Below are positions 1 to 56,780 of a DNA stretch of 56,780 bases, one piece after another. This DNA is from Candidatus Nanopelagicales bacterium. Lineage in GTDB: Bacteria; Actinomycetota; Actinomycetes; S36-B12; CAIYMF01. Made by a program: the position numbers and the translations under genes. How positions within the stretch are numbered: position 1 is the stretch's first letter; each line of letters starts with the position of its first letter. Location: the NCBI GenBank assembly GCA_017882705.1, contig JADGOZ010000003.1:1-56780 (forward strand). Reading direction: 5' to 3'. Below the pieces are notes generated by a model. The model was not told the DNA's origin and ran no database searches. It saw only the letters and a program-made list of their open reading frames with translations.

Positions 1-93
1 CGACGACGCCCCCGGGACCCCCCGATGACCGTCCCGCTCGGCACCAGGACACGCCCGGCACCCCGCCCGGACGCATCGTCGGAGGACTCATGA
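1..93 (+). CDS. possible 3' end of an upstream gene (partial)
   Basis: Frame 1 is open from the window edge to a TGA at 91-93, which would overlap the ATG of the next gene by four bases (ATGA), a common coupling in this genome. The visible residues are Arg/Pro-rich and match no domain I recognise. Another frame stops at 26-28 and the third runs into the next gene, so the choice of frame is uncertain. Confidence 0.25.
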   Translation, partial: RRRPRDPPMTVPLGTRTRPAPRPDASSEDS

Positions 94-752
94 CCGCCCT
101 GCGCCTGCTCCCCGAGTTCGAAGCCGCCCTGCGCGCGGTGCCCGGGATCCGCGAGGCGAGCGTGCGCACCGGCCCGGACGCGCACCCGATCGAGGTCCAC
201 GTCGTCGCAGGCGGTCTCAAGCCGGCCAAGCAGGTGGTGCGCGACGTCCAGTCCGTGGCCATGGCGCAGTTCGACCTCGACATCGATCACCGCATCGTGA
301 GCGTGGTCCAGATCCCGGACGACTCCCTGGAGGTGGGCGACTCCTCCGACGTCCACGAGGACCCGGTCGACGAGGCGCTCCCCCGCCCGGCGCTCACCAG
401 CATCACGGTCACGAAGGCCGACGGCGACACCATCGTCGACGTCTCGCTCGCCATCGCGGGCGCCGTCTTCACCGGGCACGCCAGCGGACCTTCCGGTTCG
501 CTGCACCGGCCGCGCATCATCGCGTCGGCCACGCTGACCGCGCTCACCGAGCTGCTCGGGATCCCCGCCCAGGTCGAGAGCGCCCAGATCCTCGACGTCG
601 CCAGCCGCGACGTCGCGCTCACCACGCTCATCCTCACGATCCCCCGCCTCGGCGACCAGGTGCTGTGCGGCAGCGCCCTTGTCCGTGGCGACGAGGAGGA
701 CGCCGTGGCCCGCTCGGTCCTGGCCGCGGTCAACCGTCGTCTCGCGGGCTGA
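90..752 (+). CDS. conserved hypothetical protein
   Basis: A 220-residue soluble protein with no signal peptide or membrane segment. The ATG at 90 is preceded by a good GGAGGA ribosome site. Residues 1-80 (PEFEAALRAVPGIREASVR) look like a small alpha/beta fold. An acidic linker around 80-100 leads to a second alpha/beta half (about 100-220) that ends in a helix. I do not recognise a catalytic motif. Proteins of this kind occur as uncharacterised actinobacterial genes, and its position just upstream of the bL37 gene gives no functional clue. The reading frame itself is very likely real because of codon bias and the ribosome site. Confidence 0.75.
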   Translation: MTALRLLPEFEAALRAVPGIREASVRTGPDAHPIEVHVVAGGLKPAKQVVRDVQSVAMAQFDLDIDHRIVSVVQIPDDSLEVGDSSDVHEDPVDEALPRPALTSITVTKADGDTIVDVSLAIAGAVFTGHASGPSGSLHRPRIIASATLTALTELLGIPAQVESAQILDVASRDVALTTLILTIPRLGDQVLCGSALVRGDEEDAVARSVLAAVNRRLAG

Positions 753-823
753 CCCCCGCGATTTCGGCGCAGGGTGCTCCTGTGGGAGACTCTGCGCAGA
801 CCTTTCCACCCTCAGGAGTCCCG

Positions 824-898
824 ATGAGCAAGCGCGCCCGCAAGCGCCGCACCCGCAAGAAGAGCGGCGCGAACCACGGCAACCGTCCCAACGCCTGA
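824..898 (+). CDS. large-subunit ribosomal protein bL37 (24 residues)
   Basis: A 24-codon gene, ATG at 824 and TGA at 896-898, encoding an extremely basic peptide: MSKRARKRR at the start, KKSGANHG in the middle and NRPNA at the end. Length, composition and the ANHGxRPN tail match bL37, the actinobacteria-specific protein first seen in mycobacterial 50S structures. An in-frame upstream opening exists, but CTCAGGAG ending six bases before the ATG supports this start. It is followed by a strong hairpin at 921-949. Genes this short are often missed in automatic annotation. Confidence 0.85.
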   Translation: MSKRARKRRTRKKSGANHGNRPNA

Positions 899-920
899 GG
901 CGTCGGCACGCAGACACACG

Positions 921-949
921 AAAGGCCCGTCCCTCCGGGACGGGCCTTT
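921..949. terminator. rho-independent-type hairpin after bL37
   Basis: A perfect 13-bp inverted repeat, AAAGGCCCGTCCC / GGGACGGGCCTTT, with a TCC loop. It sits between the convergent ends of the bL37 gene and rsrA, so it can terminate both; the arms end in AAA/TTT on either strand. Confidence 0.8.
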
Positions 950-993
950 CGCCGTTCGTGGGGTCGACCGGGTCGGGATCGATCAGGTGCCGG

Positions 994-1284
994 TCAGGCC
1001 TCGGCCGGTCCGCCGGACTCCTGGCGCAGGGTCACCGTGACCGAGCGGATCCGGGTGATCACCCGGTCGCGGACGTCGTCGGGCACCGGGTCGCCGCCGC
1101 AGCACCGGCCCACCAGGACCTTGACCTCCTGGTAGATGCCGAGCTCGTGCAGGCACGGCGCGCACTCGTCGAAGTGCTCGGTGATGTGCGAGGCGTCGTG
1201 CTCGGTCAGCTCACCGTCGAGATACGCGGACACGGCGTCGAGGACCTCGCCGCACGGGGTGGCGTGAGGATTGCCGCAGCTCAT
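994..1284 (-). CDS. rsrA: anti-sigma factor RsrA (zinc, thiol-redox sensing)
   Basis: A 96-residue zinc-binding anti-sigma factor (ZAS family) that holds SigR inactive until disulfide stress oxidises its cysteines and releases zinc. The key residues fall at the same positions as in Streptomyces coelicolor RsrA: C3, C11, H37, C41, C44 (HFDECAPC), C61 and C62. The ATG at 1284 overlaps the sigR stop by four bases, giving translational coupling and matched stoichiometry. Assignment rests on residue spacing and adjacency to sigR. The redox-switch function is from the family and not shown here. Confidence 0.93.
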
Positions 1285-2012
1285 GACCCCTCCATGTCAC
1301 GGTCGGTGGTCGGCAGCGCCGGGACGAGCCCGCGCTCGCGAGCGTAGTCCTCGAGCAGGTCGCGCAGCTGCTTCCTGCCGCGGTGCAGACGCGACATCAC
1401 GGTGCCGATCGGCGTGCCCATGATCTCGGCGATCTCCTTGTAGGCGAAGCCCTCGACGTCGGCGAGGTAGACGGCGATGCGGAAGTCCTCCGGGATCGCC
1501 TGGAGCGCGTCCTTGACGTCGGAGTCGGGCAGGTGGTCGAGGGCCTCGGCCTCGGCCGAGCGCAGTCCGGTCGAGGTGTGCGCCTCGGCCCGGGCCATCT
1601 GCCAGTCCTCGACGTCGTCGCTGCTGGACTGCAACGGCTCGCGCTGCTTCTTGCGGTAGCCGTTGATGAACGTGTTGGTGAGGATCCGGTAGAGCCACGC
1701 CTTGAGGTTGGTGCCGTCCTGGTACTGGTGGAACGCCGAGAAGGCACGGACGAAGGTCTCCTGCAGGAGGTCCTCGGCGTCGGCGGGGTTGCGCGTCATG
1801 CGCAGGGCGGCGGCGTAGAGCTGGTCGAGGAAGGGCAGGGCGTCGCGCTCGAAGCGGGCGGAGCGCTGCTCGTCGGTCTCGGGGACCGGCGGCGTCACCG
1901 CGGCGTCGGCAGGGGTCTCGGGGGGCATCACCCACGAGCGTAGTGGGGCCGAGACCCCACCGACCTGCTCCGGCAGCTCGAGGTGGGTCTCGGACGGTGT
2001 GCGGACGAGCAC
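1281..2012 (-). CDS. sigR: ECF sigma factor SigR (thiol-oxidative stress)
   Basis: A 243-residue group IV sigma factor with region 2 ([17 protein letters not shown], about 78-94) and region 4 (helix-turn-helix with [15 protein letters not shown], about 200-214). It pairs with the downstream rsrA and directs transcription of thioredoxin, mycothiol and related genes in relatives. I take the GTG at 2012 because GAGAAGGGGG lies about five bases upstream; an ATG at 1928 would give a shorter form lacking 28 residues. Long and short SigR isoforms are known in Streptomyces, so both starts may be used. A SigR-type promoter lies upstream (2057-2084), consistent with autoregulation. Confidence 0.93.
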
Positions 2013-2056
2013 CCGTGCCCCCTTCTCCCGTACGACGACTGGTGGACCGGGGGTGG

Positions 2057-2084
2057 AACAACGCGTGTCGTCCCGGTCATTCCC
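2057..2084 (-). promoter_or_regulatory. candidate SigR-type autoregulatory promoter for sigR-rsrA
   Basis: On the minus strand GGGAAT (2084-2079) is followed by GTT at 2062-2060 (16-nt gap) and again at 2059-2057 (19-nt gap). SigR/SigH promoters are known to have GGAAT/C followed after about 16-19 nt by GTT. Transcription would start near 2050, giving a leader of about 40 nt before the GTG at 2012. Confidence 0.55.
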
Positions 2085-2790
2085 GACGGGCCAGGGCGAC
2101 GGCGCGCAGGGCCGCGTCGAGCAGGCGGAGCGACGGGTCGGGACCGCCCCGGGCGACCGTCAGACCGTGGTCCGCTCCGAGGACGGCGACGACCTCCGCG
2201 CTCGTCCCTCCAGGCCGGCCCAGAGCGCCGCGGAGCGCGCGAGGAGCGCCGAAGGCGTCCCGCGCCCCCTGGGCGACCACCAGCGGGATCCCGGACCGCA
2301 GCGGCCCGCGCAGCTCCTCACGCCGCGACGCCACCGCCGCCGCCGTGCGCTCGGCGGACGCGAGCGCCCCGGGGGGAGCCAGGGGGAAGGCGAGGAGCAG
2401 CAGCGCGTCGGGCCGCACGAGCGGTGACGTCCTGCAGGCGACGCGTGCGCCGGCGCTCCGTCCCCCCACCACGAGAGGGGTACACCGCGCGGCGGCAGCG
2501 GCCTCCCGCGCGGCCGCGACGGCGGCCGGCCACGCCTCGTCGAGCCGCGCGGGTGCGACGGCGATGCGGCGTCCCTCGACCACCCACGGCTGGTCCACGA
2601 GCACCACCGAGACGCCGTGCTGCGGGAGGGCCGCCGCGAGGCCGAGCAGGTCGGCCGTGTCGGCTCCCCTGCCGGCGCCGTGGCCGAGGACCACGAGAGC
2701 CCGCGCCCGTGCGACGGCGGAGACGTGCAGCCGGGCCGTGCCGGTCGGGGTGCCGACATCGACGACGCTCTTGCGGACGATGCGCGTCAC
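2077..2790 (-). CDS. alpha/beta-hydrolase family protein (KANL3/Tex30-like)
   Basis: A 237-residue soluble protein beginning with GTG at 2790, two bases after the stop of the SRAP gene, so the two are probably co-translated. It has the dienelactone-hydrolase-like pattern: [13 protein letters not shown] near residue 45 (oxyanion strand), [11 protein letters not shown] (nucleophile elbow GRSAG) near residue 115, and GADHGL near residue 208 (catalytic His). This matches the KANL3/Tex30 alpha/beta-hydrolase-like family, whose substrates are generally unknown. The frame is open further upstream, but that stretch overlaps the SRAP gene and is not used. Confidence 0.8.
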
Positions 2791-2792
2791 GG

Positions 2793-3569
2793 TCAGAACA
2801 ACGCGTCCGGTCCGGGGGCGTCCTCCGCGGCGATCGGCTCGATCAGCTCCGGGCCGTTGTTGCGCACGGCGTTCACGGCGATCGACACGGGATAGGCGTC
2901 CAGTCGCCCGGGTGCTGCGGGGACGAGCAGGGCCGACAGGTCGGTCGTCGACCCGTCGAGCGCCGGGTCCAGCCAGTCGTGCCACCGGTCGCGCTCGACG
3001 AACAGCGGCATGCGGTCGTGGATCATCCCGACCGCGTCCTCGGCCGTGGTGGTCAGGACGGTGGCGGTCATGAGCCACGCGTGCTGGTCGTCGTCGGCTC
3101 GGGTCGGGTCGCGCCACAGCTCGTAGAGCCCCGCCATCGCGAGGATCCCGCCGTCGGCGGGGTGGATGAAGAACGGCTGCTTGAGCGGCTTGCCGTTCTT
3201 GCCCTTCGGGCCGTCGGTCGGCGTGTACCACTCGTAGTAGCCGTCGGCCGGGAGCAGGCAGCGGCGCTTGGCGAACGCGCGGCGGAACGCCGGCTTCTCG
3301 GCGACGGTCTCCATCCGCGCGTTGATCATCCGGCTGCCGATCGACGGGTCCTTCGCCCACGACGGGACGAGCCCCCACCGCACGACGGCCAGCTCGCGGC
3401 GGGGCGCGGCGTCGGTCTCGCCCCGTGGTCGCCGGTCCATGACGGCGTAGACCTTCTTCGTCGGCGCGACGTTGTAGTCGGGGCCGAGCGCCTCCTCCGG
3501 CCGCACGACCGCCTCGAACTCCTCGACGAGGTCGTCGGGGTTGCGGCTCGCGGCGTATCTCCCGCACAT
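2793..3569 (-). CDS. SOS response-associated peptidase (SRAP, YedK/HMCES-like)
   Basis: A 258-residue SRAP-domain protein. These proteins form a thiazolidine DNA-protein crosslink with abasic sites in single-stranded DNA and so protect them during replication. The start is fixed at the ATG at 3569 because the catalytic Cys must be residue 2 after Met removal (MCGRY). Other catalytic residues are visible: N83 (NARMET), E113 (YYEW) and H184 (HDRMP). An in-frame extension upstream would bury Cys2 and is rejected. Length agrees with YedK-like proteins. The downstream hydrolase starts two bases after the stop. Confidence 0.92.
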
Positions 3570-3585
3570 GATCGTGATCCTCCCG

Positions 3586-4521
3586 TCAGAGGTCGACGAC
3601 GGCGACCGCGGGCTCCTCGAGGCTGCCCATCCAGACCCGCCCGTCGTGCTCCCGGACGCCGGTGACGACGTGGTAGCGAGCAAGGTCCTCGGGCCGCTCG
3701 ACGCAGACGTCGCGCACGAGCGCGCCGGAGTCGTCGTAGGCCTGCACCCGGATGGTGCGTCTCGGCGCCGGCTGCAGGAACGCCGGCAGCCTCGTGACGC
3801 CCCGACGCACCCACATCGGACCGGCCTGCAGCTTCTCCACCATCGGGTCGCGCGGGCTCGCGATCGTGACCCAGAGCAGCCCGTCGCTACCTCGAGCGAT
3901 GTTGTCCGGGAAGCCGGGCAGCTCCGCGAGGAACAGGTCGCGCTGCCCCGCGCGCTCGCCCGTGATCCAGTGCCGTGCGACCGTGCGCGTGGCCGTCTCC
4001 GCGACCGCTACCCACGACTCGTCGGCAGCGAGGGCTACGCCGTTCGCGAAGGCGAGGTCCTCGAGGACCACCTCGACGCGGCCGTCCTCCGACCGGTGCA
4101 GCAGGCGCCCGGTGCGGGTCAGCTCGACGAGGTCGCTCTTCCAGTGCTCGATGCCGTGCACCTTCGAGGAGTCGGAGAACCAGACCGATCCGTCGGACGC
4201 GATCGCGGCGTTGTTGCAGAACACCATCGGGATGCCGTCGACCTCGGTCGTCAGTACCTCCACCGCGCCACCCCGCGGGTCGACGGTGAGCAGGCCGCGG
4301 TGCGCGTCGCAGACGAGGAGCCGCCCGTCGGGCATCCACTCCAGACCGAGCGGACGTCCCCCGGTGTCGGCGATCCGCTCGACGGTGCGGCCGTCGGGCG
4401 AGATGCGGTGGATCAACCCGTCGGCGGTGCCGCTGAAGACGCTGCCCTCGTCCGGACCGTGCGTCGCGACGACGACGTCCTCCGCACCGGGCGCACGCAC
4501 CGGGATCACCTCGAACGCCAT
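3586..4521 (-). CDS. SMP-30/strictosidine-synthase-like beta-propeller protein
   Basis: A 311-residue protein starting at ATG 4521 after a GAGAGGA ribosome site. Repeated blade motifs are visible: [64 protein letters not shown], and [18 protein letters not shown]. These are typical of six-bladed SMP-30/gluconolactonase/strictosidine synthase-like enzymes, which hydrolyse lactones or act on small esters using a bound divalent metal. No signal peptide is seen, so it should be cytoplasmic. The exact substrate cannot be told. A TAGCGT -10 box lies at 4558-4553 on the minus strand. Confidence 0.82.
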
Positions 4522-4616
4522 GACGGTCCTCTCGTCCACGGGATGCTGCGCGACGCTACCGCCCGCGGCGGGCGGGCGAGGGCCCGAACGGGGAGGACCG
4601 TCGTACGGCGCTCCAC

Positions 4617-4632
4617 TAGGCTCTGCGCCGTG
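4617..4632 (+). promoter_or_regulatory. -10 box and leaderless start of aroA
   Basis: TAGGCT at 4617-4622 is separated from the GTG at 4630 by seven bases, so transcription should begin at or one base before the start codon. No ribosome site is seen upstream of the GTG. Confidence 0.5.
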
Positions 4633-5934
4633 GCATCCGACGACCATCCGTGGCCGGCACCGCACGCGACGACGCCCGTCGACGCGGTCGTGCCGGTGCC
4701 GGGATCCAAGTCGCTCACCAACCGCGCACTCGTCCTCGCAGCGCTCGCCGACGGTCCGTCGACCGTGACCGGCGCGCTGCGCGCCCGCGACACCGTGCTC
4801 ATGGGTCGTGCCCTCGCCGCCCTCGGCGCCGGGATCGACGGCCTCGAGGGCGACGGCCCGATCCGTGTCACGCCACGAGTCTTCAGCGGCCCGGCCCACG
4901 TCGACTGCGGCCTCGCCGGGACGGTCATGCGCTTCCTCCCGCCGGTCGCGGCGCTCGCCGACGGCGACATCCGCTTCGACGGCGACCCTCGCGCGCGCGT
5001 ACGCCCGATGGGCGCCGTGATCGAGGCGCTCGAGGGTCTCGGGGTCGAGGTCGACGACGACGGCCGCCGCACGCTGCCGTTCACCGTCAAGGGTGCCGGC
5101 GCGGTCGAGGGCGGCGAGGTCACCATCGACGCCTCGGCCTCGAGCCAGTTCGTGAGCGCGCTGCTGCTGTCCGCGCCGCGCTTCGCCCGAGGAGTCGTCG
5201 TACGCCATCGCGGGGCGCCGGTGCCGTCGATGCCGCACATCGACATGAGCGTCGAGCTGCTGCGCGAGCACGGCGTGGTCGTCGACGTCGACGCGAGGGA
5301 CCCGAGCGCGGCCACCTGGACCGTGCACCCCGGACCGCTGCGCGCGCTCGACCGCGAGGTCGAGCCGGACCTGTCCAACGCCGCGCCGTTCCTCGCGGCG
5401 GCCCTGGTCACCGGCGGCTCGGTCACGATCCCGGGGTGGCCGCGCAGCACCACGCAGCCGGGCGACGCGCTGCGCGACCTGCTGGCGCAGATGGGCGCGC
5501 GGGTCGACGTCGACGCCCGTGGCCTCACGGTCCGCGGTGGCGATCGCCTCGACGGGCTCGACGCCGACCTCCGCGACGTCGGGGAGCTCACGCCGGTCCT
5601 CGCCGCCGTCTGCGCCCTCGCGTCGTCGCCGTCGCACCTGCGCGGCATCGGCCACCTGCGCGGCCACGAGACCGACCGCCTCGCCGCGCTCGCCCACGAG
5701 ATCAACGGCCTCGGCGGCGACGTCGAGGAGACCCGCGACGGCCTGCTCATCCGGCCGCGCCCGCTGCACGGCGGCGTCGTCGAGACCTACGACGACCACC
5801 GGATGGCGACCGCGGCCGCCGTGCTCGGGCTCGCCGTGCCCGGCGTGCAGGTCGTCGACGTCGCCACCACCGGAAAGACGCTGCCCGGGTTCGTCGCGAT
5901 GTGGGCCTCGATGCTGGGGAGCCGCGCCGCGTGA
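4630..5934 (+). CDS. aroA: 3-phosphoshikimate 1-carboxyvinyltransferase (EPSP synthase)
   Basis: A 434-residue enzyme of the shikimate pathway joining shikimate-3-phosphate and phosphoenolpyruvate to form EPSP. Signature segments: [10 protein letters not shown] (24-33, substrate Lys and Ser), [11 protein letters not shown] (PEP loop), [11 protein letters not shown] and YDDHRMA (about 387-393). The length is normal. The long upstream opening in frame is antisense to the SMP-30 gene and is rejected; the GTG at 4630 lies seven bases after a TAGGCT -10 box. The stop overlaps the rsgA GTG by four bases, giving a coupled aroA-rsgA pair as in other actinobacteria. Confidence 0.95.
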
Positions 5935-6974
5935 GCAAGCGCCGCGAGCTCGACGAGGACGACGTCCGGATCCGTCCGGGACGCGGGAAGTCGCGGCCGC
6001 GCAGCAAGGAGCGCCCGAGCCACGACGACGCCAGCCCCGCCTTCGTCACCGCCGTCGACCGCGGCCGCTTCACCCTGGCGCTCGGCACTCCCGACGACCC
6101 CGGCACCGAGCTGTACGCCGTGAAGGCGCGCGAGCTCGGGCGCAAGGGTGTCGTCGTCGGCGACAGCGTCGCCGTCGTCGGGGATCTCAGCGGCGCTCCC
6201 GACACGCTGGCCCGAGTCGTCCGCGTCGAGCCGCGCGTGACCTCGCTGCGGCGCAGCGCGGACGACGACGACCCGATCGAGCGCGTGCTCGTGGCCAACG
6301 CCGACCAGCTCGTCCTGGTCACCGCGCTGGCCGACCCGGAGCCGCGACCGCGCATGATCGACCGCGTCCTCGTCGCGGCCTACGACTCGGGCATGTCGCC
6401 GCTGCTCGTCCTGACCAAGAGCGACCTCCGCCCCGCGGACGAGCTCATGGAGTCCTACGCCGCCCTCGACGTGCCCTTCGTCGTGACCCGCAAGGACGGC
6501 ATGGACCCCATCGAGGTCGAGGAGCTCCGCCACCGCCTGCGCGATCACGTCTCGGTCCTCATCGGGCACTCCGGCGTCGGCAAGTCGACCCTCGTCAACG
6601 CGCTGGTCCCCGACGCCGATCGCGCGATCGGGCGCGTCAACGACGTCACCGGGCGCGGACGCCACACGTCGACCTCGGCCATCGCGCTGGCGCTGCCGGG
6701 CGGCGGATGGGTCGTCGACACCCCGGGTGTCCGCTCGTTCGGTCTGGCGCACGTGGACCCGCAGCGGGTCATCCTCGCCTTCCCCGACCTGCAGGAGGGC
6801 ACGGAGGGGTGCCCGCGGGGGTGCACGCACGACGAGGAGGAGTGCGCGCTCGACGCCTGGGTGGCCGAGGGCCACGCCGGCTCCGGCGGCGTCGCGCGGC
6901 TGGAGTCGTTGCGCCGCCTGCTGCGCAGCCGCGCCGGCGGCGACGAGGCACCGCTGCCCGACGAGGGACGCTGA
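5931..6974 (+). CDS. rsgA: ribosome small-subunit-dependent GTPase A
   Basis: A 347-residue circularly permuted GTPase that assists late 30S maturation. The order of motifs shows the permutation: OB-fold (about 36-105), G4 TKSD (162-165), G1 P-loop GHSGVGKS (212-219), G3 DTPG (263-266), then the zinc knuckle C294-C298-H300-C305. It starts at GTG 5931 overlapping the aroA stop. The N-terminal 30 residues are basic and low-complexity, a variable tail common in actinobacterial homologues. Confidence 0.95.
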
Positions 6975-6987
6975 CCACGAGGGCGCC

Positions 6988-7506
6988 GTGACGACCACGA
7001 CCATCGAGCCGCTCTCCGCGCCGACCGACCGCGACGTCGACGACCTCGCGGCCCTGCTCGTCGCCACCGTCGAGGGCGGCGCGAGCGTCGGCTTCCTGCT
7101 GCCGCTCGAGCACGAGGCGGCCGTGGCCTGGTGGCGCGAGGTCCTCACCGACGAGCTGACCGACACGTGGGTGGCGCGCGAGCACGACGGCGTGATCGCG
7201 GGGTGCGTCCGGCTCACGCGCGCGTGGAAGCCGAACTCGCGGCACCGCGGCGAGATCTCCAAGCTCATGGTCGCGCCCCGCGCCCGGCGGCAGGGCCTCG
7301 CGTCGCGCCTCATGGACGTCGCCGAGGGCTCGGCGTGGTCGCGCGACCTGCGCCTGCTGCTCCTCGACACCGAGACCGACAGCCCCGCGCAGCCGTTCTA
7401 CGTCGCCCGCGGATGGAGCGTCGTCGGCGTGATCGAGGACTATGCGGCCACGCCGTACGGCGATCCGGCGGCCACCACGATCCTGGAGCTGCGCCGCCCG
7501 CGGTGA
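6988..7506 (+). CDS. GNAT-family N-acetyltransferase
   Basis: A 172-residue GNAT protein starting with GTG at 6988, 13 bases after rsgA and probably in the same transcript. The acetyl-CoA binding motif A is KLMVAPRARRQGLASRLMD (about 92-110), with motif B around FYVARGWSVVG. Such enzymes acetylate small amines, peptides or protein N-termini; the substrate is not evident. One in-frame alternative start lies further upstream inside rsgA and is unlikely. Confidence 0.88.
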   Translation: MTTTTIEPLSAPTDRDVDDLAALLVATVEGGASVGFLLPLEHEAAVAWWREVLTDELTDTWVAREHDGVIAGCVRLTRAWKPNSRHRGEISKLMVAPRARRQGLASRLMDVAEGSAWSRDLRLLLLDTETDSPAQPFYVARGWSVVGVIEDYAATPYGDPAATTILELRRPR

Positions 7507-7519
7507 CCGACGGCCGCGG

Positions 7520-7993
7520 TCAGCCGACCTTGAACGTGCCCGGCTGCGTGTGCTGGATGATCGGCCCCCAGACCGCCGCGGCACCGGAGTGACCGGCGAG
7601 CACGACGACCGTGAAGGCCGCGGCGGCGAGGACGACCTGCACCACGGCGAGCGCCTTCATCGCCCCGGTGCGCACGTCGTTGCGGCGGTCGAGCCACCAC
7701 AGCGCGGCCACCGAGAGGAACAGCAGCCCGGCCGACATGACGACCCACTTGCCCCACTGCGAGTGGTCGATCGGGACACCCGTGCGCGACGCGAGCTTCT
7801 CCCCGCTCTCCTTCGCGACGACCGACGATCCTGCCGCGACGAACGACGCCGCCAGGACGAGGAACCCGTGCAGCCGGTTCCAGTCGGCCTTGATCGCCAC
7901 GAGGACGGCCCCCAGGCACGACAGCGGGAGCAGGACGATCACCGCGTGCACCACGAGCGGGTGCCACGGCAGGTTCGTGATCGTGTCGAACAC
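7520..7993 (-). CDS. DUF2231-family membrane protein
   Basis: A 157-residue integral membrane protein with four predicted helices (about 10-32, 40-60, 84-104, 115-137). The N-terminal LPWHPLVVHAVIVLLPLS motif, with its HP and VH pairs, is typical of DUF2231, often suggested to bind haem or take part in redox membrane functions. It begins at GTG 7993, preceded by a GAGGACC ribosome site, and a TAGAGT -10 box lies at 8036-8031. It is convergent with the GNAT gene and divergent from hisN. Confidence 0.82.
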   Translation of the reverse strand: MFDTITNLPWHPLVVHAVIVLLPLSCLGAVLVAIKADWNRLHGFLVLAASFVAAGSSVVAKESGEKLASRTGVPIDHSQWGKWVVMSAGLLFLSVAALWWLDRRNDVRTGAMKALAVVQVVLAAAAFTVVVLAGHSGAAAVWGPIIQHTQPGTFKVG

Positions 7994-8073
7994 GGCGGTC
8001 CTCGGGGTCGGTGGCGTGGGTGGTCCCCCGACTCTAGGACGGATGTCGCGCGGGCACGGTTCACCGCGAGCGA

Positions 8074-8089
8074 TACCGTCGGGCCCGTG
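8074..8089 (+). promoter_or_regulatory. -10 box and leaderless start of hisN
   Basis: TACCGT at 8074-8079 lies seven bases before the GTG at 8087, predicting a leaderless or near-leaderless mRNA. Confidence 0.5.
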
Positions 8090-8890
8090 ACCCAGCCCCC
8101 GCACCCGTTCGTCGACGACCTGGCCCTCGCGCTGCTCATCGCCGACCGCGCCGACGCCATCACGATGGATCGCTTCAACGCCCGCGACCTCGTGGTGGAG
8201 ACCAAGCCGGACCTCACGCCGGTGAGCGACGCCGACAAGGCCGTCGAGCGGATGATCCGCGACCTCGTCTCTGCCGAACGCCCCGGCGACGGCGTGCTCG
8301 GCGAGGAGTACCCCGAGCTGGTGGGCACCGCGGGGCGTCGCTGGATCGTCGACCCCGTCGACGGCACGAAGAACTTCGTCCGTGGCGTGCCGGTGTGGTC
8401 GACGGTGATCGGCCTGCAGGACGCCGAGGGGCGGATGGTCGTCGGCGTCGTCTCGGCGCCCGCGCTGGGCCGCCGCTGGTGGGCCACGCTGGGCGGCGGG
8501 TCGTGGGTCAACGAGCCAGGCGGTGTCGAGCCGCGCCGGATCCACGTGTCGAAGGTGTCGTCGCTCGCCGACGCGTCGATCTCGGCGTCCGACACGCAAT
8601 GGGTCCCGACGGACCACCAGGACCGCTGGGACGCCCTGCGCCACGCCTGCTGGCGCAACCGGGCCTACGGCGACTTCTGGAGCCACCTGCTCGTGGCCGA
8701 GGGCGCGATCGACATCGCCGCCGAGCCCGAGCTCAACCTCTACGACGTCGCCGGCGTCGCGATCATCGTGACCGAGGCCGGCGGCCGCTTCACCGGCGTC
8801 GACGGCGTCGACGGCCCCGCCCAGGGCAGCGGCCTGGCGACCAACGGCCTCCTCCACGACGCCGTGCTCGCCTTCATCGGCCGCCCCTAG
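8087..8890 (+). CDS. hisN: histidinol-phosphatase, inositol-monophosphatase-like
   Basis: A 267-residue Mg-dependent phosphatase of the IMPase superfamily. Metal ligands are visible: E73 (GEEYPE), D89 and D92 in DPVDGTKNF, and a later Asp in ELNLYDVAG. Actinobacteria use an IMPase-type HisN for the penultimate step of histidine synthesis, and the aroA-rsgA-hisN neighbourhood is characteristic of them; that context is why I prefer HisN over a generic inositol phosphatase. Start GTG 8087, probably leaderless. Confidence 0.88.
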   Translation: MTQPPHPFVDDLALALLIADRADAITMDRFNARDLVVETKPDLTPVSDADKAVERMIRDLVSAERPGDGVLGEEYPELVGTAGRRWIVDPVDGTKNFVRGVPVWSTVIGLQDAEGRMVVGVVSAPALGRRWWATLGGGSWVNEPGGVEPRRIHVSKVSSLADASISASDTQWVPTDHQDRWDALRHACWRNRAYGDFWSHLLVAEGAIDIAAEPELNLYDVAGVAIIVTEAGGRFTGVDGVDGPAQGSGLATNGLLHDAVLAFIGRP

Positions 8891-8892
8891 CG

Positions 8893-8942
8893 CGAGATGT
8901 GGCGTCAGGGCGAGATGGCGGGCGCGCTGACGCCACATCTCG
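8893..8942. terminator. long dyad between convergent hisN and a membrane protein gene
   Basis: A perfect 16-bp inverted repeat, CGAGATGTGGCGTCAG (8893-8908) and its complement (8927-8942), with an 18-nt loop. It can terminate transcription from both sides. Nearly the same arm recurs at 15148-15196. Confidence 0.65.
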
Positions 8943-8954
8943 GCGCTGATCGGG

Positions 8955-9689
8955 TCAGGCGTTGACCTCGTCGAGGACGTCGGGGTCGGTGACGCCGCGT
9001 CGCCGGTCCCAGGCGGCGACGATCGCGGGGGCCAGGAGAACCGCGTACAGGTCGAACCAGCCGTAGCCGCCGGCGGCGATGCTCGGCGGGTTGCCCATCG
9101 GGACCCAGCCCAGGATCGTGTCGCGCGGCATCCAGGTCCAGACGCCCCAGGTCGTGCCGAGGATCTCGAGGTAGCTCACGACGACGAAGGCGCCGACGTA
9201 GAGCAGGGTCGAGCGGCCCCAGCGCAGGAACGCGAGCAGGCAGAGGTACCAGAAGAAGCCGAGCACGTCGTGCCGCGGCGAGAGCAGCAGCCCCCACAGC
9301 GCCCAGGCCGTCGCGGCGACGACGGCCGCGCGGACCGCGGTCGAGGAGTTCCGGCGTACGACGGGCAGACGGGCGAACGTGAAGGCCGCGAGGTAGATCA
9401 GGCCGTGGCCCGGGAAGACGTAGGCGGGCACGTGCTCGAGGCGGTAGACGTACACGCCGAGCCAGCCCGAGAAGACCAGCTCGATCACGGCGGCGATCGC
9501 GACCACGACGGCCGTCTGCGCGCGGACCAGCCGGCTCTCGTGCGACAGCCACCAGAGCAGGAGCGCCCACGTCATCGCGCCGAGCGCGAGCTGACCGGCG
9601 AGGGACGCGGACCTGTCGAGCCACAGGGTCGACGGGATCCACACGAGCGCGAGGCACAGTGCCTTCACGTCGGTCCAGCCCCGGGTCAC
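8955..9689 (-). CDS. multi-pass membrane protein, function unknown
   Basis: A 244-residue protein with about seven hydrophobic helices, for example VKALCLALVWIPSTLWL near residue 8, AVVVAIAAVIELVFSGWL near 62, and a C-terminal LYAVLLAPAIVAAW. Aromatic residues and short loops (HVPAYVFPGHG, WTWMPRDTILGW) recall uncharacterised actinobacterial membrane proteins. No enzymatic motif is recognised. The GTG at 9689 has no clear ribosome site; GACACT six bases before it may serve as a weak -10 for a leaderless message. Confidence 0.75.
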   Translation of the reverse strand: MTRGWTDVKALCLALVWIPSTLWLDRSASLAGQLALGAMTWALLLWWLSHESRLVRAQTAVVVAIAAVIELVFSGWLGVYVYRLEHVPAYVFPGHGLIYLAAFTFARLPVVRRNSSTAVRAAVVAATAWALWGLLLSPRHDVLGFFWYLCLLAFLRWGRSTLLYVGAFVVVSYLEILGTTWGVWTWMPRDTILGWVPMGNPPSIAAGGYGWFDLYAVLLAPAIVAAWDRRRGVTDPDVLDEVNA

Positions 9690-9799
9690 CGGGACAGTGT
9701 CCCCGATCCGGGCCCGTGAGGATTGTGCACTTGTGATTGACCTCGGCGCGCCACGCTGCCAAGGTTCGGGCCAGGATGGCGCCGACCCGAGGAGGACGC

Positions 9800-10189
9800 A
9801 TGCCCGCAGGAGACGTCGCGAGCGCGATGAGCACCGAGGTGCTGTCGGTCGGACCAGGACACACGCTGCGCCAGGTCGCGGTCGTCATGGCGACGGCCAA
9901 GGTCGGTTCGGCCGTGGTGCACGACACCGACGGCGCCGGCATCGGCATCATCACCGAGCGCGACATCCTGCGCTCGGTGGCCGCCGGAGAGGACCTCGAC
10001 GCCGAGACGGCCGGCGACCACCAGACCTCCGAGGTCGTGTTCGCCGCTCCGACGTGGACCCTCAACGAGGCGGCCGACGCGATGAAGCGCGGCGGCTTCC
10101 GCCACCTCGTCGTGCTGCATGACGGCCAGGTCGCCGGGATCATCTCGGTCCGCGACATCGTCAAGGTGTGGGGTCAGGACCGGTCCTGA
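9800..10189 (+). CDS. CBS-domain-pair protein
   Basis: A 129-residue protein made of two CBS motifs (about 6-62 and 74-126): AMSTEVLSVGPGHTLRQVA...GIGIITERDIL, then VFAAPTWTLNEAADAM...VAGIISVRDIV. Stand-alone CBS pairs bind adenine nucleotides and regulate partner proteins. I chose the ATG at 9800 because GAGGAGGA precedes it at ideal distance; an ATG at 9776 would add eight residues with a weaker site. It lies alone between two minus-strand genes. Confidence 0.88.
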   Translation: MPAGDVASAMSTEVLSVGPGHTLRQVAVVMATAKVGSAVVHDTDGAGIGIITERDILRSVAAGEDLDAETAGDHQTSEVVFAAPTWTLNEAADAMKRGGFRHLVVLHDGQVAGIISVRDIVKVWGQDRS

Positions 10190-10216
10190 CCGACGGCTGC
10201 CCCGCGAGCCGTACAC

Positions 10217-11596
10217 CTAGCCGCGCAGCCGTACCCGCATCGGCAGGCCGTCGGCGGGCCTGATCGTCACGAGCGGCACCGCCCGCGGCGGCGGTCCGAC
10301 CGGCTCGAGGTCCACCCGTGCCACCAACGACGCGAGCACGAGCGCTCCCTCGAGCAGCGCCATGTCGCGCCCGACGCACAGCCGCGGCCCCGCCCCGAAG
10401 GGCAGGTACGCCGACGACGCCACGACCTCGCGGCGCCGCAGGCCGTCCTCGCCGAGGAAGCGCGACGGGTCGAACCGCTCGGGGTCCGGCCACGCTGCGG
10501 AGTCACGATGGACGAGCCAGGGACTCATGATGATCAGTGCGTCAGCGGGCACGTCGACGCCGCCGAGCACGTCGGGGGCGAGCGAGCGCCGGGTGATGAC
10601 CCACGCCGGCGGGTAGAGGCGCAGCGTCTCGTCGAGCACCGCCGCCGTCCGAGGCAGCCGCGCGAGATCCGCGAAACCCGGTGAGCCGCCTGGGCAGACG
10701 GCGTCGACCTCGTCGCGCAGGCGGCCGAGCTCCTCGGGGTTCGTCGCGAGCAGGTGCCACGCCCAGGTCAGTGCGCTCGCCACCGTCTCGTGCCCCGCGA
10801 CGATGAAGGTCACCACCTGGTCGCGCACCTGCTGACGGGAGAGGTGCGAGCCGTCGTCGTCGTGCGCGGCGAGCAGCAGGTCGAGCATGTCGCGCGGCGG
10901 GCAGCCCTCGGGCAGCGGTCGCGTCGCACGGTCCGCGAGCATGGCGTCGACCGCCGCGTCGAGCTTCGCCACGGCGCGGCGCAGCACGACGTTGGTCGGT
11001 GTCGGGATCGCGACCGGAACGGGAAGCGGCGAGCGCGCCTTCCTCACCACGACGTCGAGCGCCGCGAGGGTGGCGTCGGCGAGCCGCTCCGCGTCACGGC
11101 TGAGGTCCGAGCCGAACAACGACGCGCCGACCACCTCCAGGGCGACGTGCATCATCGCCTCGTCGACGTCGACGACCTGTCCGTCGCTGCGTGCCCACCG
11201 TGCGAGCAGCCGGTCGATCGCGGTGCGCACGTGGCCGGCGACGAGCTCCAGCGACGCGCGGTGGAACGCCGGCTGGATCACGGGGCGCTGTCGGCGCCAG
11301 GCCTCCGTGTCGGCCGTCAGCAGGCCCTCGCCCGTCACGAGGGCGAGCGTCGTGTACTGCAGCGTGCGCTTGCCGTAGGCCTTCGCGTTGGTCACGAGGA
11401 CGCGGCGCACGGCGTCGGCGTCGGTCACGAGGTAGGTCGCGGGCACCGGGATCGGGAACTGCAGGACGTCGCCGTAGGACGCGCGCATCGCGGCGAGGAA
11501 GGCCAGCGGGTCGCGCCGGATCGCCCCGATGGACCTGAGCATGTCGCCGCCCGCCGGACCCGGCGCGGTGATGGGCGCAGGACGCGGGATCGGCAC
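10217..11596 (-). CDS. cytochrome P450 monooxygenase
   Basis: A 459-residue P450 with all core signatures: I-helix AGHET (267-271), K-helix ETLR (E323, R326), and haem loop FGAGPRLCVGRD with the axial Cys at 407. The proline-rich N-terminus and overall pattern resemble the CYP102/CYP4-like group of actinobacterial P450s acting on fatty acids or other hydrophobic substrates. No ferredoxin or reductase gene is adjacent, so redox partners must come from elsewhere. The start is GTG 11596, preceded by GAGGATCGAGGG. The substrate cannot be assigned. Confidence 0.92.
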   Translation of the reverse strand: MPIPRPAPITAPGPAGGDMLRSIGAIRRDPLAFLAAMRASYGDVLQFPIPVPATYLVTDADAVRRVLVTNAKAYGKRTLQYTTLALVTGEGLLTADTEAWRRQRPVIQPAFHRASLELVAGHVRTAIDRLLARWARSDGQVVDVDEAMMHVALEVVGASLFGSDLSRDAERLADATLAALDVVVRKARSPLPVPVAIPTPTNVVLRRAVAKLDAAVDAMLADRATRPLPEGCPPRDMLDLLLAAHDDDGSHLSRQQVRDQVVTFIVAGHETVASALTWAWHLLATNPEELGRLRDEVDAVCPGGSPGFADLARLPRTAAVLDETLRLYPPAWVITRRSLAPDVLGGVDVPADALIIMSPWLVHRDSAAWPDPERFDPSRFLGEDGLRRREVVASSAYLPFGAGPRLCVGRDMALLEGALVLASLVARVDLEPVGPPPRAVPLVTIRPADGLPMRVRLRG

Positions 11597-11621
11597 CCCT
11601 CGATCCTCTCAGCCCCGCCCC

Positions 11622-11665
11622 CTCATGACGTCCACGCGCCGCACAGGTCCCGCTCACGTCATGAG
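11622..11665. repeat. 10-bp inverted repeat in the gap between two minus-strand genes
   Basis: CTCATGACGT (11622-11631) and ACGTCATGAG (11656-11665) are perfect complements separated by 24 nt. The element lies upstream of the P450 gene and downstream of the GNAT-AAA gene, so it may be a terminator of the latter or an operator for the P450. Confidence 0.4.
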
Positions 11666-11679
11666 CATCGCGGCCTGCG

Positions 11680-12945
11680 TCAGAGGCGGGCGAGGTCCGC
11701 CACGTCGGCGTCGAAGAGCGCCTGCACCTCGTCGGTCACGGACGGGCGGGCGACCGCCAGCGCGGCGAGGTGGTCCTCCGTCGTCGGCCCGTCGCCGTCG
11801 GACCCGGCGTAGACCGCCCTCTCGAAGGACGCCTGCGACGCGACGCGCGCGACGTGGGCGATCTCCGCAGGCGTGAACGACGCGCTACGCCGGACGAGCG
11901 TCTCGACATCCACTCGCGAGGCGTCGACGTAGCGCGTCCAGATCGCCGACCGCGCAGCGTCGTCCGGCGTGCCGATCGGGATGACGTAGTCGAAGCGGCC
12001 GGGCCGCGTGAACGCCGGGTCGAGCGAGCGCAGGTCGTTCGTGGCGCAGACCAGCAGCCGCTGGTCGTGCTGACGGAACGCGGGCACCACCTTGAGAAGC
12101 TCGTTCGTGAGCCCGTGCATCGGACCGGTCGGGGCGTCGCCTCGCACCGACGCGATCTCCTCGACCTCGTCGATGAACACCAGCACCCGTTCGAGCCGGC
12201 GGACCTGCTCGAACGCGGTGCGCAGCGCCTGCGCGGGACCCGCGGGGTCGGCGAGCAGCGCGCTCGGGAGGATCTCGACGAACGGCCAGCCGAGCCGGCT
12301 CGCCATGGCCCGGGCGAACGACGTCTTGCCCGTGCCCGGCGGCCCGAACAGCACGATCGCGCGCGGCGGCTCCACACCGTGGCGTGCCGCGATCTCGGGG
12401 CGGTCGAGCGGCGCCACGACGCGACGCTCGATGAGGTCCTTCACGCGGTGCATGCCGGCGAGGTCGTCCCACAGCCGCGCGGGGAGGACGTGGCCGCCGA
12501 GGTCGGCGAGCACGTCGGCCTGCGCCGACTCCACCGACACGACCTTGTCGAAGTAGGCCACCGCCGGCCGACGCGTGAAGCCGGCGTTGGCGAGGCCGTC
12601 GGCGAGCTGCTCCTCCTCGGGCAGCACGTAGGACAGCACCCGTACCCGCTGGTCGTCGAGGGCGCGTTCGAGACCGAGCAGCAGGGCGGAGGCCATGCCC
12701 TGGCCGCGCCACTCCTCGGCGATGGCGAGGCGCACGACCCAGGCGCGGTCGCCCGACACGGTCGAGACGACGGCACCGACGACCTCGTCGTCGCGCTGGG
12801 CCACGACGGCCGGCTGGTCGACGCGCAGCGCGGCGATCACCTCCGCGAGGCCGAAGATGCTGCCTTGGTGGGCGCTCGTCGCGTCGAGCAGGCGGACGAG
12901 CGACTCGAGGTCGTCGTCGTGGTAGTCCCGGATGAACCAGCGCAT
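11680..12945 (-). CDS. GNAT acetyltransferase-AAA+ ATPase fusion protein
   Basis: A 421-residue two-domain protein. Residues 1-135 form a GNAT domain (acetyl-CoA motif EEWRGQGMASALLL, 78-90). Residues 165-421 form an AAA+ ATPase of the FtsH/proteasomal-ATPase type: Walker A GPPGTGKT (201-208), Walker B VFIDE (256-260), sensor-1 N303, Arg-finger region RPGRFD (314-319), and a helical lid (FTPAEIAHVARVA). The GNAT carries plausible acetyl-CoA residues and does not look decayed. I know no characterised member of this architecture. The start is chosen at ATG 12945; an upstream in-frame start would add 12 Arg-rich residues. Confidence 0.85.
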   Translation of the reverse strand: MRWFIRDYHDDDLESLVRLLDATSAHQGSIFGLAEVIAALRVDQPAVVAQRDDEVVGAVVSTVSGDRAWVVRLAIAEEWRGQGMASALLLGLERALDDQRVRVLSYVLPEEEQLADGLANAGFTRRPAVAYFDKVVSVESAQADVLADLGGHVLPARLWDDLAGMHRVKDLIERRVVAPLDRPEIAARHGVEPPRAIVLFGPPGTGKTSFARAMASRLGWPFVEILPSALLADPAGPAQALRTAFEQVRRLERVLVFIDEVEEIASVRGDAPTGPMHGLTNELLKVVPAFRQHDQRLLVCATNDLRSLDPAFTRPGRFDYVIPIGTPDDAARSAIWTRYVDASRVDVETLVRRSASFTPAEIAHVARVASQASFERAVYAGSDGDGPTTEDHLAALAVARPSVTDEVQALFDADVADLARL

Positions 12946-13002
12946 GCGACACGGTCCCGCACGCCGCCGGGCCCGGCGCACGCCGTTGCGGAGGTCTCCC
13001 GC

Positions 13003-13857
13003 CTAGCCACCCTCCGGCACGGCGCTTGCCCTGAGCCGCTCGGCACCGGAGTACACGTTGAGGTGCCCGTCGCGGACGAAGGCCGCCAGCGTGAGCCCGG
13101 CCTCGCGCGCCGTGTCGACCGAGAGCGACGTTGGGGCGGAGACCGCTGCCACCACCGGGATCCCGGCCATGGCTGCCTTCTGCACGATCTCGAAACCCGC
13201 GCGACCACTGACGACGAGAACGTCGGCGTGCAGGTCGTGCATGAGCGCGTGCCCCACGACCTTGTCGACCGCGTTGTGCCGGCCGACGTCCTCGCGCACC
13301 ACGAGGATCCCGCCGTCGGCCGTCGCGAGCGCAGCGCCGTGCAGCCCTCCGGTACGCCGGAACAGCACCTGCTTGTCGCGCATGGCGTCCGGAAGCGCTG
13401 CGAGGACGGCGACGTCCACCCGCACGTCGCTCCGCACGACGGGCATCGCGGCGAGCACGGCGTCGATCTGGTCGCGACCGCACAGACCGCAGGCGCTCGA
13501 CGGCGCGGACACGCGACCGAGGGTCGAGAGGTCGACCTCGGTCGAGTCGCGTACGACGACCGCGACGTCGCCCGTCGAGCCCGGGCCGCCCTCGCCGTCG
13601 CGGCAGGGGCGTACCCCTGCGAGGTCCGCGCGGGACCGCACGACGCCCTCGCCGACCGCGAGCCCCGCACCGAGCTCGAGGTCGTGGCCGGGAGTGCGCA
13701 TCGTGGAGCCGAGCAGACGCAGCTCGCCGCGGTGCTCGACGTGCACGTGCAGCGGCTCCTCCACGATCACGACGTCGCCGCGGGCGCCACCGCCGGGACC
13801 GCCGACCCGGTCGACGCGCACGCGAGCGACCGACGTGGTCCGGTCGACGCTGTCCAT
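13003..13857 (-). CDS. fdhD: formate dehydrogenase accessory sulfurtransferase FdhD
   Basis: A 284-residue FdhD-family protein, which passes sulfur from a cysteine desulfurase to the molybdenum cofactor of formate dehydrogenases. The catalytic CGLCG motif (C123, C126) is present, as are GLHGAALA, REDVGRHNAVDKV and VSGRAGFEIVQKA, which are hallmark segments. No formate dehydrogenase gene lies in the window. A TAGCGT -10 box at 13869-13864 is six bases upstream of the ATG, so the message is probably leaderless. The gene is divergent from the amine oxidase gene. Confidence 0.93.
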   Translation of the reverse strand: MDSVDRTTSVARVRVDRVGGPGGGARGDVVIVEEPLHVHVEHRGELRLLGSTMRTPGHDLELGAGLAVGEGVVRSRADLAGVRPCRDGEGGPGSTGDVAVVVRDSTEVDLSTLGRVSAPSSACGLCGRDQIDAVLAAMPVVRSDVRVDVAVLAALPDAMRDKQVLFRRTGGLHGAALATADGGILVVREDVGRHNAVDKVVGHALMHDLHADVLVVSGRAGFEIVQKAAMAGIPVVAAVSAPTSLSVDTAREAGLTLAAFVRDGHLNVYSGAERLRASAVPEGG

Positions 13858-13863
13858 GGCGCG

Positions 13864-13869
13864 ACGCTA
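13864..13869 (-). promoter_or_regulatory. -10 box of fdhD (leaderless)
   Basis: TAGCGT on the minus strand, six bases before the ATG at 13857. Confidence 0.45.
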
Positions 13870-13926
13870 CCTCCCGGACCCCGGGTCGGCTCCGCACGAC
13901 GGACCGGGATCTGGTCGGATGGCGTC

Positions 13927-15144
13927 ATGACGCGGGTGGCTGTGATCGGTGCGGGGTTCGCCGGGCTGGCGGCGGCGGTGGACCTCGTCGACGCCGGGGT
14001 CGATGTCGTGGTGCTCGAGGCGCGCGACCGGGTGGGCGGCCGGGTCTGGTCGCAGCCGCTGGACGGCCCGGGCGGCACCGGACCGGTGATCGAGCGTGGC
14101 GCCGAGTTCGTCCTCGCCGGCTACGACGTCATGCGGTCCTGGCTCGTCCGGTTCGGCCTGCGCCTCGTCGACACCGGCATGAGCTACTACGTGCGCGAGC
14201 CGCAGGGCGGCGGCGACGTCACCGTGACCGACATGCGCGACGCGGCGACCGCGCTCGCCGCAGCACCGCGCACCGACGGCGTGAGCGTCGCCGGGCTGCT
14301 GGCCGGCGTCGAGGTGCGTCCCGAGGTCGCCGAGGCGGTGCGCTCGAGGATCGAGGTGTCCTGCGCGTGGTCGGCCGACGACCTCGCGGCCGACGTCGTC
14401 GACCACGTCGCATCCTTCGCCGACCTGCCGAGCCACCGGGTCGAGGGTGGCAACCAGCAGCTCGCCGTCGCGATGGCCGGGCTGCTCGGCACACGGGTCC
14501 GCCTCGGCGTGGCCGTGCGCGAGATCGGGCACAGCCCGAAGGGCGTGCTGCTCGAGACGACGGCCGGCACCGACCTGTTCGACGCCGTGGTGATCACGGT
14601 GCCGCTCCCTGTGCTCTGCGAGCTGGAGATCACGCCGCCGCTCCCCTATGACAAGCGCCTCGCGCTGCACCGGCTCACCATGGGGCACGCGGCGAAGGCG
14701 CACGTCGGTCTGCGATCCGCTGCGCCGACGAGCGCCGTCCTGTCGGTGCCCGACCGCTTCTGGTGCTGGACCGCCGCCGGGCCCGACGGCGACGTGCTCC
14801 CGGTGCTCAACGGCTTCGCCGGCTCCCCCGCGGCGGTGGACGCCCTGACCGACGGCGACACGTGGGTGCAGCGGCTCGTCGCGCTGCGCGACGACCTCGA
14901 CCTCGACCCGGCCACCGCCGTGGTCACGACCTGGCACGACGACCCGTGGGCGCGCGGCGCCTACTCCGCCGACGGGCTCGCGGCGCAGCCCGGCGACGCC
15001 GAGCTCGTCGCTGCGCCGCACCACCGGCTCTTCGTCGCGGGAGAGCACACCGCGGGCGCGTGGAGCGGGCTGATGGAAGGAGCGCTCCGCAGCGGGTCTC
15101 GCGCCGCGCGGGAGGTGCTCGCAGCTCTCGGCGTACGCCGCTGA
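13927..15144 (+). CDS. flavin-containing amine oxidase
   Basis: A 405-residue FAD enzyme of the monoamine oxidase/phytoene desaturase fold. Visible motifs: dinucleotide-binding VIGAGFAGLAAAVDLVDAG (5-23) followed by VLEARDRVGGRVWS, the RGAEFV segment, and the C-terminal FAD loop LFVAGEHTAGAWSGLMEGALRSG. No signal peptide. It would oxidise an amine to an imine with release of peroxide; the substrate is unknown. ATG 13927 is the only start that fits the FAD motif distance. Confidence 0.88.
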   Translation: MTRVAVIGAGFAGLAAAVDLVDAGVDVVVLEARDRVGGRVWSQPLDGPGGTGPVIERGAEFVLAGYDVMRSWLVRFGLRLVDTGMSYYVREPQGGGDVTVTDMRDAATALAAAPRTDGVSVAGLLAGVEVRPEVAEAVRSRIEVSCAWSADDLAADVVDHVASFADLPSHRVEGGNQQLAVAMAGLLGTRVRLGVAVREIGHSPKGVLLETTAGTDLFDAVVITVPLPVLCELEITPPLPYDKRLALHRLTMGHAAKAHVGLRSAAPTSAVLSVPDRFWCWTAAGPDGDVLPVLNGFAGSPAAVDALTDGDTWVQRLVALRDDLDLDPATAVVTTWHDDPWARGAYSADGLAAQPGDAELVAAPHHRLFVAGEHTAGAWSGLMEGALRSGSRAAREVLAALGVRR

Positions 15145-15147
15145 CGC

Positions 15148-15196
15148 CGAGACGTGGCGTCAGCGGCGTGACACCTCGCGCTGACGCCGCGTCTCG
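15148..15196. terminator. long dyad between convergent genes, related to 8893-8942
   Basis: CGAGACGTGGCGTCAGCG (15148-15165) pairs with 15179-15196 over 18 bp with one mismatch. It starts just after the amine oxidase stop and ends just before the SRPBCC stop. The arm differs at one base from the 16-bp arm of the dyad at 8893-8942. Confidence 0.65.
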
Positions 15197-15197
15197 A

Positions 15198-15617
15198 CTA
15201 GCGCTCGCAGGCCGCCTTCAGGCCGTCGGCCTCCATCCGGAGGTACTTCGTGGTGATCCTGCGGGTCAGCCCCGCCACCATCGTCGATGTGGGGCCGTCG
15301 TACTCGATCGCGAGAGTGACGGAGGATCCGGACGACGTCGGGGTGATGGCGTGGAACGCCGTGAGGTCGGCGCCCATGGCCTTCGACGTCCAGGTGAAGG
15401 ACCGCACCGCGATGACCTCGGTGACCGTCCACGTGACCGGCGACAGCTTCGGCTGCACGACCCGGGCACGCGACCCGACGGCCAGCGGACCGGGAGGGTC
15501 GAGCTCGACGCTCGTCACCGACGCGGTCCACGTCGGCATCAGCAGGACCTCGCTCAGCACCGACCAGACGCGCTCGGGGCTCGCCGCGACGTCGACCGTG
15601 GTCTCGATCCTGCGCAC
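15198..15617 (-). CDS. SRPBCC (START/Bet v1-like) family protein
   Basis: A 139-residue protein of the polyketide-cyclase/dehydrase-like SRPBCC fold, with the usual opening RIETTVDVAASPERVWSVL and a central WTVTEV...FTWTS strand pair. These proteins bind hydrophobic ligands in a deep cavity. The start is GTG 15617, preceded by GGGAGGCGGAC. It follows the terminator of the sdh operon and is likely transcribed separately. Ligand unknown. Confidence 0.83.
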   Translation of the reverse strand: MRRIETTVDVAASPERVWSVLSEVLLMPTWTASVTSVELDPPGPLAVGSRARVVQPKLSPVTWTVTEVIAVRSFTWTSKAMGADLTAFHAITPTSSGSSVTLAIEYDGPTSTMVAGLTRRITTKYLRMEADGLKAACER

Positions 15618-15666
15618 TCGTCCGCCTCCCGTCGTGGTCCTACCGCTCCTCGCGGAGGATATGACA

Positions 15667-15696
15667 ACGGCACGGACCCGTTGGGGTCCGTGCCGT
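15667..15696 (-). terminator. terminator of the sdhCAB operon
   Basis: A perfect 13-bp inverted repeat, ACGGCACGGACCC / GGGTCCGTGCCGT, with GTTG loop, 16 bases after the sdhB stop; GTTGTCATAT follows on the minus strand. Confidence 0.8.
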
Positions 15697-15712
15697 GATC
15701 GTCGTGCTGCGC

Positions 15713-16498
15713 TCAACCCTTCGGGGTCTCCGGGGCCGGGGTGCGCGTGTCCTTGCTGCGGGAGAACAGGGAGGCGATCGAGAAGATCGGGTCGTAGCGC
15801 TTGTCGGCGACGCGCTCCTTGAGCGGGATGAGCGCGTTGTCGGTGATGTGGATGTGCTCGGGACACACCTCGGTGCAGCACTTGGTGATGTTGCAGTAGC
15901 CGAGGCCGTGGTCGTCGACGGCGACCTTGCGGCGGTCGACGGTGTCGAGCGGGTGCATGTCGAGCTCGGCGATGCGCATCAGGAAGCGCGGGCCGGAGAA
16001 CGTCGTCTTGTTCTCCTCGTGGTCACGCACCGCGTGGCACACGTTGTTGCACATGAAGCACTCGATGCACTTGCGGAACTCCTGCGAGCGCTCGACGTCG
16101 ACCTGCGCCATGCGGTAGTCGCCGGGCTCGAGGTCGGCCGGCGGCGCGAACGCGGGCACCATGCGGGCCTTCGTGTAGTTGTACGAGACGTCGGTGACGA
16201 GGTCGCGGATCACGGGGAACGTGCGCATGGGCGTGATCGTGATGACCTCGTCCTCGGTGAACGTGTTCATCCGGGTCATGCACATGAGCCGCGGCTTGCC
16301 GTTGACCTCGGCGCTGCACGAGCCGCACTTGCCCGCCTTGCAGTTCCACCGGACCGCGAGGTCGGGGGCCTGGGTGGCCTGGAGACGGTGCACGATGTCG
16401 AGGACGACCTCGCCCTCGTTCACGTCGACCTCGTAGTTCTGGAGGTCGCCGCTCTCGTCGTCCCCGCGCCAGACGCGGAACTTCGCCTTGTAGGTCAT
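15713..16498 (-). CDS. sdhB: succinate dehydrogenase/fumarate reductase iron-sulfur subunit
   Basis: A 261-residue subunit carrying electrons from the flavoprotein to the membrane. The [2Fe-2S] ligands are C53, C58, C61 and C73 (CKAGKCGSC...C). The later motifs CIECFMCNNVC and CCTEVCPE supply the [4Fe-4S] and [3Fe-4S] clusters. The ATG at 16498 overlaps the sdhA stop by four bases. The form matches the second SDH type of actinobacteria (Sdh1-like), whose three genes are ordered C-A-B as here. Confidence 0.95.
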   Translation of the reverse strand: MTYKAKFRVWRGDDESGDLQNYEVDVNEGEVVLDIVHRLQATQAPDLAVRWNCKAGKCGSCSAEVNGKPRLMCMTRMNTFTEDEVITITPMRTFPVIRDLVTDVSYNYTKARMVPAFAPPADLEPGDYRMAQVDVERSQEFRKCIECFMCNNVCHAVRDHEENKTTFSGPRFLMRIAELDMHPLDTVDRRKVAVDDHGLGYCNITKCCTEVCPEHIHITDNALIPLKERVADKRYDPIFSIASLFSRSKDTRTPAPETPKG

Positions 16499-18381
16499 GA
16501 GTGCTCGCCCTTCGGCAGCTCGGCCTCGGTCAGGTACTTGTTCAGCTCGTTGACGTCGAACAGCTCGAGCAGGTCCTCGCGCATGGGCGAGAGCGGCTGG
16601 CGGTAGATCGCGACGCCGTCGCCCTCGGTGCGGCTGACGATGTTGAGCTGTCGCCAGTCCGGGCTCATGACCGGGTAGTCGTCCCGGGTGTGGCCGCCAC
16701 GGCTCTCCTGTCGCTCGAGCGCCGAGCGCGCGATCGCCTCTGAGACGAGCAGCATGTTCTTGAGGTCGAGCGCGAGGTGCCAGCCCGGGTTGAACGCGCG
16801 GCCGCCCTGGACCGACGCGCGCCGGACCCGCTCCTTGAAGCCCTCGAGCCGGTCGAGCGCCTCCTGCATCTCGGACTCGGTCCGGATGATGCCGACGAGG
16901 TCGTTCATCGTCTGCTGCAGGTCGGCGTGGATGGTGTACGGGTTCTCGCCGCCCTCGACGTGGAACGCCGCGAGCGCCTCCGTCTCGGCGTCGGCCACCA
17001 TCTCGTCGGTGACCGTCGGCCTCGCGCCGCCGAGCTCGTCGACGTAGATCGCGGCACCGAGACCGGCGCGACGACCGAAGACCAGCAGGTCGGACAGGGA
17101 GTTGCCGCCGAGGCGGTTGGAGCCGTGCATCCCGCCCGAGACCTCGCCGGCGGCGAACAGGCCGGGGAGCTTGGTCTGCTCGTCGTCGGGGTCGACCTCG
17201 ACGCCGCCCATGACGTAGTGGCAGGTCGGTCCGACCTCCATCGGCTCCTTGGTGATGTCGACGTCGGCCAGCTCCTTGAACTGGTGCCACATCGAGGGGA
17301 GCTTCTTCTTGATGACGTCGGCCGGGAGCCGGGTCGAGACGTCGAGGTAGACGCCGCCGTGCGGGGTGCCGCGGCCGGCCTTGACCTCGGAGTTGATCGC
17401 GCGGGCGACCTCGTCGCGCGGGAGCAGCTCCGGTGGGCGCCGGTTGTGCTCGGGGTCGGTGTACCAGCGGTCGCCCTCTTCCGGCGTGGTGGCGTACTGC
17501 GCCTTGAACACGTCCGGGATGTAGTCGAACATGAACCGCTTGCCCTCGGAGTTGGTGAGGATCCCGCCGTCACCACGCACCGACTCGGTCACGAGGATGC
17601 CCTTGACCGAGAGCGGCCAGACCATGCCGGTCGGGTGGAACTGGATGAACTCCATGTTGAGCGTGGTCGCGCCAGCCCGCATCGCCAGGGCGTGCCCGTC
17701 GCCGGTGTACTCCCACGAGGCGCTGGTGACCTTGAAGGTCTTGCCGATGCCGCCGGTGGCGAGCACGACGGCAGGTGCCTCGAACACGACGAAGTCGCCG
17801 GTCTCCCGGTAGTAGGCGTAGGCACCCGCGATCCTGCCGTCGTTGACGAGCAGGCGGGTCACGGTGACCTCGGCAAAGATCTTGATCTTCGACTGGTAGT
17901 CGCCGGTCTCGCGGAAGTCCTCCTGCTGCAGCGACACGATCTTCTGCTGCAGGGTGCGGATCAGCTCGAGGCCCGACCGGTCGCCGACGTGGGCGAGACG
18001 AGGGTACTCGTGGCCGCCGAAGTTGCGCTGGGAGATCTTGCCGTCGGGCGTGCGGTCGAAGAGCGCGCCGTAGGTCTCGAGCTCCCACACCCGCTGCGGG
18101 GCCTCCTTGGCGTGCAGCTCGGCCATCCGCCAGGAGTTGAGGAACTTGCCGCCACGCATCGTGTCGCGGAAGTGGACCTGCCAGTTGTCCTTCGAGTTCA
18201 CGTTGCCCATGGCGGCGGCGATGCCGCCCTCGGCCATGACGGTGTGCGCCTTGCCGAACAGCGACTTGCACACGATGGCGACGGTCTTGCCCTGGAGTCG
18301 CGCCTCGATGGCGGCGCGGAGTCCGGCGCCTCCGGCGCCGATCACCACGACGTCGAAGGAATGACGCTCGAGGTCGGTCAT
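16495..18381 (-). CDS. sdhA: succinate dehydrogenase/fumarate reductase flavoprotein subunit
   Basis: A 628-residue catalytic subunit oxidising succinate to fumarate. The FAD site VVVIGAGGAGLRAAIEA (11-27) is followed by the flavinylation His at H46 (GKAHTVMAEGG). The substrate-site segments EFIQFHPTG, TESVRGDGG and HGSNRLGGNSL are intact. ATG 18381 follows an AAAGGAC ribosome site. The gene lies 17 bases after sdhC and overlaps sdhB by four bases. Confidence 0.96.
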   Translation of the reverse strand: MTDLERHSFDVVVIGAGGAGLRAAIEARLQGKTVAIVCKSLFGKAHTVMAEGGIAAAMGNVNSKDNWQVHFRDTMRGGKFLNSWRMAELHAKEAPQRVWELETYGALFDRTPDGKISQRNFGGHEYPRLAHVGDRSGLELIRTLQQKIVSLQQEDFRETGDYQSKIKIFAEVTVTRLLVNDGRIAGAYAYYRETGDFVVFEAPAVVLATGGIGKTFKVTSASWEYTGDGHALAMRAGATTLNMEFIQFHPTGMVWPLSVKGILVTESVRGDGGILTNSEGKRFMFDYIPDVFKAQYATTPEEGDRWYTDPEHNRRPPELLPRDEVARAINSEVKAGRGTPHGGVYLDVSTRLPADVIKKKLPSMWHQFKELADVDITKEPMEVGPTCHYVMGGVEVDPDDEQTKLPGLFAAGEVSGGMHGSNRLGGNSLSDLLVFGRRAGLGAAIYVDELGGARPTVTDEMVADAETEALAAFHVEGGENPYTIHADLQQTMNDLVGIIRTESEMQEALDRLEGFKERVRRASVQGGRAFNPGWHLALDLKNMLLVSEAIARSALERQESRGGHTRDDYPVMSPDWRQLNIVSRTEGDGVAIYRQPLSPMREDLLELFDVNELNKYLTEAELPKGEHS

Positions 18382-18398
18382 GGAAGTCCTTTGCGCGA

Positions 18399-19193
18399 TC
18401 AGGCGGAGAAGAACACGAGGTCGCTGATGCGGCCCGAGGCGAGCAGGTAGACGTAGAAGTCCGCGAGCACGACGGTGCAGAGCGAGATCCACGCGTAGAG
18501 CATGTGGTGCTCGTTGATCTTCGAGACGAAGGTCCACGCCTTGTAGCGCAGTGGGTGCTTCGAGAAGTGCGTGATGCGCCCGGCCGTGATGTTGCGGCAC
18601 GAGTGGCACGACAGCGTGTAGAGCCACAGGGCCACGGCGTTGGCCGTGAGGATCAGGGTGCCGAGGCCGAGGTAGCCCCACTTGCCGCCCGGGGTCTTGA
18701 ACGCCAGCACCGCGTCGAGCGTGAGGACCACGTTGAGGATCAGTGCGAGGTAGAGCGCGTAGCGGTGCAGGTTGTTGAGGATCAGCGGCAGCTTGCGCTC
18801 ACCGGAGTAGGCCGAGTGCGGCTCGGCGACGGCACAGGCCGGCGGCGAGAGCCAGAACGACCGGAAGTAGGCCTTCCGGTAGTAGTAGCAGGAGAACCGG
18901 AACGTCAGCGGGATCCACGCGATGAGCAGCGACGGCGAGAGCATCCACCACGAGATGGGGCCGCCCGGCTCGGTGCCCTCGACGCAGGTGGTCGACAGGC
19001 ACGGGGAGTAGAAGAGCGAGATGTACGGCGCGGAGTAGTAGTACTTCCCGCTGAACACCCGCCACGCGGAGTAGACGACGAACGCCGTCAGGGCCAGGAA
19101 GACGCCCAACGGCTGGAGCCACCAGCGGTCGGTACGCAGGGTGTCCGCGTCGATCTTCGCGCGTCCCGGTGAGTGGATCCCGGTCGTTGCCAT
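18399..19193 (-). CDS. sdhC: succinate dehydrogenase membrane anchor subunit
   Basis: A 264-residue, five-helix membrane protein, the single anchor of this operon. Helices begin near residues 27, 83, 140, 178 and 235. Histidines suited to haem b binding sit in NNLHRYALYL and KINEHHMLYAW. It resembles the anchor of mycobacterial Sdh1 (Rv0249c type) in context and size, and not the short SdhC/SdhD pair. I prefer ATG 19193 (MATTGIHSPG); an earlier in-frame start would add 17 residues. The name sdhC is positional. Confidence 0.85.
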   Translation of the reverse strand: MATTGIHSPGRAKIDADTLRTDRWWLQPLGVFLALTAFVVYSAWRVFSGKYYYSAPYISLFYSPCLSTTCVEGTEPGGPISWWMLSPSLLIAWIPLTFRFSCYYYRKAYFRSFWLSPPACAVAEPHSAYSGERKLPLILNNLHRYALYLALILNVVLTLDAVLAFKTPGGKWGYLGLGTLILTANAVALWLYTLSCHSCRNITAGRITHFSKHPLRYKAWTFVSKINEHHMLYAWISLCTVVLADFYVYLLASGRISDLVFFSA

Positions 19194-19273
19194 ACGGCGC
19201 CTGCCCGTCTCGTTCGGTCCTGTGGTCCGAGGCGAGTGTGCCACCCGGCCCTCCCGGGTGCCCGTCTCGCACC

Positions 19274-19289
19274 CGTGACATCGGCCACA
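19274..19289. promoter_or_regulatory. Crp/GlxR-like palindrome between sdhC and a peptidase gene
   Basis: CGTGA-CATCGG-CCACA differs by one base in each half from the TGTGA-N6-TCACA consensus of actinobacterial Crp/GlxR regulators. GlxR is known to act on sdhCAB in Corynebacterium. It lies 81 bases upstream of the sdhC start. Confidence 0.3.
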
Positions 19290-19342
19290 GGTGAGGCCAG
19301 CCTCCTCGGCCCGGTCCGTCAGCCGGAACGGCCCTCCCGGGT

Positions 19343-19357
19343 TACCGTGCCCGCGTG
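19343..19357 (+). promoter_or_regulatory. -10 box and leaderless start of the M20 peptidase gene
   Basis: TACCGT at 19343-19348, then six bases, then GTG at 19355. Confidence 0.45.
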
Positions 19358-20704
19358 AGCCTCCCCACCCCTCCCGAGCGCCTCGACGCCACCGACGCCG
19401 ACCGCATGAGCCGCGAGGCGGTCGAGCTGGCCGCCGAGATCATCCGGGTCGACTCCACGAGCGGCAACGAGACCGCCGTGGCCGAGGTCCTGGCCGCCTT
19501 CCTGGCGGCGAACGGCGTCGAGGCCGAGCTCGTAGCCCGCGACCCGGCCCGGGCCAACCTCGTGGCCCGGATCCCCGGCACCGCCGGCGGGCCGTCGCTC
19601 GCCCTCGTCGGGCACAGCGACGTCGTGCCCGCCGACGCCCGCGACTGGACCCATCCCCCGTTCGCCGCGGTGGTCGACGACCACGGCTACCTCTGGGGCC
19701 GGGGCGCGGTCGACATGAAGAACGAGGTGGCGGCCCGCACCGCCGCGGTGGCCTCGCTGGCCCGGTCGGGGTGGCGCGGCAGCGGCGACCTGCTGCTGGT
19801 GATCGTGGCCGACGAGGAGGACGGCGCGGCGCACGTCGGCATGAACTGGCTGGTCCGCGAGCGGCCGGACATCGCCACGACGTACGCCCTCAACGAGGGC
19901 GGCGGGATCGCGTTCTCGCTGGCCGACGGCCGGCACCTCACGGAGATCTCCGTCGGCGAGAAGGGCACCTGCCCCATCCGGGTGGACGCCATCGGCGAGG
20001 CGGGCCACGCCTCGACCCCGACCCTCGGCGACAACGCCGTGCCGCTGCTCGGCCGCCTGCTGGCGCGCCTGGGGCGCGGCGAGGCGGAGCCGCAGGACCA
20101 TCCGCAGGTCCGCGTCATGCTCGACACCCTGCTCGGGGTCGGCGCGGTCGACCGGCTCGGGCTGGCCGAGGCGATCCGCCAGGGCGGGCTGCTGCACCCC
20201 GACCTCGCCACGAGCCTCCCGGCGGTCGCGGGCATCACGATGTCGCCGACGGTCCTGCACGGCGCCCCCGCGCGCAACGTCATGCCGGCCCGGGCCGGCG
20301 TCGAGCTCGACTGCCGGATCCTGCCGGGCACGACGGAGCAGGAGGTGCTCGAGGCGGTGCGGCGGCGGCTGGGCGACGACATCCCGTACGAGCTGCTCCA
20401 GCCGGAGCCGGCCAACCACGGCAACGCCTCGACCGCGGTGAGCCCGCTGTGGGACGTCGTACGCCGGTTCGCCGACGAACGGCTCGGGACCACGCTGTTC
20501 CCGACGCTCTGCTCGGGCTTCACCGACTCGGTCTACCTGCGCCGCGAGTTCGGGACGATCGCCTACGGCTTCAGCCCGTTCGCGACGACGCCGGCAGCGG
20601 TCATCGACGCCGGCTACCACAACGCCGACGAGCGCGTGCACGTCGCCGACATCGCCCTGTCCGCCGACTTCCACGCCTACGCCGCGCGGTCCCTCCTCAG
20701 CTGA
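19355..20704 (+). CDS. M20/M25/M40-family metallopeptidase
   Basis: A 449-residue di-zinc peptidase/deacylase. Metal-site motifs in order: GHSDVVPAD (His, Asp), GRGAVDMKNEVAA (bridging Asp), ADEEDGAAHVG (catalytic Glu pair), then the dimerisation lid and a C-terminal TDSVYLRREF...GYHNADERVH segment with the last His. No signal peptide, so it is cytoplasmic. Family members cleave dipeptides or N-acyl amino acids, and this subfamily is usually annotated as a carboxypeptidase or acetylornithine deacetylase-like enzyme. Start GTG 19355. Confidence 0.9.
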   Translation: MSLPTPPERLDATDADRMSREAVELAAEIIRVDSTSGNETAVAEVLAAFLAANGVEAELVARDPARANLVARIPGTAGGPSLALVGHSDVVPADARDWTHPPFAAVVDDHGYLWGRGAVDMKNEVAARTAAVASLARSGWRGSGDLLLVIVADEEDGAAHVGMNWLVRERPDIATTYALNEGGGIAFSLADGRHLTEISVGEKGTCPIRVDAIGEAGHASTPTLGDNAVPLLGRLLARLGRGEAEPQDHPQVRVMLDTLLGVGAVDRLGLAEAIRQGGLLHPDLATSLPAVAGITMSPTVLHGAPARNVMPARAGVELDCRILPGTTEQEVLEAVRRRLGDDIPYELLQPEPANHGNASTAVSPLWDVVRRFADERLGTTLFPTLCSGFTDSVYLRREFGTIAYGFSPFATTPAAVIDAGYHNADERVHVADIALSADFHAYAARSLLS

Positions 20705-20712
20705 GGCACGCA

Positions 20713-20769
20713 TGTCACTGGTGCTGTGGTCGCTTCCGGGGCCGGGAAGAAGCCACACCACCAGTGACA
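20713..20769. terminator. long dyad between convergent genes
   Basis: TGTCACTGGTGCTGTGG (20713-20729) pairs with 20753-20769 over 17 bp with one mismatch. A short inner pair CTTCC/GGAAG is also present. It separates the convergent M20 and DUF1015 genes. Confidence 0.6.
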
Positions 20770-20778
20770 CGGCGGCTG

Positions 20779-22044
20779 TCAGTGCAGGGGGTGGAGGAAG
20801 AGGCCGCTGGCGAGCTTGGGCTCGAACCAGGTGCTCTTGGGGGGCATGACCTCGCCGGCGTCGGCGACCGCGACGAGGTCCGCGGTCGGGGTCGGGCAGA
20901 GGGTGAAGCCGACCGCGGCCCGGCCCTCCGCGACGAGGCGCTCGATCTCCTTCGCGCCGCGGATGCCGCCGACGAACGCGATCCGGGAGTCGGTGCGCGG
21001 GTCGCCGATGCCGAGCAGCGGAGCGAGGACGCGCTCCTGCAGGATCGATACGTCGAGGCGCCCGAGCGGGTCGCCGTCGTCGACGTCGCGCGCCCGCGCC
21101 CGGAACCAGTCGCCATCGAGGTGCACCCCGAACTCGTGCGCCACCTTCGGGGTCACCGCACCCGACGCCGGGCTCAGGTCGAAGCCCGTCTCGTCGAGCG
21201 CCACGAGCAGCTCCTCGACGCTCAGCCCGAACAGGTCCGCGACCACGCGGTTGTAGGCCATCACGTGCACGTCGTCGATCGGGAACACGACCGCCAGGAA
21301 GCGGGAGCACTCCGGACCCCCGTGAGCCTCGTGCCCGGGCGCCTGCTCACCGCGGGGGGCGTCAGCGGCGCGGCGCGCCGCGTGCACGCGCGAGGCGGCG
21401 GCGCTGCGGTGGTGGCCGTCGGCGACGTAGAGGTCGCCGGCCTCGGCGAAGGCGCGGTGCAGGGCATCGATCTCCGACGGATGGTCGACGATCCACAGCC
21501 TGTGCCCGACACCGTCGCGCGTGACGACGTCGACGGCCGGGTCGCGGGTCACCACGCGCGACACGACGTGGTCGACGTCGGCCGAGCGGCGCGACAGCAG
21601 GAACACCGGCTCGTCCTGGGCGTCGAGCGCCTCGATGTGGCGGACGCGGTCGTCCTCCTTGTCGGGCCGGGTGAGCTCGTGGACCCGCACCCGGCCGGCG
21701 TCGTAGTCCGCGACGCCCACGACCGCGACGACACCGGTCTGCACGACGTCGCCCATCACCTGCCGGTAGACGGAGTACGTCGGCTCGTCGTCGCGCACGA
21801 GCACGCCACGTGCGACGAAGTCCTCGAGGTTGGCCCGACCGCGCGCGTAGACCTCGTCGCTGTGCGGCTGGACCGATGCCGGCAGGTCGATCTCCGGACG
21901 AGACACCCGCAGGAACGAGTCGGGGTCACCACCGGCGTAGGCCCTCGCCTCCTCGACGTCGACCACGTCGTACGGCGGGGACATCACCCGCTCGGCGAGC
22001 CCGGGGGCGGGACGCAGCGCACGGAACGGACCGACCTCGACCAC
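20779..22044 (-). CDS. DUF1015-family protein
   Basis: A 421-residue cytoplasmic protein with the DUF1015 hallmarks: an N-terminal PFRALRPAPGLAERVMSPPYDVV, the central YVADGHHRSAAA loop and a C-terminal AVGFTLCPTPTADLVAVADAGEVMPPKST segment. Members are found next to serine-metabolism genes in many bacteria, and the ParB-like serine kinase SerK shares the GHHR-type motif; that makes a kinase role possible but it is not shown here. The start is GTG 22044 with GGAGA upstream. Confidence 0.88.
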   Translation of the reverse strand: MVEVGPFRALRPAPGLAERVMSPPYDVVDVEEARAYAGGDPDSFLRVSRPEIDLPASVQPHSDEVYARGRANLEDFVARGVLVRDDEPTYSVYRQVMGDVVQTGVVAVVGVADYDAGRVRVHELTRPDKEDDRVRHIEALDAQDEPVFLLSRRSADVDHVVSRVVTRDPAVDVVTRDGVGHRLWIVDHPSEIDALHRAFAEAGDLYVADGHHRSAAASRVHAARRAADAPRGEQAPGHEAHGGPECSRFLAVVFPIDDVHVMAYNRVVADLFGLSVEELLVALDETGFDLSPASGAVTPKVAHEFGVHLDGDWFRARARDVDDGDPLGRLDVSILQERVLAPLLGIGDPRTDSRIAFVGGIRGAKEIERLVAEGRAAVGFTLCPTPTADLVAVADAGEVMPPKSTWFEPKLASGLFLHPLH

Positions 22045-22104
22045 GCGGCTCTCCTGCGGTGCTCTGCTCTCGACGGTACGTGCTCCCGAACGGGCGCCCC
22101 GAAC

Positions 22105-22782
22105 CTACCGGGCCGCCGCCGCGCCCGACAGCGCCGGCGTGCGCACGACCAGGACCCATCCCGTCACGATGAGCAGCTGCGCGAGGGCGTAGGTGCTCAT
22201 GACGAGGAACCCCGACGCGGGCACGTCGAGGTCGGCGGCGCCGAGCCCGATGAGCAGGTCGGAGACCAGGAAGAGCACACCGCCGACGCCGATCCGGCGG
22301 TCGCCCATCGCGACGGCGCAGGCGGCCATGGTCACGAGCGCCGCGGAGTAGACCGCGATGGGGATGCGCAGTTCGCCGAGCATCGGACCGACCACGACCT
22401 GCAGCGCGAGCCACAGCAGCGCCCAGGCGGCGAGGACCCAGCGTCGTCGACGGAGCCCGTCGGCCGCGCCGAGGCGCAGGAAGCCGAGGATGTAGCAGAC
22501 CTGCATGACGAGGAACGCGCCCATGCCGGCGATGAACCACGCGCTGCCCGACGGGCCGAGCAGCTCGTCGCCCGCGAGCGCCGCCACGAGACCCGCCATG
22601 AGCAGGCCCGGCGGCCGGCGGTCGCAGGCGAGCCACGCCCACACCACCAGCAGACCGCACAGGAACGGCTTCGTGACGAGCTCGAGCCACGAGATGCCGA
22701 CGGACACCGACACGAGGTTCGCGACGGCGACGACGACGAACGCGACGAGCACGGGGCGCGGCGCAGGCAGGATGTCGGTCAT
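22105..22782 (-). CDS. YhhN/TMEM86-family membrane protein (lysoplasmalogenase-like)
   Basis: A 225-residue protein with about eight hydrophobic helices. The motifs AGLVAALAGDELLG and FLVSDLLIGLG provide the two conserved membrane Asp residues typical of YhhN/TMEM86 proteins, some of which hydrolyse the vinyl-ether bond of lysoplasmalogen. Whether this one has that activity is unknown. Same strand as DUF1015 but with a 60-base gap. Confidence 0.82.
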   Translation of the reverse strand: MTDILPAPRPVLVAFVVVAVANLVSVSVGISWLELVTKPFLCGLLVVWAWLACDRRPPGLLMAGLVAALAGDELLGPSGSAWFIAGMGAFLVMQVCYILGFLRLGAADGLRRRRWVLAAWALLWLALQVVVGPMLGELRIPIAVYSAALVTMAACAVAMGDRRIGVGGVLFLVSDLLIGLGAADLDVPASGFLVMSTYALAQLLIVTGWVLVVRTPALSGAAAAR

Positions 22783-22833
22783 CGGAGCTCCTCCCCGTAG
22801 CGGGTCGGCGTCACTCTAGGGCGAGGTGGCCCG

Positions 22834-23283
22834 TCATCGGGTCGTGCGACCCGCGGTCATGATCTGCACGAACCGCTCCACGCTGCAGGCGGACACGACC
22901 TCGCCGACCAGGTCGAGATCGAGGTCGGACGCGGAGCGGAAGCGCAGGCACCCCTTGCCCAGGTCGGGCGGGCGGGCCGCCGACCACCGGGCGCGGAAGT
23001 CCGCCTCGCTCATCACCGCACCGGTGTAGAGCGGCAGCAGGTGCAGCGTCGAGTAGTTCTTCTGCGCCGCCAGCCCCGCGATCATGAGCGGCTTGCCGTT
23101 GTAGGTCTCCGGCGCCACCTCGAGCGGGACGACCCAGGTGATCATCCCGTGGCCCATGGTCTCGACGAAGCCTTCGGGCATCGCGGCACCGACCGCCGAA
23201 CGCACCACCGCGAGCTCCGCCGCACGGTCGGGCGGGAGCTCGCGGAGGTAGGCGTCCGGCGCGGACGCCGTGGATGCGGCCAC
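22834..23283 (-). CDS. DUF1801-family protein (YdhG-like)
   Basis: A 149-residue protein starting at GTG 23283, five bases after the DUF1508 stop. The pattern AYLRELPPDRAAELAVVRSAV, then GHGMITWVVPLEVAPETYNGKPLMIAGLAAQKNYSTLHL, matches DUF1801, a small alpha/beta fold related to bacterial frataxin-like/YdhG proteins. Function is not established. The C-terminal KGCLRF and LDLVGEVV segments agree with the family. Confidence 0.82.
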   Translation of the reverse strand: MAASTASAPDAYLRELPPDRAAELAVVRSAVGAAMPEGFVETMGHGMITWVVPLEVAPETYNGKPLMIAGLAAQKNYSTLHLLPLYTGAVMSEADFRARWSAARPPDLGKGCLRFRSASDLDLDLVGEVVSACSVERFVQIMTAGRTTR

Positions 23284-23288
23284 GGGGA

Positions 23289-23468
23289 TCAGGTCTGGTC
23301 GTCGATCTCCGCGTCGGCCGCGTTGGTGCGCACGGACGCGATGCCGCCCAGCGCGGAGTCCTTCTCCTTGTAGGCTTGCGACTGGGCGATGATCTGCCCG
23401 TTCGCGGCGACGAGGTTGAAGCGGTACTTGCCCTGCGCGTCGGTCTTGAGGACGAACTTGCCGGCCAT
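23289..23468 (-). CDS. DUF1508 (YegP-like) small protein
   Basis: A 59-codon gene, ATG 23468 to TGA 23289. The product reads MAGKFVLKTDAQGKYRF..., then ANGQIIAQSQAYKEKDSAL and SVRTNAADAEIDDQT, a single complete YegP/DUF1508 repeat (normally about 55 residues, often duplicated). A ribosome site GGAGG lies nine bases upstream. It probably shares a transcript with the DUF1801 gene, from a promoter at 23513-23508. Function of the family is unknown. Confidence 0.85.
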   Translation of the reverse strand: MAGKFVLKTDAQGKYRFNLVAANGQIIAQSQAYKEKDSALGGIASVRTNAADAEIDDQT

Positions 23469-23490
23469 GCGAGCCTCCGTGTGGTGATGC

Positions 23491-23513
23491 CCCCGAATGT
23501 CGGGGCGAGCCTA
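23491..23513 (-). promoter_or_regulatory. -10 box and leader hairpin of the DUF1508-DUF1801 pair
   Basis: TAGGCT (23513-23508, minus strand) would start transcription near 23501. The leader then opens with a hairpin, CCCCGA/TCGGGG with a 3-nt loop (23491-23505). Confidence 0.4.
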
Positions 23514-23588
23514 GGAAGCCCTGGGTCCCGACGACGCGTTTTCGCCGAATCCGCGACGTCTCGTCGGAGGACCGTCGGGGTGGCGACG

Positions 23589-25025
23589 TCACACGCCGTG
23601 CATCGCCGCGATCCGGCCGCCGTCGATCGCCGCGACCAGCTCGGCGTGGTCGCGCGTGTTCTGCGCGGCGTACTCGAACGCGAACTCCGTGATCGCGTCG
23701 TCGAACGTCCGCCCGTTGCCGAGGTAGGCCGCGATCGCGATGCGGGCGCCCGAGCGGGCGTGCGCCCTCGCGAGGGTCCAGGCACAGGCCTCGGCGTACA
23801 TCCGCATGCCCTCGGGCTGGAGCACCGCGATGTCGAAGCTGCCCTTGCCGTCGCGCAGCTGACGGACGTAGAAGTCGTGGTCGTCGCCGTCGAGGCCGCG
23901 ACCGCGGTACCACCCCAGGAAGATGTCGCTCGCGGCCTGCATGACGCGCTGGCCGGCCACGACGCGGTGGCCGGGCCGCTCGTACTCGGACCGCCCGAGG
24001 TAGGGCTCCAGGACCGACTGCGTGGCCTCCTTGAACTGCAGGATCAGCGGGTCCTCGTGGTCGCGGCCGAGGAGCAGCGTCATCCAGGCACGGGTCCCGA
24101 CGCTGCCGACGCCGACGACCTTGCGGGCGAGGTCGCCGAAGGTGTACTGCTCGGCGAGCAGGCGGCGGTCGTCCTCGAGCGTCGTGCGGTAGTCGGACAG
24201 GATGCGCGCCGACTCGCCCTGGATCCACGCCTCGCCCTGCTCGCCCGCGAGCTCGACCAGCGGGACGACGAGCGGCGGCTGGGAGCGGAAACGGGGGATG
24301 CCGTCCACGGTCTCGGTGAGCTTCGTGAACGCCTGCAGGTTGTCGCGCGTCGCGAACTTGTTCACGGTGCGGCGGGCGAACTGCACGCGCGACTCCGGGA
24401 TCTTCACCTTCGCGGCCGAGACCCGCGCCTGGATCATCGACAGGAGGTTCTCGACCTCGAGGCGGGAGTACCACACCTGCAGGTTGGACATCGCGGCGAA
24501 GGAGGACATCGCCGTGCGGTAGGCGCGGACGCCGTCGCGCACGACCTCGATGGTCGACGGCTCGTCGAAGCCGTTGTCCTGGGAGGCGATGACGAGCGAC
24601 GCGGCGAGGCGCTTCACGTCCCACTCCCACGGTCCAGGCAGCGTCTCGTCGAAGTCGTTGAGGTCGAAGATCAGCCGACGCTCGGGCGAGTTGTAGATGC
24701 CGAAGTTGACCAGGTGGGCGTCGCCGCACACCTGCACGCGCAGGCCCGAGGTCGGCGTCGTCGCGAGGTCCATCGCCATGACGGCGGCGGCGCCGCGGAA
24801 GAAGGCGAACGGCGAGGACGCCATCCGCCCGTAGCGGATCGGCAGCAGCTCCTGCACCCGGGTGCTGCCCTGCTCCTCGAGCACCTCGAGCGGCGACCGG
24901 CGCGCCTCCGACGCCCGGAACTCGGCGTGCGAGGACCGCGGCACCTGCTTGCGGGCCGCCTTGCCCAGCGCGGCCTGCTCGGCGACCGACCCCTTCGGGA
25001 TCTCGAGCCTCGAGACGTTCGTCAT
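23589..25025 (-). CDS. DUF2252-family protein
   Basis: A 478-residue cytoplasmic protein of DUF2252, predicted to have a protein-kinase/aminoglycoside-phosphotransferase-like fold. Characteristic segments: PIRYGRMASSPFAFFRGAAAVMA (about 60-82), VQVCGDAHLVNFGIYNSPERRLIFDLNDFDE (CGDAHLxN, like a phosphotransferase catalytic loop, and DLNDFD like a metal-binding loop), and WTLARAHARSGA. ATG 25025 follows GAGGGGAAGC and overlaps the upstream ROK stop by four bases. A kinase role is inference. Confidence 0.87.
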   Translation of the reverse strand: MTNVSRLEIPKGSVAEQAALGKAARKQVPRSSHAEFRASEARRSPLEVLEEQGSTRVQELLPIRYGRMASSPFAFFRGAAAVMAMDLATTPTSGLRVQVCGDAHLVNFGIYNSPERRLIFDLNDFDETLPGPWEWDVKRLAASLVIASQDNGFDEPSTIEVVRDGVRAYRTAMSSFAAMSNLQVWYSRLEVENLLSMIQARVSAAKVKIPESRVQFARRTVNKFATRDNLQAFTKLTETVDGIPRFRSQPPLVVPLVELAGEQGEAWIQGESARILSDYRTTLEDDRRLLAEQYTFGDLARKVVGVGSVGTRAWMTLLLGRDHEDPLILQFKEATQSVLEPYLGRSEYERPGHRVVAGQRVMQAASDIFLGWYRGRGLDGDDHDFYVRQLRDGKGSFDIAVLQPEGMRMYAEACAWTLARAHARSGARIAIAAYLGNGRTFDDAITEFAFEYAAQNTRDHAELVAAIDGGRIAAMHGV

Positions 25026-25780
25026 GCGCTTCCCCTCGTCCTGTCCAGCTCCCACGCACGGACCCCGCCGACGATCCCGGCGGTGTTCGGCACGATGACG
25101 ACATCGTCACCCAGCGCGGCGAGGATCTCGGGCGTGATCACCCGGGCGTTGCCCCCGCCGAGGTACAGCCTGTCCCACACGAACACCGGCCGCAGCGCGT
25201 CCACCACGCGCCGCACGCGCCGCGACCAGAACGACGGGCCGAGCCGCTTGCGCTCCTTGTCGCCGATGTAGGTGTCGTACGACAGCCCCCAGCGCACCGG
25301 GGCCTGGGACAGCTCGAGGTGGGGCGCGAGGCGGCCGCCGTCGAAGAGCGCGCAGCCGAGCCCGGTGCCCAGGGTGAGCACCAGCTCGAGGCCGGCACCC
25401 GTCACGACACCCGCGCCGTGCACCTCCGCGTCGTTGAGCACGATGGTCGGGACGCCGAGCCGCTCCGCGATCGCGGCCCGCGCGTCGAAGCCGGTCCACT
25501 GGTCCACCAGGTCGGGAACCGGCCGGGACCGCGGCCCGCTCTCGGTGACGTAGTGCGGAGTCACGATCACGACGCCGTGCCGGATCATGCCGGGGATCCC
25601 GACGGTGGCGCGGTCGGCCCCGGGCAGCGCGGCGGCGAGGTCGGCCAGCGCGTCGAGGAACCGTGCGGTCGAGAGCGGATAGGGCGTGGGCACCCGGACC
25701 GGCTTGGCGTGCAGGGTCCCCGCCTCGTCGAGCACCGAGGCCTTGAGGCCGGTGCCGCCGCAGTCCACGGCCAGGGTCAT
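25022..25780 (-). CDS. ROK-family sugar kinase, polyphosphate-glucokinase-like
   Basis: A 252-residue sugar kinase with phosphate-1 motif VDCGGTGLKASVLD (5-18), substrate loop LNDAEVHGAGVV (catalytic Asp), and phosphate-2 motif LTLGTGLGCALF. The segment KERKRLGPSFWSRRVRRVVDALRP and the absence of the ROK zinc-Cys cluster resemble polyphosphate glucokinases. A PPK2 gene lies in the same window at 47.9 kb but is not linked. ATG 25780 is chosen; a GTG six bases upstream is an alternative. Confidence 0.82.
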   Translation of the reverse strand: MTLAVDCGGTGLKASVLDEAGTLHAKPVRVPTPYPLSTARFLDALADLAAALPGADRATVGIPGMIRHGVVIVTPHYVTESGPRSRPVPDLVDQWTGFDARAAIAERLGVPTIVLNDAEVHGAGVVTGAGLELVLTLGTGLGCALFDGGRLAPHLELSQAPVRWGLSYDTYIGDKERKRLGPSFWSRRVRRVVDALRPVFVWDRLYLGGGNARVITPEILAALGDDVVIVPNTAGIVGGVRAWELDRTRGSA

Positions 25781-25868
25781 CGTCACGGGGCACAGTCTGA
25801 CCTGCCGGGGCCTTCGCTGCGGCGGACACGAGCCGAACGGGTGCTCGAACACCTGTACGACCGGCTGC

Positions 25869-25883
25869 TACCCTCGTGCCATG
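25869..25883 (+). promoter_or_regulatory. -10 box and leaderless start of alkB
   Basis: TACCCT at 25869-25874, six bases, then ATG at 25881. Confidence 0.45.
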
Positions 25884-26516
25884 TCGCTGGCTCTGCCGCT
25901 GCAAGCCTCGCTGCTCGACCTCGCCGACGAGGCCCGGCTCGGGTCGCTCCGCGGGCACGTGCAGTGCACGCCGCTGGCCCAAGCCGCGTGGGTGGACCAC
26001 CGGCCCGGCTGGGTCGAGGGCTCCGACGCCGTCCTGGAGTCCCTGCTCCACGACGTGCCGTGGCGCTCCGAGCGTCGGCGGATGTACGACCGCGTCGTCG
26101 CGGTCCCCCGCCTGATCGCCTGGTACGACGCCGGCACGCAGCTGCCCCATCCGGTGCTCGCCGACGCCCGCGCCGCCCTCTCCGCGCACTACCGGCCTGG
26201 GCTCGGCGAGCCGTTCACCACCGCGGGCTGCTGCCTCTATCGCGACGGGCGGGACTCGGTCGCGTGGCACGGGGACACGATCGGTCGCTCGGCCACCGAG
26301 GACACGATGGTCGCGATCGTGTCCTTCGGGTCGCCCCGCTCGTTGCTCCTGCGCCCGCGCAGCGGCGGGCCGAGCCTGTCGTTCCGGCTCGGCCACGGCG
26401 ACCTGCTCGTGATGGGCGGCTCGTGCCAGCGCACCTGGGAGCACGCCGTGCCCAAGACCGCGCAGCGCGTCGGGCCCCGGGTGAGCATCCAGTTCCGCCC
26501 GCACGGCGTGGCATGA
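25881..26516 (+). CDS. alkB: alpha-ketoglutarate-dependent dioxygenase AlkB
   Basis: A 211-residue Fe(II)/2-oxoglutarate dioxygenase that directly reverses N-alkyl DNA damage. Iron ligands H130 and D132 (HGDTIG) and H188 (EHAVPK), plus 2-oxoglutarate arginines R200 and R206 (RVSIQFR), are all present. The substrate lid YRPGLGEPFTTAG and CLYRDGRDSVAWH agree with the family. An SRAP gene, also a DNA-damage function, lies elsewhere in the window. Start ATG 25881. Confidence 0.92.
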   Translation: MSLALPLQASLLDLADEARLGSLRGHVQCTPLAQAAWVDHRPGWVEGSDAVLESLLHDVPWRSERRRMYDRVVAVPRLIAWYDAGTQLPHPVLADARAALSAHYRPGLGEPFTTAGCCLYRDGRDSVAWHGDTIGRSATEDTMVAIVSFGSPRSLLLRPRSGGPSLSFRLGHGDLLVMGGSCQRTWEHAVPKTAQRVGPRVSIQFRPHGVA

Positions 26517-26520
26517 CGTG

Positions 26521-26558
26521 ACGACGGCCGGTGACCCGCACGGGTCACCGGCCGTCGT
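26521..26558. terminator. bidirectional terminator between alkB and an MFS gene
   Basis: A perfect 17-bp inverted repeat, ACGACGGCCGGTGACCC / GGGTCACCGGCCGTCGT, with GCAC loop, lying between two convergent stops. Confidence 0.8.
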
Positions 26559-26571
26559 CGTGGGCGTCCGG

Positions 26572-28131
26572 TCAGCCGACGTGAGCCACGGGGGCGTCCT
26601 CGTCGTCCTCCTTCACGGCGTCCTTGCCGATCGTGAACATGAAGAACGACACCAGGGCGGCGAGCACGAGGAACCCGGAACCGACCTCGAAGGCGTGGGT
26701 GTAGCCCGCCGTGAGCGCCGGCTTCATCCCGGCCGCCGTCGTCGTGCCGTTGACGGCGATGAACGCCGTGGTCGCGGCGACTGCCACGGTGTTGAGCAGC
26801 GCGGTGCCGACCGCGCCGCCGACCTGCTGCGAGGTGTTGAGCAGGGCCGAGCCGACGCCGGCGTCGGCCTTGCCGATGCCGTGCAGCGCGGTGGTCGACA
26901 CCGGGATGAAGTTGAACGCCATCCCGAGGCTGATGAGGAGCATCGCCGGCAGCACGTGCGTGACGTAGGCCGAGTCGTACTCCAGTCGCGAGAGCCAGAA
27001 CAGGCCGGACGCGCCCATGAGCAGGCCGGGCACCATGAGCGGCTTCGGGCCGACCCGCGGCAGCAGCTGGCTCGCCACACCGGCGCCGAGGATGATCCCG
27101 ACGCTGAACGGCAGGAAGGCGAAGCCCGCGACGATCGGGGAGTAGCCCTTGACGACCTGCAGGTAGAGCCCGAGGAACAGGAACATCGCGAACAGGCCGA
27201 CGCCCACGATGAGCGACACGAGGTACGACGCCCCCCGGTTGCGGTCGAGCAGGATCCGCATCGGCACGAGCGGGTTCGACACGCGGTTCTCGATGACGAA
27301 GAAGCTGACGAGCATCACGAGCGCGAGCCCGAACCAGGCGAGCGTGGCCGGCTCGGTCCAGTGCGCCGACTCGGTGAACGAGTGCGGGGCCGCCTTCGTG
27401 AAGCCGTACACCAGGGCCACGAGGCCGACCGAGACGGTGATCGCGCCGAGCACGTCGTACTGCGCCGTGCCGTCGGCACGGCTCTCCCGGATGAAGGGGA
27501 CGGCGAGCAGCACCGCGACGATCGCGATCGGCACGTTCACGAGGAAGCACCAGCGCCAGGAGAGGTACTCGGTGAGGACACCGCCGAGGAGCAGTCCGAG
27601 CGCGGCGCCGCCGCCCGCGATGGCGCCGTAGACGCCGAACGCGCGGGCGCGCTCCTTGGGCTCGTGGAACGTCACCGTGATGAGCGAGAGGGCGGCGGGC
27701 GCGAGTAGCGCGGCGAACACGCCCTGCAGGCCACGGGCCGCGAACAGCAGCGTGCCGGTGGCGGCGATGCCGCCGAGGGCGGAGGCGCCGGCGAAGCCGA
27801 TGAGGCCGATGATGAAGGCGCGCTTGCGGCCGATGTAGTCGGCGATCCGGCCGCCGAGCAGCAGCAGGCCGCCGAACGCGAGGGCGTAGCCCGTCACGAC
27901 CCACTGCTGGTCCGCGTCGGCGATCCCGAGCTCCGCCTTGGCCGACGGGAGAGCGAGGTTCACGATCGAGGCGTCGAGGATGATCATGAGCTGCGCGATC
28001 GCGATGACGAACAGCGCGCGCCAGCGCAGCGGGTCGAGCGGGATACCTGCGGTCGAGAGGTGCCAGCCGTGGGTGTCGGTGGCGACGGCCGGGCCGTCGA
28101 CGACGCTCGGAGCGTCGGGTGAGCTGGACAT
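26572..28131 (-). CDS. DHA2-family (14-helix) MFS drug/metabolite exporter
   Basis: A 519-residue transporter with 14 hydrophobic helices. Family motifs: LDASIVNLALPS in helix 1, WVVTGYALAFGGLLLLGGRIADYIGRKR (motif A, about 75-102), and PAALSLITVTFHEPKERARAFGVYGAIAGGGAALGLLLGG (motif C). DHA2 proteins export cationic drugs, dyes or siderophores by proton antiport. ATG 28131 follows GGAAGG. A near-consensus iron-regulator box lies 40 bases upstream, hinting at iron control. Confidence 0.9.
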   Translation of the reverse strand: MSSSPDAPSVVDGPAVATDTHGWHLSTAGIPLDPLRWRALFVIAIAQLMIILDASIVNLALPSAKAELGIADADQQWVVTGYALAFGGLLLLGGRIADYIGRKRAFIIGLIGFAGASALGGIAATGTLLFAARGLQGVFAALLAPAALSLITVTFHEPKERARAFGVYGAIAGGGAALGLLLGGVLTEYLSWRWCFLVNVPIAIVAVLLAVPFIRESRADGTAQYDVLGAITVSVGLVALVYGFTKAAPHSFTESAHWTEPATLAWFGLALVMLVSFFVIENRVSNPLVPMRILLDRNRGASYLVSLIVGVGLFAMFLFLGLYLQVVKGYSPIVAGFAFLPFSVGIILGAGVASQLLPRVGPKPLMVPGLLMGASGLFWLSRLEYDSAYVTHVLPAMLLISLGMAFNFIPVSTTALHGIGKADAGVGSALLNTSQQVGGAVGTALLNTVAVAATTAFIAVNGTTTAAGMKPALTAGYTHAFEVGSGFLVLAALVSFFMFTIGKDAVKEDDEDAPVAHVG

Positions 28132-28170
28132 GCGGGGGCCTTCCGGTCGGGAGCGCGCGGCGGGTGCGCG

Positions 28171-28185
28171 AGGTAAGGGCAACCT
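28171..28185. promoter_or_regulatory. IdeR/DtxR-like box upstream of the MFS exporter gene
   Basis: AGGTAAGGGCAACCT matches 13 of 15 positions of the iron box core AGGTWAGSCTWACCT, with both AGGT/ACCT ends intact. It sits 40 bases upstream of the MFS start and about 90 bases upstream of the divergent HipA-like gene. Confidence 0.4.
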
Positions 28186-28259
28186 GAGTTCAGTGTGCCC
28201 GGGACAACCGACAGTGGTCGTGCGCGTATTCCGCGACCGGCGGCACCAGCGCGTGCCGC

Positions 28260-28275
28260 TAGCGTGACGTGCGTG
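28260..28275 (+). promoter_or_regulatory. -10 box and leaderless start of the HipA-like gene
   Basis: TAGCGT at 28260-28265, seven bases, then GTG at 28273; this decides the start against a GTG at 28264 that lies inside the -10 box. Confidence 0.5.
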
Positions 28276-29055
28276 ACATCAGAGCTCCGGCACGTGCGCG
28301 CGACCCGCTACGTGCTCGCGCTGCGCGAGGGCGGCTCGCTGCCCGGCATCGTCGAGGCCGACGACCTGGGCACCTACGTCGTGAAGTTCCGCGGGGCGGG
28401 GCAGGGCCGCAAGGCGCTCGTGGCCGAGGTGGTGGTGGGCGAGCTCGGCCGACGCCTCGGGCTGCCGGTGCCCGAGCTCGTGGTGCTCCACCTCGACTCC
28501 TCGATGGCCAGCGCGGAGCCCGACGAGGAGGTCCAGGACCTGCTGCGGGCCAGCCACGGGACGAACCTCGGGATGGACTTCCTGCCCGGGTCGCTCGGGA
28601 TCGAGCGCCCCGACGGGGTCGACCCGGGGCTCGCCGCGCGCGTGCTGTGGTTCGACGCCCTGACCCAGAACGTCGACCGCTCGTGGCGCAACCCGAACCT
28701 GCTGCGCTGGCACGGCACGCCCTGGCTCATCGACCACGGAGCCGCGCTCTACTTCCACCACGACTGGACCACTCGTGAGGCCGCCGCCACCCGGGCCTAC
28801 CCCACGGCCCGCGACCACGTGCTGCTCCCCGTGGCCGCGTCGGCGCGCGACGCGCACGACGTGCTGGCCCCGCGCGTGTCGGCGGAGCTCCTCGCCGAGG
28901 TGCTCGCGCTCGTCCCCGACGAGTGGCTCGACGGGGAGCAGGGGTTCGGCTCGGCGGCCGACGTGCGGGCGGCGTACGCCGACGTCCTGACCCGGCGCCT
29001 CGCGGCGCCGGAGTCGTGGCTCGACGCGGTGGAGGTGGCCCGTGGCGACGTATGA
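28273..29055 (+). CDS. HipA-like kinase lacking the HipA N-terminal domain
   Basis: A 260-residue protein with remnants of the HipA kinase pattern: GTYVVKF (K38, ATP-binding Lys position), FDALTQNVDRSWRNPNLL (D135 as catalytic base, N140/N142 as metal ligand) and WLIDHGAAL (D154, DFG-like). HipA of E. coli (440 residues) phosphorylates glutamyl-tRNA synthetase; this is a short relative without the N-subdomain 1 and without a HipB-type helix-turn-helix partner. Instead it overlaps a DUF3037 gene by 14 bases. The target is unknown. Confidence 0.82.
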   Translation: MTSELRHVRATRYVLALREGGSLPGIVEADDLGTYVVKFRGAGQGRKALVAEVVVGELGRRLGLPVPELVVLHLDSSMASAEPDEEVQDLLRASHGTNLGMDFLPGSLGIERPDGVDPGLAARVLWFDALTQNVDRSWRNPNLLRWHGTPWLIDHGAALYFHHDWTTREAAATRAYPTARDHVLLPVAASARDAHDVLAPRVSAELLAEVLALVPDEWLDGEQGFGSAADVRAAYADVLTRRLAAPESWLDAVEVARGDV

Positions 29056-29443
29056 GTGGGCCGTCCTGCGCGTGGTGCCGAGGGTCGACCGCGGCGAGTA
29101 CGTCAACGTCGGAGTCGTCGTCTACTGCCAGGCGCTCGACTTCCTGCGCGCGGCCATCACGCCGGACCTGTCCCGCGCGCTCGCCCTGGACCCCGGCCTC
29201 GACGTCGTGGCCGTGCGGACGCATCTCGAGTCGGTCGCCGGGGTCTGCGCCGGCGACCTGGCCGCGGGCGACAGCGGCCGCCGCTCCCCCGGCGAGCGGT
29301 TCCGCTGGCTGATCGCACCGCGCAGCACGGTGGTGCAGCCCTCGCCCGTGCACACCGGGATAACCGACGACCCCGCGGCCGAGCTGGCGGACCTCATGGC
29401 GCGCATGGTGTCGACGCCCCCGCCGCAGGGCTCGGGTCGTTAG
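29042..29443 (+). CDS. DUF3037-family protein, partner of the HipA-like kinase
   Basis: A 133-residue soluble protein starting with GTG 29042 inside the end of the kinase gene. The opening YEWAVLRVVPRVDRGEYVNVGVVVYCQ and the later RFRWLIAPRSTVVQPSPVHTGIT are the DUF3037 hallmarks. The C-terminus ends in a helix LADLMARMV. The family has no known activity. The overlapping arrangement with a HipA-like kinase suggests the two act together, perhaps as kinase and regulator; this is inference. Confidence 0.85.
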   Translation: MATYEWAVLRVVPRVDRGEYVNVGVVVYCQALDFLRAAITPDLSRALALDPGLDVVAVRTHLESVAGVCAGDLAAGDSGRRSPGERFRWLIAPRSTVVQPSPVHTGITDDPAAELADLMARMVSTPPPQGSGR

Positions 29444-29475
29444 GTTGGCCCCCGTGACGACCTCGGGGAGCGGCG

Positions 29476-30819
29476 ATGAGTGACCAGGCAGCACCGGCGG
29501 CACCCGCGGCCGCGCCCCAGCTCGGCGGCAAGGAGTACCTCCGCCTCATCGGCATCGGGGCGATCGTGGGCATCCCCGCGGCGCTCGTGGCCGTCGGCTT
29601 CCTCGGCGTCGTGCACTACGTCGAGAAGTGGCTCTGGACCGACCTGCCCCAGGCGATGGGCCTGTCCGCCCCGCCGTGGTGGCTGATCCTCGGCCTTCCG
29701 ATCGTCGGCGCCCTCCTGGTGTGGCTCGCCCGCACGGCGCTCCCCGGCGACGGCGGCCACGAGCCGCTCGGCGGCCTCAGCTTCGCGCCCACTCCTGTCG
29801 CGTACGCCCCGAGCGTCGCCCTCGCCGCGCTCGGCTCGCTGGCGTTCGGCATCGTCCTGGGACCCGAGGCACCGCTCATCGCGCTGGGCTCGGTCGTGGG
29901 CATGGCCGTGGCGCACTGGTGGAAGGTCACCGGCCCGGCCGCCCAGGTGATCTCCACCGCGGGCGTCTTCTCCGCCGTCTCGGCGCTGTTCGGCGGGCCG
30001 ATCGTCGCCGGCGCCCTGCTGCTCGAGGGCGGCATCGCCATGGGGGCCAACCTCATCCCGGTGCTCCTCCCCGGCGTGGTCGCGGCCGCGATCGGCTACA
30101 CGATGATCGTCGGCATCGGCAGCTGGGGCGGCATCCCGACCGAGCCGATGACCATCCCGGACCTGCCCGCCTACCCGAACACCCGCGTCATCGACCTGGT
30201 GCTGGCGATCGTCATCGGGATCGTCATGGCCCTCGTCGTCGCCGTCGTACGACGGGTGGGGCAGCGCGTGGTCGACGTCCGGCCGCGCCTCGGCACCGGA
30301 CCCTCGCTCCTGCTCGGCGGCCTCGTGGTCGGACTCCTCGCGCTGGCCGTCGACGGCGCCGGCGGGGTCTACGACGACGTCCTGTTCAGCGGCCAGACGA
30401 CCCTCCCGCTGCTGCTGGGCAACACCTCCGAGACGCTCATCCTGCTCATCGTCGCCGCCAAGGCGCTGGCTTACGCCGTCTCGCTCGGTGCCGGCTTCCG
30501 CGGCGGGCCGGTCTTCCCCGCGATCTTCATCGGCACCGGCCTCGCCCTGCTGATCGGCCTGCCGTTCGGAATGTCGACCACGGCCGCGCTCGCGATCGGT
30601 GCCGCGTGCGGCATGGCGGCGTTCACCCGGCTGATCTTCTCCTCCGTGATCTTCGTCCTGCTGCTCGAGGGGACCGCCGGGACGGCGGCCGTCCCGGCGG
30701 CCGTCCTGGCAGCGGCGACGGCCTGGGTCATCGGGAAGTTCCTCGACACCCGGGCGGCCGAGGCGGCGAGCGCCGCGACGAGCGGCGGGTCCGGCGCACC
30801 GGGGTCGGCGACCGCCTGA
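29476..30819 (+). CDS. ClC-family chloride channel/antiporter
   Basis: A 447-residue membrane protein with about ten or more hydrophobic segments. Selectivity-filter regions are recognisable though divergent: FGIVLGPEAPLIALGS (in place of GREGP), SALFGGPIVAGALLLEG, and GAGFRGGPVFPAIFIGTGLA (the GxFxP motif). No C-terminal CBS pair. ATG 29476 follows GGGGAGCGG. The GPEAP variant is typical of a distinct bacterial ClC clade; whether it is a channel or an exchanger cannot be told. Confidence 0.9.
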   Translation: MSDQAAPAAPAAAPQLGGKEYLRLIGIGAIVGIPAALVAVGFLGVVHYVEKWLWTDLPQAMGLSAPPWWLILGLPIVGALLVWLARTALPGDGGHEPLGGLSFAPTPVAYAPSVALAALGSLAFGIVLGPEAPLIALGSVVGMAVAHWWKVTGPAAQVISTAGVFSAVSALFGGPIVAGALLLEGGIAMGANLIPVLLPGVVAAAIGYTMIVGIGSWGGIPTEPMTIPDLPAYPNTRVIDLVLAIVIGIVMALVVAVVRRVGQRVVDVRPRLGTGPSLLLGGLVVGLLALAVDGAGGVYDDVLFSGQTTLPLLLGNTSETLILLIVAAKALAYAVSLGAGFRGGPVFPAIFIGTGLALLIGLPFGMSTTAALAIGAACGMAAFTRLIFSSVIFVLLLEGTAGTAAVPAAVLAAATAWVIGKFLDTRAAEAASAATSGGSGAPGSATA

Positions 30820-30829
30820 CCCTGGCCTG

Positions 30830-30845
30830 TACGCTCGGCGCCATG
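30830..30845 (+). promoter_or_regulatory. -10 box and leaderless start of the 68-residue peptide gene
   Basis: TACGCT at 30830-30835, seven bases, then ATG at 30843, so the small gene may have its own promoter just after the ClC stop. Confidence 0.4.
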
Positions 30846-31049
30846 ACCGGTCCTGACGCCGCCCACGACCACGACTCGCACGCGGACCACCCGCTCTCCG
30901 CGACCGTCGTGCTGTTCGTCCTCGTCGCGGTCTTCGCCGCGATCTTCGCCGCGATGTCGACGAAGAAGATCGACGGACCCGTCGTGATCGTCACCGCCCT
31001 GCTGGCCGGCTGGGGTCTCGTGCAGGTCTGGGTCCTCGACAAGGACTGA
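30843..31049 (+). CDS. small membrane protein, His-rich N-terminus
   Basis: A 68-residue protein with an Asp/His-rich head (AAHDHDSHADH), two hydrophobic helices (about 20-38 and 46-63) joined by STKKIDG, and a short KD tail. The His/Asp cluster could bind a metal, but no family is recognised. It follows the ClC gene by 23 bases. Confidence 0.65.
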   Translation: MTGPDAAHDHDSHADHPLSATVVLFVLVAVFAAIFAAMSTKKIDGPVVIVTALLAGWGLVQVWVLDKD

Positions 31050-31052
31050 CGA

Positions 31053-31101
31053 GGCTGCTTGCAGCCGCAGTCATGTCCTGGTGCATCAGCTCATCCAGGA
31101 C
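31053..31101. terminator. two hairpins between convergent genes
   Basis: GGCTGC/GCAGCC (31053-31066) and GTCCTGG/CCAGGAC (31075-31101, 13-nt loop) lie between the 68-residue gene and the copper operon. Confidence 0.45.
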
Positions 31102-31105
31102 TGGG

Positions 31106-33154
31106 CTAGTCCTTCGGCTCGCCTCGACGCTGGAGCGACGCGAGGTAGTCGTTGTAGTCCGCGAGCTCGTCGGTGCCCTGTCCCGTCGTGGCCGCCCGCT
31201 CCTGCCGGCGGTCCGACCGACGGGCCTCACGCTCGTCGGCGCCCACCCACTGGAAGAACATCGCGATCATCACGATGAGCATCGGCACGTCGCCGGACGC
31301 CCAGCCGATCGACGCGCCGAGATGCTGGTCGGCGAGCAGGTCGGCGGCGAAGGGCCGCTGCAGGAGCGCGTAGAAGTCCGCGGCCATCACCGTCGTCGTC
31401 ATCATCATCGAGATGGCGAAGAACGAGTGCAGCGGCATCACGACGATCATGACGATCATGCGCACCAGGAACGGCGGTCGCGTCGGGCCCGGGTCCACTC
31501 CGATGAGCGCCCAGAAGAACAGGAAGCCCGACAGCACGAAGTACCCGTTCATCGCGATGTGGCCCCAGTGGCTCGGCATGAGCCAGGCGTAGAGCGGCGT
31601 GTAGTAGAGGCCGTAGAACCCCGCGAGGAAGACGACCGAGGCGACGATCGGGTTGGCCAGGAACGAGACTGCGGGTGAGTGCAAGGCCGAGGTGAGCCAC
31701 TCCCGCGGTCCGAGCTGGCCGGGGTTGCGCGGCAGGGTCCGCAGCGCGAGCGTGAACGGTGCTCCGAGCACCAGGAAGATGGGCACCAGCATGACCAGCG
31801 CCATGTGCTGGGCCATGTGGGCGCTGAACATGACGTGGGAGTACGTCGCGAGGCCCGACTGCGTCGCGAGCAGCAGCAGCCCGACACCGACGAACCAGTT
31901 GACCGACCGACCCAGAGACCATGCGTCGCCGGCGCGTCGCATCACGCGGAGGCCGGTCGCGTAGAGCGCCGCGAGCAGCAGCCCGACGACCAGCCAGAAG
32001 CCGTCGAGCCGGGCCTGCCCCCACAGCAGGTTGGCGGCGTCGGGAGCCGGCGGCAGGTCGAACCCCAGCAGCAGCCGCGCGGGTGACAGCGACGCGAGGG
32101 GCACGTCGCCGGACACCGGGGGCGGCGTGCGGGACAGCGCGACCGCGACCCCGACCGTCGCGGCCATGACGAGCACCTCGACGGCAGCGACCCGCAGGAA
32201 GACCACGCGTGCGGAGTCCGACGCGAGATCCCGCAGGGACCTGCGGCGGTGCCACAGCCCGAAGCCGGAGAGCACGGCGATCAGCGCCAGCTTGAGCAGG
32301 ACGAGCCGGCCGTACGACGTCGTGACGAGATCGGTGACGCCGCCGAGGCGCACCCAGCCGCTGACCATGCCGCTCGACGCGACCGCCACGGCGCACCACA
32401 GCGCGAGCGCGCTGAAGCGCGGCACCGCCACGGGGAACGGTCGCCGGTCGGCCGTCCCGAGCAGGACGAGGGCGGTGATACCGCCGCACCACAGGCTCAC
32501 CGCCACGACGTGCACCATGAGCGAGCTGACGGCGACGGTGTGGTCGGCCGCCGTGCCCGCATGGCTCGTGAGGGTCGGCGGGACCAGCGCGACGAGCGCG
32601 AGCACGCCGATGAGCGCAGCGCCGGTCGTCGTGCGCACGACGTAGGCGCACGCACCGACGACGAGGGCGAGAACGGCCTGCACGAGCAGGGCGCGGCCGA
32701 CCTCGATGTCGCGCACGAAGCTCCACAGCAGCACCGGGTCGAGCACCGACGGCACCGGCTGGGCGAGGACGTCGGAGAGCGTCAGCACCACCTGTGCGAC
32801 GACCGCTGCCGCCCAGGCGAGCGCGGACCACCGGGACGCCCTCGTCCATCGCAGCCGTGCGCCCTGCAGGACACCGTCGCGGGCCGGGACCAGGACGGCG
32901 CCGGCCAGGAGGAGCCCGACGGTGAGGATGGCGGCGAGGTCGGCGAGGACCCGGGAGACCGGGAGCGCCCACTCGGTTCCGTAACCGGCGTCGGGGATGC
33001 CGGGCGGGCTCGGGGCCGGACGCCCGGATCCGGTCCAGAGCAGGAGGGCCATGACGACGACGCCGAGGGCCAGCGAGCCCAGCAGGAGGCGCGCCGGACG
33101 CACCGCCGGGACCGGGGCCCCGGCCGTCGGCGTCGTCGTCACGGCGGAGGTCAT
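31106..33154 (-). CDS. CopD-CtaG fusion, copper import/cytochrome oxidase assembly membrane protein
   Basis: A 682-residue protein with about 14-15 membrane helices. The N-terminal half (about 55-350) is CopD-like (SSLMVHVVAVSLWCGGITALVLL, SGMVSGWVRLGG). The C-terminal half (about 420-640) is the caa3_CtaG domain (SHVMFSAHMAQHMALVMLVPIFLVLGAP, MPLHSFFAISMMMTTTVMA). His and Met clusters fit copper handling. CopD takes up Cu from periplasmic CopC, and CtaG-type proteins deliver copper to cytochrome oxidase. ATG 33154 overlaps the copC stop by four bases. This fusion is common in actinobacteria. Confidence 0.9.
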   Translation of the reverse strand: MTSAVTTTPTAGAPVPAVRPARLLLGSLALGVVVMALLLWTGSGRPAPSPPGIPDAGYGTEWALPVSRVLADLAAILTVGLLLAGAVLVPARDGVLQGARLRWTRASRWSALAWAAAVVAQVVLTLSDVLAQPVPSVLDPVLLWSFVRDIEVGRALLVQAVLALVVGACAYVVRTTTGAALIGVLALVALVPPTLTSHAGTAADHTVAVSSLMVHVVAVSLWCGGITALVLLGTADRRPFPVAVPRFSALALWCAVAVASSGMVSGWVRLGGVTDLVTTSYGRLVLLKLALIAVLSGFGLWHRRRSLRDLASDSARVVFLRVAAVEVLVMAATVGVAVALSRTPPPVSGDVPLASLSPARLLLGFDLPPAPDAANLLWGQARLDGFWLVVGLLLAALYATGLRVMRRAGDAWSLGRSVNWFVGVGLLLLATQSGLATYSHVMFSAHMAQHMALVMLVPIFLVLGAPFTLALRTLPRNPGQLGPREWLTSALHSPAVSFLANPIVASVVFLAGFYGLYYTPLYAWLMPSHWGHIAMNGYFVLSGFLFFWALIGVDPGPTRPPFLVRMIVMIVVMPLHSFFAISMMMTTTVMAADFYALLQRPFAADLLADQHLGASIGWASGDVPMLIVMIAMFFQWVGADEREARRSDRRQERAATTGQGTDELADYNDYLASLQRRGEPKD

Positions 33155-33747
33155 GCCGACCGCCTCCGGGTGACGAGCACGACGGCGACGACGACGACGG
33201 CGAGCGCCACCGTCCCGGCGATGATCCCGCCCACCGGAAGCGACGACGAGGTCCCGTCCGCGACCGACGCCAGCGCCGACTCCGACACCGGCGCCGTGGA
33301 CGACGCGGTCGCCGAGGGCGACGGCGTCGGGAGGTCGACGGTGAACGTGAACGTCCCCGTGACGGGGTGCCCGTCGTCGGCGACGACGCGCCACGCCACG
33401 GTGTAGAGGCCGCTGACCGTCAACGGCGCGAGCGGCGCCACGACGTCGGTGCCCGCCAGCGCGGCCTTGCCCGAGGTCACCGGGGTCGTGTCCGGAGCCG
33501 TCACGGCGACGGCCAGGCCCGCGGCCAGCGGCGGCTCCTCGAAGTGGAGCGTCACCGACGTCGGAGCGGTGGTCACGGTGGAGTCGGCCGACGGAGTCGA
33601 CCCGCTGAAGGCGTCGTGCGCCGAGGCGGGGGCGGTGAGGAGGAACGGGGACACGAGCAGGGCGCCCGCCAGGGACGTGGCCAGCATCGCCGCACGCGCA
33701 CGCAGGCGGCGCGGCGGCGTCGTTCGGAGTCGGGTGGAACGCGTCAT
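33151..33747 (-). CDS. CopC-domain copper-binding protein, membrane-anchored
   Basis: A 198-residue exported protein. The signal peptide (about 1-45, LATSLAGALLVSPFLLTAPASA) is cleaved just before His-Asp (SA|HDAF), leaving the N-terminal His that binds Cu(II) in CopC proteins; the second His lies in ADDGHPVTG. A Ser/Thr/Pro linker and one C-terminal helix (VGGIIAGTVALAVVVVAVVLV, then RRRSA) anchor it on the outer membrane face. ATG 33747 follows GAGGTG. It should hand copper to the downstream CopD-CtaG protein. Confidence 0.9.
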   Translation of the reverse strand: MTRSTRLRTTPPRRLRARAAMLATSLAGALLVSPFLLTAPASAHDAFSGSTPSADSTVTTAPTSVTLHFEEPPLAAGLAVAVTAPDTTPVTSGKAALAGTDVVAPLAPLTVSGLYTVAWRVVADDGHPVTGTFTFTVDLPTPSPSATASSTAPVSESALASVADGTSSSLPVGGIIAGTVALAVVVVAVVLVTRRRSA

Positions 33748-33768
33748 CGGACACCTCGGTTCGAGTTC

Positions 33769-33812
33769 GGTCGGGGGTGAGCACCGGCACGTCGCACCCG
33801 CGCTCCCCGACC
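33769..33812. repeat. 8-bp inverted repeat in the copper operon leader region
   Basis: GGTCGGGG (33769-33776) and CCCCGACC (33805-33812), 28 nt apart, between the 194-residue membrane protein gene and copC. It could be an attenuating hairpin or an operator. Confidence 0.3.
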
Positions 33813-33826
33813 ACACCGGTCGAGGC

Positions 33827-34411
33827 TCAGCAGGGCGCGACGCGCGCCGGAGGACCGCGCCGGGGCGAGACGAGCAGGGCGCGCGTGCGCCGGACGGCCG
33901 TGCCGACCGGGACAGGCACGGCGACGATCGGCATCTCCAGGGTGACCGGCACCGGCTGGAGCCCGAGCACGGTGCGCCCGAGCTGGCAGAGGCGCAGCAC
34001 CACCTCGTCGACGCGGGCGAGCAGCACTGCGGCGACGAGGACCGCGAGACCGTGGGCGACGAGCATCGCGGGAGTGAGCCCGGCCGCCGCCGGGTGGCGG
34101 TGCGCGCCGGGCGCCGTGGCGAGCGGGGCGAGGCGGGGGTCGACGGTCCCGCTGCCCGAGACCACCCACGCGGTTCCGTGGACGACGAGCTGCACGGCGG
34201 CGAGCGCGGCGACGACCCGGCCCGGGGTCCAGGCGTGGCGCGACGCCACGACGCAGCCCGCGAGGACCGCGAGCGCGGGGAGCAGGGTCACGACCCCCGG
34301 CACAACGTCGCCGCCCGCCAGCGCGTGCGCCGCGAGCGCCAGCACGAGCCCGACCAGCGCGACGGCGCTGCCGCGGGCGGCTCGGAGCGGGGCGGGGGGC
34401 ACGGCGGTCAT
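33827..34411 (-). CDS. membrane protein of the copper operon, function unknown
   Basis: A 194-residue protein with four or five hydrophobic helices (about 14-34, 38-58, 65-85, 110-132), two loop histidines (APGAHRHPAAAG) and a basic C-terminal tail ending in Cys. It lies 79 bases upstream of copC in the same direction. Small membrane proteins with a loop His cluster frequently accompany copC-copD in actinobacteria; a role in copper traffic is inference. ATG 34411 has no strong ribosome site. Confidence 0.7.
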   Translation of the reverse strand: MTAVPPAPLRAARGSAVALVGLVLALAAHALAGGDVVPGVVTLLPALAVLAGCVVASRHAWTPGRVVAALAAVQLVVHGTAWVVSGSGTVDPRLAPLATAPGAHRHPAAAGLTPAMLVAHGLAVLVAAVLLARVDEVVLRLCQLGRTVLGLQPVPVTLEMPIVAVPVPVGTAVRRTRALLVSPRRGPPARVAPC

Positions 34412-34538
34412 CGTAGGCGGAGGCGCGTCGCACGGACCCGCGCGGCCCGCGCGAACCTCACGGGTTGCTCTCGCCGCTCGACGCGGGCGTCGCCAGGACG
34501 GACACTGAACGTGACCACCTGTGCGCGGAAGGAATCAG

Positions 34539-34910
34539 ATGACCGAGGACCTGACGGACGTGCTCGACACCACCCGTCTGGAGACGCTCGTCGAGGAGAT
34601 CGGTGACCGCGACCTCGTGCGTCAGGCGGTGCAGGCGTTCCTCGACGAGGTCCCGATGCGGCTGCACGCGATCCGCACCGCCGTCACCGCGCGCGACCAC
34701 GAGGAGGTCAGCTCCTCCGCGCACGCGCTCGGCTCCCCCGCCGCGATGCTCGGCGCTCTCGCCGTCCGCACCGAGACCAAGCGGCTGCAGGCAGCCGCGG
34801 GCGACCAGGCCAGCGAGGAGTACCCCGGCCTCGTCGAGGCGGTCGAGACCGCGACGGCCCGCACCGAGCAGGCCATGCGCGACTACCTGGGTTCGCCCGC
34901 CTCCGTCTGA
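34539..34910 (+). CDS. histidine phosphotransfer (HPt) protein
   Basis: A 123-residue all-helical HPt domain. The phospho-accepting His is H62 in SSSAHALGSPAAMLGA, the classic HxxxG context. ATG 34539 is chosen after GGAAGGAAT; the GTG at 34521 would add six residues. It is transcribed towards the sensor operon, and its last 28 bases overlap the 3' end of the GAF-HATPase-REC gene on the other strand. It likely relays phosphate between the REC domains of the hybrids and the response regulator. Confidence 0.9.
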   Translation: MTEDLTDVLDTTRLETLVEEIGDRDLVRQAVQAFLDEVPMRLHAIRTAVTARDHEEVSSSAHALGSPAAMLGALAVRTETKRLQAAAGDQASEEYPGLVEAVETATARTEQAMRDYLGSPASV

Positions 34911-36622
34911 TCCCGGTCGAGCCACTTGCGCGCCATCTGCGAGAGCTCCTCGATCCCGAACGGCTTGCTGAGGTAGTCGTCCATGCCGGCGTCCCGGCAC
35001 AGGTCGCGCTCGGCCTGCCCCACGTGGGCCGTCAGCGCCACGATGGGCACGTCAGCCGGCGTCGCTCCGTCGGTCGAGCGTCGCCAGCGGCGGGTCGCCT
35101 CGCGGCCGTCGATGTCGGGCATCTGGACATCCATGAAGACCACGCCGTACGACGTCGACTGCATCGACGCGAGCGCGGCAGCACCGCCGTCGACCACGTC
35201 GGTGGCCAACCCGATGCGGTCCAGCATGGCCGCGGCGAGCTTGCGGTTGATGGTGTTGTCGTCGACGAGCAGGACGCGCGTGCTGCGCGTGGTCCACGAC
35301 GCGGGACCGCCGGCACGCGCGGCGACGCGCAGCCTCGCCACCGTGCCGCCAGCGGCGGCGGCCGAGACCGTGAGCGCACCGCCGAGCGCGCCCGCGATGC
35401 GGGCCGCCTGCGCGAGCCCGGTGCCGCCCGCGGGCCGCTCACCGTTCTTGTCCCAGGTGTAGCCGACCCCCTGGTCGCGGACCTCGACCACCAGGACGTC
35501 CTCGCCCGGTGTCGCCGAGACCTCGACCGCGTCGGACCCGGAGTGCAGCACGGCGTTGTCGACCAGCGCGTCGACGGCCCGCTCGAGCAGGCCGACCTGG
35601 AGCATCGCGGCGTAGCCCTCCGGACCCGTGGTGGGCTGGACGGCGAGCACCGGGACCGGGCTGCCCGCGTGCCGGGCGACCGTCCCCTGCACGATCTGGT
35701 CGGGCGAGATCAGCGTCCGCTCGCCGATCGTCCGGCGACCCGCGCCGTCGGCGACCGACACGAGCCTGGTGACGATGTCCTCGAGCGAGCCGACCGCCTC
35801 GGCGTCGGCCTCGACCTGCGCACGTCCTTCGCGCAGGTGGTGCAGCGCCGACTCGGCCTCGTGCACGAGATACCCGAGGTAGGACGCGCGCGCGTCGTCG
35901 GCGGACCGCGACGAGCGTTTGAGCGCCTGGGTCTCCTCCGTGCGCTGGGCGAGCAGGTCCTCGAGGCGACGTCGCTCCGCCTCCTGGTGCTCACGCATCC
36001 GCTCCCACTCGAAGGCACGGCCGAGCTGGCTGCCGATCGACGGGGCGAGCTGGAGCAGGCGCTCGTCCGCGCCGCGGGTGTGCGGGTGGACGAACTCGAT
36101 GACGGCGGCCACCTCGACCCCGGTCACCACGGGGAAGGCCCAGGATGCACCCTGCGGGATCATCGCCTGGCGCGGATAGTTCGCGGCCATCGTGAGGTCG
36201 GGCAGCCAGAGCGCGAGGTGCGACGCCGCCACCTCGCCGGGCAGCCCGCGCGGCGGCACGAACCGCTCCTCCACGGTCGCCGACATCACCAGGTCGAGGA
36301 AGTCGAGCTGAGCGGGGTCGGCGTCCCAGATGTCGGAGGTGACGAACGCACCGTCCTCGTCGGGCACGAGGACGTGCGACACCGCGAAGTCGCAGTGCCG
36401 ACGCAGCGCCTTCGCCGCAGCGCCCAGCGCCGAGAGCGCGTCGTCGGCGTCGTTGACGATGACGGCGATCGCCGCGAACAGCTCGACCTCGCGGGAGCGC
36501 CCGTAGGACCGGCGCAGCTGCTTCTCGGCGATGAGCTCCGCCTCGAGACGGGCGCTGCGCTCGCGGGCCGCACGACGCTCGAGGCGCGCGATGACGTCGC
36601 GCTCCGACGGGGGCACGGTCAT
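34883..36622 (-). CDS. GAF-HATPase-REC hybrid sensor protein
   Basis: A 579-residue cytoplasmic protein: N-terminal coiled coil (8-45), GAF domain (about 46-205), coiled coil (205-245), a degenerate dimerisation helix with H254 (YLVHEAESALHH), HATPase (N-box DALVDNAVLH at 351-360, G1 RDQGVGY 382-388, G2 GGTGLAQAARIAG 399-411) and a C-terminal REC domain with D454, D455, D498, T531 and K553, all intact. The H-box lacks the usual SHExRTP, so autokinase activity is uncertain. ATG 36622 overlaps the H-NOX stop by four bases, so translation is coupled to the haem sensor. Confidence 0.87.
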   Translation of the reverse strand: MTVPPSERDVIARLERRAARERSARLEAELIAEKQLRRSYGRSREVELFAAIAVIVNDADDALSALGAAAKALRRHCDFAVSHVLVPDEDGAFVTSDIWDADPAQLDFLDLVMSATVEERFVPPRGLPGEVAASHLALWLPDLTMAANYPRQAMIPQGASWAFPVVTGVEVAAVIEFVHPHTRGADERLLQLAPSIGSQLGRAFEWERMREHQEAERRRLEDLLAQRTEETQALKRSSRSADDARASYLGYLVHEAESALHHLREGRAQVEADAEAVGSLEDIVTRLVSVADGAGRRTIGERTLISPDQIVQGTVARHAGSPVPVLAVQPTTGPEGYAAMLQVGLLERAVDALVDNAVLHSGSDAVEVSATPGEDVLVVEVRDQGVGYTWDKNGERPAGGTGLAQAARIAGALGGALTVSAAAAGGTVARLRVAARAGGPASWTTRSTRVLLVDDNTINRKLAAAMLDRIGLATDVVDGGAAALASMQSTSYGVVFMDVQMPDIDGREATRRWRRSTDGATPADVPIVALTAHVGQAERDLCRDAGMDDYLSKPFGIEELSQMARKWLDRDQTEAGEPR

Positions 36623-37155
36623 GAGACCACCACCCGCAGGACGCAGTGGTCGTCGCCGCGGTGCAGGCACAGCGGCTGGCTGACGTCGACGCGCTGGCCG
36701 TAGTGCCGCCCGACGCCGAGGACGAGTCCCTCGGCGAGGTCGCAGCGACCGCGCTCGGAGCGGTAGGTCATCTCGAGCACGTCCGGCTCCGGTGTGGCGA
36801 AGTCGAACTCCGGGACGAGGGCGCCCGGATAGAGCCGGCGCACCTCCGGATGGATGATGTCGTTGAGGGTCAGCAGGAACGAGCGCACGTCGTTGTGCGG
36901 GGTGAAGAACTCCGGGTAGCGCTCGGCGAGGATCGCGAGCCCCTCGTGCCCGACGTGCCGCACGACCGACGACGGGTCGGTGCCCACCTGACGGGCGACG
37001 GTCGTCGCGATGTCGACGAGGTCCGAGTCCGGGTAGCTGCCGAGCGAGGTGTAGGCCCCCGAGACACCCGCCTCGTCGATGACGTCGTCCCAGGCGTCGT
37101 CGCCGCGCTCGGCGCGCACGACGCTCTCGACCAGGTTGTAGATGACGCCCTTCAC
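36619..37155 (-). CDS. H-NOX haem nitric oxide/oxygen-binding sensor
   Basis: A 178-residue stand-alone H-NOX (HNOB) protein, which holds haem b and senses NO or O2. Canonical residues fall at canonical positions: proximal haem ligand H102 (NDIIHPEV), P115, and the propionate-binding Y131-S133-R135 motif (YRSER). Residue 140, the distal Tyr of O2-binding members, is Leu, which points to an NO-selective sensor. It sits between a kinase with the HNOBA partner domain and a second hybrid. In other bacteria H-NOX controls adjacent histidine kinases or cyclic-di-GMP enzymes. Confidence 0.93.
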   Translation of the reverse strand: MKGVIYNLVESVVRAERGDDAWDDVIDEAGVSGAYTSLGSYPDSDLVDIATTVARQVGTDPSSVVRHVGHEGLAILAERYPEFFTPHNDVRSFLLTLNDIIHPEVRRLYPGALVPEFDFATPEPDVLEMTYRSERGRCDLAEGLVLGVGRHYGQRVDVSQPLCLHRGDDHCVLRVVVS

Positions 37156-37189
37156 CGGCTCACGCGCCTCATCCGTGCAGCCTCCGCCG

Positions 37190-39610
37190 TCATCGCGGGG
37201 CCCGGTCCAGCATCTCGTCCACCACGCGACGCAGGTCCGCGAGGTCGACCGGCTTGCTCAGGTGCCCGTCCATGCCGCTGGCGCGGCAGCGCTCGAGCAC
37301 GTCGTCGTCGTCGCCCACGACCAGGCCGATCACCGGTACGCCGGAGATCCGGGGGTCGTCGGAGGAGCGGAGGCGGATGCAGGTGTCGGGTCCGTCGAGG
37401 TCCGGCATGTCCACGTCGAGCAGCAGGAGCCCGATCGACCGACGCTGCTCGAGCACGGCGAGGGCCTCCTCCCCCGACTCCACGGCCACGGCCGCGACGC
37501 CGAACCGGGTGAGCTGGCGCACCACGAGGTTGCGGCTGGCCTCGCTGTCGTCGACGACCATGACGGTGGCGATGTCGACCGTGGGCTCGTCGTCGACGTC
37601 GTCCGCCGCGAGCGACGCCGACTCCGAGATCTCGGGAAGGCGCAGCTGGAACCGGAAGGTCGAGCCCTCGCCGACGGTGCTCGACACGTGGATGTGGCCG
37701 CCCATGAGCGACACCAGGCGGTCGGAGATCGCGAGCCCGAGGCCGGTGCCCTCGTTGCCGGTCCGCGCCTGGACGAACGGGTCGAAGATGGCCGAGAGCC
37801 GGTCGGCGGGGATGCCCTGGCCGGTGTCGCGCACCTCGAAGTCGACGACGGCCGCGCCGCCGCGGTGCTCGGCGACCGACGCCAGCAGCGTCACCGATCC
37901 CGACGCCGTGAACTTCACGGCGTTGCCGGCGAGGTTGACGAGCACCTGGCGCAGCCGGGCGGGGTCGCCGGTGACGAGCGCGGGCATCGCGGGGTCGACG
38001 ACGAGCCGCAGCTCGAGGCCCTTCGCCCTCGCCTGGCTGACCAGCAGGTCCACGACCCCCTGCAGCACGTCCGACGGCGAGTAGGGCTCCACGCTGAGGT
38101 CGATGCGTCCGGACTCGACGCGCTGCAGGTCGAGGATGTCGTTGATGATCGAGACGAGCTGGGTCGCCGAGGAGTTGACCACGTGGACCAGCTCGCGCTG
38201 CTCGGCGTCGAGCCCGGTCGTGCGCAGCAGGTCGAGCGTGGCGAGGACGCCGTGCATCGGCGTACGGATCTCGTGGCTCATCGAGGCGAGGAACTGCGTC
38301 TTGGCGTCGGACGCCGCGATCGCCTCGTCGCGGGCGCGGGCGAGCGCGTCCTGGTACTGCACGCGGTCGGTCGCGTCGCGGAACATCCAGAGCGCACCGA
38401 GGTCCTGTCCCGCTGCGACGATGGGCTGGAAGTCGAACTCGAGCACGCGACCGTCGGACAGCGTCAGCGACTGGTTCACCGCGGGCCAGCGACGGTGCAG
38501 CAGGTCCTCGGTGCGTCGGAGGAACGCCACCGGGTCGTCGGTGTGCGAGACCAGCTGCGACACCGCCGCGGTGGCGGGGAGCCCGACGAGGTCCTTCGGT
38601 TGCGCGGCCGAGCGGAAGAGGCCGAAGAGGTAGTCGTTGGCCATGACGATGTGCCGCTGCGCGTCCTCGACGAGCACGCCGGACTGCATGTGAGCGAGGA
38701 GCGTGGTCAGACGCGACATGGTGTCGTGGAGGTCGAGCTCGGCCTCCTTCGCGGTCGTGGTGTCGAGCATGAAGCCGACCCGGCGGGCCGTGCCCTCCTC
38801 CTCGTCCTTCACCACGCTGTCGACGGCACGCACCCAGAAGACGCGACCGTCGGCGGCGAGGACCCGGAACTCCTCGTCGAACGACGAGACGTCGCGCTCC
38901 GCGTGCAGGTGCGCGGACCAGACGCGGTCGCGGTCGTCGGGGTGCACGACGGTGTCGAAGAAGAAGCCCGGCTCGTCCATCCAGCGCTGCACGGGGAAGC
39001 CCAGCCAGGGCTCGACGCGCGGCGAGATGAAGTCGGCGACCGGCATCGACCCGAGGTTGTCGATGTACATCACGAGCGGCTGGAGCTCGACCAGGCTGCG
39101 GTACTGCGCCTCGGCGCGGGTGAGCATGCGGTTCGTCCAGCGCAGCTCGCTCGCGGAGCGCTGCAGCTCGGAGTTGAGGGTCCGCAGGTCCTCGAGGCTG
39201 CGCTCCTGGCCGCGGCGCAGCAGCAGGAGGTCCGGGGTCTGGTCGATCGGCGAGAAGTCCGCGGCGGACAGCCCGAGCCGGTCGAGCTCCTCGGACGAGG
39301 CGACGACCGGCGTGCCGACGAGCATCACGCCGGACGGCTCCGAGACGTCGACGACCTGGAACCGCACGCGCGGACCGGCCGGAGCCAGCTTCAGCAGGAG
39401 CATCGAGTCGCGGTGCCGTCGTACCGACTCGATGGTGGCGAGCCCGGTGGGCCGGACGACCTCGAAGACGTCGAGGAGCGGGCGGCCGGTGAAGTCCTCG
39501 CACAGGCGGCGCCAGGACGGCCCGGTGCGCGTGACGACGAGCGACTCGTCGCACAGCACCCCGAAGGGTGCCACGCGGTCGAGGTCGTCGTCCTCGATCC
39601 GGACACCCAT
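37190..39610 (-). CDS. HNOBA-PAS-PAS hybrid histidine kinase
   Basis: An 806-residue cytoplasmic hybrid kinase. Order: HNOBA domain (about 12-135; PFGVLCDESL, FQVVDVSEPSGVMLVGTPVVASSEELDRLGLSAADF), short coiled coil (136-170), two PAS domains (about 170-290 and 300-420), HisKA with H446 (SMSHEIRTP), HATPase (N-box NLAGNAVKFT 559-568; DTGQGI 595-600; GTGLGLAISD) and REC with D687-D688, D732 and K786. The REC lacks the conserved Ser/Thr (IGLVVG at 761-766). HNOBA is the domain that joins H-NOX to the cyclase in soluble guanylate cyclase. No membrane segments. Gap to the H-NOX gene is 34 nt. Confidence 0.92.
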   Translation of the reverse strand: MGVRIEDDDLDRVAPFGVLCDESLVVTRTGPSWRRLCEDFTGRPLLDVFEVVRPTGLATIESVRRHRDSMLLLKLAPAGPRVRFQVVDVSEPSGVMLVGTPVVASSEELDRLGLSAADFSPIDQTPDLLLLRRGQERSLEDLRTLNSELQRSASELRWTNRMLTRAEAQYRSLVELQPLVMYIDNLGSMPVADFISPRVEPWLGFPVQRWMDEPGFFFDTVVHPDDRDRVWSAHLHAERDVSSFDEEFRVLAADGRVFWVRAVDSVVKDEEEGTARRVGFMLDTTTAKEAELDLHDTMSRLTTLLAHMQSGVLVEDAQRHIVMANDYLFGLFRSAAQPKDLVGLPATAAVSQLVSHTDDPVAFLRRTEDLLHRRWPAVNQSLTLSDGRVLEFDFQPIVAAGQDLGALWMFRDATDRVQYQDALARARDEAIAASDAKTQFLASMSHEIRTPMHGVLATLDLLRTTGLDAEQRELVHVVNSSATQLVSIINDILDLQRVESGRIDLSVEPYSPSDVLQGVVDLLVSQARAKGLELRLVVDPAMPALVTGDPARLRQVLVNLAGNAVKFTASGSVTLLASVAEHRGGAAVVDFEVRDTGQGIPADRLSAIFDPFVQARTGNEGTGLGLAISDRLVSLMGGHIHVSSTVGEGSTFRFQLRLPEISESASLAADDVDDEPTVDIATVMVVDDSEASRNLVVRQLTRFGVAAVAVESGEEALAVLEQRRSIGLLLLDVDMPDLDGPDTCIRLRSSDDPRISGVPVIGLVVGDDDDVLERCRASGMDGHLSKPVDLADLRRVVDEMLDRAPR

Positions 39611-39636
39611 GGCGTCGCTCGTGACTCCTCTGCGGA

Positions 39637-40317
39637 TCAGGCCGGCTCGAAGCGGTAGCCGACACCCCGCAGCGTACGGATGTGACGCGGCTGCGACGCG
39701 GACTCGCCGAGCTTCTTGCGCAGCTTGCCCATGTGGACCTCGATGACGTGGTCGTCACCGAACCACTCGCCCCACACCTGCACGAGCAGCTGCTCGCGGG
39801 TGAAGGTACGCCGAGGGCTGCCGGACAGCAGGTCGAGGATGTCGAACTCGATCTTGGTGAGCTCGACGTTCTCGCCGTCGACCTTCACCTCGCGGGCCAC
39901 CGGGTCGACGATCAGGCGGCCGAAGTCACGCGACTCCTGCTGCGACCCGACACGCGGACGGCGGCGCATGGCGCGCACGCGCGCCGCGAGCTCGCGCGGC
40001 GAGAACGGCTTGGTGACGTAGTCGTCGGCACCCACGGTGAGCCCGACGATCTTGTCGACCTCGTCGTCGCGGGCGGTGACCATCACGACGTAGGCGTCGC
40101 TGAAGCCGCGCAGGTCGCGGCACACCTCGACGCCGTCGCGGTCGGGCAGGGACAGGTCGAGGATGACCAGCTCCGGCTTGTTGGCGCGGGCCCATTCCAG
40201 GCCCTGGGTGCCCCGAGGGGTCGCCACGACGGAGTAGCCCTCCTTCTCGAGCAGACCGCGCACGAGGAGGGTGATCTCCGGGGAGTCCTCGATGACGAGA
40301 GCCTGTGCTCGCTCCAT
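39637..40317 (-). CDS. OmpR/PhoB-family response regulator
   Basis: A 226-residue regulator: receiver domain with E10-D11, phospho-acceptor D54 (VILDLSLPD), T81 and K103, then a winged-helix DNA-binding domain (about 130-226; LTKIEFDILDLL, VWGEWFGDDHVIEVHMGKLRKKL, IRTLRGVGYRFE). I prefer ATG 40317, giving a normal distance to the acidic pocket; ATG 40332 and GTG 40323 are alternatives. It is the first gene of the minus-strand sensor operon, 26 nt before the HNOBA kinase, and is the probable output of the relay. Confidence 0.92.
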   Translation of the reverse strand: MERAQALVIEDSPEITLLVRGLLEKEGYSVVATPRGTQGLEWARANKPELVILDLSLPDRDGVEVCRDLRGFSDAYVVMVTARDDEVDKIVGLTVGADDYVTKPFSPRELAARVRAMRRRPRVGSQQESRDFGRLIVDPVAREVKVDGENVELTKIEFDILDLLSGSPRRTFTREQLLVQVWGEWFGDDHVIEVHMGKLRKKLGESASQPRHIRTLRGVGYRFEPA

Positions 40318-40653
40318 GGCCACGGTGGACATCCTTTCCAGACCGATTGGGGTAGTTCTTCCCTCACTCACTGTGACATCCCATCGGCGCGGATGCTGAG
40401 CAGGCTTGAGGATTTCCTGAGCAGAGTCGCCGAGGCGATGTTCCGTCGGGTCCGAGGACACCAGCCGAGACTCTCGGGAGCCTCTCCCCGGACTCCACGC
40501 TCGAGCCCGATCTTCTCCGGCGCATCAGCGGCTCGTCACCCCTGTCGTCCGGAAGATCACACGGCCGGACCCGCCGGTCGCGCCGCGCCGCGCCGTCCGG
40601 GTCGGTAGCGTCGAGCCCTGTCAGCTCCGGTACGACGTCAGGACGCGAGGCCC
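40318..40653. other. intergenic region between divergent response-regulator and CoA-transferase genes
   Basis: About 336 bases with no convincing gene; in-frame extension of the response regulator to 40461 is possible but shows no family similarity. It holds GGGTAG-TT-CTTCCC at 40350-40363 in front of the regulator, an inverted pair CCGGAC (40565-40570)/GTCCGG (40595-40600), and TAGCGT (40606-40611) as a likely -10 box for the CoA-transferase gene with a leader of about 36 nt. Confidence 0.6.
40350..40363. promoter_or_regulatory. imperfect palindrome upstream of the H-NOX/response-regulator operon
   Basis: GGGTAG-TT-CTTCCC has 6-bp half-sites with one mismatch and lies 18-33 bases before the possible starts of the regulator gene. 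It is a candidate operator, possibly for the regulator itself. Confidence 0.3.
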
Positions 40654-41880
40654 ATGCGCACGATCACGCTCGAGGAGCTCTCCGGCGTCCTCGCCCCGCT
40701 GCCCGAGAACCCGCGCGTCGTGGTCAGCGGCAACTTCGCGACCCCGGACGCCACGCTCGCGGCGCTCGACGCCGCGCTGGCGACGTACCGCCTGCACGCG
40801 CTCAACGCCCAGCCCGGGCTCCCCGACCGCGAGGGCGTGACCCTCGAGACCGCGTTCGTCGGCCCGGGCATGCGCAAGAGCCCCCGGCTGGTCTACATCC
40901 CCTCCCGGCTCTCGCTCGTGCCGCGGCTGTTCTCCACGACCTGCCCGCCGGACGTCGTCGTCGTGCACACGTCACCGCCGTCGGACGGGAAGGTGTCGCT
41001 CGGCATCGAGATCAACATCCTCCCGGCAGCGATCGAGGCCGTCCGTGTGCGCGGTGGCATCGTCGTGGCCCAGGTCAACCGGCACATGCCCTACACGTTC
41101 GGCGACGCCGAGATCGATGTCGACCTGATCGACTACGCGATCGAGGTCGACGCGGAGCTGCCGTCGCCGGGGACCCTGGAGATCGACGACGTCAGCGCCG
41201 CGATCGGCGACCGGGTCGCGACCCGCGTGGCCGACGGATCGACGATGCAGCTCGGCATCGGTGCGGTCCCGGACGCGGTCCTGTCCGGCCTGACGCGGCG
41301 CCGCGGGCTGCGCGTGTGGTCGGAGATGTTCAGCGACGGCGTCCTGGCGCTGGACCGTGCCGGCGCGCTCGACCCCGAGGCCGCCCTGACCTCGTCCTTC
41401 CTGTTCGGGTCGCCCGAGCTCTACGCCTGGGTGGACCGCAACCCGCGCGTGGCCATGCTGCGCACGGAGACGACGAACGAGCCGTCCCTCATCGCCCGGC
41501 AGCCCCTGATGACCTCGGTGAACACAGCCCTGCAGGTCGACCTCTACGCCCAGGCGAACGCCTCGCGGGTGAAGGGCCAGATCTACTCCGGGTTCGGCGG
41601 TCAGACCGACTTCATCGTCGGCGCCCTGCACTCCCAGGGCGGACAGGCGATCCTCGCGCTGCGGTCGTGGCACCCTCGGGCGAACGTCTCCACGGTCGTC
41701 CCCCTCATCGAGGAGCCGGTCACGTCGTTCCAGGCCTCGGCGATCGTCACCGAGAACGGCCAGGCGTGGATCTGGGGCTACGACCAGATGTCGCAGGCGC
41801 GCCACCTCATCCGCGACGCGGCGCACCCCGACGTCCGCGAGGAGCTGTGGGAAGAGGCGCGCGCCCTCAAGCTCGCCTGA
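40654..41880 (+). CDS. acetyl-CoA hydrolase/CoA-transferase family protein (Cat1-like)
   Basis: A 408-residue family-I CoA-transferase of the Cat1/4-hydroxybutyrate CoA-transferase type, which moves CoA between carboxylic acids. Visible: the N-terminal half with PPSDGKVSLGIEINIL and VNRHMPYTFGDAEI, the linker STMQLGIGAVPDAVLSGL, the active-site region RVWSEMFSDGVL, and SGFGGQTDFIVGALHSQGGQAILALRS, which is highly typical of the C-terminal domain. ATG 40654 has AGGACGCGAGG upstream. The physiological acid is not evident from the neighbours. Confidence 0.88.
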   Translation: MRTITLEELSGVLAPLPENPRVVVSGNFATPDATLAALDAALATYRLHALNAQPGLPDREGVTLETAFVGPGMRKSPRLVYIPSRLSLVPRLFSTTCPPDVVVVHTSPPSDGKVSLGIEINILPAAIEAVRVRGGIVVAQVNRHMPYTFGDAEIDVDLIDYAIEVDAELPSPGTLEIDDVSAAIGDRVATRVADGSTMQLGIGAVPDAVLSGLTRRRGLRVWSEMFSDGVLALDRAGALDPEAALTSSFLFGSPELYAWVDRNPRVAMLRTETTNEPSLIARQPLMTSVNTALQVDLYAQANASRVKGQIYSGFGGQTDFIVGALHSQGGQAILALRSWHPRANVSTVVPLIEEPVTSFQASAIVTENGQAWIWGYDQMSQARHLIRDAAHPDVREELWEEARALKLA

Positions 41881-41939
41881 CCGTCCGAGCGATGTGTCGC
41901 GGCATCGGAGCACCGCGGCGTGAGCACGTCGCCCGGTGC

Positions 41940-41955
41940 CAGACTCACCCGCATG
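41940..41955 (+). promoter_or_regulatory. weak -10 box before the ABM gene (possibly leaderless)
   Basis: CAGACT at 41940-41945, seven bases, then ATG at 41953. Confidence 0.3.
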
Positions 41956-42264
41956 ACTGACGACTCCGTCGCCCTCGTCGTGGTGTTCCGCGCCGCGCCG
42001 GGGAGGATCGACGATCTGCGCGCTGCCCTGCTGGACCTCACTGTGAGCACGCGCGCGGAGGACGGCTGCGTGCTCTACGACCTGCACGAGGACGTGGACG
42101 ACCCCGACGTCCTGGTCTTCTACGAGATCTGGGCCACCCCGGCGGCGCACACCGCGCACGACGCCACGGCGCACGTGACCGCGTTCGTCGCCCGGTTCGA
42201 CGAGCTCCTCGTCGAACCGGCCCGGGTCAACCGCTTGCGCCGGATCGAGCCGCAGGGGGCATAG
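41953..42264 (+). CDS. antibiotic biosynthesis monooxygenase (ABM/YgiN-like) protein
   Basis: A 103-residue single ABM domain: [45 protein letters not shown], then [23 protein letters not shown]. This ferredoxin-like dimeric fold covers quinol monooxygenases and haem-degrading or peroxidase-like enzymes. Eight bases separate it from the aldo/keto reductase gene, whose -10 box overlaps this stop codon. Substrate unknown. Confidence 0.87.
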
Positions 42265-42274
42265 TCGTCCCATG
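42260..42274 (+). promoter_or_regulatory. -10 box of the aldo/keto reductase gene overlapping the upstream stop
   Basis: CATAGT (42260-42265) contains the TAG stop of the ABM gene and lies six bases before ATG 42272. Confidence 0.35.
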
Positions 42275-43273
42275 CGTACACGCACCCTCGGGGCAGAACT
42301 GACCGTCTCCGCCGTCGGCCTCGGCTGCATGGGGATGAGCGACTTCTACGGTCCCCACGACGACGAGCAGTCGACCGCGGTCCTCGACCACGCGCTCGAC
42401 CTCGGCGTCACGCTCTTCGACACCAGCGACATGTACGGCGTCGGCCACAACGAGGAGCTGCTCGGCCGCTGGCTCGCCCGCACCCGGGACCGGGTGGTGC
42501 TGGCGACGAAGTTCGGCATCCAGCGCGACCCCGCAGACCCGTCGAAGCGGCGGATCCGCGGCGACGCCGCCTACGTCCGCGAGGCGTGCGACGCGTCGCT
42601 GCGGCGCCTGGGCACCGACCGGATCGACCTCTACTACGCCCACCGCATCGACCCGACCGTGCCGATCGAGGAGACGGTCGGTGCGCTCGCCGAGCTCGTC
42701 ACGGCCGGGAAGGTGCGACACATCGGGCTGTCCGAGGCCGCACCGGAGACGATCCGTCGGGCGCACGCGGTGCACCCCGTCACCGCCGTCCAGAGCGAGT
42801 GGTCGCTCTGGACGCGCGACATCGAGGACGAGGTCGCCCCCACGTGCCGCGAGCTGGGCATCGGGATCGTGCCCTACTCCCCGCTCGGCCGTGGCTTCCT
42901 GACCGGCACGATCACCTCGCTCGACGAGCTGGCTGAGAACGACTTCCGACGCGGCAACCCCCGCTTCGCCGGCGACAACCTGGAGCGCAACCTCGAGATC
43001 GCGTCGGCGCTGGCCGAGCTCGCCGACGACCTGTCCATCACGCAGGGGCAGCTCGCGCTCGCGTGGGTCCTCGCCCGAGGCGACGACGTCGTCCCGATCC
43101 CGGGGACCAGGCGCACGGCGTATCTCGAGCAGAACGTCGGCGCCGCCGACGTCGTGCTCGATGCCGGCACGCTCGCGCGCATCGAGGAGCTGGTGCCGGT
43201 GGGGTCGTTCGCCGGCGAGCGCTACCCCGACATGAGTCCCGTCGCCGGAGTCAGCGCGCCGATCTCGTCCTGA
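42272..43273 (+). CDS. aldo/keto reductase
   Basis: A 333-residue NADPH-dependent (beta/alpha)8 reductase with a complete catalytic tetrad: D50 and Y55 (FDTSDMYG), K80 (LATKFG) and H124 (YYAHRID). The C-terminal [16 protein letters not shown] segment is the NADPH-phosphate binding loop of the AKR13/YajO-like group. It reduces aldehydes or ketones; the natural substrate is unknown. Confidence 0.93.
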
Positions 43274-43287
43274 CGCCGTCCGCCGCT

Positions 43288-43338
43288 CGATGAAGGCGGA
43301 GTTTGTAGCTCTCTATGTGATGCAGGCGTCCTTCATCG
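43288..43338. repeat. dyad with an AT-rich core between convergent genes
   Basis: CGATGAAGG (43288-43296) and CCTTCATCG (43330-43338) bracket a core of 33 nt that is much richer in A/T than its surroundings (for example GTTTGTAGCTCTCTATGTGA). It lies after the aldo/keto reductase stop and before the end of the NifX-like gene. Confidence 0.5.
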
Positions 43339-43417
43339 CCAACGGTCGTCAGGTGGGTCGGTCGGTGTCGAGGCCGAGCGAGCGGCGCTTGGCCATGCCG
43401 GAGATGGGTCAGGACCG

Positions 43418-43756
43418 TCAGCCGCCGGTGACGTCGAGCGCGGCGAGGACGCTCGCGCGGGCGTCGCCGGCCGCGCCGAGGACGACCGGCAGCTTCATCG
43501 AGCCGAGGGTTCGGACCATCCCGTCGCCCATGTGCTCGGCCACGACGAGGTCGACGGCGTTGTCCCGGAGGAAGCGCACGACGCGCGCGTGGTGGGAGCC
43601 CTCGGTCCCTTCGTCGTGCGCCACGTCCCACCGCACCTCGTGGACCTGCCAGCCGGTGATCGCGCCGTCGGTCACCGTGGCGAGGGCGATCGCCGGAGCG
43701 CGTCCCCAGCCGTGGGCGACGTGGTCGTCGGCGTCGACGGGGATGGCGATGATCAC
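43418..43756 (-). CDS. NifX/NifB C-terminal-like (dinitrogenase Fe-Mo cofactor family) protein
   Basis: A 112-residue protein starting with GTG 43756 after CGGAGGACACC. The opening IIAIPVDADDHVAHGWGRAPAIALATV and the segment HHARVVRFLRDNAVDLVVAEHMGDGMVRTLGSM match the Nitro_FeMo-Co domain, an RNase-H-like fold binding FeMo cofactor intermediates in nitrogen fixers. No nif genes are nearby; stand-alone members occur in many non-diazotrophs with unknown roles. Confidence 0.82.
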   Translation of the reverse strand: MIIAIPVDADDHVAHGWGRAPAIALATVTDGAITGWQVHEVRWDVAHDEGTEGSHHARVVRFLRDNAVDLVVAEHMGDGMVRTLGSMKLPVVLGAAGDARASVLAALDVTGG

Positions 43757-43847
43757 GGTGTCCTCCGGGAGCAGATGTGCGGTGCTCCCCCGACTATCCT
43801 CGACCCGACCCGCCAGAGTCGAACCGGACCCGCCAGAAGGACGCCGC

Positions 43848-46775
43848 ATGACGCCCGACTCCCGCCCCGACGCGCTCGAGGTCTACCCGCGCCCCGGCAT
43901 CGGCCCGGACGGGGCTGCCGAGCTGGCCCGCGAGGTGTTCGGCGTCGACGGCCCGGTGCGCGAGCTCGGCAGCCACCAGGACCGCAACTTCCGCGTGGAC
44001 GGACCCACGGGGCGCCACGTCCTCAAGGTGGCCAACCGATCCTGGGGCCGGAGCGCGATCGAGGCGCAGAACGCGGCGCTGCTGCACATCGCCGAGCGCG
44101 ACACGTCGTTCCACGCCCCGGTGCCCGTCGCGGCGCTCGACAGCGCTCTGGTGAGCGGGACGACCGACGGCGACGACCTGCTGCCGCTGCGCCTGCTCAC
44201 CTACGTCGAGGGCGAGCCGCTCTCCGACGTGGCCTACCTCGCACCGGCGGTCGTCGCCGACCTCGGCTCGCTCGCCGCGCGCGCCAGTGCCGCGCTCGCC
44301 GACTTCGACCACCCCGGACTCGATCGCGTCGTGCAGTGGGACCTGCGCCGGGCGGGCGAGGTGCTCGCCGCGCTCCTTCCCTCGATCTCGGACCCGGAGC
44401 GACGCGCCCACGTCGCCGACGTGGCGTCGGCCGCCGGCGAGCGGCTCGAGCGCGTCGCGGACCGGTTGCGCATCCAGGCGATCCACGGCGACGTCACGGA
44501 CGACAACGTCGTGGGCCACCGCGACGACGCAGGTCGGGTACGGCCCGACGGGATCATCGACTTCGGCGACCTCGCGCGCAGCTGGCTCGTCGCCGACCTC
44601 GCCGTCACGTGCGCCTCGGTGCTGCGCCACCACCCCGACGACCCCTTCCGCGTCCTCCCGGCCGTGCGGGCCTTCCACGCGGTCGCCCCGCTCGACGACG
44701 CCGATCTCGAGGCGCTGTGGCCGCTCGTCGTCCTGCGCGGCGCGGTCCTCGTGGCGAGCGGCGAGCACCAGGCGATGCTCGACCCCGACAACGACTCGGC
44801 CACCGGGCCGCTCGAGTCGGAGTGGCGCATCTTCCACACCGCGCAGTCGGTGCCCGTCGACCTCGCCGAGGCCACGATCCGCGCGGCGCTCGGGCTCGAC
44901 GCGCCCGTGCGGATGCGCCCGGCGCTCGCGGCGGTCCGCGAGGGCGGGCGGCTCTTCCCGGCCGTCGAGGCGATCACGGTCGTCGACCTCTCTGTGACGG
45001 GCGAGTCGTTGCACTCCGGACGCTTCCTCGCGGCGTCCGCCGAGCGCGACGCGCTGCACGAGGCTGCGACGTACGGCGCCTCCGTCACGCGTCACGCCGA
45101 GGCCCGGCTCACCCGCACGTCGCTCGACTCCGCCGTCGAGCCGGAGACGTTCGCACTCGGGGTCGACCTCGTGCTCCCCGTGGGAACCGAGGCCGTCGCG
45201 CCGTGGGACGTCGAGGTGACCGATGTCGACGGCTCCCTCGTCCGCGTCCGCTCCACGACCGCCGGCCTCGCGCTCCGCGGGCTCCGGCCGTCGGTCTCGG
45301 CCGGTGACCGCGTGCCCGCCGGGAGCGCGCTCGGCGTCGTCGGCGGTGGCGAGGTGCACGTGCGGCTCTGCGTGGACCCCTGGCTCGACGCCCCCGACTT
45401 CGCCACGGCCTCGACCGCCGCGGGCTGGTCCGTCCTGTGCCCGGACCCGTCGCCGCTGCTGGGCCTCGACGTCAGCGTCCCCCGCACCGACGCGGCCGAC
45501 CTGCTCGCCCGGCGCGACGACGTGCTCGCGCGGGTGCAGGAGCACTACTACGCCGAGCCGATGCGCATCGAGCGCGGCTGGCGCCACCACCTGCTCGACA
45601 CCGACGGCCGGGCCTACGTCGACATGGTCAACAACGTCGCCGCGGTCGGCCACGGCCACCCCCGTCTCGCCGACGCCGTCGACCGCCAGATGCGCCTGCT
45701 CAACACCAACAGCAGGTTCCACTACGCCGCCATCGCGGAGTTCTCCGAGCGCCTGGCCTCGCTCGCGCCCGAGGGACTCGACACCGTCTTCCTCGTCAAC
45801 AGCGGGTCGGAGGCCGTCGACCTCGCGCTGCGCATCGCCCGGACGGCGACGGGGCGCCCGGACGTCGTCGCCGTGCGTGAGGCCTACCACGGCTGGACGA
45901 TGCTCTCCGACGCGGTGACGACGTCGCTCTACGACAACCCCACGGCGCTGGACGACCGCCCGGACTGGGTGCACCTCGCCTCGGCGCCCAACAGCTACCG
46001 CGGCCGGTTCCGAGGACCCGCGTCGGGCGCGGACTACGCGCTCGAGGTGCGCGAGCTCGTCGAGCGCATCGCCGCCGACGGCCGTCCGCCCGCGGCGTTC
46101 ATCTGCGAGCCGGTGTTCGGCAACGCCGGGGGCGTCCTGCTTCCCCGGGGCTACCTCGCCGCGGTCTACGACACCGTCCGTGAGTTCGGCGGGCTGTGCG
46201 TGGCGGACGAGGTGCAGGTCGGCTACGGGCGCCTCGGCCACCACTGGTGGGCCTTCGAGATGCACGGCGTCACGCCCGACATCATCACGGTCGCCAAGGC
46301 GATGGGCAACGGCCAGCCGCTCGGGGCCGTCATCACGACGCGCGCGATCGCCGACGCGTTCGCCGCGCAGGGCTCCTTCTTCTCCTCGGCGGGCGGGAGC
46401 CCGGTGTCGTGCGTCGTCGGCTCCACGGTGCTCGACATCCTCGAGGACGAGGGCCTGCAGGCGAACGCGGCCGCGGTCGGCGACCGGATCATCGAGCGCT
46501 GCGCCGAGCTGCAGGAGCGCTACCCGATCGTCGGCGCGGTGCACGGCATGGGGCTCTACCTCGGCGTCGAGCTCGTGCGCGACCGGGAGACCCTCGACCC
46601 CGCCACCGAGGAGTGCTACGCCGTCTGCGACCGCCTGCGCGAGCTGGGTGTCGTCGTGCAGCCCACGGGCGAGCGCGCCAACGTGCTCAAGCTCAAGCCG
46701 CCGATGTGCCTCACCCCGGAGAGCGCGGACTTCGTCATGGAGTGCCTCGAGACGGTGCTGCGCGACGGCTGGTGA
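43848..46775 (+). CDS. fusion of APH kinase, M23-like domain and class III aminotransferase (phospho-lyase type)
   Basis: A 975-residue three-part protein. Residues 25-330: APH/choline-kinase-like domain with HGDVTDDN (213-220) and DFGD (238-241). Residues about 420-560: a small beta domain resembling the M23/lipoyl-like barrel (LPVGTEAVAPWDVEV...VSAGDRVPAGSALGVVG) without obvious zinc ligands. Residues about 560-975: class III PLP enzyme with ADEVQVGYGRLG and Schiff-base K817 (TVAKAMGNG). Human HYKK is an APH hydroxylysine kinase, and PHYKPL is a class III phospho-lyase. Their fusion here suggests kinase plus phospho-lyase acting in sequence on hydroxylysine, ethanolamine or a similar amino alcohol. 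Start ATG 43848. Confidence 0.85.
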   Translation: MTPDSRPDALEVYPRPGIGPDGAAELAREVFGVDGPVRELGSHQDRNFRVDGPTGRHVLKVANRSWGRSAIEAQNAALLHIAERDTSFHAPVPVAALDSALVSGTTDGDDLLPLRLLTYVEGEPLSDVAYLAPAVVADLGSLAARASAALADFDHPGLDRVVQWDLRRAGEVLAALLPSISDPERRAHVADVASAAGERLERVADRLRIQAIHGDVTDDNVVGHRDDAGRVRPDGIIDFGDLARSWLVADLAVTCASVLRHHPDDPFRVLPAVRAFHAVAPLDDADLEALWPLVVLRGAVLVASGEHQAMLDPDNDSATGPLESEWRIFHTAQSVPVDLAEATIRAALGLDAPVRMRPALAAVREGGRLFPAVEAITVVDLSVTGESLHSGRFLAASAERDALHEAATYGASVTRHAEARLTRTSLDSAVEPETFALGVDLVLPVGTEAVAPWDVEVTDVDGSLVRVRSTTAGLALRGLRPSVSAGDRVPAGSALGVVGGGEVHVRLCVDPWLDAPDFATASTAAGWSVLCPDPSPLLGLDVSVPRTDAADLLARRDDVLARVQEHYYAEPMRIERGWRHHLLDTDGRAYVDMVNNVAAVGHGHPRLADAVDRQMRLLNTNSRFHYAAIAEFSERLASLAPEGLDTVFLVNSGSEAVDLALRIARTATGRPDVVAVREAYHGWTMLSDAVTTSLYDNPTALDDRPDWVHLASAPNSYRGRFRGPASGADYALEVRELVERIAADGRPPAAFICEPVFGNAGGVLLPRGYLAAVYDTVREFGGLCVADEVQVGYGRLGHHWWAFEMHGVTPDIITVAKAMGNGQPLGAVITTRAIADAFAAQGSFFSSAGGSPVSCVVGSTVLDILEDEGLQANAAAVGDRIIERCAELQERYPIVGAVHGMGLYLGVELVRDRETLDPATEECYAVCDRLRELGVVVQPTGERANVLKLKPPMCLTPESADFVMECLETVLRDGW

Positions 46776-46796
46776 GCCGACCCCGCATCCTCGTGC

Positions 46797-47558
46797 TCAG
46801 CGCGTCGGGAGCGGCTGACGGGGGCAGGTCGAGAGCACGCGGGCCATCGCGTCGCGCTCGGCCGACGTGACCCACAGCCGGTACTTCGACTTCACCGCGA
46901 CCTGCCGCGCGACGTAGGCGCAGCGGTAGGTCCTCCGCGGCGGCAGCCAGGTCGCGGCGTCCCCGTCGCCCTTCTGCAGGTTCACCGCTCCCTTCACCGC
47001 GAGCAGCTCCAGCGGGTCGTTGGCCATCTCCGTCCGACGCTCGAGGGTGAGCGCCTGCGCCCCTTTCTGCCAGGCGTCTCCGAGCGCGACCACATGGTCG
47101 ATCTGCACGGCGAGGCTCGTGCCGACGCCGCGGACGAACAGGACGGTCTCCCCGGTGTAGGGATCGCTCAGCACTCCGGTCAGCACCACGCAGCCACGGG
47201 TGCCCGGCTTCGCGACGACCGCCGTCAGGTCGCGGCGCAGCACGTCGTTGCGCGTGTCGCAGCCGTTGCGGTCGACGTCGGCCCAGGCCGGGCCGAACTC
47301 GGACCGGGAGTAGCCGGTGCGCGGGGCACGCCCCTTCACGGGCAGCCGACGCAGTGCCGCGAGGGCGCTTCCCGCGGGGGCGACGACCGGTGCCGGGATG
47401 GCGCTCGGCGACACGGACGTGCCGGCGGCCGACATGGCGTCGGAGGGATCGGAGCCGGTCACGCCCGGATCCGGCTCGACGCGGCCCGAGCTGCCCTCCG
47501 CGACGCACCCGCCGAGCACCGTCGCGACGAGCGCCGCGAGGAGGACGCGCTCCACCAC
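46797..47558 (-). CDS. HNH/DUF1524-type lipoprotein (predicted secreted nuclease)
   Basis: A 253-residue lipoprotein. From GTG 47558 (GGGGGAC upstream) the signal VERVLLAALVATVLGGC ends in a lipobox with Cys near 18. After a Ser/Pro/Ala linker the catalytic region shows YSRSEFGPAWADVDRNGCDTRND, QIDHVVALGDAWQKGA and NDPLELLAVKGAVNLQKGDGDAATWLPP, the His-metal finger (HNH-like) pattern of DUF1524/GmrSD C-terminal proteins. Similar exported nucleases are widespread in actinobacteria. Upstream in-frame starts up to 47783 are less likely. Confidence 0.85.
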   Translation of the reverse strand: MVERVLLAALVATVLGGCVAEGSSGRVEPDPGVTGSDPSDAMSAAGTSVSPSAIPAPVVAPAGSALAALRRLPVKGRAPRTGYSRSEFGPAWADVDRNGCDTRNDVLRRDLTAVVAKPGTRGCVVLTGVLSDPYTGETVLFVRGVGTSLAVQIDHVVALGDAWQKGAQALTLERRTEMANDPLELLAVKGAVNLQKGDGDAATWLPPRRTYRCAYVARQVAVKSKYRLWVTSAERDAMARVLSTCPRQPLPTR

Positions 47559-47632
47559 GCCCGTCCCCCGGATGCCCACCCGCCCAGTCTCACCCACGGG
47601 TACGACGGACGCCCGGACGGGCTCGGTGACGG

Positions 47633-47755
47633 TCAGCCGCTCACGTCGGCGTCGATGGCCGGCCCGCGTAGCAGCGCGAGGTAGTCCGCGACGGGGACGG
47701 GCCGCGACCAGAGGTAGCCCTGGCCGAACTGGCAGCCCATCCCGTCGTCGGGCGC
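47633..47755 (-). pseudogene. 3' remnant of an EAL-domain (cyclic-di-GMP phosphodiesterase) gene
   Basis: On the minus strand the frame ending at TGA 47635-47633 reads GMGCQFGQGYLWSRPVPVADYLALLRG, the unmistakable C-terminal end of EAL domains (normally LGCDxxQGYLFSRPxP). The similarity begins abruptly near 47755. Further upstream the same frame is unrelated and meets a stop, and ppk2 begins beyond that. Only about 40 residues survive, with no catalytic EAL motif, so this is a deletion remnant. Confidence 0.7.
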
Positions 47756-47887
47756 GGCACGCCCTCCAGAGCCACGCGCACACGCTCGGGGGTACAGGTG
47801 GTCCGTCGCCTCATGAGGGAGGACCCGCGCGTGCCCTCCGCGCTCAGGTCAGGCTGTCCCTGCGTGCCACGTGAGCGGAGCCGCGGG

Positions 47888-48721
47888 TCAGGTCCTCGTG
47901 ACGGAGTAGCGGGTGGGGACGAAGGTCTGGCTGTCGAGCGGGGGCCGGACGTAGGCACGGTTCTGCTTGGGCGGCAGGACGATCTCGTCGTGCTCGATCG
48001 GCTGGTAGGGCACGAGCGAGAGCAGGTGCGTGATGAGGTTGAGCCGCGCCGTCTTCTTGTCCTCGGCGTCGACGACGTACCAGGGGTTCTCCTTGGTGTC
48101 GGTGTAGGCGAACATCTGGTCCTTCGCCTCCGCGTAGTCGACCCACCGGGCCTGGGCCTCGACGTCCATCGGCGAGAGCTTCCAGCGTCTCGCCGGGTCG
48201 TCGATGCGCGACTGGAACCTCTTGCGCTGCTCCTCGTCGGAGATCGACAGCCAGTACTTCACGAGCATGATCCCGTCGCGCACGAGGGTCTTCTCGAGGA
48301 TCGGGCAGATCCGCATGAAGTACTCGTACTCCTCGTCGGTGCAGAAGCCCATGACCTTCTCGACGCCGGCGCGGTTGTACCAGGACCGGTCGAAGATGAC
48401 GATCTCGCCCGCGGCCGGGAGCTCCGCGACGTAGCGCTGGAAGTACCACTGGGTGCGCTGGCGCTCGGTCGGCGCGGGGAGCGCCACGACCCGGCAGTAG
48501 CGCGGGTTCATCTCGTAGGTCATCCGCCGGATGATGCCGCCCTTGCCCGCGGTGTCGCGACCCTCCATGATCACGACGAGGCGATGTCCGCTCGCGCGGA
48601 TCCACTCCTGCATCGCGACCAGCTCGGTCTGGAGGCGGGCGAGCTCGCGCTCGTACTCCTTCTTCGTGAGGTGGACGGTGCCGTTGGCGTCTGCCCGGTG
48701 GTCCGGCTTGTGCTTGCTCAC
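47888..48721 (-). CDS. ppk2: polyphosphate kinase 2
   Basis: A 277-residue PPK2-family enzyme, which uses polyphosphate to phosphorylate nucleotides (or the reverse). Walker A is GRDTAGKGG (54-62), the Walker B/lid region is FDRSWYNRAGVE (110-121), and the segments MNPRYCRVVALPAPTERQRTQWYFQRY and KYWLSISDEEQRKRFQSRIDDPARRWKLSPMD are highly conserved. A single domain and this length suggest class I (nucleoside diphosphate) PPK2. GTG 48721 has a weak ribosome site and lies 18 bases after the cupin stop, so the two may be cotranscribed. Confidence 0.94.
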   Translation of the reverse strand: MSKHKPDHRADANGTVHLTKKEYERELARLQTELVAMQEWIRASGHRLVVIMEGRDTAGKGGIIRRMTYEMNPRYCRVVALPAPTERQRTQWYFQRYVAELPAAGEIVIFDRSWYNRAGVEKVMGFCTDEEYEYFMRICPILEKTLVRDGIMLVKYWLSISDEEQRKRFQSRIDDPARRWKLSPMDVEAQARWVDYAEAKDQMFAYTDTKENPWYVVDAEDKKTARLNLITHLLSLVPYQPIEHDEIVLPPKQNRAYVRPPLDSQTFVPTRYSVTRT

Positions 48722-48739
48722 GTCGGCAACCTAGCGCGG

Positions 48740-49153
48740 TCAGACCGGGTGGGCGACGTACTCGTCGTCGTCCGTCACGGGTCCGATCTCGACGGGTCGG
48801 TGGGTGTAGAAGAACTCGACGCCCTCGGGTCCGACGTCGTCGACGGCGTGCGGGACTCCCGGCGGCACGTACACGTAGCTGCCCTCGTCCACGCGCTGTC
48901 CGAGCATCACGCAGGAACCGCGGGTGATGAGCATGTGGTGGTGCGCGCCGTGGTGGGTGTGCTCCGGCTTGCTGCTGCCCGCCTCCACCCGGATCAGGCC
49001 GACGACGATCGCCCCGGCCTGCCAGAGCACCTTGTGCGTGGCGCCGTCGATGCCGTGCAGCGGCTCCCACGGAGTGGCGGCGAGCTCGGCCGATGTCCGC
49101 ACCAGGACCTTGCCCAGGTCGTTGCGGCCGGTGTCGACGGGTTGCGGGCCCAT
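48740..49153 (-). CDS. cupin-domain protein
   Basis: A 137-residue single cupin. The metal-binding motif 1 is KPEHTHHGAHHHMLITRGS (three His and a Glu), and motif 2 is VPPGVPHAVDDVG. ATG 49153 follows GAGGAGG. Function within this broad fold (dioxygenase, isomerase or sensor) is not evident. It precedes ppk2. Confidence 0.85.
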   Translation of the reverse strand: MGPQPVDTGRNDLGKVLVRTSAELAATPWEPLHGIDGATHKVLWQAGAIVVGLIRVEAGSSKPEHTHHGAHHHMLITRGSCVMLGQRVDEGSYVYVPPGVPHAVDDVGPEGVEFFYTHRPVEIGPVTDDDEYVAHPV

Positions 49154-49273
49154 GGCGCCTCCTCGAGTCCGGATCTGCTACCGAACCTAGTCCGACCACC
49201 GCGCCGTGTCCCGACACCGCGAAGGTCGGACCGTCCACCGGACCAGCGGTCGCCCTCGGCCGTTCCTGCGTCT

Positions 49274-49329
49274 GGCGGCAGAGCCGCCGGGCAACCCGGC
49301 ATACCATGGAGCCCGCACCGGTCCGGTGC
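49274..49329 (+). promoter_or_regulatory. structured leader/promoter region of the subtilisin gene
   Basis: Three successive hairpins: GGCGGC-AGA-GCCGCC (49274-49288), CCGGG-CAA-CCCGG (49287-49299) and GCACCGG-T-CCGGTGC (49315-49329). A TACCAT -10-like box lies at 49302-49307, so the first two could be upstream of the start site, with the third in the leader. No known riboswitch is recognised. Confidence 0.35.
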
Positions 49330-49354
49330 CCACGACCGCCCGGGGGGCCAGGCA

Positions 49355-52153
49355 GTGACTCGCAGCGTGCGTGGCATCGCGACGGCGTCGGCGCTCGCCG
49401 CACTGGCCGCCCTGCTCACGCCCGCGGGCGGCGCGGCCGCGGCGCCCACCGTCGGTCGGGACCCCGGGGCGTCGACCGCGCGCACTCCCTCGCACCGCCC
49501 GGACCGTCCGGTCACACGCCTCATCGTGCGGATGACGGGCGGCGCGGCCACGACCAGCAACGTGCGGACGGCGGCCGCCTCGCTGGCGGGTGTCGGCAGC
49601 GCCACGGTCGTACGCCGCATGGCGCAGGGCGCGACCCTCGTGGGCCTCAGCTCGCCGGTGTCGACCGACGACGCGTGGCGGGTCGCGCACGAGCTCACGG
49701 CGCGCCCGGACGTCGCCTACGCCGAGCCGGACCTGTGGGTCTATCCCACGAGCACGGCACCCAACGCCCCCACCGACCCGCTGTACGCAGCGCACCAGTG
49801 GGACCTCTGGGACGGCGCCTCCTCGACGGGCGGCTTCGCCACCAGGGCCACGACCGCGTGGTCGCGCACGCGCGGACGGCCGAGCGTCGTCGTCGCCGTG
49901 ATCGACACGGGTCTCACCGTGCACGAGGACATCGCCGGGTCGGTCACGAACCCGGCACCGACCGACCCCATCGTCAAGGGCTACGACTTCGTCTCGCTGG
50001 ACGACGTCTCGACGACGACCACGCCGGTCCTGCGGGCGTTCACGGCCAACGACGGCAACGGCCGCGACGCCAACCCGTCCGATCCGGGCGACTGGATCAC
50101 GGCGGCGGAGAACGCCGGCACCGACCGGGTGAGCGGCACCTGGTTCCAGGGGTGCGCCGGCACCGACTCGAGCAGCGACAGCTCGTGGCACGGCACGCAC
50201 GTCACCGGCACGATCGTCGCGCGCAGCTCCAACGGCCGCGGCATCAGCGGCATCGCGCCGGGCGTGAAGGTGCAGCCGGTGCGCGCGCTCGGCAAGTGCG
50301 GCGGGTCGTTGTCCGACATCGACGACGCGATCGAGTGGGCCTCGGGCGGCGCGGTCGCCGGCGTGCCCGCCAACGCCACTCCCGCGTCGGTGATCAACCT
50401 CTCGCTCGGCGGTCCCGGCGCGTGCCTGCAGTCGACCCAGGACGCGATCGACCACGCACGCGCGCGCGGAACCACGGTCGTGGTCGCGGCCGGCAACGAC
50501 GCCCAGAGCATCGCGCCGAGCTCGCCCACGTCGACCACGACCGGATCGCAGCCGGCCGACTGCCGCGGCGTCGTCGCCGTCGCCGCCACCGACCGCACCG
50601 GCCGTCTCGCCTCGTACTCCGACTTCGGCACCGCGGCCTACCCCGTGACCATCGCGGCGCCCGGCGGGGACGCGCTCCCCGGCGGCAGCAACATCTGGTC
50701 GACGGTCAACACCGGCACGAAGGGCCCGGTCGGGAGCGGCTACGCCGCGGACGCCGGCACGAGCATGGCGACGCCGCACGTCGCCGCGGCCGCCGCGCTG
50801 CTGCAGTCGATGGCCGTCGGGCGCACGGCGTACTCCCCGGACGCGGTGGCGAGCCTGCTGAGGTCGCTCACGCAGCCGTTCCCCGTGAGCGCCGGGTGCA
50901 CGGACGTGCGCTGCGGGCCTGGCCTGCTCGACCTCGCCGGCACCCTGCCCACGTTGGCGCCGCTCGCGCCGACGGTCCGGGGCGAGGCCCGCGCCGACTC
51001 CGTGGCACTGAGCTGGACGCCCGGCGACAGCGGCGGCCTGCCGGTGACCTGGACCGTCGAGCAGAGCGAGGACGGCACGTCGTTCCACCCCACCTCGCCG
51101 GTGACCGTGGACGTCGCGACCACGTCGACGACCGTCACCGGGCTCAGCGACGCGCTCGCGCAGTACTGGTTCCGCGTCGTCGCGCGCAACGCCGACGGGT
51201 CGTCCGCACCGTCGGCGGTCGTGGGACCGCTGAGCACCGCGCCCTACACCGTGCAGGACCCGGCGGTGACGGGCGGCGCCGAGCATCTCGCGGTCACCTG
51301 GAGACCGGCGCTCGCCGCCGATGTCAGCAGCTACGTGCTGCGGTTCCGGCGGGTCGGCGACCTCGGCTGGGTCACCCGGTCGGCGCCGGCGACCGCGACC
51401 TCGGCGTCGCTCACCACGTGGCCGAGCGTCATGCCGGCGGGCGCCTACGAGGTGCAGCTCGGTGCGACGCACCCCGGCGTGCCCGTCCCGACCCTGTGGT
51501 CGGCGTCGCTGCCCGCTACCGTCACGGCGCTGCAGCAGCGGTCGACGGCATCGGCCAGGGTCCTGCGGCCCTACGTCGACGGCCTGCAGGACTCGGTCCG
51601 GTTCGCGGTCTCGTCGAACGTGCCGACCACGGGCGTCGTCCGGATCCTCGCGGCGAACGGCCGGCTCGTGCGCACGCTCGCCCTCCCCCGCGGCACCCGA
51701 GGGGCGGCGGTCTGGACCGGCCTCGACGCGCAGGGTCGCCGGGTGCCGAACGGGGCCTATCGCGCCGACGTACGGCTGGTCGGCCGGGGCCGGGGCGCGA
51801 CGCGCGTCGGACTGTTCGCCGTCTCCGTCCTCCCCAGCCGTGCGAGCGCGCCCGTCGTGGCGCTCTCGTCGACGACGCTGCGCCCGGTGCTCCACGGCGC
51901 CCGCGGCGCCGTCGTGATCCGCGCGACCGACGCCGTGCCGTCGACCTGGACCTGGCGCATCCTGCGCCACGGCCGGGTGGTCTGGTCGCGGTCGTTCAGC
52001 CGTCGCCCGACCGCCGTCGCGACCTGGCGTGGCGTGTCCACCGCCGGCGTCGTCCTGCGCGCCGGCACCTACAGCCTGTCGGTCACCGCGCGAGGCGGGG
52101 AAGGTGCGGCGGCCACGACGACGCGCACCGTCGTCATCGCGCCGGCGCGCTGA
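49355..52153 (+). CDS. secreted S8 subtilisin-like serine protease with Fn3 and FlgD-like repeats
   Basis: A 932-residue exported protease. Signal peptide (about 1-30), I9-like propeptide (about 50-130; TRLIVRMTGGAA...RPDVAYAEPDLWVY), S8 catalytic domain (about 140-490) with D184 (VAVIDTG), H279 (HGTHVTG), oxyanion N381 (AAGND) and S470 (GTSMATPH). Then two fibronectin-III-like domains (about 535-720) and one or two FlgD-Ig-like modules (about 735-930; RILAANGRLVRTL, AVWTGLDAQGRRVPNGAY). It probably digests extracellular protein. GTG 49355 starts the signal peptide; the long upstream opening is antisense to other genes. Confidence 0.93.
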   Translation: MTRSVRGIATASALAALAALLTPAGGAAAAPTVGRDPGASTARTPSHRPDRPVTRLIVRMTGGAATTSNVRTAAASLAGVGSATVVRRMAQGATLVGLSSPVSTDDAWRVAHELTARPDVAYAEPDLWVYPTSTAPNAPTDPLYAAHQWDLWDGASSTGGFATRATTAWSRTRGRPSVVVAVIDTGLTVHEDIAGSVTNPAPTDPIVKGYDFVSLDDVSTTTTPVLRAFTANDGNGRDANPSDPGDWITAAENAGTDRVSGTWFQGCAGTDSSSDSSWHGTHVTGTIVARSSNGRGISGIAPGVKVQPVRALGKCGGSLSDIDDAIEWASGGAVAGVPANATPASVINLSLGGPGACLQSTQDAIDHARARGTTVVVAAGNDAQSIAPSSPTSTTTGSQPADCRGVVAVAATDRTGRLASYSDFGTAAYPVTIAAPGGDALPGGSNIWSTVNTGTKGPVGSGYAADAGTSMATPHVAAAAALLQSMAVGRTAYSPDAVASLLRSLTQPFPVSAGCTDVRCGPGLLDLAGTLPTLAPLAPTVRGEARADSVALSWTPGDSGGLPVTWTVEQSEDGTSFHPTSPVTVDVATTSTTVTGLSDALAQYWFRVVARNADGSSAPSAVVGPLSTAPYTVQDPAVTGGAEHLAVTWRPALAADVSSYVLRFRRVGDLGWVTRSAPATATSASLTTWPSVMPAGAYEVQLGATHPGVPVPTLWSASLPATVTALQQRSTASARVLRPYVDGLQDSVRFAVSSNVPTTGVVRILAANGRLVRTLALPRGTRGAAVWTGLDAQGRRVPNGAYRADVRLVGRGRGATRVGLFAVSVLPSRASAPVVALSSTTLRPVLHGARGAVVIRATDAVPSTWTWRILRHGRVVWSRSFSRRPTAVATWRGVSTAGVVLRAGTYSLSVTARGGEGAAATTTRTVVIAPAR

Positions 52154-52157
52154 CCGC

Positions 52158-52175
52158 GTCACGGGCACCCGTGAC
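52158..52175. repeat. perfect dyad overlapping the start of the kinase-like gene
   Basis: GTCACGGG-CA-CCCGTGAC. It follows the protease stop by four bases and includes the GTG at 52171, so it could end the protease message or mask the next start. Confidence 0.45.
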
Positions 52176-52779
52176 CTCAGGCACGTCGGGACGGGTCGGC
52201 GCACTGGTCGCCCGCATCGCCGGCAGCAGCCCGTCCGTGGGGCCGGTGCGGCTCGTCTGCGTCGACGGTCCGGCCGGCTCGGGGAAGACGACCCTCGCGG
52301 GCGCGCTCGCCGAGGCGCTGCGCCCGCACCTGGGAGACGTGCCCGTCGTGCACGCCGACGACCTCTACGAGGGCTGGGCGCTCGTCGCCGACGCCCCGGA
52401 CCGCGTGGCCGCGTTCGCCCTGTTCGCCGAGCGGATCGAGCGGTGGCTCCTCGAGCCGTGGTCGCGCGGCGAGCCCGCCCTCCATCCGGTGCGCGACTGG
52501 TACGCCGACGCCTGGGGGCCCTCGGTCGCGGTGCCGGCGGCGCCGGTGGTGGTGCTCGAAGGCGTCGGCACGGCGTCGCGGCCGCTGCGCGCCCGCGCGG
52601 TGCTCTCGGTGTGGGTCGACGTCGACCCGGTCCTCGCGATCGAGCGCGTCGTCGCGCGCGACGGCGAGGCGATGCGCGGCGAGATCGTGTCGTGGCAGCA
52701 CGACGAGGCGAGGTGGCACGAGCTCGACGGCACCCGTGCCGAGGCCGATGTGCGGGTGCGGGGCGAGGGGACGGCGTAG
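52171..52779 (+). CDS. uridine kinase-like P-loop protein
   Basis: A 202-residue P-loop NTPase with Walker A DGPAGSGKTTLAGALAEAL (about 30-48), an HADDLYEGW segment (Asp as in uridine kinase DxFY) and VVLEGVGTASRPLRARAVLSVWVD (Walker B-like, then the VDVD strand). This matches the actinobacterial uridine-kinase-like group annotated as (d)CMP/uridine kinase, where the phosphate acceptor is unproven. GTG 52171 is the most likely start. Confidence 0.8.
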   Translation: MTSGTSGRVGALVARIAGSSPSVGPVRLVCVDGPAGSGKTTLAGALAEALRPHLGDVPVVHADDLYEGWALVADAPDRVAAFALFAERIERWLLEPWSRGEPALHPVRDWYADAWGPSVAVPAAPVVVLEGVGTASRPLRARAVLSVWVDVDPVLAIERVVARDGEAMRGEIVSWQHDEARWHELDGTRAEADVRVRGEGTA

Positions 52780-52783
52780 CCCG

Positions 52784-53035
52784 TCAGCCCGTGATGCGCA
52801 GCGCCTTGCGCGGGCACGCCGCCACGGCGGCCTCGGCCTGGCGGCGCTCGCTGCCCGAGCGCAGCGGCTCGGCGCGCACGATCGGATAGCCCCACGAGTC
52901 GACGGTGATGAGGTCGGCGGCGAGGTGCGCGCAGATGCCGACGCCGTCGCAGACCGACGGGTCGATGCGCAGGGCGGCGTCGCCCGTCGACGGACGCGCG
53001 GGCCTGGCCTCGCGGACAGCGGCGTGACGGCTCAT
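52784..53035 (-). CDS. [3Fe-4S] ferredoxin
   Basis: An 83-residue small ferredoxin. Cluster ligands are C29 and C35 (VCDGVGIC) and C74 in ACP; the C-x5-C...CP pattern, with no fourth Cys, is that of the 3Fe-4S ferredoxins of actinomycetes that often serve P450s. It starts one base after the stop of the NuoF-like gene and is the last gene of the redox operon, so it probably exchanges electrons with that flavoprotein. A P450 gene is present in the window but far away. Confidence 0.9.
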   Translation of the reverse strand: MSRHAAVREARPARPSTGDAALRIDPSVCDGVGICAHLAADLITVDSWGYPIVRAEPLRSGSERRQAEAAVAACPRKALRITG

Positions 53036-53036
53036 C

Positions 53037-54341
53037 TCAGCTCTCCCCCGGCACCGGCAGGACGGCGAAGGTCGGGGCGTCGCAGGTGCGGCCGCGACGG
53101 TGGCGGTGCACGTCGTCGCCGAACACCGTGAGCGCGGAGGCCAGCATCCGCAGCGCGCCGTCGGGGTGGCGGCACGCGCCGCGGCCGGAGATCTCACCCA
53201 TGAAGCGGCCGAGCCGACGGCGGCCCGAGGGCGTGAGCCGACCCGCGGACAGGTCGCTCGCGAGGTCGGCGACGGCGACGAGCCCGAAGACGCAGGGACC
53301 GCACTGACGCGCGGACTGTCCGGCGAGGTAGCGCACGAGGCGCGCGGACTCCTCGAGACCGCATGCGGTCGCGGGCAGCGGGCCGACGAGGCCCGCCCCG
53401 ACCGAGAGGCCGTGACGGCGCAGCTCGTCGGCGTCGACGTGCAGTTCACGGGCGACGTCCCACGACACCCAGGACCCGCCGTACCCGCCGAGCAGGAGCG
53501 CCTGCGGCGGACGCCCGTCGGGCGAGCTCCAGGCGCGGTCGACGACCTCGCCGAGCGTGGTGGCCGGACCGACCTCGAGCACCACGCGGTGGCCCGCGCT
53601 CACGACGGTGAGCAGCGACGTCGGCCGGTAGGTGGCGGCGCTGCCGGTCACGAGCAGACCGACGCGCGCCATGGTCTCGGCGTTGTTCACGAGCACCGAA
53701 CGGGCGCCCTCCGACCACGGTCGGGCCGGGTCCTCGACGAAGCGCGGGAGGGTGGGGCCGCCCTCGAGGGTGCGGATGATGCCGGTGGCCTCGCCCGAGA
53801 GGTAGCGGTCGGGCGCGAGCACGACCCGGATCGGGGGATCGGCCAGCCCCGCGGTGGCGCGCTCGGCGAGGGCACGCGAGATCGAACGGGCCGAGGCCCA
53901 GGCGCCGTCGTGGAGCCACACCACGCCGTCGGTCGAGCCCATGGCCTCCATCGCGGCGACCAGGCCGTCGAGCACGAGGTGCGGGCGGGTCTGGAGCAGC
54001 ACGGCGTCCTTCGCGCTGCCGGGCTCGCCCTCGGCGCCGTTGACGACGACCGTCGCGCCGAGGCCGTGCGCGAGGACCGAGCGCCACTTCACGGCGGTCG
54101 GGAAGTGACCGCCGCCGCGACCAGTGAGGTGGACCTCGTCGATCGCGGCGAGCAGGGCCTCCGCGGCGTCGCCGGCGGCGGACCGGCGTACGCCGAAGAC
54201 CGCGCGGTGCGCGTCGAGGTCCTGCGGCGCGACGCCGCTGAGCGACTCGGTGCCGCGCCGGGACAGGACCGCGGCACCGTCGAGGAGCCCGGTGGCGGTG
54301 GCGACCGCAGGGGTCTCGACCAGCCGCAGGTGCACGCTCAT
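53037..54341 (-). CDS. NuoF-like (51-kDa subunit family) flavoprotein
   Basis: A 434-residue relative of complex I NuoF. FMN/NADH-site segments are present in altered form: GRGGGHFPTAVKW (75-86, usually GRGGAGFPTGxKW), NGAEGEPGSAKD (101-112) and YLSGEATGIIRTLEGG (180-195). An SLBB-like stretch follows (about 245-330). The C-terminal cluster region keeps C347, C350 and C390, but the first Cys of the normal CxxCxxC is A344. The ATG at 54341 overlaps the upstream membrane protein stop by four bases. It likely feeds or accepts electrons through the 3Fe-4S ferredoxin. Confidence 0.88.
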   Translation of the reverse strand: MSVHLRLVETPAVATATGLLDGAAVLSRRGTESLSGVAPQDLDAHRAVFGVRRSAAGDAAEALLAAIDEVHLTGRGGGHFPTAVKWRSVLAHGLGATVVVNGAEGEPGSAKDAVLLQTRPHLVLDGLVAAMEAMGSTDGVVWLHDGAWASARSISRALAERATAGLADPPIRVVLAPDRYLSGEATGIIRTLEGGPTLPRFVEDPARPWSEGARSVLVNNAETMARVGLLVTGSAATYRPTSLLTVVSAGHRVVLEVGPATTLGEVVDRAWSSPDGRPPQALLLGGYGGSWVSWDVARELHVDADELRRHGLSVGAGLVGPLPATACGLEESARLVRYLAGQSARQCGPCVFGLVAVADLASDLSAGRLTPSGRRRLGRFMGEISGRGACRHPDGALRMLASALTVFGDDVHRHRRGRTCDAPTFAVLPVPGES

Positions 54342-55126
54342 GCGCCGGACCTCACGTCGCGCGGCTCGACCGAGACGGGTTCGGCCGCGGGGCGGGCGGT
54401 CTCGACCGGCGCAGGACCGGCGAGGTGCGCGACGGGGACCTGGGTGGCCCGGACCGCGGCGAGCTCGGCGACCTCGGCGCGCGTCGTCGAGGTGGTGTAG
54501 CGACTCACGGCGACGAAGACGACGAGGCCACCGGTGACGACGTACATCGCGAGCAGCACCGGGGTGTCGATGCCCGCCAGGATCCCGTGCAGCCACACCA
54601 GCACGAGCGAGACGATGGCGACCTTGTGGATCGGCCACCAGGCGCGGCGCGAGATGCGTCCGGCGAGCGCAGCCGTGAGACCTGCGGCGAGGCCGGCCCA
54701 CAGTGCGATGACGCCGAGGGTGACGGGCAGCGGCCGATAGGTCGAGCCCAGGGGGACGAAGGTGCCCCACCACCCGACGCCGGCGTACTTGTCGGTCGCG
54801 AGCACCACGATGTGCAGCACGGTGAACACCAGGGTGAACACCGAGAGGCTCACGTGGGCCCGGATGCGCGTCGCCGCGCTCGGACGACGCCACCGGGCGC
54901 GGTAGGGGTGCGAGAGCACGAGGCCGAAGAGGGTGAGCGCGACGAGCAGCAGGTAGGAGGTGATGCCCGCTGCGCGGGCGAGGATCCACGGCGCCATGCG
55001 GTCGCCGGCGACCGAGCCGATCGCGACGCCGATGCACCAGCTGGTGAGCGCTGCACTGCCGGTGACGAGCACGACGAGGCCCGCACCGAGGCCGGCCGTA
55101 CGGAGCCGGGAGAGGTCACGCGACAC
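54338..55126 (-). CDS. ferric-reductase-like transmembrane protein
   Basis: A 262-residue protein with six predicted helices from about 10 to 210. Paired histidines sit in RIRAHVSLSVFTLVFTVLHIVVLA and WWPIHKVAIVSLVLVWLHGILAG, each spaced about 13 residues apart in one helix, as in the two-haem ferric reductase/NOX-like domain. The C-terminal 55 residues are Pro/Ala-rich and soluble. GTG 55126 overlaps the apbE stop by 11 bases. A transmembrane electron path is inferred. Confidence 0.85.
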   Translation of the reverse strand: MSRDLSRLRTAGLGAGLVVLVTGSAALTSWCIGVAIGSVAGDRMAPWILARAAGITSYLLLVALTLFGLVLSHPYRARWRRPSAATRIRAHVSLSVFTLVFTVLHIVVLATDKYAGVGWWGTFVPLGSTYRPLPVTLGVIALWAGLAAGLTAALAGRISRRAWWPIHKVAIVSLVLVWLHGILAGIDTPVLLAMYVVTGGLVVFVAVSRYTTSTTRAEVAELAAVRATQVPVAHLAGPAPVETARPAAEPVSVEPRDVRSGA

Positions 55127-56090
55127 GGGGCACCCGCCACTCGACGTAGGGACGCATCGCGCGACTGGTGCCGACGCGGCCGGAGCGGTCCACCCAGAGC
55201 GCCGCGAGGCCGCGGTCGTCGGCCGCTGCACGGATGCCGCCGCGACCGGTGACGAACAGCGCCTTGCTCCAGACCTCGGAGAGGGCCGGGTCGTCGCCGA
55301 CGACGGTGACCGACGCGAGGTCGGTGTCGGCGGAGCGGCCGGTTCTCGGGTCGATGAGGTGGTGCACCTCGGCACCTCCGACGGTCCAGGACCGCACCCG
55401 GGTCGACGACGTCGCGACGGCACGGTCGGTCACCCGCAGCACGGCGGCGGGGTCGGGGTGGCCGAGAGGGTTCTCGACGGCGACCATCCAGCCGTCGCCG
55501 TCGGGCCCCGCACCGAGCGCCATGAGATCGCCGCCGGCCTCCACGAGCGCGGCGCGACCGGCGTCGCCCAGCAGGTCCGCCGCCCAGCGCACGGCCAGGC
55601 CCTTGCCGATGCCGCCGAGGTCGACGGGCTCGCGGCCGATCCGCACAGCGAGGCGGTCCGCGTCGAACCGCGGGCGCCACGCGCGTCGACCGAGCCCACG
55701 ACGTCGCGGAGCCGCGGCCGGGCCGGCCGGCAGCGAGAGCCGACGCGACTCGAACGGGAGGGAGGTGTCGTAGCCGTAGGCCGACAGCGCGCGCAGGACC
55801 CGCGGGTCGAACAGGCCGTCGGTCTCGAGGTGGGCGGCGTGCGCCGCCCGCAGCGCATCGAAGCACTCGCGGGACACGACCGCCCACCCCGTGCCCGCCG
55901 CGTTGGCGCGCATGAGATCGCTGGTCGGGTCGAACCGCGTGCACGTCGAGGCCACCCGCTCGATGACGGCCTGCGCCGCCGCCGAGCCCGCCTGCGCACC
56001 CGCGCCCGGGTCGATGACCCAGACGGTGACGTCGCTGGCCATCGACCGGAACGCGACCCGAAGGTCGTCGGCCTGCTCGGTGGTCGTCAT
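55116..56090 (-). CDS. apbE: FAD:protein FMN transferase
   Basis: A 324-residue ApbE-family enzyme, which attaches FMN covalently to a Thr/Ser of FMN-binding-domain proteins. Motifs: TCTRFDPTSDLMRAN (substrate loop), DLGGIGKGLAVR (FAD loop), VEAGGDLMALG, and HHLIDPRTGRSAD. No lipobox or clear signal peptide is seen, so it is probably cytoplasmic. ATG 56090 follows GAGGCC. Its acceptor protein is not in the window and is probably encoded just beyond the right edge. Confidence 0.93.
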   Translation of the reverse strand: MTTTEQADDLRVAFRSMASDVTVWVIDPGAGAQAGSAAAQAVIERVASTCTRFDPTSDLMRANAAGTGWAVVSRECFDALRAAHAAHLETDGLFDPRVLRALSAYGYDTSLPFESRRLSLPAGPAAAPRRRGLGRRAWRPRFDADRLAVRIGREPVDLGGIGKGLAVRWAADLLGDAGRAALVEAGGDLMALGAGPDGDGWMVAVENPLGHPDPAAVLRVTDRAVATSSTRVRSWTVGGAEVHHLIDPRTGRSADTDLASVTVVGDDPALSEVWSKALFVTGRGGIRAAADDRGLAALWVDRSGRVGTSRAMRPYVEWRVPRVA

Positions 56091-56137
56091 GGGGCCTCGT
56101 TCGTCGCGGGGAGGGGTCGGCGCCGGCGTCGCGGCGA

Positions 56138-56608
56138 TCAGGATCCACCGCTGGTGGCGACGGGTGCCTTCGGCGTGGACCTCACGGGGGCGGGGGTCGT
56201 CACGCGCGAGCTCGAGGAGCTCGAGGCGCTCGACGAGCTCGAGCGCGTCGTGGTCTTCCGCGACGACGTCGAGCTCGAGCGCCCGGACGAGGTCGAGCGC
56301 GCCTTCACGATCGGGACGTTCGCGCCCTTGGCGATGGCAGCGGCCTGCGCCTGCAGCGCGGCCACGGTGTCGCGCAGCTTCACGACCTGGACGGTGTTGG
56401 CGTCGACCGCCGAGCGCAGTGCCTCGACGACCGGGTCCACGGTCTTCTCCGGGGCCTTGGCCGCGGTCGTGGTGGTCGTGGTCGTGGTCGACGCGGTGGC
56501 CGGCTGGTGGGCCGAGGCCCAGACGGTGGTGCCGGTGAACAGGGCAGCTGCCGCCGGGGCGACCAGCGCCGCGGTGGTCCAGCGCACGCGGGTGCCGCGG
56601 TCAGTCAT
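56138..56608 (-). CDS. exported or membrane-anchored Ser/Thr-rich protein
   Basis: A 156-residue protein: short basic head, one hydrophobic helix (about 11-33, TAALVAPAAAALFTGTTVWASA), a run of Thr (TTTTTTTT near 41-48), a coiled coil (about 58-92, VVEALRSAVDANTVQVVKLRDTVAALQAQ), and a Ser/Arg/Thr-rich tail. No known domain. ATG 56608 overlaps the stop of the preceding gene by eight bases, so it belongs to the apbE operon. A cell-surface or spacer role is possible. Confidence 0.75.
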   Translation of the reverse strand: MTDRGTRVRWTTAALVAPAAAALFTGTTVWASAHQPATASTTTTTTTTAAKAPEKTVDPVVEALRSAVDANTVQVVKLRDTVAALQAQAAAIAKGANVPIVKARSTSSGRSSSTSSRKTTTRSSSSSASSSSSSRVTTPAPVRSTPKAPVATSGGS

Positions 56609-56780
56609 CGCTGCCCTCGCCCTCGTGCTCGCCGGTCGAGGCGCTGGCGCCGGTCTTCGTGTGCGTGGCCGGGGGCGACGCGTGCGTGGTGGCGTGCGTG
56701 ACCTTCGGGACCGCCGAGCGCGCCGGAGCGGCGCTGGCAGCCGCAGCCTGCCTCGCGGCCGCGGCCGCCGCGAGCCTGGC
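56601..56780 (-). CDS. C-terminal end of the first visible gene of the redox operon (partial)
   Basis: The last 59 codons of a minus-strand gene cut by the window edge, TGA at 56603-56601. The residues are Ala-rich, then THATTHASPPATHTKTGASAS, ending in an acidic EHEGEGSDD tail. This is a low-complexity tail and gives no function. From context it may belong to an FMN-binding or other surface protein. Confidence 0.6.
   Translation of the reverse strand, partial: ARLAAAAAARQAAAASAAPARSAVPKVTHATTHASPPATHTKTGASASTGEHEGEGSDD

What the first reader, a model, noticed from the sequence alone, without database searches (positions are those of the whole stretch)
34539..40363. NO-sensing phosphorelay built from H-NOX, an HNOBA hybrid kinase, a second hybrid, an HPt and an OmpR regulator
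Five signalling genes form one locus. The four minus-strand genes are spaced 26, 34 and -4 nt. The kinase carries an N-terminal HNOBA domain, the one that couples H-NOX to the cyclase in animal guanylate cyclases, while the H-NOX itself is a separate protein. This looks like a split guanylate-cyclase-type sensor rewired to a multi-step phosphorelay (kinase, REC, HPt, regulator). H-NOX signalling is well described in proteobacteria but little studied in actinobacteria, and I know no described pathway with this composition.
Basis: partly seen in the sequence, partly recalled or inferred. Interest (0 to 1): 0.85.

Follow-up and report, generated by a model that had tools for sequence, protein, structure and literature searches.

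The report
Half-dismantled double nitric-oxide sensor phosphorelay
An actinobacterium carries a probable nitric-oxide-responsive gene switch that looks like the remnant of a two-sensor version still complete in close relatives, and the different sensor pieces lost by different relatives offer a natural test of how such sensors plug into bacterial signalling.

Summary
HNOBA and H-NOX are both supported by profiles.

The pairing is probably not the one proposed. The window's H-NOX is Shewanella-type and overlaps the second hybrid (HK2). HK2's coil-GAF start lies directly downstream of H-NOX in 26 of 64 loci found with this H-NOX, and HNOBA occurs in 1 of the 64. The Nostoc/guanylate-cyclase-type H-NOX that precedes the HNOBA-kinase in 6 of 8 HNOBA-bearing genomes of the genus is missing here. 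Four of 11 genomes keep OmpR, H-NOX-A, HNOBA-kinase, H-NOX-B, GAF-hybrid and a convergent HPt. The window lost H-NOX-A; one genome lost H-NOX-B; one lost both and the HNOBA domain but kept the relay.

Best reading: NO acts through H-NOX-B on HK2; the HNOBA-kinase feeds phosphate through a receiver and HPt to OmpR. HNOBA-histidine kinases (Nostoc, 2p04) and H-NOX-to-HPt relays (Vibrio) are known. Two H-NOX classes on one actinobacterial relay is a new variant. No biochemistry was possible; ligand, sign and target genes are inferred or unknown.

The parts
34539..34910 (+). HPt protein, 123 aa, phospho-acceptor H62 in the motif HALGSP
   Evidence: PF01627 2.7e-10; motif invariant in 9 of 9 aligned relatives
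34883..36622 (-). HK2, 579 aa: coil-GAF, H-box H254, ATPase-like domain, receiver D498
   Evidence: Pfam; residues; conservation in 8 genomes
35918..36622 (-). Coil-GAF domain of HK2, the usual neighbour domain of this H-NOX class
   Evidence: AlphaFold pLDDT 95, Foldseek GAF-fold matches, directly downstream of H-NOX in 26 of 64 loci
36619..37155 (-). H-NOX-B, 178 aa, Shewanella type; H102, Y131/S133/R135, Cys138/163/171; GTG start
   Evidence: PF07700 1.5e-34; best solved structure 2kii 9e-27; residues
37190..39610 (-). HK1, 806 aa: HNOBA-coil-PAS-PAS-HisKA(H446)-HATPase-REC(D732)
   Evidence: Pfam, residues
39056..39610 (-). HNOBA domain plus signalling coil of HK1
   Evidence: PF07701 4.1e-14; profile to 2p04 3.1e-18 and sGC beta-1 2.4e-17
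39611..39636 (-). 26-nt junction where relatives carry the H-NOX-A gene; no remnant seen
39637..40317 (-). OmpR-type response regulator, 226 aa, D54
   Evidence: Pfam; 84-94% identical in 9 other genomes of the genus

Best explanation
The locus is the remnant of a dual-H-NOX phosphorelay. In the ancestor of the genus two sensor modules fed one output: [H-NOX-A + HNOBA-PAS-PAS-kinase-REC (HK1)], of Nostoc/sGC type, and [H-NOX-B + coil-GAF-DHp-CA-REC (HK2)], with Shewanella-type H-NOX. Both fed one HPt and one OmpR-type regulator. In the window H-NOX-A is gone. NO on the heme of H-NOX-B should act first on HK2 through its coil-GAF domain. HK1 is the reliably competent kinase; phosphate flows H446 -> D732 and/or D498 -> H62 -> D54, with HK2 as shared receiver and probably NO-controlled phosphatase. 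Shown: gene content, domains, residues, partner association, loss series. Inferred: heme and NO binding, protein contacts, order and sign of phosphotransfer. Unknown: regulated genes.
For: Full six-gene locus in G004, G005, G006, G008; H-NOX-A missing in G000 and G002; H-NOX-B missing in G010; both H-NOX and HNOBA missing in G003, which keeps HK1 body, HK2, HPt and OmpR. H-NOX-A is Alr2278/sGC type, the window's H-NOX Shewanella type. HK2's coil-GAF is directly downstream of H-NOX in 26 of 64 loci, 25 of 63 without G002's own contig; HNOBA in 1 of 64. HK1 H-box and ATPase boxes kept in 9 of 9; HK2 H-box His and receiver Asp in 8 of 8; HK2 ATPase boxes lost in G004 and G008; HK1 receiver Asp lost in G010. 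HPt present in 9 of 11 genomes, absent in exactly the two without HK1/HK2. G035, of another family, has OmpR, an HPt with the same motif, and H-NOX together.
Against: No binding or phosphotransfer data. The 64 loci were found with the window's H-NOX, so the sample favours its class; 38 of 64 do not show the coil-GAF directly downstream. HNOBA in the window shows no decay without H-NOX-A, so it may work with H-NOX-B after all. The coil-GAF of HK2 is kept in G003 and G010, which lack H-NOX-B, so it has some role without it. The window's HK2 still has ATPase boxes. OmpR persists alone in G007, so it may have other inputs.
Confidence: 0.55

Rival explanations
1. One reading: the window's H-NOX docks on the HNOBA domain of HK1 as a split sGC-like sensor. 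In a wider form, after loss of H-NOX-A the remaining H-NOX-B serves both HK1 and HK2.
For: HNOBA remains constrained in G000 and G002 without H-NOX-A: dN/dS 0.22 against 0.23 (PAS) and 0.26 (kinase core), terminal-branch ratios 0.73 and 0.83 inside the 0.41-3.03 range of genomes with H-NOX-A. Among genomes that keep HK1, HNOBA is missing only where no H-NOX remains (G003, one case).
Against: The window's H-NOX is of the class that accompanies coil-GAF proteins, not HNOBA; H-NOX-A, where found, precedes an HNOBA protein.
Confidence: 0.25
2. HK1 is now blind to NO: HNOBA only dimerises or stiffens the kinase, and the PAS domains sense something else; NO enters by HK2 alone or not at all.
For: G003 keeps the relay with neither H-NOX nor HNOBA, so the relay can run on other inputs. 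HNOBA mediates dimerisation in sGC (PMC2828450, passages).
Against: HNOBA is lost together with the H-NOX genes in G003, which suggests an H-NOX-linked role (one case).
Confidence: 0.15
3. The missing H-NOX-A is an assembly fault of the window.
For: G000 is a 194-contig assembly, 91% complete.
Against: The junction is inside the contig, between two intact genes; G002, a separate assembly, has the same order with a different 13-nt junction; one H-NOX match only in G000.
Confidence: 0.05

Closest known systems
Nostoc H-NOX Alr2278 and the HNOBA/H-NOXA histidine kinase of N. punctiforme (PDB 2p04/2p08)
   Same: HNOBA domain at the start of a histidine kinase; relatives' H-NOX-A is closest to Alr2278
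   Different: The window lacks that H-NOX class; HK1 is a hybrid tied to a second hybrid, an HPt and OmpR. That the Nostoc genes are neighbours is recalled (Iyer et al. 2003, not held)
Vibrio H-NOX/HqsK to LuxU to LuxO
   Same: H-NOX beside a hybrid kinase, His-Asp-His transfer to a separate HPt, transcriptional output (PMC6759604, passages)
   Different: Two hybrid kinases, HNOBA, OmpR-type output, HPt without the usual Lys
H-NOX-partnered coil-GAF proteins, some with GGDEF-EAL (named loci L053, L066)
   Same: Same coil-GAF domain directly after H-NOX
   Different: Effector is DHp-CA-receiver rather than GGDEF-EAL
Saccharophagus degradans dual H-NOX system
   Same: Two H-NOX proteins in one organism (title in a reference list)
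   Different: There, as I recall, both act on one kinase and are unlinked; in this genus two classes lie in one locus
Animal soluble guanylate cyclase
   Same: HNOBA followed by a signalling coil; relatives' H-NOX-A matches beta-1 at 2.5e-22
   Different: No cyclase; H-NOX is a separate gene; the window's own H-NOX is of another class

Membership tests
H-NOX (HNOB) sensor | HNOB domain | tested here: met
   PF07700 1.5e-34, cut-off passed
H-NOX (HNOB) sensor | Proximal His and YxSxR heme motif (motif recalled) | tested here: met
   H102, Y131, S133, R135; aligned to 2kii
H-NOX (HNOB) sensor | Binds heme and NO | not testable with these tools
   needs protein
HNOBA kinase of Nostoc/sGC type | HNOBA domain above curated cut-off | tested here: met
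   PF07701 53 bits against 23.4; 2p04 3.1e-18 by profile
HNOBA kinase of Nostoc/sGC type | PAS-like fold of HNOBA | tested here: inconclusive
   model from 2 sequences, pLDDT 51
HNOBA kinase of Nostoc/sGC type | H-NOX of the same class fused or directly upstream | tested here: not met
   absent in window and G002; present in 6 other genomes of the genus
Shewanella/Vibrio-type H-NOX-associated hybrid kinase relay | Shewanella-type H-NOX directly beside a hybrid kinase | tested here: met
   2kii 9e-27; 4-nt overlap with HK2
Shewanella/Vibrio-type H-NOX-associated hybrid kinase relay | Receiver, HPt and output regulator available | tested here: met
Shewanella/Vibrio-type H-NOX-associated hybrid kinase relay | NO-H-NOX changes kinase or phosphatase activity; His-Asp-His-Asp transfer | not testable with these tools
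   needs assay
Soluble guanylate cyclase | Cyclase domain | tested here: not met
   none in the five proteins

The most novel reading that the evidence does not exclude
Two H-NOX classes, one sGC-like and one Shewanella-like, were wired into a single phosphorelay in one actinobacterial genus. HK2 acts as an NO-gated receiver/phosphatase hub rather than a kinase, and after loss of the sGC-type H-NOX the Shewanella-type one took over the HNOBA domain (partner switch). HNOBA would then be a general H-NOX docking module, kept only while some H-NOX remains.
Probability: 0.2. Interest if true: 0.75.

Novelty: new variant of a known kind. Interest (0 to 1): 0.58.

Why it matters
The genus offers complete, A-only, B-only and H-NOX-free versions of one relay, including a clean removal of HNOBA together with both H-NOX genes. 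Whether HNOBA is a docking or relay surface for H-NOX, a question that also concerns guanylate cyclase, could thus be tested with natural orthologues. It would also extend H-NOX phosphorelays to actinobacteria; a review knew of no report of putative NO-sensing H-NOX in Gram-positives (PMC8738867, section 10).

Tried and rejected
A strict DNA pattern for the HPt motif matched 4 of 166 genomes of the order and missed genomes that have the HPt; I relied on the profile search instead. Upstream regions of the regulator and of HPt showed no convincing shared operator. Whether H-NOX-A was lost once or twice could not be settled: the relay tree puts G009, which has H-NOX-A, with G002/G003 at weak support, and AU tests reject none of three topologies (protein p 0.19, 0.89, 0.10; nucleotide 0.12, 0.90, 0.12; the program warns of too few replicates). 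dN/dS and branch ratios rest on 8-9 sequences, and the branch ratios on one fixed topology. G009 could not be scored for H-NOX-B: its contigs break there. HNOBA surveys: 9 of 60 relatives; 8 of 394 of the class at E 0.001, 7 over the cut-off; 6 of 396 of the phylum at E 0.001, 1 over the cut-off, the window itself, the other five matching only profile positions 163-216. H-NOX: 18 of 60 relatives, 10 of 296 of the class. No profile was run on the flanking genes; 'acetyl-CoA hydrolase-like', 'copC' and 'copD' are names by eye. Iyer et al. 2003 is not held. NCBIfam gave no equivalog above its cut-off among the rows shown for the five proteins.
Full report
OBSERVATION. The window is contig C90 of an unnamed assembly (G000, 194 contigs, 91% complete). 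G002, of the same genus, has a 39,177-base contig C72; a contig of that length with the same genes is named in genome contigs as 'Candidatus Nanopelagicales' (L080), so the window is probably from that order of Actinomycetota. Pfam confirms HPt, two hybrids, H-NOX (1.5e-34), HNOBA (4.1e-14) and an OmpR-type regulator. Gaps and all five named residues are right. Two corrections: the regulator starts at 40317 or 40332, and HPt is convergent with the second hybrid and overlaps its end.

WHICH H-NOX IS THIS. Against solved structures the window's H-NOX is closest to Shewanella-type H-NOX (2kii, 9e-27; the organism name is recalled), with sGC beta-1 at 6e-6 at best. In four other genomes of the genus (G004, G005, G006, G008) the locus reads OmpR, H-NOX-A, HNOBA-kinase (HK1), H-NOX-B, GAF-hybrid (HK2), then convergent HPt. 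H-NOX-B is the window's gene (49-65% identity). H-NOX-A is another class: Alr2278 at 3.4e-40 and sGC beta-1 at 2.5e-22 (a second one). A and B share 20-30% identity. H-NOX-A precedes an HNOBA protein in the 9 genomes where I found it: 6 of the genus, G019, G161, and G043, where it lies at contig edges. In the window and G002 its place is a 26- or 13-nt junction, and G000 has one H-NOX match in all.

WHO IS THE PARTNER OF THE WINDOW'S H-NOX. HK2 starts 4 nt inside H-NOX-B. Its N-terminus is a coil plus a GAF domain (AlphaFold pLDDT 95; Foldseek's best matches are GAF-fold proteins). A profile of that domain finds it directly downstream of H-NOX in 26 of 64 named loci fetched with the window's H-NOX (25 of 63 without G002's contig), in Proteobacteria, Acidobacteria, Actinomycetota and others. 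In two proteobacterial partners scanned with Pfam (L053, L066) the domain is joined to GGDEF-EAL. HNOBA occurs in 1 of the 64, G002's contig, and H-NOX-A type in none. The sample was drawn with an H-NOX of the B class, so it cannot speak for the A class, and 38 of 64 do not show the coil-GAF directly downstream. Still, the usual neighbour of this H-NOX is an HK2-like coil-GAF, and I found no other case beside HNOBA outside this genus.

A NATURAL LOSS SERIES. The 11 genomes that the tool gives for this genus were examined. Full set: G004, G005, G006, G008. H-NOX-A missing: G000 (window) and G002; in G002 H-NOX-B lies in two frames with one break just before the proximal His, possibly an assembly error. 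H-NOX-B missing, A kept: G010. Both H-NOX and the HNOBA domain missing, HK1 now starting at the end of the coil before the first PAS, with HK2, HPt and OmpR kept: G003. OmpR alone, between the same flanking genes: G007. None: G001 (its best OmpR match is 41% identical). G009 has OmpR, H-NOX-A and HK1 on one short contig and HPt with part of HK2 on others, so H-NOX-B could not be scored. Both H-NOX genes are most simply ancestral in the genus. Whether A was lost once or twice is open.

WHAT STAYS AND WHAT GOES. HK1 keeps its H-box and ATPase boxes in 9 of 9 genomes that have it. HK2 keeps its H-box His and receiver Asp in 8 of 8, but in the sister genomes G004 and G008 the N, G1 and G2 boxes are gone. 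Its catalytic part changes faster (G000-G002 dN/dS 0.56) than its GAF (0.22) and receiver (0.23). HK2-like proteins beside H-NOX in G053 and G027, of other families of the order, also keep His and Asp and show no ATPase boxes by eye. The HK1 receiver Asp is lost in G010 (1 of 9). The route intact in all 8 genomes with a complete relay is therefore HK1 His -> HK2 receiver -> HPt -> OmpR. This makes HK2 look like an H-NOX-gated receiver and perhaps phosphatase. In the window its own ATPase boxes are still present (N356, D383), so kinase activity is not excluded.

HPT AND REGULATOR. The HPt motif HALGSP is invariant in 9 of 9 aligned sequences; of 24 HPt motifs picked by a simple expression in the other loci (one of them G002's own), 17 have Lys where this one has Gly. 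This HPt is in 9 of 11 genomes of the genus and absent in exactly the two that lack HK1 and HK2. G035, of another family, carries an OmpR (58-61% identical by domain) divergent from an HPt with the same motif and followed by an H-NOX. This supports HPt -> OmpR, though OmpR persists alone in G007.

DOES HNOBA STILL MATTER IN THE WINDOW. There is no sign of decay: dN/dS G000-G002 is 0.22 for HNOBA against 0.23 for PAS and 0.26 for the kinase core, and terminal-branch ratios of 0.73 and 0.83 lie within the range of genomes that keep H-NOX-A (0.41-3.03). Among genomes that keep HK1, HNOBA is missing only where no H-NOX is left (G003, one case). Likewise the coil-GAF of HK2 is kept in G003 and G010 without H-NOX-B.

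MECHANISM. NO (inferred; heme-motif residues H102 and Y131/S133/R135 are present) would bind H-NOX-B and alter HK2 through the coil-GAF. In Vibrio, NO-bound H-NOX inhibits the hybrid kinase and phosphate moves His-Asp-His to an HPt (PMC6759604, passages). By analogy NO would lower phospho-OmpR here; the sign is a guess and the target genes are unknown.

KNOWN AND NEW. HNOBA on a histidine kinase is known from Nostoc (2p04; PMC2828450, passages). H-NOX-to-HPt relays are known from Vibrio. A dual H-NOX system is known from Saccharophagus (title only; content recalled). In the listings of nine paper searches and the passages read I saw no described pathway with two H-NOX classes on one relay and no actinobacterial H-NOX pathway; the library lacks most subscription journals.

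Noticed in passing
L088-L104, L107, L110, L112, L113 (named loci, mostly Acidimicrobiales MAGs; some cut by contig ends): A different H-NOX layout: a kinase-receiver-HPt hybrid, then H-NOX, then a protein of about 300 aa matching the kinase-core profile.
   Followed up: no
L085:6125-9537: Mycolicibacterium sp. MAG: a 959-aa kinase-receiver-HPt frame overlaps the start of an H-NOX gene.
   Followed up: no
L118:8283-10091 -, L120:6471-8267 +: H-NOX neighbours in other families of the order that keep H-box His and receiver Asp but show no ATPase boxes, possible phosphatase/receiver adaptors.
   Followed up: partly
L115:4635-5330 (G007): The regulator alone, 85% identical, between the same flanking genes, with the whole sensor block missing.
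   Followed up: partly
L134 (G035 contig C259): OmpR and HPt divergent, then H-NOX, in another family of the order, with the same HPt motif.
   Followed up: yes
L166, L167 (G009): Two contigs with nearly the same HPt end, so G009 may mix two strains.
   Followed up: no
window 43290-46775 +: One 1161-aa frame that looks, by eye, like a phosphotransferase-like part joined to an aminotransferase-like part; no profile run.
   Followed up: no
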